Shown in pieces: positions 1 through 64,000 of a DNA stretch of 64,000 nucleotides. The stretch is from Calditrichia bacterium (GTDB taxonomy: Bacteria; Calditrichota; Calditrichia; RBG-13-44-9; J075), in the NCBI GenBank assembly GCA_028284905.1, contig JANQQU010000073.1:62001-126000 (forward strand), in the 5' to 3' direction. A program made the translations under genes and the position numbers. Each line of letters begins with the position of its first letter. Position 1 is the stretch's first letter. Below the pieces are notes generated by a model that saw nothing but the letters and a program-made list of their open reading frames with translations, ran no database searches and was not told the DNA's origin.

Positions 1-45
1 GTTGATGAAGAGTATGACAAAATTGTCGGGGGCCGGACAAAATAA
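1..45 (+). CDS. 3' end of an unidentified gene (truncated by window edge)
   Basis: Frame 1 is open from the first base and reads VDEEYDKIVGGRTK before a TAA at 43-45. The stop is followed at once by a strong hairpin with a T run (44-74), which is what the end of a real transcript looks like. Only 14 residues are visible, so neither family nor function can be given. The assignment rests on frame plus terminator position and could be chance. Confidence 0.4.
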   Translation, partial: VDEEYDKIVGGRTK

Positions 46-74
46 GGGAGGCAAGTTGCTCTACCTCCCTTTTT
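44..74 (+). terminator. Rho-independent terminator
   Basis: The stem AAGGGAGG (44-51) pairs perfectly with CCTCCCTT (64-71), and a run of five T closes it at 70-74. It overlaps the TAA of the truncated gene entering the window and lies before the end of the oppositely oriented methyltransferase gene. Confidence 0.7.
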
Positions 75-127
75 AGAATTCATATAGTCGCTTGATCCAA
101 CGAGTGTTGTTTCGAATCAGAATACCT

Positions 128-871
128 TTATTTTCGGGCAGTTATGACCGGCTGGTAAAAGACGTCATCGTTGCGTTGGACGTCCCGGAAGCCAACCGAT
201 TCCATCAGGGAAACAACCCGATCGACACTAACCGAATAATATTGCGTGCGGAAAATGCGGGTTTCGCCTCGGGTGCTACCATCATCGCTGATGAAATACA
301 TGGCCAGATCGTAAACCATCCCTTTGAACTCCCACACCTGAAAAATGATGTGCTTGACGCCATCGATAATCTTCATGCCATAGGGTTCTACCCGGGTGCC
401 GCTGCGCTCGAAGCGATCATAGTCGCGCAGGGTGATAATGCAACCGCCGTCCGGTCGCAGGCATTGATAGAATTGTTCGCAGGCTCTTAAAATTTCCGCA
501 TCACTCAGCAGATGCGGAATAGCATTGTCGCAAGCCAGGAGAATGTCGAAGGTTGAGCGATGGTGACTGAATGCTTCCCGCATATCGGCCACGGAAAAAT
601 CAATAGATAACTTTCTTTCGCGGGCTTCTCTTTTCGCCCGATGAATGGCAGATGCGGAAAGGTCTGATCCAGTAACGCGATATCCTTTACCTGCCAGGCC
701 TAATGATTGCGTGCCAATCCCACAGGCGACATCCAGAATTGTAGTGACATCTCCCCATTCGTTGCGAATTAGTTCGTCAAACACTTTGCCCTGCCACTCG
801 ATACTTTCTTCCCAATCCTGAAAAATCAGATGATAAAAAGGTGAAAGCCTGTCATAAAAATCTGTTACCAA
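128..871 (-). CDS. Class I SAM-dependent methyltransferase
   Basis: A small soluble methyltransferase with a Rossmann-like SAM-binding fold. Motif I is ILDVACGIGTQ near residue 45-55, the acidic motif II residue is the Asp of VTGSDLS about 20 residues later, and a motif IV-like segment (FDILLACDNAIPHLL) follows. The substrate cannot be told from sequence. A TTG at 886 opens the frame, but it has no ribosome site. A second TTG at 871 sits six bases after AAAGGA and is preferred. The gene stands alone, reads away from the repeat-rich gap at 887-1311 and ends facing the terminator at 44-74. Confidence is high in the fold and low in any specific function. Confidence 0.85.
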   Translation of the reverse strand: MVTDFYDRLSPFYHLIFQDWEESIEWQGKVFDELIRNEWGDVTTILDVACGIGTQSLGLAGKGYRVTGSDLSASAIHRAKREARERKLSIDFSVADMREAFSHHRSTFDILLACDNAIPHLLSDAEILRACEQFYQCLRPDGGCIITLRDYDRFERSGTRVEPYGMKIIDGVKHIIFQVWEFKGMVYDLAMYFISDDGSTRGETRIFRTQYYSVSVDRVVSLMESVGFRDVQRNDDVFYQPVITARK

Positions 872-1046
872 TTTGCGTCCTTTCAAGACTGATAAACTTT
901 AAGATAAGCGGCTTTCGCAGGCGGCGCAATAATATTTCTTTGGTTGCGCTCCTGGCGTCGCTGATGGTTCCACTCCCTTCGGTCATTGATGGTTCCGTTC
1001 CCTGCCTTATTAAGCTGAAGCAATGGAATTGCCGCGGATGTAAGGG

Positions 1047-1236
1047 AAAATGCGGAACGGTACAAATGCGGAATTTGGAATGGCGAATGTGGAATGACTA
1101 AAATGTGGAATTGGGAATGGCGAATGTGGAGTGACTAAAATTTCGAATAGCGAATGTGGAATAAATTATTTAGACTCCGCATTCCGCATTCCGCATTCCG
1201 CATTCTGCATTCCGCATTTGTACCGTTCCGCATTTT
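1047..1236. repeat. GGAATGC word array forming a long inverted repeat
   Basis: This fills most of the 440-base gap between two divergent genes. The arms 1047-1074 and 1209-1236 are exact reverse complements over 28 bases. Inside them the right arm repeats ATTCCGC five times (one copy reads ATTCTGC), while the left half carries looser copies of GGAATG(C/G)(G/C)GAAT, so the hairpin extends imperfectly inward. No ORF or RNA family is recognisable. The stretch 887-1046 shows nothing identifiable. Confidence 0.8.
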
Positions 1237-1311
1237 AAAAACCCTTGAGGATCACTTGAAGTGTAGATTATGTTGCTGTTAAACTACCATGTCCCGGAAA
1301 CTGGAGGCCTT

Positions 1312-1857
1312 ATGGGGAAGCAGCCGGCATCAATTTCATTCGAACAGAACATTACGGCCATCAGCTTTATAATGGGGATGATTGTTTTCAACTACTGGAT
1401 GATGGGCATTGCTATTACGATTCTCAATCTTGGTTTAATTGCATCTTATCTAATTTGGAAGAAGCACTCCTGGCATCTGCGGACGGAGAAGATACTTCCT
1501 CTTTACCTTGCTGGTATTGCTTTGCAGATGCTTCATTTGGGAGAAGAATATTTAACTGGTTTTCAAACGGCATTACCAGCCTTGGTCGGGGAAGAATGGA
1601 GTGACAGTCAATTTCTCATCTTCAATTTCATCTGGTTATTCATTTTCACTTCTGCAGCGATTGGCGTCTTTCAAAAGTTTACGACAGCTTACCTGATTGT
1701 CTTCTTTTATGCAATAATGGGTGGTATTGTGAATGGTATTGCCCATCCGCTGTTGAGTATCTTTCAGGGCAATTACTTTCCCGGTACTTTTACCGCTTTG
1801 CCAGCGTTGGTAGTCGGTTACCTGTTGCTCAGGTTGTTGCTCAAGGAAAGGCTTTAA
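1312..1857 (+). CDS. HXXEE domain membrane protein
   Basis: A multi-pass inner membrane protein of about 181 residues with four to five hydrophobic helices. The family signature HLGEEY (His75, Glu78, Glu79) lies in the middle, and a second conserved-looking motif NGIAHP follows in the fourth helix, as in the HXXEE family (PF13787). That family has no established biochemical role. A frame opening at 1270 adds 14 residues, but GGAGG at 1303-1307 stands four bases before the ATG at 1312, so that start is chosen. It is a single gene preceded by the word-repeat gap and facing the GH31 gene tail to tail. Confidence 0.8.
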   Translation: MGKQPASISFEQNITAISFIMGMIVFNYWMMGIAITILNLGLIASYLIWKKHSWHLRTEKILPLYLAGIALQMLHLGEEYLTGFQTALPALVGEEWSDSQFLIFNFIWLFIFTSAAIGVFQKFTTAYLIVFFYAIMGGIVNGIAHPLLSIFQGNYFPGTFTALPALVVGYLLLRLLLKERL

Positions 1858-1882
1858 CAATTTTCATCTAAATTTAGATGCC

Positions 1883-4114
1883 TCATCTGCCGTTCAGCTC
1901 TTTTACTGAAAGGGAAGACGCTTTATTAACAAACACCCCCAACTCCCCTAGAGGCGCAGCTACCGTCAGCCATTTCCCCTCTTCCCCAACCTGCCAGCTT
2001 TCCTGCGACCACAAATGCGCCCATTCCCCTTTCGGTAAATAGACACGCACTTCATCCACACCAGGATCGAGCACCGGGGCAATCATCAGATCCGGGCCGA
2101 GCATGAATTGCTTGTGGTTAATTTTTTGCACTTCCGGATCGTTGGGATAATGGAGAAAGGGATGCCGTACCAGCGGCCAGCCTTTTTCCGCAGCTTCCTT
2201 ACCAAGTTGCTTGCGATATTCTGCCAGGGCAGCATAAATTTTTGCAAAGCGGGCGAAATGCTGGAAGGTCTCTTCGTCGCTATGAAACTGATGATTATTA
2301 TCCGGTTGATTTCCTTCGTGGGTACGAAAGACCGGCGTAAAAGCAGAGAGTTCCGTCCAACGCATGAATAACTCTTTGGAACGATGATAATCCTTTAAGG
2401 GATTGGTAATGGTAGTATAACCACCAATGTCACTGTGATTGAGACTATAGCCGGAAACCCCGCTGGAAAGCATCCCGGTCACCGCGGTTTTAATCCCATC
2501 ATAGTGATCCCAGCTCACCAGCTGATCACCTAGCCAGAATAAGGTAGTGTAACGAGGGCTGCGCATATAGCCGGAGCGGCTGAAGAAAACATACTCGTTG
2601 GATAAGGAATCACCCAGCGCTTCAATCGCCTCGCGGTTAATTTGCGCCCAATCTTCCGGATAACGATTGTGGGCAACAAACGCATCTTCCCCGGAATACA
2701 GTTGAGCGTCTGCGGGTAACGCCTCCCCAAAATCCGCCATCCAGCCTTTTGCGCCGCTGGCAATCAGCTGCTCCTGAATTACCGTCCGTATCCAGTCCCG
2801 CGCTTGCGGATTACTGAGATCGACCAATCCGGCGGAAAAATCGGTGTTAAGAATCATATAGGGTTGGTCATGCTCATCGCGAATCAGATAGCCCTTTTCG
2901 GCTGCTTCGTTAAAAAGATCCCGGCGAGCATTGGATTTATCCGCTACTGTTACCAAGAAGGGATTTATATAGGTCATCATCGCGATGCCGTCTTTTTCCA
3001 GCATATCCACCAGGGCTGTCCACTCTGGATAACGATCTTCATCAACTTCCCAGTTCCACCATAGCTGCTTTCCGAAAGAGGTTTTCCGTTGCCCGACCCA
3101 ATCCTGCAGCCAAAATGCCGCCACCGGCACCTCGTACTTTTGCAAGGCCTGATAAACCTCTTTCACACGAGCGGTGCCCCCTTGCATGCCAATTACAGCA
3201 CCTTGCTGAATCCAGTCCGGTAACTGACGCATCCGGCCAGCGTAACGAGTGTATGATTCGATTAACTCCAATGGGGACTCACCGGCCAATACCCGACCGG
3301 CCATCTGATTGGCAAAGACCGCTATCTGCACCCGGTCATTTTCCCGTAAATCAAATATGCTGTATTCGTAATTCTCCAGGAAAAGGGAACGCAACTCACT
3401 GGTAAGATAATGGGGCACGCCGGCGTAGGAAGTATGCCAATCCCCTCCAGCCCCGGCAGTGAGATCCGCCCCGGCAGTAATCGGCTGGGCCCCACGCCCG
3501 ATACCTTGCTCACTAACAATAATCGGCACCCGGCGGCCTTTCAAATCGAAATAGGTAAATTGCTCACCAAAGCCGTAAAAACTTTCTTCGGCGCTGGAAT
3601 GATAGGTGAGATAAATACGATTCACCGTAGGCCCTGAAACGGAAATTTGAAAACGCAAATGCCCTTCCGCTGCAATCGACCAACTCATCGTATAGGTCAG
3701 CGCATCATCTACACCAAAATTTCCTTTGATAATTATGCTGCTATCACTGCCATTAATGCTCGTAATTCTTTGATCGGTCCAGATCTTTGCGCGTTGGTCC
3801 TTCACGGTAAAAAGTCCCCGTGATTCTTTCACTGCCGCTTCGCCAAATCCACATTGTAGGAAACTTTTCCCGGGTAGGCTTTCCCAAAGTATTTTGTCAG
3901 AATCGTTAGCTGTGAATACTTTCAACGCAGCCCCATCATCTGCCTTACTCAAGCGCAGGACATATTCTCCGAGCAGATAATCTTTTAGTTCTACCGCATC
4001 TTCAACAGTTAACTTTCCCGTGGCAATTGACGGGGGCGTATCATCATGGAATAGCCAATACAGGCTCAGGGCAATTAGCAAAATCACAACAATATAGCGC
4101 TTCCGAATTCTCAT
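1883..4114 (-). CDS. GH31 alpha-glycosidase, sulfoquinovosidase-like, membrane-anchored
   Basis: A retaining alpha-glycosidase of 743 residues, very like the YihQ branch of GH31. A basic N-terminus plus hydrophobic helix (residues 5-22, no lipobox) predicts an anchor with the enzyme in the periplasm. The nucleophile is Asp461 (GWMADFGE) and the acid/base Asp530 (FWLGDQ). Measured from these, the QQRWY sulfonate-recognition set recalled for E. coli YihQ falls at Gln311, Gln337, position 350, Trp353 and Tyr566. Four match, but the expected Arg is Gln350. The enzyme may therefore cleave an ordinary alpha-glucoside rather than sulfoquinovosides. No sulfoglycolysis or transporter genes are nearby; the next genes downstream and upstream are unrelated. 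Confidence 0.9.
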   Translation of the reverse strand: MRIRKRYIVVILLIALSLYWLFHDDTPPSIATGKLTVEDAVELKDYLLGEYVLRLSKADDGAALKVFTANDSDKILWESLPGKSFLQCGFGEAAVKESRGLFTVKDQRAKIWTDQRITSINGSDSSIIIKGNFGVDDALTYTMSWSIAAEGHLRFQISVSGPTVNRIYLTYHSSAEESFYGFGEQFTYFDLKGRRVPIIVSEQGIGRGAQPITAGADLTAGAGGDWHTSYAGVPHYLTSELRSLFLENYEYSIFDLRENDRVQIAVFANQMAGRVLAGESPLELIESYTRYAGRMRQLPDWIQQGAVIGMQGGTARVKEVYQALQKYEVPVAAFWLQDWVGQRKTSFGKQLWWNWEVDEDRYPEWTALVDMLEKDGIAMMTYINPFLVTVADKSNARRDLFNEAAEKGYLIRDEHDQPYMILNTDFSAGLVDLSNPQARDWIRTVIQEQLIASGAKGWMADFGEALPADAQLYSGEDAFVAHNRYPEDWAQINREAIEALGDSLSNEYVFFSRSGYMRSPRYTTLFWLGDQLVSWDHYDGIKTAVTGMLSSGVSGYSLNHSDIGGYTTITNPLKDYHRSKELFMRWTELSAFTPVFRTHEGNQPDNNHQFHSDEETFQHFARFAKIYAALAEYRKQLGKEAAEKGWPLVRHPFLHYPNDPEVQKINHKQFMLGPDLMIAPVLDPGVDEVRVYLPKGEWAHLWSQESWQVGEEGKWLTVAAPLGELGVFVNKASSLSVKELNGR

Positions 4115-4150
4115 CGTCTCTCCACATTCGATACCAATAAATAATTGGCG

Positions 4151-4603
4151 TTAAGCTGCAGCTGCTTTGAAAGGATATCCTTTCCCAGTTTCCAAAAAGC
4201 TTTTTAAACTTCCCAGGAAATAATCCCATCCGGATTGGCAGATCTCGAAACATTGTAAGGTTGGTACCAACCCCTGATGCGTCAAAATTAGTTTGCTGCC
4301 CACTTCAGTAGTTTCAATCCTCCATTGGATAGAAGTGTCTTTCCACTCATCTTTTCTTGCGATCTTGTCCAGGTCGTGATTGGCCTCCAAAACTTGCCAG
4401 ATGAGCAGCTGGTTTTTGCTGGCCTCCAAAACAATCATCTGCCAACAAGTTGCTTTTTCGAAGCGTACAACTAATTTATCGCCGACCTGCCTGGCTTCGT
4501 TTGCTGATTCCGTCCACCATTTGTCAATTCGATTGGTAAGTGCCTGGTAGACAGCTTCCGGCCTTACCGATATCTTTATCTCTGTCGAATAACTTTTATC
4601 CAT
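4151..4603 (-). CDS. SRPBCC (AHSA1/START-like) domain protein
   Basis: A single-domain cytosolic protein of 150 residues with the helix-grip signature of the AHSA1-type SRPBCC superfamily: an N-terminal EIKISVRPEAVYQALTN strand-helix, a central KWWTE segment and a C-terminal helix GWDYFLGSLKSFLETG. These proteins bind small hydrophobic ligands or act as co-chaperone-like modules; the ligand here is unknown. The frame opens with a TTG at 4615, but the ATG at 4603 lies two bases after the stop of the upstream VOC gene, so translational coupling is likely. SRPBCC-VOC pairing is common in small stress or toxin-handling operons, which is only suggestive here. Confidence 0.85.
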   Translation of the reverse strand: MDKSYSTEIKISVRPEAVYQALTNRIDKWWTESANEARQVGDKLVVRFEKATCWQMIVLEASKNQLLIWQVLEANHDLDKIARKDEWKDTSIQWRIETTEVGSKLILTHQGLVPTLQCFEICQSGWDYFLGSLKSFLETGKGYPFKAAAA

Positions 4604-4605
4604 GA

Positions 4606-5052
4606 TTAATCCCAATTATCTTTCATTTCCTCGATACGGCGCGCCGCTTCCTCCGGGGTTAGATCTTCGATATGGGTGGCAATCCACCAGATGTTGCCAC
4701 TACCGTCCCGCACGCCCCCATAACGCTCACCGGCATGTGCCATATCCATCGGAGGCATAATTGATTTTCCTCCGGCTTTTAAAGCTTTCTCATAAATAGC
4801 ATCACAATTTTCCACATAGAGATAGATCGAGGCAGGCATCGGTCCGAAATCCTCCATCGGCTCTCCCATCATTATCCGGGAATCACCAATTTGCGCTTCG
4901 GCATGCATCACCGAACCATCCGGGCGCTTCAATCGCAAAAGCTCCTCGGCGGCGAAAGCGTTTTTTAGGAATTTCAGCAGCCTATCAACATTTTCGACCA
5001 TTAGGTAAGGGGTTATTGTATGATAACCATCCGGGATTGGTTTTACGGACAT
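4606..5052 (-). CDS. VOC family protein, PhnB-like glyoxalase
   Basis: A 148-residue vicinal-oxygen-chelate protein of the PhnB/bleomycin-resistance-like type. The N-terminus HTITPYLMVENVDRLLKFL and the closing half (HAGERYGGVRDGSGNIWWIAT) are the typical paired beta-alpha-beta-beta-beta modules, and a C-terminal acidic helix follows. The start is fixed by AGGAGGA six bases before ATG. It is first in a two-gene operon with the SRPBCC protein. Metal ligands cannot be assigned confidently and no substrate is inferred. Confidence 0.85.
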   Translation of the reverse strand: MSVKPIPDGYHTITPYLMVENVDRLLKFLKNAFAAEELLRLKRPDGSVMHAEAQIGDSRIMMGEPMEDFGPMPASIYLYVENCDAIYEKALKAGGKSIMPPMDMAHAGERYGGVRDGSGNIWWIATHIEDLTPEEAARRIEEMKDNWD

Positions 5053-5299
5053 TTTTCCTCCTGTTTGTTAGTATATATTTCACAGCACCCTTGCCGCTTT
5101 TTATAATACCACGAACGGAAATGCTAAAAAAGGACAATCTGGAGAGTTATGGTAGATTTTTACTAGATGCACTTTGGGAAAATGTCAATTGTTCCAGACG
5201 CCTCGCGCTTTTTTTCTTGTGAAAAATAATTCAACCGCCTATCTTTTCCTCTTATGATATTTTGCAGGCAATTATTGCAATCACGATTAAGGAATGTTA

Positions 5300-7360
5300 A
5301 TGCCTGAAAAACCGCTCTTAAAAAAAATACTCCATGAGATCAATTCGCGAAGAATTCTCCCGGCAGTGTTGCTATATGGGGCCGGGGCATTTACGGTTCT
5401 GGAAGCCACAGATATTTTATCCGACCGGTTCGGATGGCCGGCGGTTGTTTTTAAAATCGTCTTTACGTTAATAATTGCTGGCATCCCCATAACCCTGATC
5501 ATTGCCTGGTATCATGGCGAGAAGGGAAAACAGCATGTTCAGCGAACTGAAATTATTCTGGTTTCAATAATATCACTCATTGCCTTCGCGATCGTAATAA
5601 ATCTGATCATATCTGCCAAACCTCCCCCGAAACCAGAGATTATTACTTCCTCCCCACCGCGGGATTTACAAACAATCCGTTCCTTTATTCATCCGCCGGA
5701 AAAAACATCATTTGCCTATTACGGCATTGGGGGAAGCCATATTGCACTGGCGCCAAATGGGAAAATGCTCGCTTTTGTCGCCTCGGACTCATTGGGGAAT
5801 AATGCCATTTGGATTCGACAGCTAAACAACTTGAAGGCAGAAAAATGCCCGGGCAGCGAAGGCGCCAATTTCCCCTTTTGGTCGCCGGATAACCAGTTTA
5901 TCGGCTTTTTCTCCGAAGGAAAAATGAAGAAAGTGAATGTCTCCGGAGGACCGCCCTTAACGATTTGCGAAGTGAACAATGGCTGGAGTGCATCCTGGGG
6001 TGTTAAAGGAACAATTCTATTCGCCACTTCTCCCCCCAGTGTGGTTTATCAGGTAGCGGAAAATGGCGGAGCCCCATCTCCGGTTTCTGCTTTGGACACA
6101 ACCCGCAAGGAATGGACGCATCTCTGGCCGCAATTTTTACCGGATGGTGAGCATTTTTTCTTTCTGGCGGATATCAGCCGGGGCGGTATGGGCATTCGGG
6201 AGGGTAGTATTTTCCTCGCTTCTGCGGAAGCATACCAGGAAAACAGCGGTAAAAACAATAGCTGCAAATTCCTGTTCAATTCCCACTCGAATGTCGTTTT
6301 CTCTGCCGGTTATCTGTTATTTCTTAAGCAAAACACTTTGATGGCGCAGCCTTTTCAGCTAACTGATCATCAGCTAAACGGCGACCCGGTAGCCCTTGCG
6401 GAACAAGTGCAATATGACAATGCTTTCGGGCGGGGTGGCTATACAGTTTCCAATAATGGGGTATTGGTATATCAGGGGAGCAGTCGCCATGTAAAGTCCC
6501 ATCTCACCCTGCATAATCGCAGTGGTTCTCCACTCGAAGTCATCAGTCAATCCAGTTTAATGGAAGACCCGGAAATTTCTCCGGATGATGAAAGAATAGC
6601 GATTTCCCAGGTAGACGAATCCAATGGCAATGTTGACATCTGGATTCATAAACTGAACAAAAGCGCCAGTACCCGTTTTACTTTCAGCGAAGATTTTGAT
6701 GATGACCCTGTCTGGTCTCCGGATGGAGAGAGAATCGTTTTTGCATCCAACGGCAACCTTTATGAAAAACCGTCGAATGGCGCCGGACGAAAGCAGTTGT
6801 TTTTTGAGAAAACAGAAGATATTATTCCCAATGATTGGTCCAGCGACAGCTTACACATTATTTATACCTATCGCACTGGTATCAACCGTAATTTATGGTT
6901 TTTGCCGGTTGTTGGTGAAAGAAAGCCCTTCCCCCTCTCAGCAAGCAAATACACCGAACTGCATGGGCAATTTTCCCCGGATCATCGCTGGGTTGCTTAT
7001 GCGACCAATGAAACCGGAAGATACGAAATTTTTGTCCGTAATTTTCCACTTGCCGGTGGTAAATGGCAAATTTCTACAGATGGCGGTGTAATGCCCCGCT
7101 GGACAAAAGACGGAGCAGAATTGGTTTACCTCGCACCGAGCGGTATGCTTATGTCTGTGAAAGTTGACGGCAGTGCAAATATTTTTGCATCAGAAGTACC
7201 GCAAGCACTCTTCCAAACTTATATCAAATTTTTAACCGACCCCAAACATGCTTATGATGTTACCAATGATGGCAATATTTTTCTGATCAACCATGTGGAA
7301 AACGAGAAAAATATGGCGCTGACATTAATTGTTAACTGGCCGGAAGAATTAAGCCAATAA
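5300..7360 (+). CDS. Membrane-anchored PD40/WD40-like beta-propeller protein
   Basis: The first 110 residues hold three predicted membrane helices (about 20-40, 47-70 and 84-105) in the module that often precedes TPR or propeller domains in FCB and Gemmatimonadota adenylate-cyclase-like and kinase-like proteins. Here neither a kinase nor a cyclase is present. The rest is a TolB-like propeller with repeated SPDDERIAIS, WSPDGERIVFAS and SPDHRWVAYATN segments, ending FLINHVENEKNMALTLIVNW, a tail typical of this group. The propeller is predicted periplasmic. The ATG at 5300 is six bases after AAGGA, whereas the ATG at 5294 touches it, so 5300 is chosen. It probably binds a protein or peptide partner; no enzyme motif is seen. 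Confidence 0.85.
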   Translation: MPEKPLLKKILHEINSRRILPAVLLYGAGAFTVLEATDILSDRFGWPAVVFKIVFTLIIAGIPITLIIAWYHGEKGKQHVQRTEIILVSIISLIAFAIVINLIISAKPPPKPEIITSSPPRDLQTIRSFIHPPEKTSFAYYGIGGSHIALAPNGKMLAFVASDSLGNNAIWIRQLNNLKAEKCPGSEGANFPFWSPDNQFIGFFSEGKMKKVNVSGGPPLTICEVNNGWSASWGVKGTILFATSPPSVVYQVAENGGAPSPVSALDTTRKEWTHLWPQFLPDGEHFFFLADISRGGMGIREGSIFLASAEAYQENSGKNNSCKFLFNSHSNVVFSAGYLLFLKQNTLMAQPFQLTDHQLNGDPVALAEQVQYDNAFGRGGYTVSNNGVLVYQGSSRHVKSHLTLHNRSGSPLEVISQSSLMEDPEISPDDERIAISQVDESNGNVDIWIHKLNKSASTRFTFSEDFDDDPVWSPDGERIVFASNGNLYEKPSNGAGRKQLFFEKTEDIIPNDWSSDSLHIIYTYRTGINRNLWFLPVVGERKPFPLSASKYTELHGQFSPDHRWVAYATNETGRYEIFVRNFPLAGGKWQISTDGGVMPRWTKDGAELVYLAPSGMLMSVKVDGSANIFASEVPQALFQTYIKFLTDPKHAYDVTNDGNIFLINHVENEKNMALTLIVNWPEELSQ

Positions 7361-7411
7361 TATTCAGTTCTGTTGCCGGATTCGTAATGATTTAACCTAT
7401 AAGGGATAAAG

Positions 7412-7918
7412 ATGACAAACTATTCGGAAACAATCATTCCCTTAAGCAAAACGAAAAACATTCTTTTGTTAATTGGCGCTTTAATTTTTGTAGTTATCGG
7501 TGTTTTTATTTTTCTCTATGAAGGGAGTCTCTTCAAAAGAACCATGGGGATCGTTTCGGTAATTTTCTTCGGCGCATGTGGCATCATCGCCCTGAAAAAA
7601 TTGTTCGATACACAACCGGGCCTGATCCTCAATCAGGATGGAATCACTGACAACGCCAGCGGCTTCCCGCTCGGATTTGTCCCCTGGGAAGAAATTGTTG
7701 GTATTGGCGAGTATACTGCACATCGCCAAAAGTTTGTAGTGCTGCTTTTGCAAGACCCGGAAAAATATATTAACCAGGGCAGTGCGATTGCCCAGAAAAT
7801 GAAACGGGCCAATTTCAATTTGTGCGGTTCCCCATTTACAATCTCCGCGAATAGTTTACAAATCCGTTATGAAGACCTTTTCAGCCTGCTGGAAAGCAGG
7901 ATCACAGCTATGACATAA
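7412..7918 (+). CDS. STM3941-like membrane protein
   Basis: A 168-residue protein with two membrane helices near residues 17-37 and 44-63, followed by a soluble domain with the PH-like strand pattern GLILNQDGITDNASG and WEEIVGIGEY seen in the STM3941 family. The function is unknown in all members. A good ribosome site (AAGGGAT) precedes ATG. It lies 51 bases downstream of the propeller gene on the same strand and could share its transcript. It converges on tryptophanase with only eight bases between the stops and no visible terminator. Confidence 0.75.
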   Translation: MTNYSETIIPLSKTKNILLLIGALIFVVIGVFIFLYEGSLFKRTMGIVSVIFFGACGIIALKKLFDTQPGLILNQDGITDNASGFPLGFVPWEEIVGIGEYTAHRQKFVVLLLQDPEKYINQGSAIAQKMKRANFNLCGSPFTISANSLQIRYEDLFSLLESRITAMT

Positions 7919-7926
7919 AAACCATT

Positions 7927-9297
7927 CTACACCCGTTCAAAATGACTGGTAAAATGCCGCAAAAATTTCGGTTGATAAGTAATACGATAGCCAGAAATCT
8001 CCGAGCGGCGTTCCCACACTTCCTGAATGATTTCCACTAAATAATCGAAATGGCTTTGCGTATAAACCCTTCTCGGGAATGCCAGTCGGACAAGTTCCAA
8101 TGGTGCCGGCACTTCCTGCCCGGCCTTGTTAAACTTTCCGAACATCACACTGCCCAGCTCTACGCCGCGCACGCCGCCAGCGATATAGAGTGCATTCACC
8201 AGGCCGATGCCGGGATATTGCAACGGCGGAACATGAGAAACAAATGCCCGGGCATCCAGGAAAACTGCGTGCCCGCCTACCGGCCGAACGTGAGGAATGC
8301 CCCGCTCCCGCAATTTATTGCCAAGATATTCGACCGTCGCATGGCGATAGACCTGATAGTCGTATTCCAATGCTTCCATTAATCCGACTGAGATGACTTC
8401 CAAATCCCGCCCGGCCAAACCGCCATAGGTAGGAAACCCTTCCCGGAGAATGAGCGCATTTTGGAATGTTTCCGCCCATTGATCATCATTGCAAACCAAA
8501 AAGCCACCGATGTTTGCCAACCCGTCTTTCTTGCAACTCATCGTAGCACCATCCGCGTAAGAGAACATTTCCTGGGCAATTTCCAGCAATGGTTTGTCCT
8601 GGTATCCCGCTTCTTTTTCCCGGATAAAATAGGCATTTTCCGCGAAACGGCAGGCATCGATAATCAGCGGGATATCGTATTCTTTCAATATCTCTTTCAC
8701 AGCGCGAATGTTCGCCATGGAGACCGGCTGCCCGCCCCCGGTATTATTCGTCACCGTCATCATGCAAAAAGGAATCCGTGCCCTACCGACATCTTCGATG
8801 CATTTTTTCAATTTTTCCAAATGCATATTTCCTTTGAACGGGGACTCCAGAGTAGTATTCAATCCTTCATCGCAAAGTAAGTTTACTGCTTTCCCACCAA
8901 CGAATTCAATATTCGCACGGGTGGTATCAAAATGACTATTGTTTGGAATAACATCATTTGGAGAGATCTGCGTCTGGGCGAGAATGCCCTCCGCTGCCCT
9001 CCCTTGATGGGTAGGAAAAACATGGCTAAATCCGGTAATATTTTTTACCGTCGATTTAAATTTTTTCCAGGAACGACTGCCTGCATAACTTTCATCACCT
9101 AACATCAAAGCTGCCCATTGTTTTGCCGACATCGCGCCGGTGCCACTGTCTGTCAGCAGGTCAATACAACAATCTTCTGCGGCCAGCAGAAAGACATTAT
9201 TGTGGGCCTTTTTTAATGCTTCAATACGTTCTGATTGGGAAATGAGATGGATGGGCTCAGTCATTTTAATCCGGAATGGTTCAATAATCGTTCGCAT
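7927..9297 (-). CDS. tnaA: Tryptophanase (tryptophan indole-lyase)
   Basis: A PLP enzyme of 456 residues that splits L-tryptophan into indole, pyruvate and ammonia. The length matches tyrosine phenol-lyase (TPL), but the residues that separate the two enzymes favour tryptophanase: Asp124 (Thr in TPL), Leu381 (Arg381 in TPL, which binds the phenol-side substrate) and His448 (Phe in TPL, His463 in E. coli TnaA). The PLP lysine is Lys257 in MSCKKDG. The frame opens at 9357, but GGGAGG lies just before the ATG at 9297, so the shorter form is chosen. No Trp-containing TnaC-like leader peptide and no tryptophan permease gene are visible. It is transcribed away from the TfoX-like gene. Confidence 0.93.
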   Translation of the reverse strand: MRTIIEPFRIKMTEPIHLISQSERIEALKKAHNNVFLLAAEDCCIDLLTDSGTGAMSAKQWAALMLGDESYAGSRSWKKFKSTVKNITGFSHVFPTHQGRAAEGILAQTQISPNDVIPNNSHFDTTRANIEFVGGKAVNLLCDEGLNTTLESPFKGNMHLEKLKKCIEDVGRARIPFCMMTVTNNTGGGQPVSMANIRAVKEILKEYDIPLIIDACRFAENAYFIREKEAGYQDKPLLEIAQEMFSYADGATMSCKKDGLANIGGFLVCNDDQWAETFQNALILREGFPTYGGLAGRDLEVISVGLMEALEYDYQVYRHATVEYLGNKLRERGIPHVRPVGGHAVFLDARAFVSHVPPLQYPGIGLVNALYIAGGVRGVELGSVMFGKFNKAGQEVPAPLELVRLAFPRRVYTQSHFDYLVEIIQEVWERRSEISGYRITYQPKFLRHFTSHFERV

Positions 9298-9538
9298 AGT
9301 GCCTCCCGGTGTTATTGGTGTATAAATAAATTTAGGCAGTGCGATTTTCCCGATCAAGACAGAGAAAATTCTTTCAGAGAATCGGTTACCCGGCTACGCT
9401 TCCTGCAGGTCTACAGGTATTATTCGATGATTAAAAATCGTAGAGTTTTTTTGTCATCCCGGATCCCCATGTAAATAACTCGCTTCTTATTTCTTGATTG
9501 CTTATGTTTGTAATTAAACCAAGAAAGGAGAGCAAGAC

Positions 9539-9910
9539 ATGGCCAAAAAACCCCCAATTCCTGAAGATAAACTCGCGCTTTACGACAAGTTGGTAGATGC
9601 GCATCCGGAAATAGAACGCCAGGGTAAAACCATGGCCTTTACCGCCGAAAATGGTTATATGTTTAGCATGATGTCGAAAGCGGGAGAGTTGGGTATACGG
9701 CTATCGAAGGAAGACCAAACTGCATTCTTTGAAAAATACGATGACAAGCCATTCATGAACTACGGTTCAAAAATGCGCGACTATGTCGCTATTCCCGACG
9801 ATTTATTAGCAGATACCGAGGCCCTGCTCCCCTATCTGGATGCCAGCTATCAATATGTGAAATCTTTGCCGCACAGAACTGAGGCTGAGAAGAAGAAAAA
9901 GAAAAAGTAG
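9539..9910 (+). CDS. TfoX/Sxy N-terminal domain-like protein
   Basis: A 123-residue protein. The central part (GYMFSMMSKAGELGIRLS, then KMRDYVAIPDDLLADTEAL) fits the TfoX N-terminal domain pattern of a small alpha-beta fold with a late (M)xxYV-P-L motif. The tail is six consecutive lysines. Family members are linked to competence regulation in Haemophilus and Vibrio, but most distant homologues, likely including this one, have no known role. AAGGAGAG precedes ATG. A strong terminator follows at 9954-9984. It is divergent from tnaA across 241 bases. Confidence 0.6.
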   Translation: MAKKPPIPEDKLALYDKLVDAHPEIERQGKTMAFTAENGYMFSMMSKAGELGIRLSKEDQTAFFEKYDDKPFMNYGSKMRDYVAIPDDLLADTEALLPYLDASYQYVKSLPHRTEAEKKKKKK

Positions 9911-9953
9911 CTTAAACTATGCGGGATTGAATTTCGGTAAGAGTTATAAAAAC

Positions 9954-9984
9954 AAAAAGGCGCCTCTTTGAAGCGCCTTTTTTC
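9954..9984. terminator. Bidirectional rho-independent terminator
   Basis: A perfect 10-base stem, AAAAAGGCGC (9954-9963) with GCGCCTTTTT (9973-9982), with a 9-base loop. It gives a T run on the plus strand for the TfoX-like gene and, because the left arm is A-rich, a T run on the minus strand for tRNA-Leu and possibly secG. Confidence 0.85.
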
Positions 9985-9985
9985 G

Positions 9986-10070
9986 TGCTGGAGGCGGGAT
10001 TTGAACCCGCACGAGCTGTTAGCTCACTACCCCCTCAAGATAGCGTGTCTGCCAGTTCCACCACTCCAGC
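9986..10070 (-). tRNA. tRNA-Leu (anticodon GAG)
   Basis: The reverse complement folds as a class II tRNA. The acceptor arm GCTGGAG pairs with CTCCAGC. The anticodon stem CTATC/GGTAG encloses loop TTGAGGG, giving anticodon GAG. A long variable arm (GTGAGC..) and the T loop GGTTCAAATCC are present. The discriminator is A, and the bases after it are CGA, so CCA is not encoded and must be added by a nucleotidyltransferase. It sits just downstream of secG on the same strand and upstream of the bidirectional terminator, an arrangement seen in many bacteria. Confidence 0.97.
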
Positions 10071-10086
10071 TTTTATGCCAAAAATC

Positions 10087-10494
10087 TTAGTTGTTTCCGT
10101 CGTCGCTGCTACCGCCATCCTCGGGAGTGCCTTGTGTCGCGCTACCATCATTTGCCGGTAAGTCTGTGGGTAGATTTCCGGAAGGCTCAACACCAGGTAG
10201 ATTTGCCGGCTGTGTTTGGCGAATCAATTCCTGCGTTTTACTGGCAGGTAAATCAGAACCGTCATATCCAATCAAACTAATGATTAAACACAACACGCCG
10301 TAGGTGAGTCCCAAACCGATGGTCAGTTTTTGCAGAAAAGTTGTCGCGCCACGGCCACCAAGAACACCACCGGTATTTCCCATACCGCCGAATGAACCGG
10401 CCAGGCCACCACCCTTACTTGCCTGAAGTAAAATTACTACGACCATCAATACACAAATAATCACAAAAAAAGTTACTAAAAATCCGTATAACAT
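10087..10494 (-). CDS. secG: Preprotein translocase subunit SecG
   Basis: A small SecYEG subunit that assists protein export. Two membrane helices (MLYGFLVTFFVIICVLMVVVILLQ and LGLTYGVLCLIISLIGY) flank the hallmark segment QASKGGGLAGSFGGMG. The C-terminus is an extended Pro/Gly/Asp-rich tail, longer than in E. coli and common in FCB phyla. Two starts are possible: TTG at 10503 (three bases after GGAGG) and ATG at 10494 (12 bases after). The ATG is chosen because it begins directly with the helix. tRNA-Leu follows 17 bases downstream of the stop. Confidence 0.95.
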   Translation of the reverse strand: MLYGFLVTFFVIICVLMVVVILLQASKGGGLAGSFGGMGNTGGVLGGRGATTFLQKLTIGLGLTYGVLCLIISLIGYDGSDLPASKTQELIRQTQPANLPGVEPSGNLPTDLPANDGSATQGTPEDGGSSDDGNN

Positions 10495-10782
10495 GGCTGT
10501 CAATCGCCTCCGTTGTTAGCCTTTCGTTTTAGAACGTGCAAATATATCGCAGCGTCATAGAGATTTCAAGTCTTTTTTATTTTGTGCGTGTTTTTCTAAA
10601 AAACTTGATTTTTCCGGCAAAGATACGTTATTTAGACGCAATCAAAAATGTGACGCAGCGCAAATTGTTGTGATCGCAGAAATGAGCGTCCAGTAGTGCA
10701 GCAGTGGCTTTTTTGACGAATAATGATGCGTTACAGCTGGAAAGGTTGCTTTAATTGATGACTCCCTGCAGGAAAAACTCTT

Positions 10783-10811
10783 CTTCAATAACCACCTATT
10801 TTATATATAAT
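10783..10811 (+). promoter_or_regulatory. Possible sigma-70-like promoter for sdhCAB
   Basis: The 360-base gap between the divergent secG and sdhC genes has no ORF or repeat. A perfect TATAAT lies at 10806-10811, about 45 bases before the sdhC start. The upstream hexamer at 16-17 bp spacing (CTTCAA or TTCAAT) is a poor -35 match. This is weak evidence in AT-rich DNA. Confidence 0.25.
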
Positions 10812-10855
10812 AATTCACGGACACTGTTTATCTTAAAAACAGACGAGTAACTACT

Positions 10856-11557
10856 ATGGCTTCACATTCTTTTAAGACGGCGTTCCGATCTACGATTTTC
10901 AAGAAATTTTCAATGGCGTTGACGGGACTGTTTCTGGTATTCTTTGTGCTCATTCACATGTCCGGAAACTTGCTGTTCATTGTTGGCCCCCAGGCCTTTA
11001 ATGAGTATGCACATGCTTTAGTTAACCTGAAACCATTCATTTATATTATAGAGGCGGTGCTGCTTATCGCCTTTATTGTTCACATCTGGAATGGTTTAAC
11101 GATTTCTACCGGTAACAAGAAAGCCCGGCCGAACGCCTACGCACAATTGAAAAGTGCCGGTGCTCCCAGCAAAAAAACGATCTCCTCAACAACAATGATC
11201 GTAACCGGTATGATCCTCTTTGCTTTTTTAATTATCCATCTTATTTCCTTCAAATTCGGACCGGGTTTTAATCCTGATCCCAGTTATACCGCGATGATGG
11301 GCGAAGAGCCTATTCGCGATCTTTACAAGCTGGTTAAAGAAAAGTTCGCCAGCCCGCTATACGCATTTGGTTATATCTTTACCATGTTACTGCTAGGCTA
11401 CCATCTCCGTCACGGTTTTTGGAGTGCCTTTCAGTCTCTCGGCACCAATCATCCGAAATACTCCGGTTTGATCTATACAACGGGTATTGTGTTGGCTGTT
11501 GTCATCGCATTTGGTTTTCTGGTTGTCCCAGTTTCAGTGTATTTCAAACTCGTGTAA
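10856..11557 (+). CDS. sdhC: Succinate dehydrogenase cytochrome b558 subunit
   Basis: The membrane anchor of complex II, 233 residues with five helices, of the Bacteroidetes/Bacillus-type di-heme cytochrome b558 family rather than the SdhC+SdhD pair. Heme-ligand histidines fit HMSGN (first helix), HIWNG (second), IIHLISF (third) and HLRHG (fourth). It hands electrons from SdhB to menaquinone across the inner membrane; menaquinone use is inferred from the family. It is the first gene of sdhCAB, with a 16-base gap to sdhA. Confidence 0.95.
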
Positions 11558-11573
11558 TGATTTGGAGGCTATG

Positions 11574-13496
11574 ATGAACAAAAAAATTTTAGATAGTAAG
11601 ATCCCGGATGGTCCGATTGAAAGAAAATGGGACATCCACAAAAATAACATTAAAGTCGTAAGCCCGGCGAATAAACGAAAATTTAACGTTTTGGTTGTTG
11701 GAACCGGCCTGGCTGGTGCTTCTGCCGCCGCTTCTTTGGCGGAATTGGGTTATCACGTCAAAACATTTTGTATTCAGGATTCACCGCGGAGAGCGCATAG
11801 TATTGCTGCCCAGGGCGGCATCAATGCGGCGAAAAACTACCAGAATGATAATGACAGTGTTTTCCGCCTGTTTTATGATACGGTTAAAGGCGGCGATTTC
11901 CGGGCAAGAGAAGCAAATGTTTACCGCCTGGCACAGTTAAGCACGAATATTATTGACCAGTGCGTTGCCCAGGGCGTTCCGTTTGCCCGCGAATATGGTG
12001 GTTTACTGTCCAACCGTTCATTTGGGGGCGTATTGGTTTCCCGCACATTTTACGCCCGCGGACAAACCGGCCAGCAGTTATTGCTTGGTGCATATGGATC
12101 CTTGATGCGTCAGGTCGATCTTGGCAACGTTGAGTTGCTCGCCCGCCGGGAAATGCTTGACCTCATCACTATTGATGGAAAAGCGCGCGGTATTCTGGTG
12201 CGTAACTTGATCAGTGGTGAAATCGAGCGCTATGAAGGCGATGCAGTATTACTTTGCACCGGTGGTTATGGCAATGTTTACTATCTTTCCACCAACGCGA
12301 AGAATTCCAATGCAACTGCCGCCTGGCGTTGCTATAAAAAAGGCGCATATTTTGCGAATCCCTGTTTTACGCAAATTCACCCCACTTGTATTCCGGTTTC
12401 CGGGGATTATCAATCCAAGCTCACTCTGATGAGCGAGAGCCTCAGAAATGACGGCCGTGTCTGGGTGCCCAAAGAGCCGGGTGACAAACGCTCTGCCCGG
12501 GATATTCCCGAAAGTGAAAGAGATTATTACCTGGAGAGAAAGTATCCCTCTTTCGGTAACCTGGTGCCACGGGATGTAGCTTCCCGCAATGCAAAATATG
12601 CCTGCGACGAAGGCAAAGGGGTGGGAGAAACCAAGCTGGCGGTTTACCTGGATTTTGCCGATGCGATCAAACGTCTTGGCGAAAACACCATCCGTGACCG
12701 CTATGGCAACCTCTTTGAAATGTATGAGCGCATTACGGGAGAGAATCCCTACCAAACCCCGATGCGCATCTATCCGGCGGTCCACTATACCATGGGCGGT
12801 CTTTGGGTAGACTACAACCTGATGAGTAATATTCCCGGCCTGTTCGTCCTTGGGGAAGCAAACTTCTCGGACCATGGCGCGAACCGCCTGGGTGCCAGTG
12901 CCCTGATGCAGGGATTGGCTGATGGCTACTTTATCATTCCTTATACCATCGGTGAATATCTTGGCAACGAAACTCTCGATGCCGTTTCTACAGATGACGC
13001 TGCATTCAAGGAATCGGAAGACAAGATCAAGGATGACACGAAAAAACTGCTTTCCATGAAAGGCAAACGTAGTGTAACGGAATTTCATCGTGAACTGGGA
13101 CTAACCATGTGGGATAAAGTCGGTATGTCCCGTAGTGAAGATGGCCTGAAGGAAGCATTGAAAAAGATTCCGGATCTTAAAGAAGAATTCTGGAAGAATG
13201 TCAATGTCCCCGGTAGCGGCGAAACCCTGAACAAGAACCTTGAATTTGCCGGCCGTATGGCGGATTTCCTGGAATTAGGTGAACTTATGGCGCTAGATGC
13301 ATTGGATCGCAAGGAATCCTGTGGTGGCCACTTCCGGGAAGAATATCAAACACCGGAAGGGGAAGCGCTGCGTGATGACAAGAATTTTGCTTACAGCGCC
13401 GTTTGGGAATACCAGGGCGAGGGCAAAAAGCCGAAACTTCATAAGGAAAATCTCGAATTCGAACATGTGAAATTGACCCAGCGTAGTTATAAATAG
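11574..13496 (+). CDS. sdhA: Succinate dehydrogenase/fumarate reductase flavoprotein subunit
   Basis: A 640-residue flavoprotein that oxidises succinate to fumarate. The N-terminal FAD site is [19 protein letters not shown]. The covalent FAD histidine lies in [15 protein letters not shown], and the active-site region is [32 protein letters not shown] closes the FAD domain. It is the Bacteroidetes-type long form. GGAGG at 11564-11568 is five bases before the ATG at 11574 and two before the ATG at 11571, so 11574 is preferred. An upstream-extended frame to 11487 overlaps sdhC and is discarded. It lies within the sdhCAB operon, 13 bases before sdhB. Confidence 0.97.
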
Positions 13497-13509
13497 GGAG
13501 ATAGAAAAA

Positions 13510-14262
13510 ATGGCTAAAGGCATAAAATTACACTTGAAAGTATGGCGCCAGGCTGGGCCGAATGAAAAAGGCAGTCTGCAAGCATATACATTAAATGACG
13601 TTTCCGAGCATATGTCCTTTTTGGAAATGCTTGATGTTTTAAACGAGCAAATTATTCAGGAAGGCGGCGAGCCGGTAGAATTCGATAATGACTGCCGGGA
13701 AGGTATTTGCGGCATGTGCAGCCTGGTAATCAATGGCATTGCCCATGGTCCTCAAAAGCGCACAGCGACCTGTCAGTTGCATATGCGGCATTACAAAGAT
13801 GGCGACACAATTACAGTAGAACCCTTCCGTGCAAAAGGATTTCCGGTTATTCGCGATCTGGTCGTCGATCGTTCGTCCTTCGATCGCATCATCGCAGCGG
13901 GTGGTTATGTATCCATGAACGCTGGTAATGCACCGGATGGTAATGCAATTCCAATTTCCAAGGAGAAGGCAGATCTCTCCATGGATGCGGCTTCCTGCAT
14001 CGGCTGTGGCGCTTGCGTGGCCGCCTGTCCGAATGCATCGGCAGCACTTTTTGTCGGTGCAAAAATTTCCCAGTATTCTTTTCTGCCACAGGGCGAACCG
14101 GAACGTGACCGCCGGGCAGTAAGAATGGTCGAGCAGATGGATGAAGAAGGATTTGGCAACTGTTCGAATCATGGCGAATGCGAAGCGGTTTGCCCCAAAG
14201 GCATTTCTATCACAAATATCGCCAGAATGCGCAGAGAATATCTCAAAGGCGTTATTAGTTAA
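13510..14262 (+). CDS. sdhB: Succinate dehydrogenase iron-sulfur subunit
   Basis: A 250-residue iron-sulfur protein that relays electrons from SdhA to the heme anchor. The [2Fe-2S] cysteines lie in CREGICGMC with a later [18 protein letters not shown] gives the [4Fe-4S] set, and [15 protein letters not shown] completes the [3Fe-4S] set. GGGAGATAG lies upstream of ATG. The operon ends here with a strong terminator, so no further complex II gene is expected. Confidence 0.97.
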
Positions 14263-14278
14263 CTTTGCAAGAACTTCA

Positions 14279-14317
14279 GGATCCCGGTTTACTTTTATGT
14301 TAACCGGGATCTTTTTA
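14279..14317 (+). terminator. Terminator of sdhCAB
   Basis: A perfect 10-base stem, GATCCCGGTT (14280-14289) with AACCGGGATC (14302-14311), with a 12-base loop and five T after it. Confidence 0.9.
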
Positions 14318-14468
14318 TCCAACGATAGCGGTATTTCGCATCATCACCGGCAAAAGTGCTTCTTTGCCGTCACCACTCCTCTTCTGAGCCGAATATATTT
14401 ATAATAGACTCGCAGTTACAGGCAGTTCTTATTAATTCACCTTCACACAAAACATTGGGGTATTGTGT

Positions 14469-15884
14469 ATGGCTCATATTAAGTTTTTTGAACAGGTTAA
14501 CAAGAATTTCGACAAGGCGGTTGATTATCTCCCCCATCCTCCGGGAATCCTGGAACAAATTCGTAATTGTAACAGCGTTTATCATGTCACTTTTCCGTTA
14601 ATGCGGGATGGCGGCAAAGTAGAAGTTTTGCATGCCTGGCGTGCCGAACACAGCCATCACAAGCTTCCGACTAAGGGCGGTATTCGATACGCGATGAATG
14701 TTAATGAAGATGAAGTAATGGCGCTGGCAGCATTAATGACCTACAAGTGCGCCATTGTTGACGTTCCCTTCGGCGGCGCGAAAGGCGGCGTTCGAATCAA
14801 TGGCCGGCAATACTCCAAACATGAGCTGGAAAGAGTAACCCGCCGCTTTACGTTCGAATTAATCCGGAAAAGCTTTATCGGACCGGGTATTGATGTACCG
14901 GCACCGGATTATGGCACCGGCGCACGGGAAATGTCCTGGATTGTCGATACTTACAATGCCATGACAGAGAATGATGTAAATGCCTTTGCTTGTGTCACTG
15001 GCAAGCCAATTCCGCAAGGTGGCGTGCGTGGCCGTACGGAAGCAACTGGCCGGGGCGTTTTTTTCGGGGTTCGCGAAGCCTGCGAATTTGCGGATGATAT
15101 GAAACGCGTTGGCCTGGAAAAAGGCCTGGAAGGTAAGAAGGTGGTTGTGCAAGGCCTGGGGAATGTCGGCTATCATGCAGCTAAATTCATTCAGGAAGGT
15201 GGTGGCATTATCGTCGGTCTCGCCGAGTACGAAGGCGCTATCTACAACCCCGCCGGCATGGATGTCGAGGCTGTAGTGAAGCATCGCAAAAACAGCGGGT
15301 CGATCCTGGGCTTTCCCGGAGCAAAAGACCTGAAAGCCAGTCTTGAAGCACTAGAGTTGCCCTGTGATATTCTTGTACCGGCTGCCCTGGAGAATCAGAT
15401 TACCATGGATAACGTCGATCGCATTCAGGCTAAAATTATCGCCGAAGCGGCCAACGGACCGGTAACGGCAGATGCTGGCGATGCGTTGCAAGAAAAGGGC
15501 GCGATTATTTTACCGGACATGTACCTCAACGCCGGCGGTGTTACGGTTTCCTATTTCGAATGGTTAAAAAATCTTTCCCACGTTCGCTTTGGCCGCATGA
15601 CAAAGCGCTTCGAGGAAGACATCAATAAAAAAATCCTGAAAACGATTGAAGATGCCACCGGCAAAAAAGTCTCCGGTTCATTGTTGGACAGAATTTCCCG
15701 CGGACCAGAAGAAGAAGACTTAGTGAATTCCGGCCTGGAAGAAACCATGATCAATTCTTATAACCAGATTCGCGAAATTCGCGAAGAGTATAAAAAAGAA
15801 AACATGCCATTGCGTACCGCTGCGTTTATTTGCGCAATTAATAAAATCGCTAATTCCTATCAGGATTTGGGTATTTTTCCTTGA
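14469..15884 (+). CDS. gdhA: Glu/Leu/Phe/Val dehydrogenase, probably glutamate dehydrogenase
   Basis: A 471-residue enzyme linking 2-oxoglutarate plus ammonia to glutamate. The substrate-side lysines lie in LPTKGGIR and in TYKCAIVDVPFGGAKGG, which is the family signature. The nucleotide-binding fold has VVVQGLGNVGYHAA. Family and length fit hexameric GdhA; coenzyme specificity cannot be read securely. A TTG at 14463 also fits, but the ATG at 14469 is taken. The gene is single, and a 40-base perfect palindrome starts nine bases after its stop. Confidence 0.92.
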   Translation: MAHIKFFEQVNKNFDKAVDYLPHPPGILEQIRNCNSVYHVTFPLMRDGGKVEVLHAWRAEHSHHKLPTKGGIRYAMNVNEDEVMALAALMTYKCAIVDVPFGGAKGGVRINGRQYSKHELERVTRRFTFELIRKSFIGPGIDVPAPDYGTGAREMSWIVDTYNAMTENDVNAFACVTGKPIPQGGVRGRTEATGRGVFFGVREACEFADDMKRVGLEKGLEGKKVVVQGLGNVGYHAAKFIQEGGGIIVGLAEYEGAIYNPAGMDVEAVVKHRKNSGSILGFPGAKDLKASLEALELPCDILVPAALENQITMDNVDRIQAKIIAEAANGPVTADAGDALQEKGAIILPDMYLNAGGVTVSYFEWLKNLSHVRFGRMTKRFEEDINKKILKTIEDATGKKVSGSLLDRISRGPEEEDLVNSGLEETMINSYNQIREIREEYKKENMPLRTAAFICAINKIANSYQDLGIFP

Positions 15885-15892
15885 TACATCTC

Positions 15893-15932
15893 TAATTCGT
15901 AGAGAAAATTCATGAATTTTCTCTACGAATTA
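15893..15932. repeat. 40-base perfect palindrome after gdhA
   Basis: Every base from 15893 to 15912 is complementary to its mirror from 15932 to 15913, with no spacer. The half-site is TAATTCGTAGAGAAAATTCA. It starts nine bases after the gdhA stop. There is no T run on either side, so it is not a classic intrinsic terminator. It could form an RNA 3' hairpin, a DNA cruciform or a two-fold protein-binding site. Confidence 0.85.
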
Positions 15933-16148
15933 CATTGATTCCCCGGAAATCTTTGGCGCCTCTTAAACAATGCTGATATATACCCAATTTCCAAAAATTT
16001 AATTTTTCGTTTTCTCTTTTTTGCGATATGACCTTTTGTAGGAAACAATTGTTGGCTAAGGTAGATTTAACAGTTAGCGATTTTAGGTTTAGATCAATTT
16101 GTATAAATAATACTTTGCTAACCATTAGTTTCTGATAATGAGGTTCAC

Positions 16149-16802
16149 ATGAAACCTACCCAGGTCATTTTAACATTACTCTTTCTTACTTTTATCTTTC
16201 CGGCAATTGCCCAGCAACAGGAAGAAGGCCCGGACAGTGCAGCCGTGCTGGCCGAATATGCAAAAGTTGAAGCATCTTTCGAAAATGTCGTCCAAAAATA
16301 TGTCGATTTCTTTCAGGTGAAGCAAAAACTGTTATACAAGGAAGCCAACAAGAAAAGCAAGAGCGGCGCCGCCAGTTATATTATTGAATACACCTGCCAG
16401 GAAATCAATTACGGCCTTAACAACACCAATAACACCGTTACGCCCTACGAAGCTTTCGTTTTGCTGGAGATTAAGATTATGACCAATCAGCCATGTGGGA
16501 AGGTGCCCGGCACCATTCTGATGGGCCCATCAGCTGGCTGGGAATCCGTCCAGGAAGCGCTGGCAAATGATAAGTCCACCTGTTTCCGCACCCAGGTGAA
16601 AGTTGCTCCTTACCAGGTGCAAATAAATTTTGACTATAAAGATGGGCAGTGGGTGTTTAAGGATGTCCGGAAAGCGAATACCCGTCATCGCGACCTGCCC
16701 CTGGCTGCTGTATTGGGAAAAGTTGTTTCCCCCGCCCAGGAAATTCAGGAGCCTGATGGCATCGACTATAATCAGAAATGGTTGGTTTTGTTGGGAAAAT
16801 AA
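16149..16802 (+). CDS. Secreted protein of unknown function
   Basis: A 217-residue protein with a clear signal peptide (MKPTQVILTLLFLTFIFPAIAQQ, likely cut after AIA). The mature part has no membrane helix or enzyme motif that I recognise. It has four cysteines (CQE, PCGK, STCF and none after), which might form disulfides in the periplasm. The C-terminal part contains a strand-rich segment (VQINFDYKDGQWVFKDVRK) like many FCB periplasmic domains. GAGG precedes ATG. The last eight codons are copied in the tandem duplication that follows (16777-17177). Confidence 0.7.
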   Translation: MKPTQVILTLLFLTFIFPAIAQQQEEGPDSAAVLAEYAKVEASFENVVQKYVDFFQVKQKLLYKEANKKSKSGAASYIIEYTCQEINYGLNNTNNTVTPYEAFVLLEIKIMTNQPCGKVPGTILMGPSAGWESVQEALANDKSTCFRTQVKVAPYQVQINFDYKDGQWVFKDVRKANTRHRDLPLAAVLGKVVSPAQEIQEPDGIDYNQKWLVLLGK

Positions 16803-17177
16803 AAATTACATGGGGATTATTTTTTAGCCACTGATAACACCGATTTTCACGGATAAGACTAGAATAAAGTATTTGAAAATATCAGCACCTTTATCAAAAC
16901 CTGCTTTATTATCCGTGTAGATCAGTGAAATCCGTGGCTATTCATTTATTAACAAGTTTGCAAAAGTATCTAATGGTTGGTTTTGTTGGGGAAATAAAAA
17001 TTACATGGGGATTGGTTTGTTCTATATTTTTAGCCACGGATAACACCGATTTTCACGGATAAGGCTAGAATAAATTCATTGAAAATATCAACATCTTTAT
17101 TAAACCTGCTTTATTATCCGAGTAGATCAGTGAAATCCGTGGCTATTCATTTATTAACAAGTTTGCAAAAACATCTA
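16777..17177. repeat. Tandem duplication of a palindromic ACGGAT-type element
   Basis: Two near-identical units, 16777-16971 and 16972-17177, fill the whole gap between two convergent genes. Each begins with the last 26 bases of the upstream gene including its TAA. Each then carries an imperfect inverted repeat: the first has arms 16825-16856 and 16909-16940 (26 of 32 paired), the second 17031-17062 and 17114-17145. The second unit has about ten extra bases and ends in the stop codon of the next gene. Related AGCCACGGAT words occur in many environmental genomes, but their role is unknown. Confidence 0.85.
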
Positions 17178-18095
17178 CTTGTAATTCGCAGTCAAAGCAT
17201 CGCGGCATTTTTCCAGCAATTTAATCGTTGCATGAATGCCTTCTTTTTCACCCAGCTGACTGCCTTCGTATTCAATCCCTACATACCCGCGGTACCCGGC
17301 ATCAAGCACGATTTTCATCATTTTCATAAAGTCAGTGGTTACATCGTCACCATCTTCATTAAACTCATGAGATTTTGCACTCACCGCTTTTGCATACGGC
17401 ATTAGCTCCGTAACACCTTTATAACGATCATACCATTCATCTCCCTGGATGCGGAAATTACCAAAATCCGGTAAAGTGCCACAGCGCGGATGATCAACCA
17501 GTTTCATTACGCCTGCCAGCCAGGCACCATTGCTTGAGAGTCCGCCATGGTTTTCCACGATTACATTCAACCCCTGGGAGTCACCATATTCGCTCAGTCT
17601 GCGCAATCCATCTGCAGCCAGTTTCATTTGCTCATCAAAACTACCTTCGCTGGCAGCATTTACGCGAATGGAATGACAGCCCAGGTATTTCGCCGCATCT
17701 ACCCATTTATGATGGTTATTAACCGCTTCCTGCCGTTTCTTTTCATCCGGATCTCCAAGCTTTCCTTCCCGGTCGCACATAATGAGCAAGCTGGTTACCC
17801 CTTCCCCATCGGCCCGGGTTTTCATTTCTTTCAGGTAAGCTTTATCCGTCGCTTTATCCATAAACATTTGGTTGACATATTCAATAGCATCCAAACCAAA
17901 TTCCTGCCGGGTTACCTTGGCAAAATCCAGGTGGTCAATCTTTCCACCAAATATCGATTTATTCAATGACCATTCTGCTAAAGAAATTTTATACAAGGCT
18001 TTCTCCTCCGTAGCGGCAAATATGGAATGATTGGATATCAGGGCTAATCCCCCCAATGAGTAACCCGTTAATTTAAGGAATTCACGACGATCCAT
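17175..18095 (-). CDS. Tat-exported sugar phosphate isomerase/epimerase-like TIM barrel
   Basis: A 306-residue protein of the xylose-isomerase-like TIM barrel superfamily (AP_endonuc_2 fold). The N-terminus [20 protein letters not shown] is a twin-arginine signal, so it acts folded in the periplasm. Candidate metal ligands are the Glu of NVIVENHGG, the Asp and His regions (LPDFGNF, SAKSHEF) and the Glu of VGIEYEG. These spacings match the family. The substrate is unknown; relatives in FCB and Planctomycetota genomes sit in sugar-use loci. It is a single gene whose stop lies at the edge of the duplicated repeat. No terminator other than that palindrome is visible. Confidence 0.85.
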
Positions 18096-18320
18096 AAGTT
18101 CTCCTGAATTTAGTTGTTAATAATTCACCAAGTGCCCGGAATATAAGAATTAGCGATGATTTATAGAAATGCATCTGCGGTATTTCGAAAAAAAATGTTG
18201 CGTTTAAGGGCCGAGCGTTTTTTAATGCTGGCAGATTAGTTGAGTTGAAAACGGATAGTTATTATCGCGATTGTGCAAATGCTGCTATCCTGAATTTTCT
18301 TGATGGAAAGTGATCAATTT

Positions 18321-19304
18321 ATGGAACAAACAAAATATGATGTCATAATCATTGGCGCCGGTCCGGTAGGATTTTCCTGCGGGATAGAGGCCCAGAAGCG
18401 CGGGCTTTCTCATCTGCTGATAGACAAAGGCTGCCTGGTAAACTCTATTTATAATTTCCCCACAAATATGACCTTTTTTTCCACCTCGGAACGTCTGGAA
18501 ATTGGCGACGTGCCCTTTATTGCCCATGGTTTTAAACCAAACCGGACGGAAGCGTTGGAATATTATCGCCGGGTAAAAGAGAAGTGGAATCTAAATGCCC
18601 GTCAATATGAAAAGGTCGAAGGTATTAGCGGTGAATTAGGGAATTTTACGGTTCATACCCGATTGGGCAATTACGCTTCCCGGGCAGTTATTATCGCAAC
18701 CGGATTTTATGATAATCCGAACATGCTCAATGTTCCCGGTGAGGACTTACCGAAGGTAAAACATTATTTTGATGAGCCGCATCCATATGCTTACCATAAA
18801 ATTGCAATTGTTGGCGCCGGCAACTCTGCTGTTGATGCAGCTTTGGAAACCTTCCGCCGCAGCGCAGATGTTACCATGATCGTGCGTGGCCCGGAGTTAA
18901 AACCTTCAGTAAAGTATTGGGTAAAGCCGGATATTGAAAATCGCTTGAAAGAAGAGGCAATTAAGGGTTATTTTAATGCGACGGTTGCAGAAATCCGGGA
19001 AACTGAAATTGACATTAACACTCCGGATGGACAAGTCACTATCGAAAATGATTTTGTGTTGGCAATGACCGGTTTTCGTCCCGAATATAAGTTTCTTCGC
19101 CATCTCGGTGTGACAATAGATACGGATGAGTTTGAAACGCCGATTTATCATCCGGACACTTTTGAATCTGCCCGGAAAGGGGTATTTTTAGCAGGCGTTG
19201 TTTGCGGGGGTTTAAAAACCGGTCGCTGGTTTATCGAAAATGCCCATGATCATGCCGTTCGGATATTTGATCGCTTGGATGTTTATTCACGCATAGAAAG
19301 GTAA
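18321..19304 (+). CDS. ypdA: YpdA family putative bacillithiol disulfide reductase
   Basis: An FAD/NAD(P)H thioredoxin-reductase-like enzyme of 327 residues. The FAD site is DVIIIGAGPVGFSCGIEA, and the YpdA hallmark KGCLVNSIYNFPTNMTFFS follows. The second Rossmann motif is IAIVGAGNSAVDAA. It lacks the CxxC of thioredoxin reductase. YpdA reduces bacillithiol disulfide in Firmicutes, and FCB bacteria commonly use bacillithiol or its N-methyl form, so a bacillithiol redox system is likely here. Starts at 18303 and 18321 are both possible; 18321 gives the usual short N-terminus. No bsh synthesis gene is in the window. Confidence 0.88.
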   Translation: MEQTKYDVIIIGAGPVGFSCGIEAQKRGLSHLLIDKGCLVNSIYNFPTNMTFFSTSERLEIGDVPFIAHGFKPNRTEALEYYRRVKEKWNLNARQYEKVEGISGELGNFTVHTRLGNYASRAVIIATGFYDNPNMLNVPGEDLPKVKHYFDEPHPYAYHKIAIVGAGNSAVDAALETFRRSADVTMIVRGPELKPSVKYWVKPDIENRLKEEAIKGYFNATVAEIRETEIDINTPDGQVTIENDFVLAMTGFRPEYKFLRHLGVTIDTDEFETPIYHPDTFESARKGVFLAGVVCGGLKTGRWFIENAHDHAVRIFDRLDVYSRIER

Positions 19305-19419
19305 ACAATCAAACACCTGTCTGTTTTCTCTTGAGAATTAACAGAAACAACCGAGATTAAACTAAATAGTATCACTAGCATAAAACACAACGACTTCAGA
19401 ACACTTAAAGGAGATAGCT

Positions 19420-19950
19420 ATGACCCGGAAACTATTTATCATGATGTTGTTGGCGGCATTCATCCTCGCCTGTGGCGAAACACAACAAACCGCAGAAGAA
19501 AGCGCCCCGGAAGCCCCCAGCCAGGAAGAACTGGCATTAAACAAGGAAAATCCCGTCGGTAAATACGGCGCGACATTAGCAGACGAAGCGATTCTTTCGA
19601 TTTCAGATGTACTAGCGAATGCGCCAAATAATGTAGGCGAATCCGTGCTGGTAAAAGGCACCGTAACGGATGTTTGCCCGAAGCGTGGTTGCTGGATAGA
19701 AGTTTCCGACGCCTCCGGCGATCAGATTCGCGTAAAAGTGAACGACGGTGAAATTGTTTTCCCAATTAGCGCGAAAGATCACCCGGTAACAGTTCAGGGC
19801 ACTGTGGATAAGGTTGAACTGGATCATAAACAAGCGATCAACTGGATGGCCCATCTTGCCGAGGAAAAAGGGGAAGCATTTGACAGTAGCTCCGTCACCG
19901 GTCCTATGACGATCTGGCGCCTAAAAGGCCAGGGCGCGGAGATTTTCTAA
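19420..19950 (+). CDS. DUF4920 lipoprotein
   Basis: A 176-residue lipoprotein. The lipobox ILAC (Cys18) ends the signal peptide, followed by an acidic linker and a DUF4920 domain with the signature CPKRGCWIEV. The fold is predicted OB-like (VLVKGTVTDVCPKRGCWIEVSD, then VTVQGTVDKVELDHK). DUF4920 has no confirmed function; the CxxxxC pair suggests metal or redox chemistry. AAAGGAGAT precedes ATG. It is monocistronic, ending at the repeat/terminator at 19989. Confidence 0.85.
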   Translation: MTRKLFIMMLLAAFILACGETQQTAEESAPEAPSQEELALNKENPVGKYGATLADEAILSISDVLANAPNNVGESVLVKGTVTDVCPKRGCWIEVSDASGDQIRVKVNDGEIVFPISAKDHPVTVQGTVDKVELDHKQAINWMAHLAEEKGEAFDSSSVTGPMTIWRLKGQGAEIF

Positions 19951-19988
19951 ATATTCCGATGCCCCAATAGGTTTGACAAAATTTTCCC

Positions 19989-20060
19989 AAAAGTAGCAGT
20001 AGCAGTAGCAGATGGCATCTACGGAAAGTGCCACTGCCCACTGCAACTGCTACTTTTTTT
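19989..20060 (+). terminator. Terminator built from AGTAGC repeats
   Basis: AAAAGTAGCAGT (19989-20000) pairs exactly with ACTGCTACTTTT (20046-20057), and the T run continues to 20060. Between the arms are further copies of AGTAGC and its partner words (GCCACTGCC, CACTGCAACTGC), so several register-shifted stems are possible. It may double as the terminator of the DUF4920 gene. Confidence 0.65.
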
Positions 20061-20099
20061 AATCCCTTTATAGATTCTCAATCCTGAAGAACATTCTCT

Positions 20100-21071
20100 A
20101 TGAATAGTACAATCAAATGGGGCCTGATCGGCTGTGGCGATGTTGCCGAACGTAAAGGCGGGCCTGCGCTTTATTCAGTCGACCAGTCTCGGCTTTGGGC
20201 CGTTGCCAGTCGCCAATTAGCAAAGGCGGAAGATTTTGCGCAACGGCATGGCGCAGAGCGCGCTTACGATTCTGTGGAAGCACTTTTGGCAGATTCGTCC
20301 GTCGATGCGATTTATGTCGCCACACCGGTGTTTTTACATGCCTCATTAACCATCATGGCGGCAAATGCCGGTAAGCATGTCCTCTGCGAAAAGCCGATGG
20401 CGATGAATCCCCACGAATGCCAGCAAATGATAGATGCCTGCCGTCGCAATAATGTCTCCTTACAAATTGCCTATTATCGCCCGACCTACCCAAATATTCA
20501 GGAAATGAAGCGTTTACTGGAAAGCGGTGTCATCGGTGAACCGATCCTGGCAGAAGTTCGGAACCACTCCACATTTCGACCCATTCCCGGTAAAAACTGG
20601 AAAACCGATCTGCCTTATAGCGGCGGTGGTGTGCTTATGGATATTGGATCGCACCGTCTGGATTTATTGCGCTACTTATTTGGCGATTTTCAGCGAGTCA
20701 GCGGCCGGGCAGTGGCCCGCATCGAGGGAATCTCAGTTGACAGCGCTTGCACTTTTCAAACAGCGTTTACTACCGGTGTTCAGGCGACAGGTAGCATCTG
20801 CTGGGGAATGCCTGCCCTTGCCGATAGTCTTATCATTCATGGCGAAAAAGGAATTCTGACTGCCCCCGATTTAAACAATGGAGAACTTATTCTTGAAACC
20901 GACAAGGGGCAGGAAACTTTTCAACTGCCAACCCTCGCTTTTACCCATAACGGTTTAGTACAGAATTTTACCGATCACTTATTTAACGGCGCCCCCTTAA
21001 TATGCCCGGGAACAGAGGGGCTAAAGGTAAATCAATATATGGCTGATATTTATCAGCAAAGCGGAGTATAA
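20100..21071 (+). CDS. Gfo/Idh/MocA family oxidoreductase
   Basis: A 323-residue NAD(P)-dependent sugar or polyol dehydrogenase. The Rossmann motif is GLIGCGDVAERKG. The catalytic region CEKPMAMN carries the family EKP lysine, and GGVLMDIGSHRLDLLRYL gives the usual D-x3-H active-site pair. The substrate is not determinable. Its TAA is one base from the next ATG, so the following VOC protein is almost certainly co-translated. The ribosome site is weak (AAGAACA). Confidence 0.88.
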   Translation: MNSTIKWGLIGCGDVAERKGGPALYSVDQSRLWAVASRQLAKAEDFAQRHGAERAYDSVEALLADSSVDAIYVATPVFLHASLTIMAANAGKHVLCEKPMAMNPHECQQMIDACRRNNVSLQIAYYRPTYPNIQEMKRLLESGVIGEPILAEVRNHSTFRPIPGKNWKTDLPYSGGGVLMDIGSHRLDLLRYLFGDFQRVSGRAVARIEGISVDSACTFQTAFTTGVQATGSICWGMPALADSLIIHGEKGILTAPDLNNGELILETDKGQETFQLPTLAFTHNGLVQNFTDHLFNGAPLICPGTEGLKVNQYMADIYQQSGV

Positions 21072-21072
21072 A

Positions 21073-21471
21073 ATGGAAATAAAAGCTGTATTGGAAAGCT
21101 GTCTGTATGGCCGGGATCTCGATGCAATGGAGCAATTTTATTCGAATATCCTTCAGCTAAAGCTTTTTTCCAAGCAGCCCGATCGCCACATATTTTACCG
21201 CTGCGGTAAGGGAATGTGCCTGATTTTCAATCCGGATGTAACCAATCAAAAAGATGCAGAGCTGCCTGCCCATGGATCCGCAGGGAATGGCCATCTCGCA
21301 TTTGCTGTAGATCCTGCAACAATCAGCTACTGGCAGGCACATCTTGAGAAAAATCATGTAAAAATTGAGTTAATTAAAACCTGGCCCGGTGGCGGCATAT
21401 CGCTTTATTTTCGGGACCCTGCCCATAATAGCATCGAAATTACTTCAGCTGATATTTGGGGGATTCAGTAA
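21073..21471 (+). CDS. VOC family protein (glyoxalase/dioxygenase-like)
   Basis: A 132-residue protein with two VOC modules. The first carries a fosfomycin/glyoxalase-like segment (YGRDLDAMEQFYSNILQLKLF). The second ends SLYFRDPAHNSIEI, where the last Glu is the usual metal ligand and the His of GHLAFAV is another. It starts one base after the oxidoreductase stop. The pairing suggests both act on one small metabolite, perhaps a modified sugar, but this is inference. Confidence 0.85.
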   Translation: MEIKAVLESCLYGRDLDAMEQFYSNILQLKLFSKQPDRHIFYRCGKGMCLIFNPDVTNQKDAELPAHGSAGNGHLAFAVDPATISYWQAHLEKNHVKIELIKTWPGGGISLYFRDPAHNSIEITSADIWGIQ

Positions 21472-21604
21472 CATAAATTTTATCGTGCATTCAGCGATTT
21501 TTGTATTAAATTGGACGCCTGAATATTTAGCAGCAATTTGAAGAGAAACCGAGAAATTAGTTTAAGCAAAAATAAAGCGCAGTATTATAATTGGAGGATA
21601 TTTA

Positions 21605-22765
21605 ATGAAAAACGAATTTCTATTTACGTCGGAATCCGTTTCTGCCGGACATCCGGATAAAGTATGTGATTGCGTTTCGGATACCATGGTTGATGCAATT
21701 TTCAGCCTGGAAGGCGACGTTACCCGCAATCGTGCCGCGATTGAAACCATGGTAACAAAAAACCTGACCGTTTTAAGCGGCGAGGTTTCCATCCCGGAAG
21801 ATCAATCTATCGATTACGTTGCACTGGCCCGCAAGGCGATTAAAGAAATCGGATATGACAGACCTGAATTACAATTCGATCACAACTGTGAAATCATTAA
21901 TAGAATCCATAAGCAATCCCCGGAAATTGCAGTCGGCGTAGATGCCGGCGGTGCGGGAGACCAGGGCATGATGTTTGGCTATGCGACCAACGAAACACCG
22001 CAATACATGCCGTTGCCGATCATTATGTCTCACCTGATCGTCCGTGCAATGGATGAGGCCCGCCTCAATGGTGATGTTCCCTTCCTGCGCCCGGATGGAA
22101 AATCCCAGGTAACCGTTCGCTACGATAGTGGTAAACCGGTTGCCATCGAAAAAATTGTTGCGGCAGTTCCGCACAACCCGGACAAATCCAATGACGAAGT
22201 TCGGGAAGAAGTTTTTACCCGCTTAATCCAGCCAATCATTGATCAGTTTGGCTTACCTTTTGACAAATCCCAAAGCAGCTACATTATGAACGGCACCGGT
22301 GTTTGGACCATCGGCGGACCGGTTTCCGATGCCGGCCTTACCGGACGGAAAATCATTGTCGACACTTATGGTGGTATGGGCCGACATGGTGGTGGTGCTT
22401 TCTCCGGAAAAGATCCTTCCAAGGTGGACCGTTCCGGCGCTTATGCATCCCGTTATGTCGCTAAAAATCTCGTGGCTGCCGGCGTTGCCGATCGCCTGGA
22501 AATTCAGGTAGCTTATGTGATTGGCCATGCCGATCCCGTTTCCATTATGGTAGATACTTTCGGCACCGGCAAAGTTGCTGATAGCCGCATTACCGAAATT
22601 ATCCGTAAGGTATTTGACCTGCGTCCGGCGGGCATCATGAAGTCGCTCAATCTGCAATCTGCCGGTTACCGCTCAACTGCTGCCTACGGTCACTTTGGTC
22701 GCGATGAAGATCGTTTTACCTGGGAAAAACTCGACAAAGTGGATGACATCAAATCCATGATGTAG
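21605..22765 (+). CDS. metK: S-adenosylmethionine synthase
   Basis: A 386-residue tetrameric enzyme that makes SAM from methionine and ATP. The signatures are FTSESVSAGHPDK, GAGDQGMMFGYA and GGGAFSGKDPSKVDRSGAY, all intact. The length matches the family. TTGGAGGATATTTA gives a strong ribosome site. The 130-base leader does not show a SAM-I or SAM-II riboswitch core that I can recognise. It is monocistronic with a terminator after it. Confidence 0.98.
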   Translation: MKNEFLFTSESVSAGHPDKVCDCVSDTMVDAIFSLEGDVTRNRAAIETMVTKNLTVLSGEVSIPEDQSIDYVALARKAIKEIGYDRPELQFDHNCEIINRIHKQSPEIAVGVDAGGAGDQGMMFGYATNETPQYMPLPIIMSHLIVRAMDEARLNGDVPFLRPDGKSQVTVRYDSGKPVAIEKIVAAVPHNPDKSNDEVREEVFTRLIQPIIDQFGLPFDKSQSSYIMNGTGVWTIGGPVSDAGLTGRKIIVDTYGGMGRHGGGAFSGKDPSKVDRSGAYASRYVAKNLVAAGVADRLEIQVAYVIGHADPVSIMVDTFGTGKVADSRITEIIRKVFDLRPAGIMKSLNLQSAGYRSTAAYGHFGRDEDRFTWEKLDKVDDIKSMM

Positions 22766-22788
22766 TGGTTGATTAAATATTTCTTTCC

Positions 22789-22834
22789 AAAAGCGGAGGC
22801 AGGAATAACATTGTTTATTTCCCTCCGCTTTTAT
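22789..22834 (+). terminator. Terminator of metK
   Basis: AAAAGCGGAGG (22789-22799) pairs perfectly with CCTCCGCTTTT (22822-22832), with a 22-base loop. The T run is short but closes the stem. Confidence 0.75.
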
Positions 22835-22886
22835 ATTATAGGGGAGTTGTATTTGGGAGCGAATACTTGAATCTATGGAGAAATAA

Positions 22887-23987
22887 ATGGATGACGATCG
22901 TCGCAAACGCGTCTTGATTGTAGATGACGAAGAAGACCTTACCTGGACACTATCAAAAAAATTATCCAAAGATAGCGACATCTTTGAATTGACCTGCGTG
23001 AATTCCGGCACGGAAGCGATTGAGATGCTCAATCAGCTGCCGTTCGATTTGGTGATCACCGATGTGCGTATGCCGGAAGTATCCGGCCTGGATTTGCTGG
23101 TGAAAGTGCGTGAATTATATCCTTCCACAAAGGTTGTCATAATGACCGCCTATGGCACTTCCGACGTGCAAAAAGAAGCGAATGATCGCGGTTGCTTTAA
23201 CTATATTGAGAAGCCTTTCGAAATCAATGATATTCGTGAATTGATTATTTCCGCCCTGAAACGCAAGAAAGGGTTTGAGGGCAATGTTTCCGATTTTCAG
23301 CTCAGTGATCTCATCCAGCTCAATTGCCTCGGGCGCTTAAGCACTGCCCTACAAGTGATTAGTGAAGATGAAACCGGCTTGATTTACTTTCAGGAAGGAA
23401 ATATCGTTCATGCCGAAACTGATCGTTATGAAGGGGAAAACGCCTTTCATTACATCATGACCTGGGACGGTGGTGAATTTACGGTAATGAAGAACAAAAT
23501 TCCCGAGCGGGAGACGATAACTAAGGGCTGGCAAAGTCTGTTATTAGAAAGTCTGCGCCGGAAAGACGAAGGCTCCGATCTCGCGAAAAAAGAGGCAGAG
23601 CGGGAAAAACGAAAACGCCAGCGGCGCATTCAGCAGCTACTCGCCCGCATCTATAAATCCGAAGGTGTCGAGCATGTATTTCTTCATTCCCGGGTGGGTT
23701 TTCCGCTTTATTATGAAGGTGCCTTGTCCGACCGGCAGGACGTGCTGAGCGATTTTGGCAACTATATTGCGAACCTGATCGATCATGTCAGTAAATATTC
23801 GAAATTTCTGAAAGGCGATGATCTGGAGTTCTGGGAGATGCGCTTCAATCAACGCTTGTTTATAATGCAATATATTCCCGATCAGGATGCGATTCTTTCC
23901 ATTATCGGTAAGGAAAATGTCAATAGTGGATACATTCGGCTGGAGCTCCGGAAACATCTTGATGCGTTGGCAGATTTGTTGAAATGA
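22887..23987 (+). CDS. Response regulator with PATAN/DUF4388 and roadblock-like domain
   Basis: A 366-residue three-part protein. The receiver domain (residues 6-122) has the acid pocket VDDEED, phosphorylation Asp59, Thr87 and Lys109, all intact. Residues about 125-215 are a DUF4388/PATAN domain (FQLSDLIQLNCLGRLSTALQV, then GLIYFQEGNIVHAET). A charged helix (KKEAEREKRKRQRRIQQLLARI) leads to a C-terminal domain (HVFLHSRVGFPLYYEG, then DVLSDFGNYIANLIDHV) that resembles Roadblock/LC7. Such domains bind small Ras-like GTPases of the MglA type, so control of polarity or motility is possible. No DNA-binding domain and no adjacent kinase are present; the nearest kinase is at 30514. Confidence 0.88.
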   Translation: MDDDRRKRVLIVDDEEDLTWTLSKKLSKDSDIFELTCVNSGTEAIEMLNQLPFDLVITDVRMPEVSGLDLLVKVRELYPSTKVVIMTAYGTSDVQKEANDRGCFNYIEKPFEINDIRELIISALKRKKGFEGNVSDFQLSDLIQLNCLGRLSTALQVISEDETGLIYFQEGNIVHAETDRYEGENAFHYIMTWDGGEFTVMKNKIPERETITKGWQSLLLESLRRKDEGSDLAKKEAEREKRKRQRRIQQLLARIYKSEGVEHVFLHSRVGFPLYYEGALSDRQDVLSDFGNYIANLIDHVSKYSKFLKGDDLEFWEMRFNQRLFIMQYIPDQDAILSIIGKENVNSGYIRLELRKHLDALADLLK

Positions 23988-24033
23988 GGAAAAGTAACAG
24001 GAAGCAAAAAGTATAATCCTTCCGATAACAATC

Positions 24034-24075
24034 AGTAGCAGCAGCAGGCAGTTCTACTGCCACCTGCTACTGCCA
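24034..24075. repeat. AGTAGCAG word hairpin between convergent genes
   Basis: AGTAGCAGCAGCAGGCAGT is mirrored by ACTGCCACCTGCTACT across a 3-base loop, with a mismatch and a 3-base bulge. It uses the same AGTAGC word as the array at 19989-20060. It lies between the stops of the response regulator and the DUF1015 gene and lacks a T run. Confidence 0.7.
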
Positions 24076-24089
24076 CTTGGTATTAATAT

Positions 24090-25337
24090 TTAATCATCCA
24101 GTAAATGCACGACCAGGCCGGTTTTCAACTTTGGCTCGAACCAGGTCGACTTCGGCGGCATCACTTCCCCGGCATCGGCGATGTCTATCAACTCGGTAAT
24201 CGAAGTGGGATACATCGCAAAAGCGACAGCCCACTCCCCGCTGTTGACGCGCTTTTCCAACTCACCCAAGCCACGGATACCACCAACAAAATCGATGCGC
24301 TTGTCCTTTCGGGGATTTTCAATGCCCAATAGCGGTGAAAGCAGGTTTTCCTGTAAAATACTGACGTCCAGACGCTTTACCGGATCGTTATCATCATACC
24401 CGGCCGGTTTCGCCGTCAGTTGATGCCAGCTGCCATCCAGATACATACCAAACTGGTGAGTTTGCGCCGGCTTCGCTGCGTTGAGATCTGCTGCTGGGCT
24501 TATCTCAAATTTCTCAGAGACTGCCGCGAGAAATGCTTCTTTCGAATGACCATTGAGGTCTTTCACAACCCGGTTATAATCGAGAATCTGCATCTGGTTA
24601 TCGGGAAAAATCACTGTCAGGAAATAATTGTAGGGTTCTTCTCCGGTATGGCCGGCATTCGCCTTTTCCCGCATTTGTTTGATGCGCATGGCGGCAGCGG
24701 AACGATGGTGGCCGTCTGCAACATAGAGCGCATCAATTTTGGCAAATTCGTTTTCCAGTTCGGCAATAACAGCGGCGTCATCCACGACCCATAATGTATG
24801 GCGCACGCCATCGCTCTCCAGATCGTACACTGGCGCATTCCCCATAACTTGGTTTGTCAGGGCATCAATTGCTTCGCTGGCACGATAGGTGAGAAATACC
24901 GGACCGACCTGGGCATTCTGATAATCGATATGCTTTACGCGATCATCCTCTTTTTCCGGACGGGTAAACTCGTGCTTTTTGATCTTATCGTTTTCGTATT
25001 CCGCTACAGATGCATTTGCTACCAGTCCCACCTGTGAATGTGCGCCCATGATCTGCTTATAGACATAGAAGCACTCAGAGTCATCCTGGCGAACGGTACC
25101 ATCAGCAATCATTTTCCGTAAATTATCCGCGCCTTTTTGATATACCTTTTCATCGTATACATTCACATCAGGATCGAGATCAATTTCCGGTTTGTTCACA
25201 TGCAGGAATGAGTGGGGATTGCCTGTGGCCAGCTCCCGGGCCTCGGCACTGTTTAAAACATCATAAGGGGGCGCTGCTACAGCGTCCACAAGTTCAGGAT
25301 TGGGACGGAGTCCCCGAAATGGTTTTACAAGAGCCAT
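24090..25337 (-). CDS. DUF1015 family protein
   Basis: A 415-residue protein of the DUF1015 family (the archaeal/bacterial SerR or HtpX-unrelated group of unknown function). Typical landmarks are LVKPFRGLRPNPELVDAVAAPPYDV at the N-terminus, FTRPEKEDDRVKH and ALYVADGHHRSAAA, which looks like an active-site loop. It is widespread as a single gene and often near serine biosynthesis genes, though none is seen here. GGAGGTGATA directly before the ATG at 25337 is a consensus ribosome site, so the GTG at 25343 is rejected. Confidence 0.88.
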   Translation of the reverse strand: MALVKPFRGLRPNPELVDAVAAPPYDVLNSAEARELATGNPHSFLHVNKPEIDLDPDVNVYDEKVYQKGADNLRKMIADGTVRQDDSECFYVYKQIMGAHSQVGLVANASVAEYENDKIKKHEFTRPEKEDDRVKHIDYQNAQVGPVFLTYRASEAIDALTNQVMGNAPVYDLESDGVRHTLWVVDDAAVIAELENEFAKIDALYVADGHHRSAAAMRIKQMREKANAGHTGEEPYNYFLTVIFPDNQMQILDYNRVVKDLNGHSKEAFLAAVSEKFEISPAADLNAAKPAQTHQFGMYLDGSWHQLTAKPAGYDDNDPVKRLDVSILQENLLSPLLGIENPRKDKRIDFVGGIRGLGELEKRVNSGEWAVAFAMYPTSITELIDIADAGEVMPPKSTWFEPKLKTGLVVHLLDD

Positions 25338-25435
25338 TATCACCTCCGGTTTTACAGGTTATTTATATAGACTTGTTTATCAATCGCTCTGCCTAATATC
25401 GCAAAATATCTATCGCAGGTCAGCTACGATTATAA

Positions 25436-25473
25436 AAAGAAAAAGCGCCAGGAAAAATTACCGGCGCTTTTTT
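25436..25473 (-). terminator. Terminator of the PpiD-like gene
   Basis: AAAAGCGCC (25441-25449) pairs with GGCGCTTTT (25463-25471). On the minus strand the stem is followed by TTTTTCTTTTT, making it a good terminator for the gene ending at 25498. Confidence 0.85.
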
Positions 25474-25497
25474 CAAAGAGATAATAATAGTTAATCA

Positions 25498-27330
25498 TTA
25501 ACTACGGAAAAACTTGTAACGTAAATCTTCGATTTCGCTTTTATCTTTTAATTTTGTGACCCACTCACGGAATAGGCTTCGGCTCTTTTGAGCAACCAGT
25601 TGGTTACGCAGTGTTGTCCGCTGCGCTTCGTAGGCAGTTTCATCAAAATCCTTACGATCTGTTACACGAATAAAGTAGTAACCGCGATCTGTCTCCAGCA
25701 TTCCGGATGTTTCATTCAGATCCATAGAAAATGCTTTTGCAACAACATTCGGTGCGCGACCGATTTTGGCCACTGTCACTGAATATCCGAAGAAATCCGT
25801 GGTATCTGCCAAAAGCTTGTTGTCGTTAGCTGCCAGAGCGGCAAAATCGCTGCTGTTGTTAATTTGGGAAGCAATGCTTTCTGCATATGCTTTCGCCATA
25901 TCTTTTCTTTTCTGGGTCTCAACCCGGCTTTTGCAAACATTTTTCACATCTTCCAGTGAACGAAAACCGGAAGGGCTAACGTCTTCAACTTTGATAACGT
26001 AGTAGCCGGTATTGTTATAGAAGACTTCGGAAACATCGTCTTTATCTGCAGAGAATGCCCAAACCATTGCGGTTTGCAGAGTGCCTAATCCAGGAATAAT
26101 GCCCTGATCATTTTGAGCGATGTCGGCTGTTTCCTTAAGTATAACGCCATTATTGTCTGCGGCAATGTCCAGACCAACCTTCTTTGCTGCAGCTCCCAGC
26201 TCATCAGCGGAAGAGCGGGCAATCTCATAAGTATCGCCACCGGTAACCAATTCTTTCAAGACGTGAACAGCACGCACTTTATCTGTACCGTCTTCTACTT
26301 TTTTATCCAACACCTTAATAACGTGATAACCAAATTGGGTTTTCACCGGGCCAATCACGTCCCCGATATTTGCGGCAAAAGCGGCATCCGAGAACGGCTT
26401 AACCATTGCGCCACTTTCGAAGTAACCCAAATCGCCGCCATTTTCCTGGGCAGTGGGATCTTCAGATTCACGACGCGCGATGCTATTCAGGTCCGCATCT
26501 TCCGCACTCATTTCGGACTTGATCTCGTTCATAATTCTAAAGAAACGAGAGCTATCTTCCGAGCTAGGCGCGGTAGAAAAGAAAGCATATTTCAATTTGC
26601 GGGTTTCATTTGCCTTGAAGTCATCTTTGTTGGCCTGATAGTAAGCTTCGATTTCAGCATCGGTTGCTTCAACATCTGCATCGCGATAAGCGGAAGCAGG
26701 CGAGAGCAGATACTCGATCTTTGCTTGAACGTTTTTAGCCATGAACGCATCACGCATTTCCTGCTCGGTAACTACCACCGATGCACTCATAATCTGATTC
26801 AATTTTTGATAGGGGAGGTCTTCGCTGATTTGCTCTTCCATATAAAGAAGCGTGGAACGAAGCTGGGGATTCTGATCATCGTTGAGCGCCGCACGAACTT
26901 TATCCAGATCTACCTGGCCATTCGTCTGGAACTGCGGATTTTGCGCCTGCTGACGGGCAACAATCTGCAAAACCTGAGTGGCAATATCTTCGTCAGTAAC
27001 GACGATATCCAGTTTGTCGATTTCATCTTTCAGGATCATCCGTTGTACTAACTGATCCCACAGTTGATTACGCAGACGTGTCGTTTGCTCTTCATCGAGA
27101 TTGGAACCGGACTGCTGCTCCTGATTTGTCTTTGCCTGGGAAACCAATCTGCTGAAAGCTTCCCAACTAATATCTTCTCCATTTACGGAACCAACGGCAT
27201 TGGCATTCAGATAACTGGAACCGGACATATCCGCACCCCACTCGAAAACCATCAAGCCGACAAATGCCAGGATTAGAATAAACAAAATGGCAGCTACCAT
27301 CTTGGTCGACTGGTGAATTTTTGACATCAT
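25498..27330 (-). CDS. ppiD: PpiD/SurA-like peptidyl-prolyl isomerase
   Basis: A 610-residue membrane-anchored folding factor. One N-terminal helix (residues 11-29) anchors it. A SurA-N-like chaperone domain (VNGEDISWEAFSRLVS and on) follows, then a central parvulin domain with the signature NGGDLGYFESGAMVKPFSDAAF and FGYHVIKVLDKK. Two degenerate parvulin halves come after it (NNTGYYVIKVEDV and TDRGYYFIRVTDRK). It likely helps newly exported proteins fold at the SecYEG exit. GGAGAAGTTTCGCT precedes the double ATG. It is monocistronic and divergent from archease. Confidence 0.9.
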   Translation of the reverse strand: MMSKIHQSTKMVAAILFILILAFVGLMVFEWGADMSGSSYLNANAVGSVNGEDISWEAFSRLVSQAKTNQEQQSGSNLDEEQTTRLRNQLWDQLVQRMILKDEIDKLDIVVTDEDIATQVLQIVARQQAQNPQFQTNGQVDLDKVRAALNDDQNPQLRSTLLYMEEQISEDLPYQKLNQIMSASVVVTEQEMRDAFMAKNVQAKIEYLLSPASAYRDADVEATDAEIEAYYQANKDDFKANETRKLKYAFFSTAPSSEDSSRFFRIMNEIKSEMSAEDADLNSIARRESEDPTAQENGGDLGYFESGAMVKPFSDAAFAANIGDVIGPVKTQFGYHVIKVLDKKVEDGTDKVRAVHVLKELVTGGDTYEIARSSADELGAAAKKVGLDIAADNNGVILKETADIAQNDQGIIPGLGTLQTAMVWAFSADKDDVSEVFYNNTGYYVIKVEDVSPSGFRSLEDVKNVCKSRVETQKRKDMAKAYAESIASQINNSSDFAALAANDNKLLADTTDFFGYSVTVAKIGRAPNVVAKAFSMDLNETSGMLETDRGYYFIRVTDRKDFDETAYEAQRTTLRNQLVAQKSRSLFREWVTKLKDKSEIEDLRYKFFRS

Positions 27331-27457
27331 AGCGAAACTTCTCCTACAAAGTATTTAAGCAACTTAGATTCTACAAACAGCTTGCTAACTTAAACGATTT
27401 TGCCTGGGAAATCAAATAAATAATTCAATTGCTGTTTGCCGGGAATTGCCATAGTTT

Positions 27458-27886
27458 ATGCGGATGTTCACCATCGTTTCTCATACAGCAGATATTGCTC
27501 TGAAAGTTAACGCGGAAGGGCTTGAGAACCTTTTTCGGGAAGCCGCACGAGGGTTCCGTCATTTACTGTTTGAAGATGCAGAAATCGCCGCTGACCTGGA
27601 GCGAAAAATTGACATCCGCGGGATAGACCGGGAAGATTTGCTGGTACAATGGCTCAGCGAATTAAATTACTATATCATCGTCCATCAATGGGCCTGGCGT
27701 AGTGTCAAGCAGTTAAATATCCGGGAAGCGGATGGAGAATGGCATCTTTCCGCCATTGTTGATGGTGAATCGATGGATGAAAAACGCCATTTTCTTTATT
27801 TTGATATCAAAGCGGTCACCTATCATCAACTGGAGATTGTCGCCAAAGGCAATGATTACCAAACGCAGGTCGTTTTTGATATCTAA
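27458..27886 (+). CDS. Archease (RtcB activator)
   Basis: A 142-residue archease. The opening HTADIALKVNAEGLENLFREAARG and central DLLVQWLSELNYYI are family hallmarks, and the final VVFDI carries the C-terminal Asp used for metal binding. Archease speeds guanylation of the RtcB ligase and widens its NTP choice. rtcB follows on the same strand 163 bases downstream, past a word-repeat spacer. The ATG at 27458 or 27464 could be used; the ribosome site is weak. Confidence 0.92.
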   Translation: MRMFTIVSHTADIALKVNAEGLENLFREAARGFRHLLFEDAEIAADLERKIDIRGIDREDLLVQWLSELNYYIIVHQWAWRSVKQLNIREADGEWHLSAIVDGESMDEKRHFLYFDIKAVTYHQLEIVAKGNDYQTQVVFDI

Positions 27887-27904
27887 TTGATTTTTAAAGA
27901 AATA

Positions 27905-28013
27905 ACCAATATCCAATACTCAATATCAAATTTCCAGATATCTGGACAGAATCGCAGAGTCAGCGAATTAGCTTCCTTCTATATTGGACATTGATTATTG
28001 AAAATTGGATATT
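27905..28013. repeat. CCAATATCCAATA word array, inverted, between archease and rtcB
   Basis: Left words ACCAATATCCAATACTCAATATC (27905-27927) are mirrored by TATATTGGACATTGATTATTGAAAATTGGATATT (27980-28013), giving a long imperfect stem. The perfect 12-base palindrome CCAGATATCTGG lies between them at 27934-27945. It occupies the spacer of an otherwise operon-like gene pair. Confidence 0.65.
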
Positions 28014-28049
28014 TAAAATCCATTTCCACAGACAGATGAAAGAGGATTC

Positions 28050-29513
28050 ATGAAACGTTTGAAATATAACGATATTGACATTGAGCAAATCAACGAAGTA
28101 ACCTGGCTGATTCCTCCCCGGGATGGTATGCTGGTGCCCGGCAAGATCTATGCGGATCGTAAAATGATGGAATCGATCATCAAGGAAGATGAAAGCATTA
28201 AGCAGGTAATGAATGTCGCGATGCTACCCGGTATTCAGAAATATTCCATCGCCATGCCGGATATTCACTGGGGCTATGGTTTTCCCATCGGCGGGGTTGC
28301 AGCGACGGATATGACTGAAGGCGTCATTTCTCCGGGCGGTGTGGGATACGACATCAACTGCGGGGTTCGCCTGGTGCGCACCAACATCAAATATCCGCAA
28401 ATCAAGGAAAGCATGGAGGCGATAACAAAATCGCTGTTCCAGAATGTTCCGACTGGTGTTGGCGCATCCGGTGCGATCCGTAAACTAAAGCCTGCGGAAA
28501 TGGAAGCAGTTTTAAGCAAAGGCGCCCGCTGGTGTGTTGAAAATGGCTATGCCACTGATGAAGACCTGGAATGCACCGAAGAAAAAGGCTGCATGGAAAT
28601 GGCCAATCCCGATTATGTCAGCTATCGCGCGAAGGAACGCGGCCTTAACCAGGTCGGCACACTCGGGTCCGGCAATCATTTTCTCGAACTGGAGATGGTC
28701 ACAGATATCTATGATGCGCAGGCTGCAGAAGTGCTCGGTTTATTTCCCGGGCAAATCGTAATGATGATCCATTGCGGTTCCCGTGGTTTAGGGCATCAGG
28801 TCTGTGAAGACCATCTCCGTGTATTGAATCAGGCAACCCGCAAGTATGGCATTAAATTGCCGGATCGCCAGCTGGCATGCGCCCCGATCCAGTCCGAGGA
28901 AGGCCAGCAATATCTGGGAGCGATGGCGGCAGCAGCCAATTTCGCCTGGGCAAACCGGCAGATTATTATGCATCAGGCTAAGAAAAGTTTTCTGGAGACC
29001 TTCCAGATCAGCGAAGCGGATCTCGGTTTCCATCTCATCTACGATGTTTGCCATAACATCGCCAAGGTTGAATCCCATGATATTGATGGCGAAATGAAAG
29101 ATGTTTGCGTACATCGGAAAGGGGCAACCCGCGCTTTTCCGCCGAATCATCCCCTTACCCCTGCTCCCTATCAGGAAATCGGGCAACCGGTGCTTATTCC
29201 CGGTGATATGGGCCGTTACTCATTTATCTCTCTCGGGCAACAGCAGTCGATGCTGGAAAGTTTTGGCAGCAGTTGCCACGGCGCCGGTCGGCTAAAGAGC
29301 CGCCACAAAGCAAAGAAAGAAGGCCGCGGCAAAGATCTGATGGCAGAAATGCGAAAAATGGGCGTCGTTGTTCAGGCCCGGGGCATGCGAACAGTCGCTG
29401 AAGAAATGCCCTATGCTTACAAAGATGTACACCAGGTCGTTGATGTAATGCATAAAGCCGGTATAAGCAGCAAAGTAGCGAAGTTGGTGCCGGTGGGCGT
29501 TATTAAGGGATAG
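28050..29513 (+). CDS. rtcB: RNA-splicing/repair ligase RtcB
   Basis: A 487-residue ligase joining 2',3'-cyclic phosphate or 3'-phosphate ends to 5'-OH ends in a GTP- and Mn-dependent reaction. The guanylated histidine is His410 (SSCHGAGR). Mn ligands include Cys104 (DINCGVR) and His residues in SGNHFLE and HCGSRGLGHQ. The chain is complete. It is partnered by archease just upstream. No rtcA or rtcR is present, so expression is not of the E. coli sigma54-controlled type. The role is probably tRNA or rRNA break repair. Confidence 0.97.
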   Translation: MKRLKYNDIDIEQINEVTWLIPPRDGMLVPGKIYADRKMMESIIKEDESIKQVMNVAMLPGIQKYSIAMPDIHWGYGFPIGGVAATDMTEGVISPGGVGYDINCGVRLVRTNIKYPQIKESMEAITKSLFQNVPTGVGASGAIRKLKPAEMEAVLSKGARWCVENGYATDEDLECTEEKGCMEMANPDYVSYRAKERGLNQVGTLGSGNHFLELEMVTDIYDAQAAEVLGLFPGQIVMMIHCGSRGLGHQVCEDHLRVLNQATRKYGIKLPDRQLACAPIQSEEGQQYLGAMAAAANFAWANRQIIMHQAKKSFLETFQISEADLGFHLIYDVCHNIAKVESHDIDGEMKDVCVHRKGATRAFPPNHPLTPAPYQEIGQPVLIPGDMGRYSFISLGQQQSMLESFGSSCHGAGRLKSRHKAKKEGRGKDLMAEMRKMGVVVQARGMRTVAEEMPYAYKDVHQVVDVMHKAGISSKVAKLVPVGVIKG

Positions 29514-29540
29514 TGGCAGTGGCAGTGGCAGTGGCAGTGG
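29512..29540. repeat. AGTGGC hexamer array at the rtcB stop codon
   Basis: Nearly five perfect copies of AGTGGC run from inside the rtcB stop codon to 29540. This is a simple tandem repeat without an inverted arm. Confidence 0.85.
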
Positions 29541-29575
29541 AAAATTAATCAGGATTCTTGAAGGCGATTAGACCT

Positions 29576-30517
29576 ATGGAAAAGAGAACAGAAAAGAAGA
29601 TGTCTGCATTCAAAAAATTCAGATATTATCTGGAATATATGATTTTTCGCGGCATCGAAACGATGATCATTCTGATTCCGCGCTTTTTGATCCGCCCGTT
29701 TGCGAAATTCATAGCCTTTCTTATTTACCGGGTTCTCAAATTCCGGCGCTCTGTTACGCTTTCCAATCTGGCAATCGCTTTCCCGGAAAAAACCGAGGCA
29801 GAACGGGATAAAATCGGCTTCGGCAGTTATGTTCATTTCTCTTTGCTAATTCTGGAGTTTATGAAGCTCTCCGGGTGGAAACCGGAAGATCTGGAGAAAA
29901 AATTTACCATTGACGTAACTGATGGTACTATTGAACGGTTTGAATCCGCCACGGAAAGTGGCGCAGTGCTGGTATCCGGTCATCTGGGGAATTGGGAGAT
30001 GGCTGCCGCAGCAGTTGGTTCTCAGTATTTGGATAGTATCACCGGGATTATCAAAAGGCAGCATAATCCATATATCGATCACTATTTGATAGATTCCCGT
30101 AATCGCTGGAGTATTCGCCTGGTGTATTCCCGTGGTGCAATAAAGTCCTGCCTGGAAGCGCTGTCAAGGAATCAGGTGGTTGGATTATTATGCGATCAGG
30201 ATGGTGGAAAAAAAGGTACTTTCGTACCGTTTTTTGGAAAGATGTCTGCAACCCCGATTGGTGCAGCTTTGCTTTCCCTGAAAACCGGGGCGCCATTGTC
30301 ATTTTTTGTCTGCTTCCGCACCGGTAATTTTGAATACCAGGCATTTCTGGTGCCGGTCCCCTATGACGGCGAATACGACCCAACGCCGGAAAACATTCAA
30401 AAGTTAACGACAGATTTTACCGCTGTTTTGGAGAAGTATATTCGAAAGCATCCGGACCAATATCTCTGGATGCATAAACGCTGGAAAACACCATACAACC
30501 CAGCCGAAGTCAGTTAG
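29576..30517 (+). CDS. LpxL/HtrB-like lipid acyltransferase
   Basis: A 313-residue member of the lysophospholipid acyltransferase superfamily of the lipid A late-acyltransferase type. The catalytic HX4E motif is GHLGNWEM. Other landmarks are VVGLLCDQDGGKKGTFVPFFG (substrate side) and the C-terminal DQYLWMHKRWKT. The N-terminus has a membrane-associated helix (MIILIPRFLIRPFAKFIAFLIY). It probably adds a secondary acyl chain to lipid A, which supports an LPS-bearing outer membrane. The frame opens at a TTG (29558); the ATG at 29576 follows AAGG and is preferred. Its stop overlaps the stop of the convergent kinase gene. Confidence 0.88.
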   Translation: MEKRTEKKMSAFKKFRYYLEYMIFRGIETMIILIPRFLIRPFAKFIAFLIYRVLKFRRSVTLSNLAIAFPEKTEAERDKIGFGSYVHFSLLILEFMKLSGWKPEDLEKKFTIDVTDGTIERFESATESGAVLVSGHLGNWEMAAAAVGSQYLDSITGIIKRQHNPYIDHYLIDSRNRWSIRLVYSRGAIKSCLEALSRNQVVGLLCDQDGGKKGTFVPFFGKMSATPIGAALLSLKTGAPLSFFVCFRTGNFEYQAFLVPVPYDGEYDPTPENIQKLTTDFTAVLEKYIRKHPDQYLWMHKRWKTPYNPAEVS

Positions 30518-31899
30518 TCAGCACTTTCCTTATCAGCATTCTTCCAGGGTAAGAGCACCCGAAATTCCGCACCGCTGCCCGGCTCACTGTTTACCTGAAT
30601 TTGCCCTTCATGATCCTGAACAATTTGATAAGCAATGGATAATCCCAATCCAATACCCACCTGCACGCCCTTGGTAGTAAATCCCGGGTCAAAAATCCGG
30701 GCAATATTTTCCTGAGGAATCCCTTTGCCATTATCCCGAAAAGTAATCGCAACTGCATCTTTATCCAGTCGGGTAGTAATGTGAATCTCACCTTCTTCTT
30801 CAATAGCCTCGCAGGCGTTTAGAAAGATATTCATGAACACCTGATTCAACTGGGCTGCCCGGCAGAAGAACTCCGGTATGTCCTGATATTCCCGTACGAT
30901 CTTGATGCGATCACGATACCTGTTTTCCAATAAAACCAAAGTGCTTTCCAGGCCGGCATGAATATCAACCGGTTTAAATTCTTCTTCGTCGAGACGGGCA
31001 AAATTTTTCAAGGCACGAACGATATTGGCAATTCGCTCACAGGCTGACTTGCTAACATTTGTCAGATTCGCCAGCATCGTGGCATTTTTTCGGGCCTTCT
31101 GCAAAGAAGCATCGGTATTTTCTTCCAATGACTTACCGATGCTCTCCGCACCACGTTGAAAGATGTCGATATTGCCAGTCAGCGATCCCAGGGGATTATT
31201 GATCTCGTGAGCAACCCCGGCTGCCAGGTGCCCTAAAGAGGCCATCTTTTCTGCCCGGATTAACTGTAATTGCACATCCTGTAACCGTTGGTTGGTTTCC
31301 GTTAAGGCAGTATTTTTTTCACTCAATTCCTGGGTACGCTGAGCAACCTTACTTTCCAGGCTACTATTTAGTTCTTCAATTTCATGGTAACTGCGGGCAT
31401 TCTCGATGGCGATATTGGCAAGGTCCGCAAAAGCTTCCAGAAAAGGGACGTCGTCTTCCTTAAAAAAGCGATCCGGCGTAGTTGTGTCGAGATAGATTGT
31501 GCCGGCAAGTCCTTTTTTGGATCGAAGCGGAACGCAGATAATCGATTTCAGGCGAAACATCACCATGCTCTTACTGGCATCTTTCCCGGTCAGATCGGGC
31601 ACATTTTGCAGCAGCACCGGCTCTCCCTGAGTTTTTACCCGCTCGATAACGGTTTTGCTCATCGCCAGCGCTTCTTCCAGATTTTGTTTGTCCATCGCTC
31701 GTGCAACTTTTACGGACAACTCATTCTTCTCCGGATCCATGAGTAAAATTACCCCTTTTTCCGCCTGGAGTAACTCAATGGCCTGATCCATTATTTCGTC
31801 AAGCAATTTCTCCAGATTGAGCTGGGTATTGATCTTCCTGCTAACTTCGTATAATGCACTTAAGCGCAGGGGATTTATGTTGCCCATATTCATCATCAT
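30514..31899 (-). CDS. GAF-domain sensor histidine kinase
   Basis: A 461-residue cytosolic kinase. GAF domain at about 28-168 (LLQAEKGVILLMDPEKNELSV, then SIICVPLRSKKGLAGTIYLD), coiled coil at 170-215, HisKA with phosphoacceptor His231 (GVAHEINNPLGSL), and HATPase with N box (NIFLNACEAI), G1 (DNGKGIP) and G2 (GIGLGLSIAYQIV). HATPase resembles the NtrB/AtoS branch, whose partners are usually sigma54 activators, but none is adjacent. Three ATG codons in a row follow GGAGACG, so the exact start is uncertain by two residues. It is convergent with the acyltransferase gene, with a four-base stop overlap. Confidence 0.92.
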   Translation of the reverse strand: MMMNMGNINPLRLSALYEVSRKINTQLNLEKLLDEIMDQAIELLQAEKGVILLMDPEKNELSVKVARAMDKQNLEEALAMSKTVIERVKTQGEPVLLQNVPDLTGKDASKSMVMFRLKSIICVPLRSKKGLAGTIYLDTTTPDRFFKEDDVPFLEAFADLANIAIENARSYHEIEELNSSLESKVAQRTQELSEKNTALTETNQRLQDVQLQLIRAEKMASLGHLAAGVAHEINNPLGSLTGNIDIFQRGAESIGKSLEENTDASLQKARKNATMLANLTNVSKSACERIANIVRALKNFARLDEEEFKPVDIHAGLESTLVLLENRYRDRIKIVREYQDIPEFFCRAAQLNQVFMNIFLNACEAIEEEGEIHITTRLDKDAVAITFRDNGKGIPQENIARIFDPGFTTKGVQVGIGLGLSIAYQIVQDHEGQIQVNSEPGSGAEFRVLLPWKNADKESAD

Positions 31900-32616
31900 C
31901 GTCTCCGACTCATTCTTATTACGAAAGGCAGCTGTATTTCCCTGAGTTGCCCGTTAACCGCTATCTTGAGGATGCCAGTACAAAGTTATCAGAATCTTGT
32001 TCGAAAAACAAGCAAAGTCAGTTGATAAAGGATCAAACCGAACAGCGTTTTACAAATTCGGAATTTTCCGGAAATCCGGCAAGAAAAATTTGGTTCCCTC
32101 TCCCACATTTTGTATACTTTAATACTGGAGTTTCAGAGAATCCCAAAAATATATCCGCAGTTAACACTAACTGTTAACCGATTTTGCGCGGAGCATTTGT
32201 TGATGATATCAAGCAGATATGAAAATCTTCAGATGGTGTTTTAACAGATGACGGCGATTTGACATTCGTCAATTTTTATTTCATTGACATTCCGTAGCAT
32301 TGTCTCTTTGTCTACACCAGATATCGCCCAGAGATGTATCATTACCGGCCAGGTAAAATTGAGTATCCAAATAAGTAATAGAATTGATTTATAGTTTTCC
32401 TGATGGGCATCTTCAGAATTAGGCATGATCCCCTCCTGCCAATGCGCCAGCAAAGCGAGGGTAGGAGGGAGATCTTGCCGCGAATTTCTAAAGCGTTTGT
32501 AGGAGATGTCTGCGAAAGGATCGGGATTCCCGGGCATATCTATCGTGGACGAGATCACAAGATTTCATTCCGTAAATTTATTTTTTCATGAAAATTTTCC
32601 CTTTCTTTCCAGTGAA
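31900..32616. other. 717-base gap with one doubtful ORF
   Basis: No RNA gene, repeat or convincing promoter is recognised. One minus-strand frame (32241-32558, 105 codons, GTG start, no ribosome site) has a hydrophobic stretch (SILLLIWILNFTWPVMIHLWAI) and no family I know. Codon choice and the lack of initiation signals argue that it is chance or a decayed gene. The gap holds the upstream region of the kinase gene; the SDR gene ends at its right edge, with no clear terminator hairpin. Confidence 0.4.
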
Positions 32617-33390
32617 TTATTCCGGCGTCACATAAGCAGTTGTTATTCCACCATCTACCGTAAATGTAGATCCGGTGATATAAGATGCTTCATCACTGGC
32701 TAAAAAGAGTGCAGCCGAGGCAATTTCTTCCGCATTGGCAAAGCGACCAATGGGAATATGCACCAAACGGCGCTGCCGGCGCTGCGGATCGGCGAGTAAT
32801 TCTGCCAATAGCGGCGTTTGCACTGGCCCGGGACAAATCGCATTCGCCCGAATATTCTGGCGGGCAAATTCTACGGCGATCTCTTTCGTCATGGATAAAA
32901 CCCCGCCCTTGCTGGCAGTGTAGGCGATTTGAGACGTTGCCGAACCATGCAATGCGACAAAGGAAGCAGTGTTGATAATACTCCCTCCCCCACTCCGCAA
33001 CATCGCCGGAATGCCATAGCGGCATCCGAGGAAAACGCCTTTCAGATTAATATCGATCACCCGGTCCCAGATGTCATCACCGGTATCAAGCACCGAACCA
33101 TCATCCGGATGGAAAATGCCGGCATTATTGAATAACACATCTAAGCGCCCAAAGGTCTCTTCACAGAATGCAATCATTCCCTGAACAGATTCTCTATCAG
33201 CGACATCGGTAACGACCGCAGCGGCAGCGCCTCCGGCAGCCTGAATTTCCGCAACGACTTTTTCGCTGCTTTCCCGGTCAATATCTGCCACCACAATTTT
33301 TGCCCCCTCGCGGGCAAACTGCAGCGCGGATGCTTTTCCGATACCACTGGCTCCCCCGGTAATCAACGCGACTTTCTCTCGTAGACGCAT
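32617..33390 (-). CDS. Short-chain dehydrogenase/reductase of the gamma-glutamyl operon
   Basis: A 257-residue classical SDR. The cofactor motif is TGGASGIG. Asp36-type acidic residue in VVADID suggests NAD, FNNAGI is present, the catalytic Ser lies in INTASF, and the YTASK pair gives Tyr and Lys. PGPVQTP and the C-terminal VDGGITTAY complete the family profile. It is last in a four-gene operon, 33 bases after the PuuD-like gene, with GAGGAGAAAG before ATG. In context it probably oxidises or reduces the alcohol or carbonyl group of the gamma-glutamylated amine or its product. Confidence 0.92.
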   Translation of the reverse strand: MRLREKVALITGGASGIGKASALQFAREGAKIVVADIDRESSEKVVAEIQAAGGAAAAVVTDVADRESVQGMIAFCEETFGRLDVLFNNAGIFHPDDGSVLDTGDDIWDRVIDINLKGVFLGCRYGIPAMLRSGGGSIINTASFVALHGSATSQIAYTASKGGVLSMTKEIAVEFARQNIRANAICPGPVQTPLLAELLADPQRRQRRLVHIPIGRFANAEEIASAALFLASDEASYITGSTFTVDGGITTAYVTPE

Positions 33391-33423
33391 AACACTTTCT
33401 CCTCATAAAAATGTTTGAAATGA

Positions 33424-34155
33424 CTATTTGTTTTTCTCTCGGTATCGATTTGCTTCGGCAATCAATGCACTGAAGAGTGCCAGCTGCGCCGGTTGCTCCA
33501 CGGCCATTTCCGGATGCCATTGCACCGCTACCATCCAGGGATGAAGGCAATGCTCCTGCGCTTCCACAACGCCATCTTCAGAGACGGCGACAACGTTCCA
33601 GTTATCTCCAATCTTCGCGATCCCCTGATGATGCATCGATTTAGTGCTAATTGCGTCCGCACCGACGATTTCCGCCAGCCTGCTTTCTGCTGTTACCGAA
33701 ACGTCATGGTCGATATCCTTACCATTTTCCCGACGATGAATCACCTTTTCGCCATAGTGGTCCGGCAGGTGTTCAACCAAAGTGCCACCGGTGGCAATGT
33801 TCAGCAACTGCTGACCGCGACAGATGCCCAATACCGGTAACTCGCTTTTTAAAACGGCTTCGGCAAGGGCAAATTCGAACTGATCTCTTTCCTGATCTAC
33901 TCGTTTAATTTCCGGATGTTTTTCACCATTGTAACGAGACGGGTCAATGTCGCCGCCACCGGCAAAGATTAATCCGTCCAGGCTTAGCAAGACATCGGCA
34001 ATATTGGTTTCTCCCGGGGGCAGCAGCACCGGCAGGCCGTCTGCGGCCCGCACAGCGCCAACATATTCGGCAGGCAGGTGATAACGATCTTCCGCATTCC
34101 GGCCATAAGTGGTAATTCCAATGAGAGGCAGCGATCGTTTATTCATATTCAGCAT
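33424..34155 (-). CDS. puuD: Gamma-glutamyl-gamma-aminobutyrate hydrolase-like (PuuD family)
   Basis: A 243-residue class I glutamine amidotransferase-like hydrolase of the Peptidase C26 type. The nucleophile is Cys112 in LGICRGQQLLN, and the His-Glu pair is VQWHPE near the end. FAGGGDIDPSRYNGE is the family's N-terminal signature. It removes the gamma-glutamyl cap after the amine part has been oxidised. It starts three bases after the stop of the ligase gene, so translation is coupled. The symbol is by family; the true capped substrate may be a polyamine, ethanolamine or another amine. Confidence 0.9.
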   Translation of the reverse strand: MLNMNKRSLPLIGITTYGRNAEDRYHLPAEYVGAVRAADGLPVLLPPGETNIADVLLSLDGLIFAGGGDIDPSRYNGEKHPEIKRVDQERDQFEFALAEAVLKSELPVLGICRGQQLLNIATGGTLVEHLPDHYGEKVIHRRENGKDIDHDVSVTAESRLAEIVGADAISTKSMHHQGIAKIGDNWNVVAVSEDGVVEAQEHCLHPWMVAVQWHPEMAVEQPAQLALFSALIAEANRYREKNK

Positions 34156-34158
34156 CCA

Positions 34159-35550
34159 TTAAATTCTTTCAAAATAGCGAGCGCGTTCCCAGGCAGTGAC
34201 GACCTCATCAAATTTCCGCTGCTCTACCCGGAAAAAATTCAGATAATGATCGATGATTTGATCGCCAAAAGTTCTCCGCGCCCACGTACTGTTATCCAGC
34301 ATTGCAATGGCATTCGGCAAAGATTGCGGCACCCGGGCGATATTGTCGTCGGCATAGGCATCGCCACTAAACATTTCCGGCGGTTCAATTTTATTACGAA
34401 TGCCATCCAGCCCGGCGGCTAAACTCATTGCGTATGCGAGGTATGGATTAGCGTCCGCGCCGGGCGCCCGGCATTCGATGCGCAAGCCGTCCCCATGGCC
34501 AATTACCCGAAAGCAGGTTGTGCGATTATCATGGCTCCAGGCAACGCCGGTCGGGGCAAAGGAACCGGCGGCATAGCGCTTGTATGATGTTGGCAATGGC
34601 GCGTAGAACGCAAAGATTTCCGGTAAGTGCTTCATCCATCCGCCGAGGAACCAGCGAAATTCCGGCGCACTGTGCAACGGCCCCATCGGCTCGTCTCCGG
34701 GAAAAACCGCCTGGCGACTCTTGCTGTTCCACAAGCTTAAATGCAGGTGAAAACTGGAGCCGGCGTAGCGCTCATCCCATTTCGACATAAAGGTAATTGC
34801 ACAATTTTTCAGGTAGGCGATTTCCTTAGCGCCGTGCTTGTAGATAGCGTGGCGGTCGGCCATTTCCAACAACTCGGCATAGCGGAGATTAATCTCCTGC
34901 TGGCCCGGTCCCCACTCGCCTTTGGAGAATTCCACCGGCACCCCGGATCTATCCATGTGATTTCGGATCGCACCGACAACAAACTCCTCTTTCGTCCCTT
35001 GGAAGATGTGATAATCTTCGATATAGCGTCCCTGTGGCTTCAGATCGAGATATTGCTTCTCCGCTGCTTCTTCATAGGTATCTTTAAAAATGTATAATTC
35101 GAGTTCGCTGCCCCCTTTGGCAAAACATTCCAGCGTGGCTGCTTCAGCAATTTGTTTTTTCAAAATTGAACGTGGGGCAACATCGACCAGATTGTCGGCG
35201 GCATCTTCATACACATCGCACATAACAATTGCTGTTTTATCCAGCCAGTCTGCCACGCGCAGAGTGTCCATGTCCGGCACCATACGAAAATCCCCATACC
35301 CTTTTTCCCAGCTGGTAAACTGATAACCCGGGGAAGGATCCATTTCCATATCACAACCGAGGAGATAATCACAGGCATGCACCGCTTTTCCGAGCACATC
35401 GTTCAGGAAGTAATCACCGGTAATACGTTTACCGACCAGGCGGCCGAACATATCCGGAAAAACAGTAAGCACAGTTTCAATGGTTTCTTCTGCGATCATT
35501 TTTTCCAATTGTGTTTTCGAAAGCATCCCTTTGGGCGGATTCGCGGGCAT
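34159..35550 (-). CDS. Glutamine synthetase-like gamma-glutamyl-amine ligase
   Basis: A 463-residue GlnA-fold ligase of the PuuA/GlnA4 type. The ATP-Mg ligands lie in GGSELELYIF, and the active-site segment reads WGPGQQEINLRYAE, where true glutamine synthetases have GQHE. SSFHLHLSLW carries the conserved His. The C-terminus WERARYFERI is typical of gamma-glutamylpolyamine ligases, and the adenylylation loop of GlnA is absent. It likely attaches glutamate to a small amine using ATP. It starts 17 bases after the aldehyde dehydrogenase and is directly followed by the PuuD-like hydrolase. Confidence 0.9.
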   Translation of the reverse strand: MPANPPKGMLSKTQLEKMIAEETIETVLTVFPDMFGRLVGKRITGDYFLNDVLGKAVHACDYLLGCDMEMDPSPGYQFTSWEKGYGDFRMVPDMDTLRVADWLDKTAIVMCDVYEDAADNLVDVAPRSILKKQIAEAATLECFAKGGSELELYIFKDTYEEAAEKQYLDLKPQGRYIEDYHIFQGTKEEFVVGAIRNHMDRSGVPVEFSKGEWGPGQQEINLRYAELLEMADRHAIYKHGAKEIAYLKNCAITFMSKWDERYAGSSFHLHLSLWNSKSRQAVFPGDEPMGPLHSAPEFRWFLGGWMKHLPEIFAFYAPLPTSYKRYAAGSFAPTGVAWSHDNRTTCFRVIGHGDGLRIECRAPGADANPYLAYAMSLAAGLDGIRNKIEPPEMFSGDAYADDNIARVPQSLPNAIAMLDNSTWARRTFGDQIIDHYLNFFRVEQRKFDEVVTAWERARYFERI

Positions 35551-35567
35551 AGTATTCTCCAGCTAGA

Positions 35568-37016
35568 TTATTCTTCGGTATGAAAGTACACACTTTTTAA
35601 TTCGCAATAATTGTCAAGCACTGCTAATCCCAGTTCCCGGCCAATGCCACTCTCCTTCATTCCTCCAAACGGTGTTTCCAGATGAGCACTATGCGCGGAA
35701 TTAATCGAGATCACCCCGGTTTCCACTGCCCGGGCGACGCGTAGCGCTTTCCCACCGTCACGAGTCCAGACCGAACCGGAAAGGCCGTAAATACTTTCAT
35801 TGGCTATACGGATGGCATCAGCTTCATCTTCGAAAGGCATGGCACAAAGTACCGGGCCGAAAATTTCTTCCTGCATAATGTACATTTTCGGGGTAACGTC
35901 TGTAAAAAGGGTGGGATTAAGATAATAGCCATTTTCAAAATCCGGGGCATCGCCGCCGCAGCGCAAATTAGCGCCTTCACTTTGGCCAAGTTCGATATAT
36001 TTTTCTACCCTTTCCCGGTGCTGACGGGTAATCAGCGGCCCCATTTCGGTAGATTCGTCCAGCGGTTCTCCCAATTTTACTGTGCGAAATTTCTCTTCCA
36101 GAGCATCCACAAATGATGGATACAACGACTTTTCGACCAGTAGCCGGCTGCGCGCACAGCAATCCTGCCCGGCATTTCCCAATACGCTCCAAACCGCACC
36201 GTCGATCGCTTTCTCCAGATTCGCATCGGCAAAAACGATATTGGCAGATTTTCCCCCCAACTCCAGCGTGACCGGTTTAATATGTTCCGCCGCCAAACGC
36301 ATGACGTCCTTACCAACAGTGGTTGATCCGGTAAAAGCGATTTTTCGCACGCCCGGATGCCGCACAATGGCCTCCCCGGCCTGATTTCCTTCCCCGGGAA
36401 CAATATTCAGAACACCAGGCGGAATGCCGGCTTCCAGCGCCAGGCGGCCAAGTTGCAAAGCGCTTAAGGGGGTTTGAGTGGCAGGTTTTAGAATGACGCA
36501 GTTCCCCATCGCCAATGCCGGTGCTACTTTCCAGGCGGTAATCACCAGGGGAAAATTCCAGGGCACAATCAATCCGCAAACCCCGATCGGCTCACGAAAA
36601 GTCATATTGACGCCCTGGGAAGAAACCGGCACGGTTTGACCACCAATTTTATTAATTGCCCCGGCATAGTATTCGAAGCAGTCTGCGGCGAGACCAATTT
36701 CTCCACGGGCATCGCGAATCGGTTTGCCGGTATTGCGGCTTTCCAGAACAGCGAGGCTTTCCGAGTGACTGCGAATTAACCCGGCCAGGGCCAGAAGCAT
36801 TTTCGTGCGATCGCGGGAGTGACATTTTTTCCAGGACTTCCGAAAAGCAGCTTCCGCTCGTTCAACGGCAATATTAATATCATCCGATCCGCCATCAGCA
36901 ACAACCGCAATAACGCTTTCAGTTGCTGGATTAATAATTTCCCGCACTTCCCCGGACACCGCTGCCTTGGATATGCCATCAATGAACAGCCCTTCTTGTA
37001 AAATACCGTCGTTCAT
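35568..37016 (-). CDS. Aldehyde dehydrogenase of the gamma-glutamyl operon
   Basis: A 482-residue NAD(P)-dependent aldehyde dehydrogenase. The catalytic Cys lies in GNAGQDCCAR, the general base Glu in LELGGKSANIVF, and the Asn in PWNFP. The family is PuuC/betaine-aldehyde-like. It should oxidise the gamma-glutamyl-aminoaldehyde to the acid. The frame opens with a TTG at 37034, but GGAGAAG lies inside that extension six bases before the ATG at 37016, so the shorter start is right. It leads the operon; the 257-base gap upstream should hold its promoter, though I see no clear boxes. Confidence 0.92.
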   Translation of the reverse strand: MNDGILQEGLFIDGISKAAVSGEVREIINPATESVIAVVADGGSDDINIAVERAEAAFRKSWKKCHSRDRTKMLLALAGLIRSHSESLAVLESRNTGKPIRDARGEIGLAADCFEYYAGAINKIGGQTVPVSSQGVNMTFREPIGVCGLIVPWNFPLVITAWKVAPALAMGNCVILKPATQTPLSALQLGRLALEAGIPPGVLNIVPGEGNQAGEAIVRHPGVRKIAFTGSTTVGKDVMRLAAEHIKPVTLELGGKSANIVFADANLEKAIDGAVWSVLGNAGQDCCARSRLLVEKSLYPSFVDALEEKFRTVKLGEPLDESTEMGPLITRQHRERVEKYIELGQSEGANLRCGGDAPDFENGYYLNPTLFTDVTPKMYIMQEEIFGPVLCAMPFEDEADAIRIANESIYGLSGSVWTRDGGKALRVARAVETGVISINSAHSAHLETPFGGMKESGIGRELGLAVLDNYCELKSVYFHTEE

Positions 37017-37273
37017 AACTACTTCTCCGGTCAAACATTTTTATTAGTTTCAAAATCGGAATAGGCTAGTTGAACTGCCCCGGGATTAACTAATCTGAGA
37101 TCAAAGTTGGTTGCGTTGAGAATATAATCAGTATATATCAGGAAGGAAAGGGTGTCAACGGAATTTTCCCGATTTTGTGAATGGATAATTTTGCGGAGAG
37201 TTCGCCTTGGATATCTAATAAGCTTTTGCTAAGTTTTTGAACTTTATTGAGCCATTGAATATCAGGAGTTTTC

Positions 37274-37981
37274 ATGAAAGGTTTTCTTATGTTTTTGTTT
37301 TTATTATTGTTAGCAGCCATTGGTGCCGGTGCTTATTTATATGTCGAGAATCAAAATGCCCGTGATACTGCAAAAACGCTGGAGGAGCAAAATGCAGAAC
37401 TTGCCTTTCAGGTAGAGCATTTGGAAGGGCGGATTAATCAGCTAAACCGGGAGTTTGAGGAACGGCTGGCAAAAGCTTCCGAAGAACAAGAAGCGGAGAT
37501 CAATAAATTGGCACTGGCTCAGGATGAGTTAGTCGAAGAACTCAAAGAAGAAATCGAGAAAAAAGAGATCGAAATTACCCAATTAGCGGACAAACTTTCC
37601 GTTCGCCTGGTGGACAAAGTTTTGTTTCCATCCGGCGAAGCAGAAATTACCGCGCCTGGCCTGAAAGTGCTTGAGCGGGTTGGCAATATCATTAAAACGA
37701 TTGAAGGGAAAATTATTCGCGTTGAGGGACATACGGATAATGTACCGATCCACAGTCGCCTGAAAGAAGATTATCCGACGAATTGGGAACTATCCACAGC
37801 CCGGGCAACTACAGTGGTTCGTTTTTTGGAAGAAACTGTCGGTGTAAAAGCTGTTAAACTGGAAGCGGTAGGCTTATCACAATTTCATCCGGTTGCCAGC
37901 AATAAAAGCATCGCCGGCCGCAGTAAAAACAGGCGGATCGAAATTTTATTGCTACCGGATAAATCTGAAGTTAAGAACTGA
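37274..37981 (+). CDS. OmpA/MotB-domain protein with coiled coil
   Basis: A 235-residue protein. An N-terminal helix (FLMFLFLLLLAAIGAGAYLYV) acts as membrane anchor or uncleaved signal, followed by about 75 residues of heptad-rich coiled coil (KTLEEQNAELAFQVEHLEG and on) and an OmpA-C domain. The peptidoglycan-binding motif is seen in EGHTDNVPI, NWELSTARATTVVRFL and SKNRRIEILL. It likely spans from inner membrane to cell wall like MotB/TolR-type or ZapB-like adaptors. AGGAG lies before ATG. It is monocistronic and divergent from the gamma-glutamyl operon. Confidence 0.88.
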   Translation: MKGFLMFLFLLLLAAIGAGAYLYVENQNARDTAKTLEEQNAELAFQVEHLEGRINQLNREFEERLAKASEEQEAEINKLALAQDELVEELKEEIEKKEIEITQLADKLSVRLVDKVLFPSGEAEITAPGLKVLERVGNIIKTIEGKIIRVEGHTDNVPIHSRLKEDYPTNWELSTARATTVVRFLEETVGVKAVKLEAVGLSQFHPVASNKSIAGRSKNRRIEILLLPDKSEVKN

Positions 37982-38028
37982 CAAAAACGAGGTTTAAATA
38001 TAGCGAAGAAATTTACGGCCGATGCACG

Positions 38029-38064
38029 TCTCCTCGTAAACTGACAAGCACTGTGACGAGGAGA
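38029..38064. terminator. Hairpin after the OmpA-like gene
   Basis: TCTCCTCGT (38029-38037) pairs perfectly with ACGAGGAGA (38056-38064) across an 18-base loop. Only GTTTTC follows on the plus strand, so termination would be weak. It sits between two convergent genes. Confidence 0.5.
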
Positions 38065-38069
38065 GTTTT

Positions 38070-38378
38070 CTAGAGGTCTCCGAGTACTCTTTTGATTGTT
38101 TCGTCCAGCTCGGAATCAAGTTCAATTTCGATTTCTTCTTTAGTACCTTCCAGAAAGTAGACCTCGATAATGCGGTGTTCCGGGCGCCAGGTTTCCCCGC
38201 TGCTATATTCACCATCATCAAAATCTTCATACATACTATAATCGACTTCATCGAAGTCTTCATATAAAAGGTACTCAACCTTATTGACATCTAATTCGAG
38301 CAGTTCACAGATCTCTTCGAAGACGGCTTTTTCAGCTATGCTTACGACTTTGTGATTCATACGATCTGGGAATTCCAT
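38070..38378 (-). CDS. Small, very acidic protein of unknown function
   Basis: A 102-residue protein with no signal peptide or membrane helix. It has a strongly acidic middle with the near-repeat YEDFDEVDYSMYEDFDDGEYS and a C-terminal half predicted as strand then helix (HRIIEVYFLEGTKEEIEIELD). I know no family. GGGAGATACCC before the ATG is a good ribosome site, which together with a sensible length supports a real gene. A second frame on the same strand (37994-38290) overlaps it and is the shadow. Confidence 0.65.
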   Translation of the reverse strand: MEFPDRMNHKVVSIAEKAVFEEICELLELDVNKVEYLLYEDFDEVDYSMYEDFDDGEYSSGETWRPEHRIIEVYFLEGTKEEIEIELDSELDETIKRVLGDL

Positions 38379-38665
38379 GGGTATCTCCCGCTCAGTTTAA
38401 TAATACATGTACGCATTACAATACCCATTACGGTGGGAATTTCTACTAGATGCTTATTCTTCCCGAATGTATTGTAATCTGGGATATTATAAGAAAAAAA
38501 AATAAAGAAACAACCAATAAATTTTTATGTTTAAAAAATATTCCTGTAAGAATTGGAACATCTTTTATGTGCGATGTTATATAATATTTTACGCGGTTTA
38601 TCTATTTCTTTACCCTAAATAATTGCCCTGTTTATATAATAATTACAGAAGAGGAATTTCACAAT

Positions 38666-39400
38666 ATGGATCACAAATTACTGATGAAAATTCTATTATT
38701 TTGCGCGCTGATAACGGGTTCAGTAGCGGCACAGGTAACGATTAAACCGTTTTATGGTTTTTACCGCCCCCGGCTGAATGATGTTAACAGCAAAATTGTA
38801 AATGATATTGATAATGTCCGAATTCTGCTGGATGCCCCGGTCCCTTCTGCCGGCAAATTTGATGGTGAATCAGTATTAGGCGGTCAGATTGAATATCATT
38901 TAAACGAAGATTATTTCTTCAATGTAAGTGTAGCGTTTTACAATGAGGATGTCAGCACCAGTTTTAGTCAGGACGGTTGGCAATTTGACTATCAACGGGA
39001 TATAGACTTCTACGATTTTGTGCTGAATCTCCATTATTACTTTAACTACAATTCCTGGCGCCGGGTCAATTATTATGCCGGTATAGGTGTTGGATATTTG
39101 TTGGTAAGAGCCAACTCTTTAACGGTTTCTACCAGTAACAATTACCTTACCGATGCCCGGGGAGAGTTCAATGGCAATGCGATAACCGCAGCGTTGACAG
39201 TCGGTGGTCACCTGAAGATGGCTGAACCGCTGATGTTGTGGGTCGAAGGTGGCTTACAATACGGCAATGTCGGAAATCTGGATGGAAAAACAACCAACAA
39301 CGGGGCTGCCGAAGAGGAATTACTTAGTGACTCCCAATTCGACCTCACCGGATTTTTTGTTCGGGGTGGCATCGGCCTTTCGCTTGGATTTCTGAACTAA
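38666..39400 (+). CDS. Outer membrane beta-barrel protein
   Basis: A 244-residue protein. The signal peptide (KILLFCALITGSVAAQ) is cut after VAA, and the mature chain is made of alternating strands (YYFNYNSWRRVNYYAGIGVGYLLV, AALTVGGHLKMAEPLMLWVEGGLQYG) ending GGIGLSLGFLN, the pattern of an eight-strand OmpA/OmpW-like barrel. The ligand or role is unknown. GAGGAATTT precedes ATG by nine bases. The 287-base AT-rich region upstream has no recognisable feature. Confidence 0.8.
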   Translation: MDHKLLMKILLFCALITGSVAAQVTIKPFYGFYRPRLNDVNSKIVNDIDNVRILLDAPVPSAGKFDGESVLGGQIEYHLNEDYFFNVSVAFYNEDVSTSFSQDGWQFDYQRDIDFYDFVLNLHYYFNYNSWRRVNYYAGIGVGYLLVRANSLTVSTSNNYLTDARGEFNGNAITAALTVGGHLKMAEPLMLWVEGGLQYGNVGNLDGKTTNNGAAEEELLSDSQFDLTGFFVRGGIGLSLGFLN

Positions 39401-39481
39401 CCGCTAATTTGCTGCCGTTCGGATATAGTTAAAGTAGAACACTTTTATTCTTGAACGATTGGTATCACAGGAGATCCGAAT

Positions 39482-39847
39482 ATGCAGCAATTAACCCTGG
39501 ACATGAACCTGGTCAATTTTATTCTGGTCGCAATGGCCGTTCTCTTATTTGCCCAGGCTTACGTGTTACTTCGCATTCGCAACATCTTGCAGGCGATTGC
39601 GATGAACTTTGATTCAATTATTTATTTTTGCCGGAAATTTGCCGGAAATGCCAACCAGCAGAACAAGGTGAAGGATACAGTTCCGAAAACCTGTCAGTTT
39701 TGCAAGCATCGGTTGGCCTACATTAATACCGGTAAAGCCGATAATTCCGAGGAAGATTTTTATCATCGCTGCGGATTAAGAAACATCAACATTTCCCTGA
39801 ACGATTCCTGCAAGCAGTATGAAGCAGATGAGCATGTTCAGTCTTAA
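39482..39847 (+). CDS. Single-helix membrane protein with C-terminal zinc-ribbon-like domain
   Basis: A 121-residue protein. One membrane helix (VNFILVAMAVLLFAQAYVLL) is followed by a cytosolic tail with CQFCKHRLAY and, about 25 residues on, YHRCGLRNINISLNDSCKQY. The CxxC plus two later Cys could bind one zinc ion. The family is not recognised. GGAGATCCGAAT precedes ATG. It lies 81 bases after the barrel gene on the same strand and may share its transcript. Confidence 0.7.
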   Translation: MQQLTLDMNLVNFILVAMAVLLFAQAYVLLRIRNILQAIAMNFDSIIYFCRKFAGNANQQNKVKDTVPKTCQFCKHRLAYINTGKADNSEEDFYHRCGLRNINISLNDSCKQYEADEHVQS

Positions 39848-39871
39848 TTTTAGTATGATGGAAGTGATCGG

Positions 39872-40771
39872 TTAATTTATTTCTGAAACAATATTACCAT
39901 CACTTTCAATGTATGCGCGGGCCATTTTCGGCGTATTAAAAGCAATGCCATAATGCCCGCTGCTGTCGATCGCAATCAATCCACCCAGCCCGTTTGCCCT
40001 TTCCTTTAGCAAAGACACTGCTTTTTCTACTGCTGCATTTGCAGACATGTTTTCCATGTAATCACAAGCCGTTTTACTGAGCAATGTTTTCATAATTGCC
40101 TCTCCCCATCCGGTCGCGGAAACTGCCCCGGAGATATTATCCGCATAGGCCCCTGCGCCAACAATTGGTGTATCTCCGACCCGGCCCGGTAATTTACGTG
40201 GCGTGCCACCGGTAGATGTCGCCGACGCCAAATTCCCGAATCTATCCATTGCAACCGCGCCAACTGTTCCCATCGGCGCCTGATCGAATGGATCCCGGGT
40301 ATGAAAATCCGGATCATCTTTTATCGACTGGAAAAATGCTAATTCACGTTCGGTTAACAGTTCACGGGGATCAAGCATCTCAAATCCATGTTTCTCGGCA
40401 AACAACTGTGCACCGGCACCAACCAGCAGAACATGTTCGCTTTCCTCCATTACTTTCCTGGCAACGCTTACCGGATGCAATAAATTCTGTATCGCAGCCA
40501 CAGCGCCAACATCAAGATTGCAGCCGTCCATTATAATAGCATCCAGTTCTATTTCTCCTACAGCGTTGAGAAATGCACCGCGCCCGGCATCAAAAGTGGG
40601 GTCTGCTTCCATAATATTGACGGCTGCTTCTACGGCCTCCAGGGCTGTCATTCCCGCTGCCAGACGTGGCGCAATTTCTTCGACAGCTTTATGAACACCT
40701 TGCAGATGGTCTGCTAATAAATTTTCCGGAATATTCCAGGCCCCGCCGTGGACGATGAGTCTTGTTTTCAT
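39872..40771 (-). CDS. iaaA: Isoaspartyl peptidase/L-asparaginase (Ntn hydrolase)
   Basis: A 299-residue plant-type asparaginase precursor. It self-cleaves before Thr169 (QAPMGTVGAV), which becomes the nucleophile. The alpha part has HGGAWN and FDAGRGAFLN, and the beta part SATSTGGTPRKLPGRVGDTPIVGAG, all typical. It removes isoaspartyl dipeptides during protein turnover and hydrolyses asparagine. No signal peptide is present, so it is cytosolic. No Shine-Dalgarno exists: a CAACGAA heptamer array reaches to within three bases of the start codon. Confidence 0.93.
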   Translation of the reverse strand: MKTRLIVHGGAWNIPENLLADHLQGVHKAVEEIAPRLAAGMTALEAVEAAVNIMEADPTFDAGRGAFLNAVGEIELDAIIMDGCNLDVGAVAAIQNLLHPVSVARKVMEESEHVLLVGAGAQLFAEKHGFEMLDPRELLTERELAFFQSIKDDPDFHTRDPFDQAPMGTVGAVAMDRFGNLASATSTGGTPRKLPGRVGDTPIVGAGAYADNISGAVSATGWGEAIMKTLLSKTACDYMENMSANAAVEKAVSLLKERANGLGGLIAIDSSGHYGIAFNTPKMARAYIESDGNIVSEIN

Positions 40772-40774
40772 AAT

Positions 40775-40807
40775 CGTTGTTCGTTGTTCGTTGTTCGTTG
40801 TTCGTTG
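40775..40807. repeat. CGTTGTT heptamer array at the iaaA start codon
   Basis: Nearly five perfect copies of CGTTGTT (AACAACG in the sense of the gene) lie directly upstream of the iaaA start. They occupy the place of the ribosome binding site. The same word occurs at 56985-57012 and 63313-63385. Confidence 0.9.
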
Positions 40808-41067
40808 AGAATTTATGCTTTTGATTTACGAATTTCATTTCTGGATCATCCTCAGCAGAATTTATTGCGCTAAATTTTAAAATGAAATGGGATTTGTCGA
40901 GAATTTCCGGAACAAATTTCTTCAGAGAACACTAAACATAACCATATTCTACAAAAGAATATCCAGATGGCACTTTGCCGTCCCATAATCGTTAAAATTT
41001 GAATTGACTAGCGAAGGCATAATCGTTAAAATCCGCTTCACGATACAAACCAACAGAGAAGGAAACT

Positions 41068-42072
41068 ATGAACGCACATCAAAACGTGACCGAGCAGGAA
41101 GTAGCGCTTCTGGAAAACTTATCCAACATCTATGCGGATATCAAAAGTGAAGTCCATAAAGTTGTTATTGGTCAGGAAGACATCATCGACCAGTTGCTTA
41201 TTTCACTTTTTTCCGGTGGACACTGCTTACTGGTCGGCGTACCCGGTTTGGCGAAAACTTTATTGATCAATACCCTTGCAAAAGTGCTCGAACTGAAATT
41301 TAATCGTATTCAGTTTACGCCGGATCTGATGCCTTCGGACATTACCGGCACGGAGATCATTGAAGAAGACCGCACCAGTGGCAAGAAGGCTTTTCGTTTT
41401 ATTAAAGGCCCGATTTTCGCGAACATTATTCTTGCTGACGAAATTAACAGAACCCCACCGAAAACGCAGGCTGCCCTGTTGGAAGCAATGCAGGAACACA
41501 AAGTAACAGCTGGTGGGGAAGATATGATTCTTGATGAGCCGTTCTTTGTTTTAGCCACTCAAAATCCCATCGAGCAGGAAGGAACCTATCCCCTGCCGGA
41601 AGCACAGCTGGACCGCTTCATGTTTAATCTCTGGATCGATTATCCCTCTTTTCAAGAAGAGGTCGATATTGTGAAAGCAACAACCGGCGACTACTCACCG
41701 GAATTGAAAAAGGTGATAGGCGCGGATGAAATTGTGAAGTGCCAAAAAGTATTACGGAAAATTGCTGTTGCGGATAATGTCATCGAATATGCGGTGAAGC
41801 TGGTAAATATGAGTCGCCCGGACTATAGCGAGGCCCCACAATTTGTGAAGGAATGGATAAATTGGGGCGCAGGACCACGTGCATCCCAGTATCTGATCCT
41901 CGGCGCAAAAACCCGTGCCGCTTTACTTGGCCGCTTTACCCCTTCGGAAGAAGATGTGCGCGCCTGCGCAATTCCGGTGCTCCGCCATCGCATCGTTACC
42001 AACTTCAACGCTGAAGCTGAAGGTGTTAATTCCATGGATGTTGTTCGAAAGTTATTTGAAGCAGCCGGTTAA
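41068..42072 (+). CDS. MoxR family AAA ATPase
   Basis: A 334-residue AAA+ ATPase. Walker A is GVPGLAKT, Walker B IILADEINRTPPKTQAALLEAMQE, sensor 1 ATQNPIEQEGTYPLPEAQLDRF, and the C-terminal lid has RASQYLILGAKTRALL. MoxR proteins remodel or activate partner complexes with von Willebrand or DUF58 proteins. Here the usual DUF58/BatA neighbours are missing; the next gene encodes the charged diblock secreted protein, behind a terminator-like hairpin. AAGGAAAC precedes ATG. Confidence 0.93.
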   Translation: MNAHQNVTEQEVALLENLSNIYADIKSEVHKVVIGQEDIIDQLLISLFSGGHCLLVGVPGLAKTLLINTLAKVLELKFNRIQFTPDLMPSDITGTEIIEEDRTSGKKAFRFIKGPIFANIILADEINRTPPKTQAALLEAMQEHKVTAGGEDMILDEPFFVLATQNPIEQEGTYPLPEAQLDRFMFNLWIDYPSFQEEVDIVKATTGDYSPELKKVIGADEIVKCQKVLRKIAVADNVIEYAVKLVNMSRPDYSEAPQFVKEWINWGAGPRASQYLILGAKTRAALLGRFTPSEEDVRACAIPVLRHRIVTNFNAEAEGVNSMDVVRKLFEAAG

Positions 42073-42087
42073 TTTTCTCGACATTTT

Positions 42088-42123
42088 TAACAAGGTTAAC
42101 ACTTTAAACTGTTAACCTTGTTA
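42088..42123 (+). terminator. Hairpin after moxR
   Basis: A perfect 14-base stem, TAACAAGGTTAACA (42088-42101) with TGTTAACCTTGTTA (42110-42123), with an 8-base loop. The following sequence GCATTATTTTC is only moderately T-rich. Confidence 0.65.
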
Positions 42124-42292
42124 GCATTATTTTCTTTCCCTGAAAAACTCCCCACTCATTTTTTTCGCCATAAACCATTTAACAACAAAGACTTAAAACC
42201 TAATCTTCTATTTTCTTTCCCTAAATTCAAATTTTCGGTATCGAATTTGAAGCAGATTAAAGTGGTACTTTTAAACAAGGGAAGGATACATC

Positions 42293-43744
42293 ATGAAACA
42301 TTATCTATCCACATTGATCTTCGCCGGTCTTGCCCTACTGCTTTTACAGGGTAGTGCAACTGCCCAGCTGATCCTGACGGATGCGGATTTTGACCGGGAC
42401 CGTGATGATGATGACTGGGAATATTATGACCGTGATTACAACGGTGATGATGGCTACGATGATTATGGTGATGACGACGATTATTATGATTATGACGATT
42501 ATGATGATGACTATTATTATGACGACTATGATTATGATGACGACGGCAATATCATCATCGTCAAGAAGTATTATCCAAGCTATTACCCCCGGCGTTATTT
42601 CCGGATCGGCGCAATATTATCGAGTTATCCATTTATCTCCTTTAGTTTCGGGTTCGATGATCCGTTCTATTGCTCAACCTCGTATTACGATCCGTACTAT
42701 GATCCGTATTACTATCCGGTGACTTACTATCGGCCGATAACTTATTATCCCCGATACTACCATCGTGCGCGCTATAGTTATTACAAACCGCGCTATTGGT
42801 ATCCCCGTTACCGGGCAAAATACCGGCATTATTACAGTCCGTATCGCTACCGGAACTATCACTATAAATCCCGGCATTACAGCAAACCGAAGCATAAATA
42901 TCGCAAGCGTGGCTGGGATCGTTATAAAAAACGGCAGCGAAATGATCAACGCAGGCGCAATTATGGCGTAAATGAGCGGGAACGCGGACGCAGGAATGCG
43001 GTTGTTAACCGACCACGCAATAAGGACCGGAAACGCTACGATCAGAAGCGGGAACGCGGACGTCAGGTAGAAAGGCCACTCAGCCAGGATACCCGGCGGG
43101 AAGATCGCCAACGCCGTAAAGATGCAGTTCGCCAACGGGAAGTCCGTAAGGATAACCGCCGGGTGACTGACAATCGCCAACGCCGTAAAGATGCAGTGCG
43201 TCAACGGGAAGCCCGCAAGGATAACCGCCGGGTTACCGACAATCGCCAACGACGGCGTGTTGATTCTGACCAACGGAGAGATACCCGAAAACGGCTCGAA
43301 AGCCAAAATAAAGGCAGACAGTTGGAAAAGCGGGTCTCCCGGGAAGAGAAACGGCGGAGAAGCCAAAACGACATTCGGAAGATCAATCAGCGCAAGCAGA
43401 ATGATTACCGGCAGAAGCAGCGGCAAGAAGACCGGCAACGGCAAAAAGTAGCTAAAGCCCGGACAGAGCGGAAAAGCAACACTTATCGAAAGTCTAAAAG
43501 GAATGATAGTCGTAAGCAGCAGGTCGCCAAGGTTCGTAAGGACAGGCGGCAGGAGCAGCGAAAATCTTCCCGCCAGAAAGTACGGCAGGATGATCGCAAG
43601 CGGACAAAATCGGTAAGTAGCAAGCGCCAGAGCAGTCGCCGTTCTTCCGGCAAATCGATTCAGAAGTCACGACAAAAATCGGAGAGAAGCAGCAAGCAAT
43701 CCCGGAGGCAGTCTTCCCGGGAAACCAAGCGGCGCTCCCGATAA
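42293..43744 (+). CDS. Secreted charge-segregated diblock protein (Asp/Tyr then Arg/Lys)
   Basis: A 483-residue exported protein with no known family. The signal peptide ends at Ala24. Residues 29-85 are an Asp/Tyr block with about 30 Asp and 14 Tyr. Residues 86-200 are Tyr/Arg-rich with a short hydrophobic patch (IGAILSSYPFISFSFGF) and YYDPYYDPYYYP. Residues 201-483 are disordered and extremely basic, with two exact-length 23-residue repeats at 272-294 and 295-317. There is one Cys (127). AAGGATACATC gives a sound ribosome site and a UUCG terminator follows. It could bind polyanions (LPS, extracellular DNA, teichoic-like polymers) or metals, or form coacervates; all inference. Confidence 0.85.
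   Translation: MKHYLSTLIFAGLALLLLQGSATAQLILTDADFDRDRDDDDWEYYDRDYNGDDGYDDYGDDDDYYDYDDYDDDYYYDDYDYDDDGNIIIVKKYYPSYYPRRYFRIGAILSSYPFISFSFGFDDPFYCSTSYYDPYYDPYYYPVTYYRPITYYPRYYHRARYSYYKPRYWYPRYRAKYRHYYSPYRYRNYHYKSRHYSKPKHKYRKRGWDRYKKRQRNDQRRRNYGVNERERGRRNAVVNRPRNKDRKRYDQKRERGRQVERPLSQDTRREDRQRRKDAVRQREVRKDNRRVTDNRQRRKDAVRQREARKDNRRVTDNRQRRRVDSDQRRDTRKRLESQNKGRQLEKRVSREEKRRRSQNDIRKINQRKQNDYRQKQRQEDRQRQKVAKARTERKSNTYRKSKRNDSRKQQVAKVRKDRRQEQRKSSRQKVRQDDRKRTKSVSSKRQSSRRSSGKSIQKSRQKSERSSKQSRRQSSRETKRRSR
43106..43255 (+). repeat. 69-bp tandem repeat inside the diblock gene
   Basis: The unit at 43106-43174 is repeated at 43175-43243 with few changes, and a third partial copy runs to about 43255. Being 69 bases it keeps frame and encodes the 23-residue basic repeat starting RQRRKDAVRQRE. 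Confidence 0.85.
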
Positions 43745-43800
43745 CTACAGAAATCCCTTATCATCTCAAACCATCAAATCCCTCTCCCTCCTCTGATGAT

Positions 43801-43831
43801 CGTCATCCTGCTTCGGCAGGATGACGTTTTT
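43801..43831 (+). terminator. UUCG-loop terminator of the diblock gene
   Basis: CGTCATCCTGC (43801-43811) pairs perfectly with GCAGGATGACG (43816-43826) across the very stable TTCG loop, and a T run ends at 43831. The T run overlaps the stop codon of the convergent TIR-WD40 gene. Confidence 0.92.
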
Positions 43832-46109
43832 ATTTATTCGGCGGAAAGAAACGCAGCCATAAATTTCCTTCCGGATAATCGCATTTCCGGGCATGCTTCC
43901 GGGCCAGCTCGCCAAAGGTAGCAGACAAACTGTCCCATTCACTGACGCTCAGACATTCGATTTGCCGGGAGGCAGAGTCCATCCGCGTACCGGTCAACGC
44001 CATCATTTGCATTTTGTAAGCATCCTGCGGGAAATCCAGGTCCAACACAGCCTCATTGCGATAATCATCTGATATCTGTTTAAGAGATTCCCAGTAACGG
44101 GCAGTGCTATCGCTGCTCCAGGTAATTACCCGGGTAAAATCCGCGTTAAAGACACAGCCGCGAACTTCATGATTTTGCCGTCCCTTATTGTCGTGATGTA
44201 AAGATGCCCCCAGTTGCCGGCCGGTGCGAATGCTCCAAAGACGGGTGGTGTTATCATCACCCCAGGTAAGGATATAATCCCCGGCACTATTGAATGCAGC
44301 ACCGAAGATACCGGCATCGTTCCCTAACGGCCCTGAACTGTGTAAAAAAGCATTGCCGACTTGCTTACCGGTATTGGTATCCCAGATGCGGACGGAATTA
44401 TCATAGCTCCAGGTGAGCACACGAGTTTCGCTGTTATTAAATGCGGCACCAAAAACCCAACCATCGTGATAAAGCGGATCACCAATCTGCAGCCGATCTT
44501 CAACTTGCCATAGCCGGGCAGTATTATCCCGCCCCCAGGAGAGCATCCGGGTTTCATTTTGATTTAAGCAAACCCCACTGACTGCACCATCATGTTTCAG
44601 CGTTTTTCCCACTGGTTGCCCGTTTCTTGCATACCAGAAACGGACCTCACCATCCGTCGCCCAGGAAATAATTTGCGATTCATTTTTATACCAGATCGCT
44701 CCCTGCACTGCCCCTTTGTGCCGCAAAGGCTGCATTAACAAACGGCCATTTGCAACGTTCCAGCATTTCAGCGTGCTGTCATCGCTCCAGGTAAGCAGGA
44801 TGGATTCATCGGCATTCATTAGTGCACCGTTAATCCAACCATCATGTTCCAGCGGGGGACCTTGCGGCTTTCCATCGGATAATTGAAAAATCCTGGCGGA
44901 AAAGTTTTTGCCAATGCTGATCACCCGGGTTTCCTTCTGATCGAATTGTGCATCGACGACGCCATCACCATGATTCATAGATATCTTCGAGCGGGAAACG
45001 CCATCAATCGACCATAGTTTCAGATATCCATCCTCGCCCCAGGAGAGCACTTTCTGCCCATTTTCAGTAAACCGGATACCGTTTACAGCGCCCTGATGCG
45101 TTTCTCCACCGTCAATCGCTGCACCGCTTTTTGCATGCCAGCGTTTAATCTTTCCCTGGTCTCCCCAGGTAAAGATTTCTGTATAATCCGGATTAAAAAT
45201 CGCGCCGTTAATTTCTCCCTGATGACGGAAAATTTGCCCCAGCCGAAGCACCGGCTCATACTTTCTACTTTCTGCCAGGAGCTCGGTTCGAAGCTCAGGA
45301 TCCGGCGCAGCATCTAATGCCTCTGAAGCGTAAAAAAGTGCCTGCATAATGCGGTTTTCCGAAAACATTTGCTGACTATTTTGCCGGCTTTCATCGACCA
45401 ATGCCAGGCTGAGCGCGCGTTCCCGGGCAGCAATTTCCCCATAATATTTTTGCAGATAAAGTCCGCCGACTGTCAGTAACAGGCCCAGTAATGCCGAGAT
45501 TGCCAGAAGACGATGACGACGGCGACGAAAGCCCCGATTCCGTTCGCGTTGTGCCAGGTCCAGCCGTTTCTGGCCGCTTAATTCTGCCAGAAGGGTATAC
45601 CATTCACTTTCAAACCCTTCCTTGTGCAGCTTATCTTTTTGAAGATTGAATCCGCTAAAATTCACCCATTGCGGATTAGGCAGCAACTCATACAGCACTT
45701 CCGGCAAAGCACCAAACTCTTTTTTGTCATCCTCAGTAAGATGGTTTGGCAGTCCTTCAAAAATAACCGGGGTGATATTTCGGGCACCATTCTGCACAGC
45801 GAATTTTCTGATTTTTTCATCGAGGTCATTGTTCTGCCGCGCGCGGGGGGTACAAACTACAATCAGCTTTTGACACTGTTCAAAGCGTTGGCGTATTGGG
45901 GTGTAATAGATATCATCCGGTAAATCATGCGCATCTTTGAAAATCTTCAGGGGCGTACCTGAGCCTCCCAGTTCATCGGGGGGACGATAATTTTTTAAAA
46001 CTTTTTCCAGGTGAGCGGCAAAATCAATATCTTCCGGATGGTATATGATAAAGACATTTTCTATCTGCTCGGTTTGCTCAATACTCTTTAGACGTTCAAT
46101 ATAATCCAT
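43830..46109 (-). CDS. Membrane-tethered TIR-WD40 protein
   Basis: A 759-residue protein. TIR domain at about 15-150: NVFIIYHPEDIDFAAHLEKVL (strand A/box 1), LKIFKDAHDLPDD (BB loop) and QKLIVVCTPRARQNNDLDEKIRKF. A basic RRRRHR stretch precedes one membrane helix near 225. The rest is a WD40-like propeller of about ten repeats (ILTWSDDSTLKCWNVANGR, MLSWGRDNTARLWQ and similar), predicted periplasmic. The usual W/S-x-W-V-N-E-E catalytic segment of NAD-cleaving TIRs is altered here. The GTG at 46121 is rejected since GGAGG lies five bases before the ATG at 46109. It stands alone; role in signalling or defence is unknown. Confidence 0.88.
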   Translation of the reverse strand: MDYIERLKSIEQTEQIENVFIIYHPEDIDFAAHLEKVLKNYRPPDELGGSGTPLKIFKDAHDLPDDIYYTPIRQRFEQCQKLIVVCTPRARQNNDLDEKIRKFAVQNGARNITPVIFEGLPNHLTEDDKKEFGALPEVLYELLPNPQWVNFSGFNLQKDKLHKEGFESEWYTLLAELSGQKRLDLAQRERNRGFRRRRHRLLAISALLGLLLTVGGLYLQKYYGEIAARERALSLALVDESRQNSQQMFSENRIMQALFYASEALDAAPDPELRTELLAESRKYEPVLRLGQIFRHQGEINGAIFNPDYTEIFTWGDQGKIKRWHAKSGAAIDGGETHQGAVNGIRFTENGQKVLSWGEDGYLKLWSIDGVSRSKISMNHGDGVVDAQFDQKETRVISIGKNFSARIFQLSDGKPQGPPLEHDGWINGALMNADESILLTWSDDSTLKCWNVANGRLLMQPLRHKGAVQGAIWYKNESQIISWATDGEVRFWYARNGQPVGKTLKHDGAVSGVCLNQNETRMLSWGRDNTARLWQVEDRLQIGDPLYHDGWVFGAAFNNSETRVLTWSYDNSVRIWDTNTGKQVGNAFLHSSGPLGNDAGIFGAAFNSAGDYILTWGDDNTTRLWSIRTGRQLGASLHHDNKGRQNHEVRGCVFNADFTRVITWSSDSTARYWESLKQISDDYRNEAVLDLDFPQDAYKMQMMALTGTRMDSASRQIECLSVSEWDSLSATFGELARKHARKCDYPEGNLWLRFFPPNK

Positions 46110-46365
46110 ATTAGCCTCCACTCGCTTCGACGATCCTACGCGGTGAACGGGTTTCAGTCAGACATTTTGAGAACCGCTGTATACTAACGGTCTTTCACAG
46201 GATTCCCTCCCTTATGTCCTAATAACAAAAAACGCGAATCCGCCCGGGCGATGGTGATGTAGCAGACAAAATCTCAATCCGGGTTCGTAGGCAATTTGCG
46301 TCCATTCCCAGGGGGGCGCGTCCACAAGAGCGAAAGTTGAAAACAAATTACAGAAAGGACCTATC

Positions 46366-47163
46366 ATGGCAACATTAACGAAAGAAGAAATTCGGGAAGC
46401 AGTACGGGAAAATTATGGCAACATCGCTCAAACAGAAACCACTGGCTGTTGCGACCCAGGTTGTTGCAGCACGGAAACCACGGAGAAAGACCCGGCGAAG
46501 ACAGCTCGGGCGTTAGGCTATTCTGATTCGGAAATCAATACTGTGCCGGCAGGTGCAAACATGGGATTAGGCTGTGGCAACCCTGGCGCAATTGCTGCCC
46601 TGCAGCCGGGTGAACGAGTGTTAGACCTCGGTAGCGGCGGTGGATTTGATTGTTTTCTCGCTGCCAGGGAAGTTGGCGACAGCGGCAAGGTTATTGGTGT
46701 TGATATGACCGCTGAAATGGTCACAAAAGCCCGGGGCAATGCCGAGAAGGGTGGTTATGGGAATGTGGAATTCCGCCTTGGAGAAATAGAACATCTCCCC
46801 ATCGCTGACAATAGCGTCGATGTGATTATCTCGAATTGCGTCATCAATCTCTCCCCGGATAAGGGACAGGTATTCAAAGAGGCTTTCCGGGTATTGGACA
46901 AGGGCGGCAGACTGGCGATCTCTGATGTCGTCGCATCCACGGAATTACCGGAGCATATTCGTAAAGATCTGGCGCTATATACCGGTTGTGTCGCTGGTGC
47001 ATCGCAAATAACAGACATTGAGCAGATGCTGCAGGAAGCCGGTTTTTCCGATATTCAGATCGCTCCGAAAGATGAAAGTCGGTCTTTCATCAAGGAGTGG
47101 GTGCCGAATGGGAATGTCGAAGATTACATCGTTTCCGCAACTATCGAAGCGGTAAAAAAATAA
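46366..47163 (+). CDS. arsM: Arsenite S-adenosylmethionine methyltransferase
   Basis: A 265-residue ArsM that methylates As(III) to volatile or less toxic organic forms. The N-terminal Cys cluster TGCCDPGCC, the SAM motif VLDLGSGGGFDCFLAAR, and the As(III)-binding cysteines in SNCVINLSPDK and LYTGCVAGA are all present. AAAGGACCTATC precedes ATG. No arsR, arsC or efflux gene is nearby and I see no ArsR-type operator, so it stands alone as in many FCB genomes. Confidence 0.95.
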   Translation: MATLTKEEIREAVRENYGNIAQTETTGCCDPGCCSTETTEKDPAKTARALGYSDSEINTVPAGANMGLGCGNPGAIAALQPGERVLDLGSGGGFDCFLAAREVGDSGKVIGVDMTAEMVTKARGNAEKGGYGNVEFRLGEIEHLPIADNSVDVIISNCVINLSPDKGQVFKEAFRVLDKGGRLAISDVVASTELPEHIRKDLALYTGCVAGASQITDIEQMLQEAGFSDIQIAPKDESRSFIKEWVPNGNVEDYIVSATIEAVKK

Positions 47164-47188
47164 CGTCCTCTCCGGGATACAATCCATC

Positions 47189-47231
47189 ACTGCGGACTTC
47201 TGCACGGCAATATGCAAGGTCCGCAGTTTTT
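47189..47231 (+). terminator. Terminator of arsM
   Basis: ACTGCGGAC (47189-47197) pairs with GTCCGCAGT (47219-47227) across a 21-base loop, with five T following. Confidence 0.85.
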
Positions 47232-47422
47232 ATTTCCGGGTTAAAATCTTACTCCTCCCAATAAATCGAAAAATATTAGCGACATTTTATTTCCAGATTA
47301 TACATTTCAATCAGATGAAATACATCAGTTCTGTAGAATCAATTAAGTATGATTGTTTATTTCTCCGGTAACAATCAATTTGTATATCCACACATTGGCA
47401 GCAGTTAAAAAAGGAGCAACAG

Positions 47423-47950
47423 ATGAAAACATTTGATTTGGCTGAAGCAATACCGATTCTTGAGCGAACACCAGGTGTGTTAAGGGCTTTCTTAAGCGGT
47501 TTGCCGGAAAGCTGGATACACTCAAATGAAGGTGATGATAGCTGGAGTCCTTTCGATATCGTCGGGCATCTGGTGCATGGTGAGAAGACCGATTGGATCG
47601 CCAGATTACGAATTACCCTCTCAGATGATCTGGACAAATCGTTTACTCCATTTGATCGATTTGCGATGCTTAATGACTCTAAAGGAAAAACCCTCGAGAT
47701 GCTATTGACAGAGTTCGAAGATCTACGTGGTAAGAATATTAAGATCCTAAAAGAGCTGAACATTACCGAAGCGGATTATTTGAAAACCGGTATTCATCCG
47801 AATTTTGGAGAGGTTAATTTAAAGCAACTGCTATCGACCTGGGTAGTTCACGATTTGGGACATATCCGGCAAATAGCGCGGGTCATGGCGAAGCAATATG
47901 CCAGTGAAATCGGGCCATGGCGGGAGTTTCTTCGGATAGTGAATGAGTAA
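47423..47950 (+). CDS. DinB family protein, putative metal-dependent hydrolase/thiol transferase
   Basis: A 175-residue four-helix-bundle protein of the DinB superfamily. The metal-binding triad is seen as the His of IVGHLVHGE, and HDLGHIRQIARVM later. Members include bacillithiol S-transferases; the presence of YpdA at 18321 makes this role plausible. No signal peptide. AAAGGAGCAACAG gives the start. It ends two bases before a GATGAGCA repeat array. Confidence 0.85.
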   Translation: MKTFDLAEAIPILERTPGVLRAFLSGLPESWIHSNEGDDSWSPFDIVGHLVHGEKTDWIARLRITLSDDLDKSFTPFDRFAMLNDSKGKTLEMLLTEFEDLRGKNIKILKELNITEADYLKTGIHPNFGEVNLKQLLSTWVVHDLGHIRQIARVMAKQYASEIGPWREFLRIVNE

Positions 47951-47952
47951 CA

Positions 47953-48025
47953 AATGGGCAAATGGGCAGATGAGCAGATGAGCAGATGAGCAGATGAGCA
48001 GATGAGCAGATGAGCAGATGAGCAA
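47953..48025. repeat. GATGAGCA octamer array
   Basis: CAAATGGG words shift into seven perfect copies of GATGAGCA. The array then continues as AAATTTGCTTATCTG, whose last 12 bases pair with the preceding CAGATGAGCAAA unit (one G-T wobble), giving a terminal hairpin. It starts two bases after the DinB gene. Confidence 0.9.
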
Positions 48026-48111
48026 ATTTGCTTATCTGTTTGGATCGGATATGCCAAATTGTTTTGGATAAACTTTCGGCATGGGGAGAATTTTGGGGGA
48101 TTTATAAAGTG

Positions 48112-50811
48112 CTATCTTTTTGCGAGCAGTTTTTCCATGATGGCGTTATGCACTTTCGGGCGAACGGTTTTAATGCCGGTTCTTTCCGGATCGGGATGTA
48201 CCCGGTTGCTAAGCAGAACGATGATTATTTCCCGGGCAAGGTCGATCCACAGCGAAGTGCCGGTAAATCCCAGATGACCGATGGACTCCTTCGAGAAATG
48301 ATTGCCACTGCTACTATTTTCCGTGGGTGTGTCCCAGCCAAGCGTTCGGGCGGAAATATCCGGATTAAAACGTTGGGAGAATTGCCGAATCGTTTTTCCG
48401 GAAAAAATTCGCTGTCCATTATAGATACCTTGTTGCAGAAATAACTGCCCAATTGCAGCAACATCTTTGGCGTTTCCAAAGAGTCCCGCATGCCCGGCGA
48501 TGCCACCGAGTGCAAAACAATTGGCATCATTGACTGCTCCCTGAATGATGTTCTCCCGATATCCGTCCTTTCCGGTTGGCGGAAATTGCGCTCGTTTTTT
48601 CTGCACCGGCGTAAAGCTGAAAGATGTTATCCCCATCGGTTGAAAGATATGATTCCGGCAGAACGTTGCCAGGTCCCGCCCGCTAACACGTTCTACAATT
48701 TCTCCCAAAAGGATAAACCCCAGATCGCTGTAGATGCTTTTCTCCCCGATTGGATAGCTCAGTGGCGTCTGAAGAATTTCCCGGACAATTGCTTGCTGGC
48801 CTTCCAGTTTTTCATAAAAAGGAATCCAGGCGGGAAAACCTCCCTGATGGCTCAGCAAATCCGCGACGGTTATTTGCTTTTTATCCGGATCCGTCAATTC
48901 CGGAAAGAAATCGCTGATCGGTTGTTCAATTGCAAGCATTTCCCTGTCCAGCAACTTCATGATGGCGGTCGTCGCTGCAGCGACTTTTGTGACTGAAGCC
49001 AGATCGTATTCCGTTTCCCTTGTTACCGCTGCTGCGTCAAATTCGTATGCATATTTACCGTAACCTTTCCAATAACGAATCTCCCCTTCTTTGGCTGCCA
49101 ACAGCACACATCCCGGAAAGATTTCATCCTGAATCGCTTCAGCGATGACCTGATCCACGCCGGGCCAATCATCAGGCTCATCCACCTGTTTCAGAGAATA
49201 ATCCTGACGGGGCAAATGAACTGCTTTACTAAAATTCTGAAGTGTGATCGGTAGTTTTCCATCAATTTCAATAAAGCTGCACAGCGCTTTAAAAGCTGCT
49301 TGCTGAGACGCCTGCACATAGGAATAGGTCAGAAACAGCGCATCCGCGCCATGGTCCGCCGGCAATACATCGATATGGAAAGGATTCCCGAATAGAAAGA
49401 TTACCAGCGGCTGCCCGGCTTGCCGGCAATGATGGAGGCATGCGTTAATCGCCTGCCAGTCCAACGTTTGCACATGGCCGCCAAATGTTCGCAGATATAT
49501 CGATACCACCGCGATGGCATTTCCCTCAGCCTTCTTTTTCGGCAAAGATGTTTTCGAAGGATTATTATAAATTGCAACGTCGTCGAAAAAGCCACGCATC
49601 TCCCGGCAAAAATCCGTTAGGGGCTGGTCTTTAAACTCGCTATCGGTAAAAATAAAATGGTCGACCCGACTAACTTTATTCAGTTTCAGGGGAAAACGAT
49701 CGCTTTGATGCAGCAAGGTAATCGCAGATTCTGCCGCGCCGGCAGCGATCCCTTTATGATTGGGATGAGCAATCCACTTATTGACGCGCAAGGGATGATT
49801 TTGTGCGGGCATCTTTTTATGCAGCCACTTTTTCAGGCGAAAAATTCGCTCCACTGCGGCTTCTGCCTGCTGGCGAAAATGATTGTCTGTTTCAATGCGC
49901 CGGGTAAGAATTTGATGAATAAGTGGCACCTGCCGGGGCATTAAAAGCACATCCGCCCCTGCTAGTATCGGTTCGCAAGCCAATTGAACGGGGGAATAAT
50001 GATCCGCTACCGCTCCCATATCCATTGCATCAGTAAAAACAACACCATCGTAGCGCCAGTCATCGCGGATAATCGCACGGTTCACTTCCGGAGAAAGTGT
50101 TGCCGGCAACTTCATTTTCGGCAGGGTTAGATGACTAACCATCAAGCCTTTTACATCGGCATCGATCGCATTTCGATAAGGCTGAAACTCGGATTTTTTC
50201 AGTTCTGCAAGTGATTTGCTTAGCGCCGTTAAATCGGTATGGGAATCACGATCCGTTGCGCCATGTCCAGGGAAATGTTTTCCGACGCAGGCGATCCCGT
50301 ATTTTTGAACAGTCTTGATAATCCGCTCTGCGATCTGTCCTACTTTCTCAGGAGATTGATGATAGGCCCGAATATTAATAATCGGATTCGCCGGGTCATT
50401 GGCAAGGTCCAACGACGGGCCGAAGAAGATATTGATACCGGTACTACGGGCTTCCCGGGCGAGCACATCACCAAAATCCTCGGCAATTTGCAGATTATCT
50501 GCTGCGCCAAGCGCCATCGCATGGGGAAACATGGTGCCTTCCGCAAAAACGCTGCGAAATCCACGTTCCAAATCAGCACCGAACATCAATGGAAATTGAC
50601 TGGCCTTATTTAGCTCGGAGGTCCATTGCCGCAGGTCAGCCGGATGCCCATAAAAGAAAATGAAACCACCAACATGATGTTGCTTTACCATGCGAACAAT
50701 TCGCCGAAATTCCGGCGCTTCACGATTCTGATAGCCAACATAAAGCACCGGCATAATTAATTGCCCGGCAAGCACTTCTGCAGGGAGATGATGGGCACGG
50801 GGCAGTTTCAT
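48112..50811 (-). CDS. Fusion of GH3 beta-N-acetylhexosaminidase and beta-lactamase-like serine hydrolase
   Basis: An 899-residue two-enzyme protein. Residues 1-340 are a NagZ-like GH3 domain with KHFPGHGATDRDSHTD (178-193, His183 region as acid/base) and nucleophile Asp261 in FTDAMDMGAV. A linker GH3 C-terminal-like domain (about 350-540) follows. Residues 550-899 are a class C beta-lactamase-like domain: SVTK nucleophile (Ser606, Lys609), YSDLG (the YxN-type Tyr) and HLGFTG (the KTG counterpart). Bacteroidetes have the same fusion with a signal peptide; here the N-terminus is not a signal peptide, so the protein seems cytosolic and would act in cell-wall recycling. Confidence 0.92.
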   Translation of the reverse strand: MKLPRAHHLPAEVLAGQLIMPVLYVGYQNREAPEFRRIVRMVKQHHVGGFIFFYGHPADLRQWTSELNKASQFPLMFGADLERGFRSVFAEGTMFPHAMALGAADNLQIAEDFGDVLAREARSTGINIFFGPSLDLANDPANPIINIRAYHQSPEKVGQIAERIIKTVQKYGIACVGKHFPGHGATDRDSHTDLTALSKSLAELKKSEFQPYRNAIDADVKGLMVSHLTLPKMKLPATLSPEVNRAIIRDDWRYDGVVFTDAMDMGAVADHYSPVQLACEPILAGADVLLMPRQVPLIHQILTRRIETDNHFRQQAEAAVERIFRLKKWLHKKMPAQNHPLRVNKWIAHPNHKGIAAGAAESAITLLHQSDRFPLKLNKVSRVDHFIFTDSEFKDQPLTDFCREMRGFFDDVAIYNNPSKTSLPKKKAEGNAIAVVSIYLRTFGGHVQTLDWQAINACLHHCRQAGQPLVIFLFGNPFHIDVLPADHGADALFLTYSYVQASQQAAFKALCSFIEIDGKLPITLQNFSKAVHLPRQDYSLKQVDEPDDWPGVDQVIAEAIQDEIFPGCVLLAAKEGEIRYWKGYGKYAYEFDAAAVTRETEYDLASVTKVAAATTAIMKLLDREMLAIEQPISDFFPELTDPDKKQITVADLLSHQGGFPAWIPFYEKLEGQQAIVREILQTPLSYPIGEKSIYSDLGFILLGEIVERVSGRDLATFCRNHIFQPMGITSFSFTPVQKKRAQFPPTGKDGYRENIIQGAVNDANCFALGGIAGHAGLFGNAKDVAAIGQLFLQQGIYNGQRIFSGKTIRQFSQRFNPDISARTLGWDTPTENSSSGNHFSKESIGHLGFTGTSLWIDLAREIIIVLLSNRVHPDPERTGIKTVRPKVHNAIMEKLLAKR

Positions 50812-50999
50812 ATGATCATCCGGTTTATAATCGCAATCAATCCATTCAGATTATCCATAAACGCCAATTTACAGGTAGAAGGAAGTTTCTGCAACTGCTA
50901 AAATCTTCCCGGGAGTTGTGGTGAATATTTTTGCCTTTTTATAAAACCCACTTCACATTGCCGTGTAATACCATTTGTTCAGAAGGAGAATATGCAGTG

Positions 51000-52193
51000 A
51001 TGCAAAAAAAATTATCATACCTTACCGTTGCGGGATTATTGAGCGGCCTTGTGCTGCTTCTGCTGCTTTTGTTTGCCAATGATGGCCACAGCAGCGAACC
51101 GGAAAAAGTTCACTTTATCAAGCGTACGGGATTTATGGGCCTGGAGTGGTATCAAAAACAGGCTGCACTTTGGGAAGCAGAAATTGAGCGTAACCCGGCC
51201 AATGCCGACGCCTGGATGAATTTCTACATTGCCACCGAATACAGCTATTGGGGAAATGTGGGGGCCCAGCAGGAGAAAAAAAGCAAACTGGCAGCAATTC
51301 TCGATCGGGCGGAGACGCATATTAAAGATAGCTACGAGTACAACTTTCTTCGTTATCGGCAGGATAACAGTAACCAACGCGCTTTGGAAAAAGCCTATTC
51401 TCTCCAGCCAGACAATCCAGATACTTATTATGGTTTAATCATACAGCACGAAATTTCCCGGGATACTGCCAATCTGCGCCGCTTCAATCATAAACTTTAC
51501 AGCAGTGCGGATATCTCTCCGGGATTGCTCAATTACAATTACAACATGTTAATGTCGACTGCGGAGAACGCCATCCTCTTTACCAATGGCGATAATGACA
51601 CCTACCCGGCATGGATGCTCCAGCAGGTCAAAAATATCCGTCCGGACGTTACCGTGCTAAATATTTCCATGAGCCGTGGTTACGACGGATATTTGCAGCA
51701 GCGGCTTCGGGAGCGGGATGTCGACCTGGATTTATCAACATTACCGAAACGAAATGACCGCCGTTTTTTTCCCGCCCTTTGCGAGCAATTGGCAAAGGAT
51801 TATCCCACCCTGCCAATCTTTTTTGCAATTACCGTTCATCCTTCCGTGCTAAAACCTTTTTCCGATAGTCTGTTTAATGAGGGCCTGGCCTATCGTTATC
51901 AGGCGCGTAAATATGATAATGTTGCCGCGCTGCAAAAAAATTGGGAAGAGCGTTTTCGGCTGGATTATCTCAAGAATCAATGGTATAGTGAAAAGTATCT
52001 TTCAACCGGGATTATCGAAAAGCAATTAAATGGGAACTATATTGCTGCAATGATGATATTAATGTCATACTATCAACAACAAAAAATGCCCGGCAAAGCT
52101 GCCAGCATCGAAAATTTTGCCCGGGAAATTGCCCAAAGAAGTGGTAAGGAAGCAGACCTGGAAAGTTATTTAAAAAGGATTCAAATCAATTAA
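51000..52193 (+). CDS. Membrane-anchored TPR-like protein with DUF2723-like C-terminal region
   Basis: A 397-residue protein. The signal anchor is KLSYLTVAGLLSGLVLLLLLLFA. TPR-like helices follow (ERNPANADAWMNFYIATEYSY, ALEKAYSLQPDNPDTYYGLI), then AENAILFTNGDNDTYPAWMLQQVKNIRPDVTVLNISM, a segment otherwise found after the membrane part of DUF2723 proteins. A two-codon ORF (ATG CAG TGA, 50992-51000) sits between the ribosome site and the start, its TGA overlapping this ATG. The sigma gene starts one base after the stop. It probably acts in the periplasm and may feed the sigma/anti-sigma pair. Confidence 0.75.
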   Translation: MQKKLSYLTVAGLLSGLVLLLLLLFANDGHSSEPEKVHFIKRTGFMGLEWYQKQAALWEAEIERNPANADAWMNFYIATEYSYWGNVGAQQEKKSKLAAILDRAETHIKDSYEYNFLRYRQDNSNQRALEKAYSLQPDNPDTYYGLIIQHEISRDTANLRRFNHKLYSSADISPGLLNYNYNMLMSTAENAILFTNGDNDTYPAWMLQQVKNIRPDVTVLNISMSRGYDGYLQQRLRERDVDLDLSTLPKRNDRRFFPALCEQLAKDYPTLPIFFAITVHPSVLKPFSDSLFNEGLAYRYQARKYDNVAALQKNWEERFRLDYLKNQWYSEKYLSTGIIEKQLNGNYIAAMMILMSYYQQQKMPGKAASIENFAREIAQRSGKEADLESYLKRIQIN

Positions 52194-52194
52194 T

Positions 52195-52797
52195 ATGGCC
52201 TTCTTCAAACGAAATTATCAGGACTACAGCGACGAACAGTTAATGCAACGGGTCCAGAAAAATGATGCTGCTGCATTCGAAGTGCTCTATCATCGCTATA
52301 GCCAGCGAATGCTCAGTTATTTTTATCGCATGCTTGGCTTTAACCGGGAAAAATCCCAGGATTTTCTCCAGGATCTTTTTCTGAAGATTGTCGATAAACA
52401 TCATCTCTTCCGGGATGGTGCGACCTTTTCTACCTGGATTTTTACCATTGCCAGCAATATGTGTAAGAATGAATATCGCCGGATGAACGTTCGTAAGGTG
52501 ATGGACTACGAAACCGACCTCAACGATATTCTCCCTATTGAGAGTATGCGTCAACCCGGTATCGAAAAGTCAATCGATTATCACCAATTAACAGAACGTA
52601 TCGAAATCTTACTGGAAGATTGCGATGCAAATCAGCGAGCGACATTCATACTGCGCTTTCAGGAACAGCTCTCAATCAGGGAAATCAGCGAGATTCTCGG
52701 TTGTTCGGAAGGCACGACGAAGTCCCGTATTTTTTACGTCACCCGAAAATTATCAAAATCTTTAAGCGAATACAATCCGCAGAAATGGGAGCTATAG
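52195..52797 (+). CDS. ECF-type RNA polymerase sigma factor
   Basis: A 200-residue sigma factor. Region 2 is seen in AFEVLYHRYSQRMLSYFYRMLG and DLFLKIVDKHHLF, with -10 recognition near STWIFTIASNMCKNEYRR. Region 4 is the helix-turn-helix LSIREISEILGCSEGTTKSRIFYVTRKL. There is no region 1 or 3, as usual for ECF sigma. It starts one base after the TPR gene and two bases before the anti-sigma gene, so the three are translationally coupled. I see no promoter copy of its own recognition motif. Confidence 0.93.
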   Translation: MAFFKRNYQDYSDEQLMQRVQKNDAAAFEVLYHRYSQRMLSYFYRMLGFNREKSQDFLQDLFLKIVDKHHLFRDGATFSTWIFTIASNMCKNEYRRMNVRKVMDYETDLNDILPIESMRQPGIEKSIDYHQLTERIEILLEDCDANQRATFILRFQEQLSIREISEILGCSEGTTKSRIFYVTRKLSKSLSEYNPQKWEL

Positions 52798-52799
52798 AT

Positions 52800-53345
52800 A
52801 TGCTGCAGAAAAATATCACCCCGAAAACTTGTAATGATCTGGAAGATGTTATTGCCCGGAAAAAAAGGGGCTTTCTGAGCGCTGTTGACACAGCCTGGTT
52901 GGAAAACCATCTCGAGATTTGCGAAGAGTGTCAAAATTACGCTGTATTGCTGGAGAATTTACATGATGAGCTATCGCCGGCTGCACCTCCCACGCCTGAT
53001 CCGCAGATCCTCAAACATCTGACGCAACGGCTCGCTTCGGAGAAACATCAGAAGGCGCCTTTCGGTGAACGTATTATCGACAATATCGCCGCTCTGTTAA
53101 AATACCGGATGCCGGTTTATCGGGCCGCCTTTGGCCTGGGCATTTTACTGATGTTGCTGGTTTATAGTGGAAATGTTCAAAATGGCAGTAACAGCTTACC
53201 AGCACAATCCTCCGGACATGGTGCTTACTTCCTCGCCGACACCACCGAAATGCAGGATACCTTGTTTTTCGATGCCGGTGATGCCACCGGACGCAGCATG
53301 AAGGATGATAGTTTACTGTCCCGCTTTTTGCATTCGGTAATGTAA
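52800..53345 (+). CDS. Anti-sigma factor with ZAS-like motif
   Basis: A 181-residue membrane anti-sigma factor. The cytosolic N-terminus has a zinc-type H-x3-C-x2-C motif (HLEICEECQNYA). A membrane helix follows at about residues 105-125 (AAFGLGILLMLLVYSG), and the tail (TTEMQDTLFFDAGDATGRS) is periplasmic. The ATG at 52800 follows GGAG by eight bases and starts just after the sigma stop; a longer frame overlapping the sigma gene to 52620 is dismissed. It should hold the ECF sigma at the membrane until released by a periplasmic signal. Confidence 0.85.
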   Translation: MLQKNITPKTCNDLEDVIARKKRGFLSAVDTAWLENHLEICEECQNYAVLLENLHDELSPAAPPTPDPQILKHLTQRLASEKHQKAPFGERIIDNIAALLKYRMPVYRAAFGLGILLMLLVYSGNVQNGSNSLPAQSSGHGAYFLADTTEMQDTLFFDAGDATGRSMKDDSLLSRFLHSVM

Positions 53346-53373
53346 TTAGCAGAAAACAGCATAGAAAAGAATA

Positions 53374-53416
53374 CCCCTGAAAGCAGCTGAATCGCTTTCA
53401 GGGGTTCATTTTTTTT
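53374..53416 (+). terminator. Terminator of the sigma/anti-sigma operon
   Basis: CCCCTGAAAGC (53374-53384) pairs perfectly with GCTTTCAGGGG (53394-53404), a 9-base loop, then TTCA and eight T. Confidence 0.93.
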
Positions 53417-53438
53417 AGAATACCTGATCTAAGAATCG

Positions 53439-54002
53439 CTAATTGTTTGATTGACTCCACGGAGGCACTACGTCGTTGGAGCGAGCATAGGCAATTAATT
53501 GCCCCAAATGCTCGTTCATATGATCGCCAACGATCATAATTACTCTCCGCAGGGAAGCTTTCCCGTTAAACAATTCGATCTCATTGTTCAGGTCTTCGGC
53601 AGGTACTGCTTCGATGGCAGACCGGACGTGAGCGATCGATTTCTTCAGCATTTCCATCGCTGCTTCCTTGGTTTCAATGGTTTTCTCCAGTTCGCGAGGG
53701 TTGATCCCTTCCGGTAAATCTTTTCCCAGGGACATCGCCAGAAAGAAGTCTGCGCCGGCAATATGCATCAATGATTCCTTTACGGAACGAACGCCTTCAG
53801 CAGGGCGCCAATCGTATTTTTCAGCCGGAATTTCTTCGGCGAGACTGGTGACTTTTCCGGCTGCATCGTCAAACGCTTTCAGAAAATCCGCATGGAAGCC
53901 AGTTGCTTTTTCGCCGTCCTGGGCAAACGCGTTACTGCCGAGAAAAATCGCTAACACAGCGACAAAGAAAACCCGCAAAATTTTGTTACTAATAACGGAC
54001 AT
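53439..54002 (-). CDS. Exported DinB-like protein
   Basis: A 187-residue DinB superfamily protein with a signal peptide (ILRVFFVAVLAIFLGSNAFAQ, cut after FAQ or FAQD). The triad candidates are the His of LMHIAGADFF and GDHMNEHLGQLI. The pattern and length match the cytosolic DinB fold, so a metal site is likely. Export is unusual since known DinB-type thiol transferases use cytosolic bacillithiol or mycothiol. GGAGGATTGTA precedes ATG. It faces the anti-sigma gene tail to tail. Confidence 0.85.
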   Translation of the reverse strand: MSVISNKILRVFFVAVLAIFLGSNAFAQDGEKATGFHADFLKAFDDAAGKVTSLAEEIPAEKYDWRPAEGVRSVKESLMHIAGADFFLAMSLGKDLPEGINPRELEKTIETKEAAMEMLKKSIAHVRSAIEAVPAEDLNNEIELFNGKASLRRVIMIVGDHMNEHLGQLIAYARSNDVVPPWSQSNN

Positions 54003-54098
54003 TACAATCCTCCAAATATTAAACAGGGATAAATTAGCCTAGTGAATGAATATAGTTTCCATTCCATTTCAAAACAATACGAATCGCCCTTTGCCCTT

Positions 54099-55370
54099 TT
54101 AGCGAAAGCTAAAACCAACATGAATATTCCAGTTGTTATAGCGTTTTTTCTCTTCAACTGCGGTTACTGATGTTCCTCCCAAATAACTCACCCGAAAGTG
54201 ATAGCCAAAGTGTCTGCTCAATTGAGTTTTGGCAATAAAGTTCAACGAGAGGCCACCACGCTTAAATTCATAAGTGGTGCTAACGGTATCGTATTCTTCC
54301 CGACTTGCAGTAATTTTTATTGGGAATTCACCCGATAATTTCACCCCATTTCCCCAGTAGCCACCAGCGCCCAGAGCTAACTCATGATGAAGCACCTTCA
54401 ACACAGTTACGTTTAGATTTAGATCGACCGTTAGTGAATGAAATTTTTCTTCCAGTAAAAACAGGTGTGGAATGCGGGTGGCGCCGTAGCGAACAGTATC
54501 TGCCAATTCTACAACGGCATCAGTCGGCGAATAGGTTAAATTAGTATTAAGAAATACCGAGCGACTAAGATACCGCTCCAAACCAAACGTAATGCCATAA
54601 TCCCGAAACTCCCGAATAGATGTATGGGCAACATTGTAAGTGCTGCGCCCTAATTCGGTTTCCCGGACATCGTTAATGCTTCCCTTTCCTTTATCATCCA
54701 AGGATGCAAAGCTCAGATTAAATCCCCATTTATTATTCATCCCGAAATTAGGTGCCTGATAGCGACCACTATCACTATGCCAGCGGCGATGTTGAACATA
54801 TACGCCATGCAGCGATTGGAATATTCCGGCAGTAATCGCTGCCAGGGTATGATCATTTTTAAAACCATTGCTGCGGGCAAGTGCAAAAGGAATATATGTC
54901 GCTGCAAATGTAAGGTAATTTAGCCGCTTTACTCCGGCATGAGTAACCAAAGATGGCTGACCAACAACATGCTTCAGCGGCAATACTTCATAAGGGTTTA
55001 TTTCCTTATTCTTTAGAACAGAGCGGTCCAGCCGAAATTTTATTTTCAGAACTTTTACGCGGGAGTTCAAGGTCACTGTTTCATCAATCGGTAAACTGCC
55101 AAAAAGCCTTGCCCGGATGTGATAATCTTTTTCCTTTTCCCCATAATACTGGAGTTTGTAACGGGTTTTCGAATAGGGCACGATATTCTCTGGATTGGGC
55201 ACTTCTCCGTTTATCAATAAAGTGTCCGGAACGAAATTATAATTTAGATAAAGAAAAGGTCGGTTAAACTTTGAAGCTGGCTTTTTACTTTGCCCATGCA
55301 TTGGAGAAATCATCAGGTGCATCAATACACAGATAAATATAATAGAAAACATCCGCCGAACCTTATTCAT
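54099..55370 (-). CDS. Probable outer membrane beta-barrel protein
   Basis: A 423-residue protein. The signal peptide is MFSIIFICVLMHLMISPMHGQ. The N-terminal 150 residues form a soluble domain with DTLLINGEVPNPENI and FRLDRSVLKNKEINPYEVLPLK. The rest is strand-rich (NNKWGFNLSFASL, YGITFGLERYLSRSVFLNTNLTY, GGLSLNFIAKTQLSRHFGYHFRVSYLGG), ending in NIHVGFSFR, the type of C-terminus recognised by the Bam complex. The function is unknown. GGAGGCTCCG precedes ATG. Confidence 0.75.
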   Translation of the reverse strand: MNKVRRMFSIIFICVLMHLMISPMHGQSKKPASKFNRPFLYLNYNFVPDTLLINGEVPNPENIVPYSKTRYKLQYYGEKEKDYHIRARLFGSLPIDETVTLNSRVKVLKIKFRLDRSVLKNKEINPYEVLPLKHVVGQPSLVTHAGVKRLNYLTFAATYIPFALARSNGFKNDHTLAAITAGIFQSLHGVYVQHRRWHSDSGRYQAPNFGMNNKWGFNLSFASLDDKGKGSINDVRETELGRSTYNVAHTSIREFRDYGITFGLERYLSRSVFLNTNLTYSPTDAVVELADTVRYGATRIPHLFLLEEKFHSLTVDLNLNVTVLKVLHHELALGAGGYWGNGVKLSGEFPIKITASREEYDTVSTTYEFKRGGLSLNFIAKTQLSRHFGYHFRVSYLGGTSVTAVEEKKRYNNWNIHVGFSFR

Positions 55371-55522
55371 CGGAGCCTCCGCACTATGTTTAGTTTTGCT
55401 GTAGGAAGTTGTTTCAGAAGTTAGCAGGCACTAATGATTTAATCAATCAGAAAGAAATTTTCCGGGCCGAATTTGTTTGCTTCAAGATGGAATGCACACT
55501 ATAATTGAGGGAACTACTGGAT

Positions 55523-56980
55523 ATGGATATGGCAACCAAAACACCTCATGTATTGTGTATTAATCCCTGGATTTACGACTTTGCAGCGTACGATCATTTT
55601 AGTCGTCCATTGGGATTATTATATGTTGCTGCCTATCTGAAATCCCGCGGTGTTGAAGCCAGTTTAATTGACTGTATGGATAAGCACCACCCGGATCTTT
55701 TAAAACGCCAGGGCCGCAGCAAACCGAAGTTGACCCGCTACGGCATCGGGCAGTTTCACCGGGAAATTATCCCCAATCCGGAATGCCTTTCCTACATGCC
55801 CCGGCATTTTGCCCGCTATGGCTGGCCGGAAGATATCTTCATCTCAGAATTGAAAAACCGCCCGGCACCAGACGCAATTTTGGTAACCAGTGGTATGACC
55901 TATTGGTATCCTGGTCCGCGTCGTGTGATCGAGCTTTGCAGGGAGCACTTTCCCGGTGTACCGATCTTACTAGGAGGAATTTACGCCTCGTTGATGCCCG
56001 ACCATGCGCAACAACTGCTGGCGCCGGATCACCTTGTGACTGGCCCCGGAGAAATTGAAGCAGCGAATATTCTGGCGGATATTCTCAAGATGCCGCATCT
56101 GCGTGAGAATCACCCAACCAATATTGACGACTTCCCCTACCCTGCTTTCGAGCTTTATCGTCATGTCGATTACTACATTACCATGGCTTCACGCGGCTGC
56201 CCTTTTCGCTGTACTTTTTGCGCGACCTATAAAATTGATGAGAATTTTAATCAGCGCAAACCGGATGCGGTTATAGAAGAGATATTCAGTCAAACTCGCC
56301 GGTTCCGCGTCAAGGATGTCGCTTTTTACGATGATGCGCTCTTCATGCAGGCGAAGAAGCATATCAAGCCAATTCTCCGGGAAGTTGCCGCCCGCAAAAA
56401 GGATTTACGCTTCCATACACCCAACGGCCTCCATGCCCGCTATATCGATGAAGAACTGGCACAACTAATGTTTGACAGTGGATTTAAAACTATCCGGCTC
56501 AGTCTGGAATCGGTGGCGAAAGAGCGCATGCGGGATATTCACAATAAGATTACCCCGGGGGAAATGACCCGCGCGGTCAAAAATCTGATCAAGGCCGGTT
56601 ATCGCCCGCGCGATCTGGAAACTTACATCATTATGGGCTTACCGAATCAACCCCAGGAAGAAGTGCTGGAAACGATTCTCTATGCCAACAGCCTCGGTAT
56701 TCATGTTCGCCTGGCCTCTTTTTCGCCAATTCCCGGCACAAAGGATTACGAACGGGCGATCGAAAACGGCTACCTCCCGAAAGACCCCGACCCATTAATT
56801 ACGAACACCTCCGTAATCCCGCTTTTCCGCACGAGAGAAGCCTATGACGAATTTTACAATATCAGTCAATTCACCCGAATGCTCAATGAAGGCCTGAAAC
56901 TGGATGTAAAATTAATCCCAGAAAATGGTCTCCGGCAAACCCTCTTCAAAGCCTTCGACCGGGTCCGCACCTGGGAGTAA
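55523..56980 (+). CDS. B12-binding radical SAM protein
   Basis: A 485-residue class B-like radical SAM enzyme. The N-terminal cobalamin-binding domain is seen in RPLGLLYVAAYLKSRGVEASLIDC and PGVPILLGGIYASLMP. The [4Fe-4S] site is SRGCPFRCTFCA (CxxxCxxC). TIM barrel segments include DVAFYDDALF and LETYIIMGLPNQPQEEVLET. It likely methylates or rearranges a carbon centre; substrate unknown. The frame opens at TTG 55505; the ATG at 55523 is chosen, though 55529 is possible. It is monocistronic, with weak word repeats (CGTTG) at its end. Confidence 0.92.
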   Translation: MDMATKTPHVLCINPWIYDFAAYDHFSRPLGLLYVAAYLKSRGVEASLIDCMDKHHPDLLKRQGRSKPKLTRYGIGQFHREIIPNPECLSYMPRHFARYGWPEDIFISELKNRPAPDAILVTSGMTYWYPGPRRVIELCREHFPGVPILLGGIYASLMPDHAQQLLAPDHLVTGPGEIEAANILADILKMPHLRENHPTNIDDFPYPAFELYRHVDYYITMASRGCPFRCTFCATYKIDENFNQRKPDAVIEEIFSQTRRFRVKDVAFYDDALFMQAKKHIKPILREVAARKKDLRFHTPNGLHARYIDEELAQLMFDSGFKTIRLSLESVAKERMRDIHNKITPGEMTRAVKNLIKAGYRPRDLETYIIMGLPNQPQEEVLETILYANSLGIHVRLASFSPIPGTKDYERAIENGYLPKDPDPLITNTSVIPLFRTREAYDEFYNISQFTRMLNEGLKLDVKLIPENGLRQTLFKAFDRVRTWE

Positions 56981-57063
56981 GGATTTCGTTGCTCGTTGTC
57001 CGTTAATCGTTGCCGTATCTATGCCGAAGGCATTACACACTCCAGCAAGAGTAGGCCAAAGGC

Positions 57064-57915
57064 TCACTCGGCGGCAATAAAATTTTTGAGAAACACCCCA
57101 ACAGCCTCCCAAACAACCTGCCGCTGAAAAATATCATTATGACCGGCATTCGCCACCGGCAGCCAGGTTACCTCTCCGGCTAAATGATTTTTCACAACTT
57201 TGCCCTGCGAAAATGGAATAATCCCATCTCTCTCCCCATGAATCACCAATGCCGGACAAGTAATCTTTTCCGCGGCCTTACGGGAATCATACTGCTCCTT
57301 CAGCAACGAATTGACCATCCAACGTGGATAGTGAGCAGCAGCGACATCCGGCAGGGATGACCAGGGACTGATCACCAGGAGGCCATCTATATTTGCAGAA
57401 TTCTCCGCAGCATTTTGGAAGGCGACCCCTGCCCCCAGCGACCAACCTCCGATAATTTTCGGGGCATTGGGGAACGCCTCATTCGCCCAAACAAAAAGTT
57501 GGTCAGCAGCAGCCAATATGGATTCCTCCGAGGCGCTACCTTCACTTTTCCCATAACCGGGATAATCCAAGGCAAGAAAATGAACGCCGAGATCGGCAAA
57601 TGCTTCAAACATCCCCCCCATTTGCATTGACTTGAGGTTTTCGCCGTTACCATGATAAAAGAGCAACAGTGGCGTGCTGTCATTTGGGGCATGGTTCGAA
57701 CGCTTTAACCAGGCATACACTTTCGTATCATCGGCTAATGTTAATGGTACTTCTTCGATTTGCGGCGGCGGCGCTCCGACGTTGAAAAACGGCGCCGGAT
57801 AGATCATCTTACGAATCAGCCAGGGGAACATCATATATCCTATTAGCAATATTAGCGAAGCCCAAATTACCCGAAGCAACCAGGGATTCATCTTGTAGTT
57901 TCTATTTTCTCTCAT
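57064..57915 (-). CDS. Membrane-anchored alpha/beta hydrolase
   Basis: A 283-residue hydrolase. An N-terminal helix (LRVIWASLILLIGYMMFPWLI) anchors the catalytic domain. The nucleophile Ser is in GGWSLGAG, the acid in HGERDGIIP and the His in AGHNDIF; LLLFYHGNGENL gives the oxyanion-side strand. It resembles the ABHD13/BEM46-like group. It is third in a probable operon with the TPR membrane protein (24-base gap) and, further upstream, the TPR-AAA gene. The substrate is unknown, perhaps a lipid or peptide. Confidence 0.9.
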   Translation of the reverse strand: MRENRNYKMNPWLLRVIWASLILLIGYMMFPWLIRKMIYPAPFFNVGAPPPQIEEVPLTLADDTKVYAWLKRSNHAPNDSTPLLLFYHGNGENLKSMQMGGMFEAFADLGVHFLALDYPGYGKSEGSASEESILAAADQLFVWANEAFPNAPKIIGGWSLGAGVAFQNAAENSANIDGLLVISPWSSLPDVAAAHYPRWMVNSLLKEQYDSRKAAEKITCPALVIHGERDGIIPFSQGKVVKNHLAGEVTWLPVANAGHNDIFQRQVVWEAVGVFLKNFIAAE

Positions 57916-57938
57916 CTACAGCCTCAGTGAAATTCCGG

Positions 57939-59186
57939 TTAACCCCGGCCGATAAAGAAATTAGCAATCCAGGTATAAGCCACGACCCCGAGAATAAAGA
58001 GTCCGCCAAGCCCAACGCCCTGCCGGACACCGGTTAGTGCCAGGTAAGCAGCCAGTCCACCGACAACACATAATACGACATTATAGCCAATCAGGAAGCG
58101 GCGGCTACCAGACTTGTGAACTTTGAATATCCCGGAAACCGGCAGGATCATCGTGGCGCAACCGGCACCAATAAAGTAATAAGTACTGTTCCCGGTGGCA
58201 AAACCGGTCAGGAACATAATCAATGCGGCCAGGAGAAATCCCCCTATCCAGTTGGACGCGGTGATCTGCTCTTCGGATAAAGCCAGGCGGCCAAAAGCAT
58301 TGAGACGGAGCGACAGGTTAAATAATGGATCGGCAACCCAGGTAAGCAGCACAAACCCGAGATAGAGCCCGACAATTGGCCAAAACAAAGGTTCCAGCGA
58401 AGGGTTCGATTCGACCACACTCAGCAACACCCGGTATAATACGTATGCACCGATAATCACTGCCCATTGCATGCCTTCTTTTAAGCGGGACATGGCGAAG
58501 AGATATTTCAGGAAAATCCGGTAAATCGGATTCCGGGCTTTTAAAGCTTCAACAATTCCCTCCCGAGCCCAGTCCATTGTCGGATCCAGCCGTAAAGCTT
58601 CCTTAAAGTGATTCATAGCGGAGTTATGATCTCCTTGCTGAAGGAGCGTCCAGCCCTGATTCGCATGGGTAAGCGCGTTTTCCGGGTCTTTGTGTAAAGC
58701 GCTTTTAATGGTTATCCCGGCTTCTTCTTTCCGCCCCAACTGGGTTAAAGCCATCGCGCGCAGATTGGCACATTGTACATTTTCAGAATTAATGCGCAAT
58801 CCTTCTTCAGCAGCTTCTAATGACAACTGCCAGTCTTTATTCTGATAATGTATATTGCTCAACAAAGCAAAATAGCGTTCATCTTCCGGCTCAATCTCGA
58901 TCGCTTGCATGATCGCACTTTTTGATTCACGGATTTTGTCCTGCTCAAAGAGAATGATGCTCATGACGTAATAGCTGTAATCCCAATCCGGTGCAAGGGC
59001 AATCGTTTGCTTCGCAGAATCCAAAGCAAACTTTGGCTTCCCCATTTCTGAAAGCGTCAGTGCCAGCAAGGCATGGGCATAGGCATTTTCCGGATCTTCC
59101 GCGACAACCTGCTGCAGTTCTTCCGCCGCCTGGGGATATCGGGATTGCTCAAACAAGAGCTGGGCACGTTCCAGATTCGCTGACAT
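57939..59186 (-). CDS. TPR protein with C-terminal multi-pass membrane domain
   Basis: A 415-residue protein. About six TPR motifs fill residues 1-215 (YPQAAEELQQVVAEDPENAYAHAL and similar). Six predicted helices follow (AVIIGAYVLYRVLL, LFWPIVGLYLGFVLLTWVADPL, GGFLLAALIMFLTGFA and others), ending ILGVVAYTWIANFFIGRG. The TPR part is cytosolic. I know no named family. GGAGAAGCGCAAT precedes ATG. It lies between the hydrolase and the TPR-AAA ATPase, separated from the latter by 218 bases of short hairpins. Confidence 0.82.
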   Translation of the reverse strand: MSANLERAQLLFEQSRYPQAAEELQQVVAEDPENAYAHALLALTLSEMGKPKFALDSAKQTIALAPDWDYSYYVMSIILFEQDKIRESKSAIMQAIEIEPEDERYFALLSNIHYQNKDWQLSLEAAEEGLRINSENVQCANLRAMALTQLGRKEEAGITIKSALHKDPENALTHANQGWTLLQQGDHNSAMNHFKEALRLDPTMDWAREGIVEALKARNPIYRIFLKYLFAMSRLKEGMQWAVIIGAYVLYRVLLSVVESNPSLEPLFWPIVGLYLGFVLLTWVADPLFNLSLRLNAFGRLALSEEQITASNWIGGFLLAALIMFLTGFATGNSTYYFIGAGCATMILPVSGIFKVHKSGSRRFLIGYNVVLCVVGGLAAYLALTGVRQGVGLGGLFILGVVAYTWIANFFIGRG

Positions 59187-59265
59187 ATTGCGCTTCTCCT
59201 ATAAAGCTATAAAAATCTGCTGGCTGTTAATTTTCGGTGTGAGAAATAATTGCTATTAAGATATC

Positions 59266-59378
59266 GCCCCTACAGGGCTTTTCTGCCAACTCAAACAGCT
59301 ATTGCTTTCATCGTCCCATCGGGACGACATATTTACAGAACTAAAAATTTTTAGATTCATTTAAGCCCCATTCGGGGC
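59266..59378. repeat. Cluster of short GC-stem hairpins
   Basis: Three small stem-loops with the same design lie between the TPR-AAA and TPR-membrane genes: GCCC-CTACA-GGGC (59266-59278), CGTCCC-ATC-GGGACG (59312-59326) and GCCCC-ATTC-GGGGC (59365-59378). The palindrome CTAAAAATTTTTAG is at 59341-59354. They resemble REP-like interspersed hairpins common in FCB and other environmental genomes. No RAYT transposase is in the window. Confidence 0.7.
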
Positions 59379-59404
59379 GAAATGTATCCTGGTGATAAAG
59401 ATGA

Positions 59405-60757
59405 TTACTTTATCTTCAAGTAAGATAGAATATCATCATAAATTCCACTCTGATTGGAATAGAGCGCGTAATTTCGGGCTGTAGAAAACCATTCTTTGGT
59501 TGTTGGGCGCAACTGCTTTAATGCATTGAGTAAGTCTTTGGTTTCCAGTGGCGAGGGGCGACCAGCTTTCATCGCGGCCTCCAACTTGTTTTCCACAGCA
59601 ATATCAACAATCGCTTTCAGATCCGCTCCGGAGAAATTCTCGGTTTTTTTCGCAATTTTAGCATATTGAATATCATCCGTCGGCTTATCCTTCAACATAA
59701 TCTTCAGGATACCTTCCCGGGCTTCCGCATCCGGGGGCGGCACAAAAATAATCCGGTCAAATCTGCCCGGCCGGCGAAATGCGGAATCGAGATGCCAGGG
59801 GGCATTGGTAGCAGCGAGAATCAGCACGCCTTCGTTGGAGGCACTAACGCCATCCATCTCAGAGAGAAACTGGTTGATCAGCTGCCGCCCGGCGCTATGG
59901 CGCAAATCGCTGCGGCTGGCACCCAGCGCATCAACTTCGTCGAAAAAGAGTACGCAGGGTTGATTATCCCGGGCCATTTCGAACAACTCATGTAAGTTAT
60001 TTTCGCTTTGTCCGATATACATGTTCAGGACATCATGCAGACCAACAGCGAGGAAATTAGCATTGACTTCCCCGGCAGTGGCCCGGGCCAAATAGGTTTT
60101 CCCGCAGCCGGGAGGGCCATACATCAGAATGCCGCCACCAACCTTCTTGCCATAGGCCTGGTAAATTTCCGGATGCTCCAGCGGATGAATGATTTTCATC
60201 CGAATCTCTTCTTTCAGCTTTTCCATACCACCGACGTCTTTAAAAGACATATCCGGGCGTTCCAGGTCTGTATCGGGAGATGGCGGCGGTGCTTCGCCGC
60301 CAAGGGGAATTTTCAGTTTGCGCGCTTCATCTTCGGCCTTCTCCGCTTCCAGAAATGGCTGAAAACGCACTTCCAGCTCAGCGTCAAATAAAGTAGGGTC
60401 GGATTTTACCGCCCGGCTGTAGGCTGCGGCTGCCTGTTGTTCATCTCCGGAACGTAAATAAAGGCGACTAAGCAGCATGAGCGCTGCCGGGGCTGGTTCA
60501 TCTTTCGAGGTAAGCTCTTCGACGATCACCAATGCCGCGGAAGTTTTCTCCTGGATGAAAAAGACTTCCGCCAGTCCCAATTTGATCTTGATATCTTCCG
60601 GCGCCAACATTAGCGCTTGTCTATATTCCTGCTCGGCAGCAGGATAATCTCCCTGCTGAACTAACAATTCTGCCAAATGCTGGCGCAGTGGAATACTGTC
60701 CGGAGAAAGGCGGACGGCCTCCCGGATTGCTGCGATCGTTTGATCTTGTTGCGGCAT
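59405..60757 (-). CDS. TPR-AAA ATPase (Cdc48/Vps4-like single AAA ring)
   Basis: A 450-residue ATPase with an N-terminal TPR domain (residues 1-145, PAAEQEYRQALMLAPEDIKI and on), a proline-rich linker and one classical AAA domain. Walker A is GPPGCGKT near 214-221, pore loop NMYIGQSE, Walker B VLFFDEVDAL near 269-278, sensor 1 ILAATNAPW and Arg fingers in RRPGRFDR. A C-terminal helix bundle follows. It probably unfolds or remodels a protein selected by the TPR part. The TTG at 60763 is rejected since AGGGG is six bases before the ATG at 60757. Confidence 0.9.
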   Translation of the reverse strand: MPQQDQTIAAIREAVRLSPDSIPLRQHLAELLVQQGDYPAAEQEYRQALMLAPEDIKIKLGLAEVFFIQEKTSAALVIVEELTSKDEPAPAALMLLSRLYLRSGDEQQAAAAYSRAVKSDPTLFDAELEVRFQPFLEAEKAEDEARKLKIPLGGEAPPPSPDTDLERPDMSFKDVGGMEKLKEEIRMKIIHPLEHPEIYQAYGKKVGGGILMYGPPGCGKTYLARATAGEVNANFLAVGLHDVLNMYIGQSENNLHELFEMARDNQPCVLFFDEVDALGASRSDLRHSAGRQLINQFLSEMDGVSASNEGVLILAATNAPWHLDSAFRRPGRFDRIIFVPPPDAEAREGILKIMLKDKPTDDIQYAKIAKKTENFSGADLKAIVDIAVENKLEAAMKAGRPSPLETKDLLNALKQLRPTTKEWFSTARNYALYSNQSGIYDDILSYLKIK

Positions 60758-60865
60758 CTCCAACCCCTGGTTATGGTCTTAGAGGGATTTGTTAGACGGA
60801 ACTACTTATTTTGAATTGCAGAAAAATAAGCAGGGTTTATTTCGACCGCAACTAAAAATATCTGA

Positions 60866-63274
60866 CTATTTTAAATGCGTTTCAAAAAGTTTAAAAATCC
60901 GCCGATATTCATCCGTCCAGCTGCTTGGTTCCCTAAAGCCGTGCCCTTCCAGGGGATAAAGCGCCACTTCCCAATCTTCTTTACCAAGCTCAATTAAGCG
61001 CTGCGCCAAACGAACCACATCCTGAAAATGAACATTGGTATCGATCATGCCGTGGCAAATCAACAACGGTTTAGTTAATCCTTCGGCATGATAAATGGGA
61101 GAGGAGCGTTGATAAGCCAATGTATCCAGCTGCGGTTCATTGAGAATATTGGCAGTGTAGGGATGATTATAATGCGCCCAATCGCTTACCGGCCGCAGAG
61201 CTGCGCCACAGGCAAAAACATCCGGCTCGGTGAACAACGCCATAAAGGTAATGAATCCACCGTAGGAACCGCCGTAGATTCCAATGCGGGCCGGATCGAC
61301 ATTAAGCTGATCGATCAGGTATTGCGCGCCATCGACATGATCGCTGAGATCTTTTCCACCCATATGGCGATAGATGCCGGTGCGCCAATCTCTCCCATAC
61401 CCTGCGCTGGCCCGGTAATCGATATCTAGTACAGTGTATCCGTTATCCGCCAGTAAATTGTGGAACATATATTCCCGGAAATAGGTGCTCCACCATTTGT
61501 GTGCATTTTGCAGATAACCGGCACCATGCACAAAAATTACCGCTGGCCCTTTACCAATCGGTGGATCTGTATCGGTGCGATAAGACGGCCGATAGAGCCG
61601 GGCATGCACTGTGGCACCATCGCTAGCAGTAAAGGTGACATTCTCCGGCTTCCGCCAATTGTAACTGCGGAATTGTTCGGAAAGCTCGTTGGTCATCTGG
61701 CGGGCAGCCGCTTTTGCTTTGTTCGCCATCAGAAATAACTGCCATGGTTCGTTACCGGAGGAGTAACGGATGGCGAGAGTTTTCTCATCCGGAGAAACTG
61801 TTACCTGGTGGTTTCCTTCCATCGTGGTTATTTTCGTGCGCTTTCCACCATTGGCGGGCATATGATAAAAATGCCGTTCCCCGGGATGCACTTCACTGGT
61901 TGTCAGGAACCAGGTTTTTCCATTGCGGGAAAGTTGGGCAGCGATTACTTCAAAATTACCGCTGGTTAATGCCGACACCTTCTTAGAAACCACATCTGCG
62001 GTATACAAGTGGGAATATCCAGTGCTTTCCGATTGAAACCAGACACGCCGATTATCCGGCAGCCAGCCGATATTGCCGGGGAAAAACACCCATCCGGAAA
62101 TTCCCGGTCCCCCCACCCAGGCTTCATTATGTTCCCGGTGAAGCAGGCTCAGTTTTCCTTCTGCAGGATCCAGTTGCATAATCCAGCGATCCTTATTATC
62201 CCAGGCACGAACAACAACAACTGCATTGGCGCCATTATCGGACCAGTAAGGGCCGTAAACAACCAGGCTTCTCGGTGTTTTATCGGCTTCTTCCGCGCTG
62301 GTATCTGCCTCCGTAGCGAGAAAAGCCGGTTGGTCATAAATACCGGGAATCTGTTTTTCGTCCAGATAGTAGACGGTATCCCGTTTCGTGTCATAAATCG
62401 CAAACTCATACTTATCTATTGGACTACCGACCTTCGCACGGGCCGGCAGATTTTCCGTAAATCCATCCTCACGGACATAATCCGGCACATTCGTACGCTT
62501 CGCACCGCTGGCTGAAGTGATCAGCCGGTAAGTAACAAATCTTTGATCGGGGCTTAATTGCTGCCCATCGATCCGCTTACTGCCAAGGTAAATTTCTTTC
62601 GGGCCGTCCGGTTTGTTCTGCTCCCGGCGGTTCTTGCTCAGCTCGGATTTATCAGCGCGCTCCCGGAGAACCTGAATGAGTTTCCGTTCTTCTTTCTTAA
62701 GCCACTTTTCATTCTCATTCCGGGGACCATTATCCTTTTTCGGTGCCTGGCCGGAACGAAAGTTTGTCACTTGCTTTACCATGCCATCAGAAATGCGCCG
62801 CACATAAATATTACGTTTACGGGTGTAGATAATGTGCTTTTCATCCTGCGAAAATTGCGGATTGCTTTCCCGTTCAACAGTTTGGGTTAAGCGCTGAATA
62901 TTGCCATTTACGGTTGTTAACAAATACAGATCACCGTTTTTCGCATACACTTTACGCTTGTAATTTCGGTCGTAATCACCACTGTTCGCCGGAAGCTCTT
63001 GCTGCTTTGCGACAGACACTTTTTCCGGCTGTCCGCCACGTATTGCAACTTTATAAAGCGAGTCTGACTCAGCTTTTTCCGGATTCCAATTGAAATAGAT
63101 CGTTTTACTGTCATCGGACCAGTAGATATTACTTGGCAGACTGCCAATAGAAACAAGCGGGTCCTGCATTATCTTGGCAACACTTAGCGTAATAGGATTC
63201 TCTGTATTCTGGGAAAAAATCGCAGTCGTAGCCAAAAGCAGAATTAAAGCTGCCAGCGGTTTGCAGGTATTCAT
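60866..63274 (-). CDS. S9 family peptidase (dipeptidyl peptidase IV-like)
   Basis: An 802-residue serine peptidase. The signal peptide is ALILLLATTAIFSQ. A beta-propeller (about 40-520) with a highly charged insertion (KWLKKEERKLIQVLRERADK) precedes the alpha/beta hydrolase domain. The nucleophile is in GGSYGG, Asp in GMIDTNVHFQ and His in EGHGF. The periplasmic enzyme releases dipeptides or trims peptides for nutrition. GGAGCGTTAA precedes ATG. It is followed upstream by the M28 peptidase gene on the same strand 111 bases away, so both may serve peptide use. Confidence 0.94.
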   Translation of the reverse strand: MNTCKPLAALILLLATTAIFSQNTENPITLSVAKIMQDPLVSIGSLPSNIYWSDDSKTIYFNWNPEKAESDSLYKVAIRGGQPEKVSVAKQQELPANSGDYDRNYKRKVYAKNGDLYLLTTVNGNIQRLTQTVERESNPQFSQDEKHIIYTRKRNIYVRRISDGMVKQVTNFRSGQAPKKDNGPRNENEKWLKKEERKLIQVLRERADKSELSKNRREQNKPDGPKEIYLGSKRIDGQQLSPDQRFVTYRLITSASGAKRTNVPDYVREDGFTENLPARAKVGSPIDKYEFAIYDTKRDTVYYLDEKQIPGIYDQPAFLATEADTSAEEADKTPRSLVVYGPYWSDNGANAVVVVRAWDNKDRWIMQLDPAEGKLSLLHREHNEAWVGGPGISGWVFFPGNIGWLPDNRRVWFQSESTGYSHLYTADVVSKKVSALTSGNFEVIAAQLSRNGKTWFLTTSEVHPGERHFYHMPANGGKRTKITTMEGNHQVTVSPDEKTLAIRYSSGNEPWQLFLMANKAKAAARQMTNELSEQFRSYNWRKPENVTFTASDGATVHARLYRPSYRTDTDPPIGKGPAVIFVHGAGYLQNAHKWWSTYFREYMFHNLLADNGYTVLDIDYRASAGYGRDWRTGIYRHMGGKDLSDHVDGAQYLIDQLNVDPARIGIYGGSYGGFITFMALFTEPDVFACGAALRPVSDWAHYNHPYTANILNEPQLDTLAYQRSSPIYHAEGLTKPLLICHGMIDTNVHFQDVVRLAQRLIELGKEDWEVALYPLEGHGFREPSSWTDEYRRIFKLFETHLK

Positions 63275-63331
63275 TTAACGCTCCTGTATGAGTAAAAAAA
63301 TAGGGGTGAATTTCGTTGTTAAGTCTTCTGA

Positions 63332-63373
63332 TGATCGTTGTTCGTCCTGGCTATAAAGAACGAACAACGATCA
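63332..63373. repeat. CGTTGTT word hairpin between the M28 and S9 genes
   Basis: TGATCGTTGTTCGT (63332-63345) pairs perfectly with ACGAACAACGATCA (63360-63373) around a 14-base loop. Extra copies of the word (GTTGTT at 63314, CAACGAAGAACGAAC to 63385) flank it and reach the stop codon of the M28 gene at 63386. It is the same word as at 40775-40807. Confidence 0.85.
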
Positions 63374-63385
63374 ACGAAGAACGAA

Positions 63386-64000
63386 CTAGTTCCGTGCCTC
63401 GAATGTCATTTCCATCGTCACTTTATCTTCATCTTCGCCGCGCAGAACGGTGATTTCAACAACGTCGCCAGGTTTGTATTTGCCGAGCACATAGGTGTAA
63501 TCATAGATACTTTTCACGTCTGCCCCGCCCATGCTGATGATAATGTCGCCGGATTCCAAACCAGCTTTATCGGCCGGACCGTCTTTCTTAACGCCGGTAA
63601 TGCGCATCCCTTTCGGATGATCGGCATAATCCGGAATAACGCCGCTGGATACTTTAAAGGACATCCGCCGCCCTTCGCGCCCTTCGGATTTTACTTCGAC
63701 ATAATCCGGCCGCTCTTCGTAGTTGCCAATCTCAGTAATTATATCCGTCGCAAAACTTACTATCGTGCTAATGCCATCATAATTTAATTTATCCCAAGTG
63801 TCTGCAGGGCGGTGATAATCGTCGTGTAAACCACTGAAAAGATTCAACACCGGAATTTTTTGACCATTAAAAGATGAATGATCGCTCGCACCAAAGCCAC
63901 CTGCCGACTTGGAAATATTCAGGCCATGCCTGAGGCTGAGCGTATCCACCAGTTCGTTCCAGGTAGATGAGGTGCCAGTACCTGTTACGGTGAGGTGCCC
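63386..64000 (-). CDS. M28 family peptidase with PDZ domain (5' end outside window)
   Basis: Only the last 204 codons are in the window; the frame is open to base 64000 (GHLTVTGTGTSSTWNELVDTLSL) and the start lies beyond. The M28 zinc-peptidase end is seen in GASDHSSFNGQKIPVLNLF and HDDYHRPADTWDKLN, carrying zinc ligands and the substrate-side His. A PDZ domain closes the protein (GMRITGVKKDGPADKAGLESGDIII). It is a periplasmic aminopeptidase in this family. The GTG at 63949 inside the frame is not the start. Confidence 0.9.
   Translation of the reverse strand, partial: GHLTVTGTGTSSTWNELVDTLSLRHGLNISKSAGGFGASDHSSFNGQKIPVLNLFSGLHDDYHRPADTWDKLNYDGISTIVSFATDIITEIGNYEERPDYVEVKSEGREGRRMSFKVSSGVIPDYADHPKGMRITGVKKDGPADKAGLESGDIIISMGGADVKSIYDYTYVLGKYKPGDVVEITVLRGEDEDKVTMEMTFEARN

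Follow-up and report, generated by a model that had tools for sequence, protein, structure and literature searches.

An exported, charge-blocked protein of a Calditrichia bacterium: probable distant relative of the CYT lipoproteins under putative sigma-54-type control

Is a gene of extreme composition, located between moxR and a TIR/WD40 gene in a Calditrichia genome, an isolated oddity or part of a larger system? Within the window, i.e., the whole stretch of 64,000 nucleotides that was analysed, the gene at 42293..43744 (+) is an ORF of 483 aa that encodes an exported protein composed of an acidic/Tyr, a Tyr and an Arg/Lys part. It is preceded by the Shine-Dalgarno sequence AAGGGAAGG (42277..42285, +) and followed by an intrinsic terminator with a UUCG loop (43801..43826, +), such that both signals named in a first-pass annotation are present. 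The signal peptide (residues 1-24; 42293..42364, +) reads MKHYLSTLIFAGLALLLLQGSATA with predicted cleavage between SATA and Q, is modelled by AlphaFold as a helix of residues 2-24 and has no lipobox Cys; the sole Cys of the protein is residue 127. It is followed by the acidic/Tyr head (residues 25-85; 42365..42547, +), for which a composition count gives a net charge of -28 and for which the annotated 30 Asp and 14 Tyr within residues 29-85 are exact. The Tyr-rich middle (residues 86-205; 42548..42907, +) holds 35 Tyr and includes a short strand-like stretch YPFISFSFGFDDPFY. At its end lies the junction motif region KYRKRGWDRYKK (residues 201-212; 42893..42928, +), the counterpart of a [K/R]RxWDRR motif in the lipoproteins described below. 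The remaining residues 206-483 (42908..43741, +) form the basic tail with a net charge of +77. Its 278 aa comprise 81 Arg and 34 Lys (115 R/K) beside 22 Asp and 16 Glu (38 D/E), i.e., the tail itself is of mixed charge and not purely basic. An in-frame tandem repeat of 69 bp in 2.1 copies (43104..43251, +) within the tail is a sign of growth via repeat expansion.

The sequence charge decoration of the protein is 15.5 compared to 56.8 +/- 2.8 in shuffles. That is, the opposite charges are indeed segregated along the chain into blocks beyond what shuffled sequences show. The gene's codon usage score (0.073) lies among those of the neighbouring genes (0.050-0.122), while the antisense ORF reaches only -0.026, and the Asp/Tyr, Tyr and Arg/Lys blocks are each in line with the neighbours. 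The gene is thus not low-complexity noise, in agreement with the first-pass annotation. The proposed disordered Arg/Lys-rich tail of about 280 residues is right in length and composition but not uniformly disordered, since the AlphaFold model predicts two fairly confident helices (residues 265-312 and 325-393) with a block pLDDT of up to 94. Outside of these helices the confidence is low (mean pLDDT 51). An association with moxR, also suggested at first, is not conserved: moxR orthologues in relatives adjoin other genes.

Comparing the protein with Pfam and NCBIfam yielded zero matches, and a scan of genome contigs with its N-terminal half found no relative. One PDB sequence-search match (UBF1, E 0.07) is at chance level and was dismissed. 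With the whole protein as query, three further genomes of its order gave weak matches; the loci found there, like additional ones, each encode a lipoprotein that repeats the block order. Hence, the claim that the protein falls into no described family stands for Pfam and NCBIfam, while its view as an isolated oddity has to be given up, since there are lipoproteins with the same block order.

These relatives start with a lipobox [G/S]CYT(Q), which is followed by an acidic/Tyr head, a Tyr-rich middle and a basic tail. We collected 42 family rows, in which some species are present twice, and required for the selection only a Cys followed by an aromatic residue, i.e., CYT itself was not demanded. 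Still, 41/42 rows read CYT, and the remaining one (L085) was merely parsed wrongly, as its sequence contains AGCYTQL. The head is net acidic in 38/42 and the tail net basic in all 42 rows. Examples are found at L032:3888-5231 and L053-L089, where an Arg/Ser-rich tail comes after the acidic/Tyr and Tyr-rich parts. CYT lipoproteins occur across Calditrichota and at least seven other phyla. When using the alignment of an adjoining FadL-like barrel as query, loci with a barrel relative were located in records of Calditrichota, Marinimicrobia, KSB1, Poribacteria, Latescibacterota, Ignavibacteria, Bacteroidota and Gemmatimonadota, and a Tyr-rich lipoprotein adjoins the barrel in at least 33 of the 37 loci whose barrel relative is of the FadL-like kind. 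In the Calditrichota loci, the lipoprotein gene is placed between an NtrC-type response regulator (upstream) and the barrel. The host genome also encodes a CYT lipoprotein, on contig C9 (the L032 example above), where sensor kinase, regulator (L032:2210-3685), lipoprotein and barrel stand in a row and the lipoprotein gene is preceded by the same Shine-Dalgarno sequence as the window gene. Those CYT lipoproteins that were scanned against Pfam and NCBIfam gave no meaningful match, a literature search on Tyr-rich lipoproteins, on FadL in connection with sigma-54 and on secreted polyampholytes brought up nothing relevant, and none of these sources provided a name for the C9-type lipoprotein. CYT lipoproteins that adjoin a barrel of the FadL/PorV/BamG superfamily thus apparently represent an undescribed, multi-phylum family. 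A gene for a small outer-membrane barrel with a weak YjbH match recurs in 15 lipoprotein-barrel loci (L061, L063, L070, L071, L075, L076, L078-L080, L082, L083 and L086-L089), which suggests a three-gene envelope module of lipoprotein, FadL-like barrel and small barrel.

Does the window protein belong to this family? Beside the block order, it shares with the lipoproteins a DGxxII-x-YY stretch and, with RKRGWDR at residues 204-210, the [K/R]xWDR junction motif of Calditrichaceae and relatives. A core profile built from nine lipoproteins scores the window core with 102.9 bits. Shuffles that keep the composition within 20-residue blocks score 72 on average (sd 6.3) and reach the true score in 1/2000 cases. 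We also scanned 40 Calditrichota genomes with a core profile that included the window sequence and obtained 29 matches in 23 genomes. An automated scan found the CYT lipobox in 26 of these 29 matches and left it undecided in two (L153, L154), of which L153 is the same gene as L194 and reads SGCYTTF there. Only for the window gene is the absence of lipidation clear. Its protein lacks the lipobox [L/F]x[G/S]CYT and has no Cys ahead of residue 127. Its start LLLLQGSATAQL resembles LLFLQGCYTQL without Cys and Tyr, which suggests that lipidation was lost. Given these observations, the window protein is very probably a diverged, non-lipidated and distant member of the CYT lipoprotein family, as far as can be judged from sequence.

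Against this membership counts that the similarity consists of low-complexity sequence plus short motifs, that shuffles overlap with the true score at about 1 in 2000 and that identity to the lipoproteins is only 18-28%, and the lack of a FadL-like gene next to the window gene also sets it apart. Low identity and composition-driven sequence would equally fit an independent secreted low-complexity protein of convergent composition, which was put under the same regulator and has an envelope role without being a family member. Searching this genome with the G001 lipoprotein misses the window protein even at E <= 1, a result that had no control and is uninformative by itself, and the promoter regions of both genes are dissimilar outside the regulatory sites, which fits such convergence as well. 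It does not account for the common block order, the KRxWDR motif, the DGxxII-x-YY stretch and a profile score above that of composition-matched shuffles, such that we consider convergence unlikely.

The direct comparison with the C9 lipoprotein shows where both proteins agree and differ. Common to both are the acidic/Tyr head, the Tyr-rich middle, [K/R]RxWDR, the basic tail, paired palindromes and a -24/-12 promoter. Only the C9 lipoprotein carries the CYT lipobox, and only its gene is flanked by a response regulator (upstream) and a FadL-like gene (downstream). The tails differ, too: the one of the window protein is a mixed-charge Arg/Lys/Gln/Asp sequence while the CYT lipoprotein's is of Arg/Ser type.

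The regulatory sites provide a second line of evidence. Upstream of the window gene there are two putative response-regulator (enhancer) sites, TTTTAACAAGGTTAACA (42085..42101) and TGTTAACCTTGTTAGCA (42110..42126), that are 25 bp apart, to which no strand is assigned and which each agree in 13/14 positions with TGTWAACnnnGTTWACA. They are the only 17-bp palindromes with at least 12/14 agreement within the window and are found about 165-215 nt before the gene. Paired palindromes spaced by 22-25 bp are also present in the lipoprotein loci of Calditrichaceae and f2, and such pairs stand upstream of most CYT lipoprotein genes examined, further out than the promoter element. The latter, [T/C]GG[T/C][A/G][T/C]-N5-TTG, precedes 16 Calditrichota lipoprotein genes by 46-58 nt (74 in C9) and has the spacing of sigma-54 promoters. 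For the window gene, the sigma-54-type -24/-12 element TTTCGGTATCGAATTTGAAG (42233..42252, +) is located 57 nt before the ATG and ranks third among about 128,000 window positions when scored with a matrix from the elements of 15 relatives. In its -12 half it reads TTTGA, which several relatives share, in place of the consensus TTGC. An inverted repeat at 42087-42124 could be taken for a terminator of moxR, but its stem is not directly followed by a U-run and its position is that of the two palindromes; we thus read it as the enhancer sites. A double role as enhancer sites and terminator is possible. A recent duplication of the whole promoter finds no support, since the promoter regions of window gene and C9 lipoprotein are unlike beyond the sites.

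In the 8.55-Mb genome, five palindromic sites have 0-1 mismatch, namely one at the C9 lipoprotein operon, two at the window gene, one at a gene on contig C37 and one on C12 that falls inside a gene. The combined pattern of palindrome and promoter has 6 matches, among them the C9 operon, the window gene and the C37 gene, compared to 1 and 1 (each strand) for the reversed control. Further candidates on C36 and C54 show one weak site or lie inside a gene and were treated as chance. A similar pattern applied to 16 genomes recovers the lipoprotein locus in most of them, with several times more matches than its reversed control. Among all controls, we give most weight to the block shuffles, the genome-wide palindrome rank and these reversed-pattern counts. 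The product of the C37 gene (L176:1714-2832) has a signal peptide, an acidic/Tyr stretch and a match to pAdhesive_15 (Putative Ice-binding-like adhesive domain, E 1e-8). The gene has a consensus-like TGGCA-N6-TTGC promoter 54 nt before its start; that only one palindrome is good and the second weak counts against shared control of this gene. For the window gene itself, the site and promoter patterns make it highly likely that it is under the same NtrC-type regulator and sigma-54-type control as the CYT lipoprotein genes. From position and conservation, we infer that the regulator beside the C9 lipoprotein would be the one that binds the palindromes.

To which known systems does the lipoprotein-barrel pair compare? 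In the Bacteroidota BAM complex, BamH is the lipoprotein partner of the FadL-like BamG, into which its lipidated N-terminus docks (PMC12611786, PMC12578637). Both pairs combine a lipoprotein that has a conserved lipidated N-terminus with a barrel of the FadL superfamily, whereas BamH is folded and the CYT lipoproteins are of low complexity. By analogy, CYT, which is invariant, may serve to dock the lipoprotein onto the FadL-like barrel. The window protein has neither a lipobox nor an NCBIfam match, and its model is mostly of low confidence, which sets it apart from BamH. Likewise, the barrel partner of the CYT lipoproteins is not BamG: it scores 68 bits against a cut-off of 250, and a better BamG match exists on contig C47. 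With E 8e-45, this gene (L133:82-2610) matches BamG better than any other of the genome and has a lipoprotein gene directly upstream, such that the C47 locus is likely a BamG-BamH pair in Calditrichota. With regard to PorV/PorQ barrels, the CYT partner barrel matches PorV_fam weakly (51 bits, below the cut-off of 90), and any role in type IX secretion would be putative.

This comparison also bears on the question where the window protein acts. The protein has a signal peptide only, with no T9SS-like C-terminal domain discernible by eye, its lipoprotein relatives adjoin outer-membrane barrels, and a flexible Tyr-rich loop is known in Bacteroidota BamA (PMC12578637). All this would suit a periplasmic spacer or chaperone instead of an outer coat, with the Arg tail and the Tyr-rich middle binding peptidoglycan, inner-leaflet LPS or unfolded outer-membrane proteins. 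Since the ligand in the periplasm is putative and the regulatory sites are shared with a secreted ice-binding-like adhesin, we regard a periplasmic role as rather doubtful.

Our overall explanation, which joins control and coat and in which we place moderate confidence, is that the window protein is a soluble, exported and regulated partner of the anchored lipoprotein. The absence of a close sibling of the window gene in the six other genomes of its family counts against it. In this model, firing of the two-component system would let the C9 regulator bind the palindromes and activate sigma-54 transcription of the C9 lipoprotein, window and C37 genes, such that the anchored lipoprotein with its FadL-like barrel, the soluble window protein and the C37 adhesin would be made together. 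Signal peptidase I would cleave the exported window protein and release the soluble form, which the loss of the CYT docking signal would leave free. Its acidic/Tyr head and basic tail could then bind each other as well as complementary blocks of the anchored lipoprotein via charge and Tyr-Arg contacts, and this association would result in a hydrated coat or adhesive layer at the outer membrane.

A matrix or adhesion role had already been put forward in the first-pass annotation. It gains indirect support because the lipoprotein operon and the gene of a secreted ice-binding-like adhesin have regulatory sites in common with the window gene, and we suggest a coat or adhesion function tentatively, as a possibility below even chance. 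Tyr-rich adhesive proteins and phase-separating Tyr/Arg sticker proteins combine Tyr-rich and Arg-rich blocks in one chain as the window protein does, which is a likeness of composition only. The head invites another reading, i.e., a secreted protein that binds minerals or metals and uses its Asp/Tyr block to nucleate Ca or Fe minerals, given that a stretch with 30 Asp in 57 residues would, on general chemical grounds, bind cations. On the other hand, the acidic head is far less regular in the relatives that share this architecture, mostly with 7-24 D/E per 60 residues, and regulation is in common with envelope proteins and not with metal genes; a mineral function is therefore very improbable.

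Through the analysis, an oddity of composition becomes a system open to testing: a widespread and apparently undescribed lipoprotein-barrel pair whose CYT anchor is invariant and whose order of charges is conserved, and for which a defined regulatory switch predicts genes that act together. A much wider picture, which we consider speculative and unlikely to hold in full, is that in several FCB-related phyla a charge-patterned coat of Tyr/Arg type is made from an outer-membrane-anchored polyampholyte lipoprotein whose CYT start is docked on the FadL-like barrel. In this species, a single two-component/sigma-54 switch would bring in a soluble polyampholyte and an adhesin as well and so give a regulated extracellular condensate. 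If the coat model is true, bacteria would offer an example of charge-blocked Tyr/Arg polymers that are tethered to a membrane and used outside the cell.

Beside the gene under study, some of its surroundings in the window are worth recording. The TIR/WD40 gene (43830-46121, -) is convergent with it. Its product may serve in signalling or defence: the N-terminus looks TIR-like by eye, a single transmembrane stretch is present and Pfam finds WD40 repeats. Also in the window is a methyltransferase gene (46366-47163, +) whose product has a Cys-rich N-terminus and appears arsenite methyltransferase-like by eye, and further on (48112-50811, -) a beta-lactamase/serine hydrolase domain is fused to a GH3 N-terminal domain.
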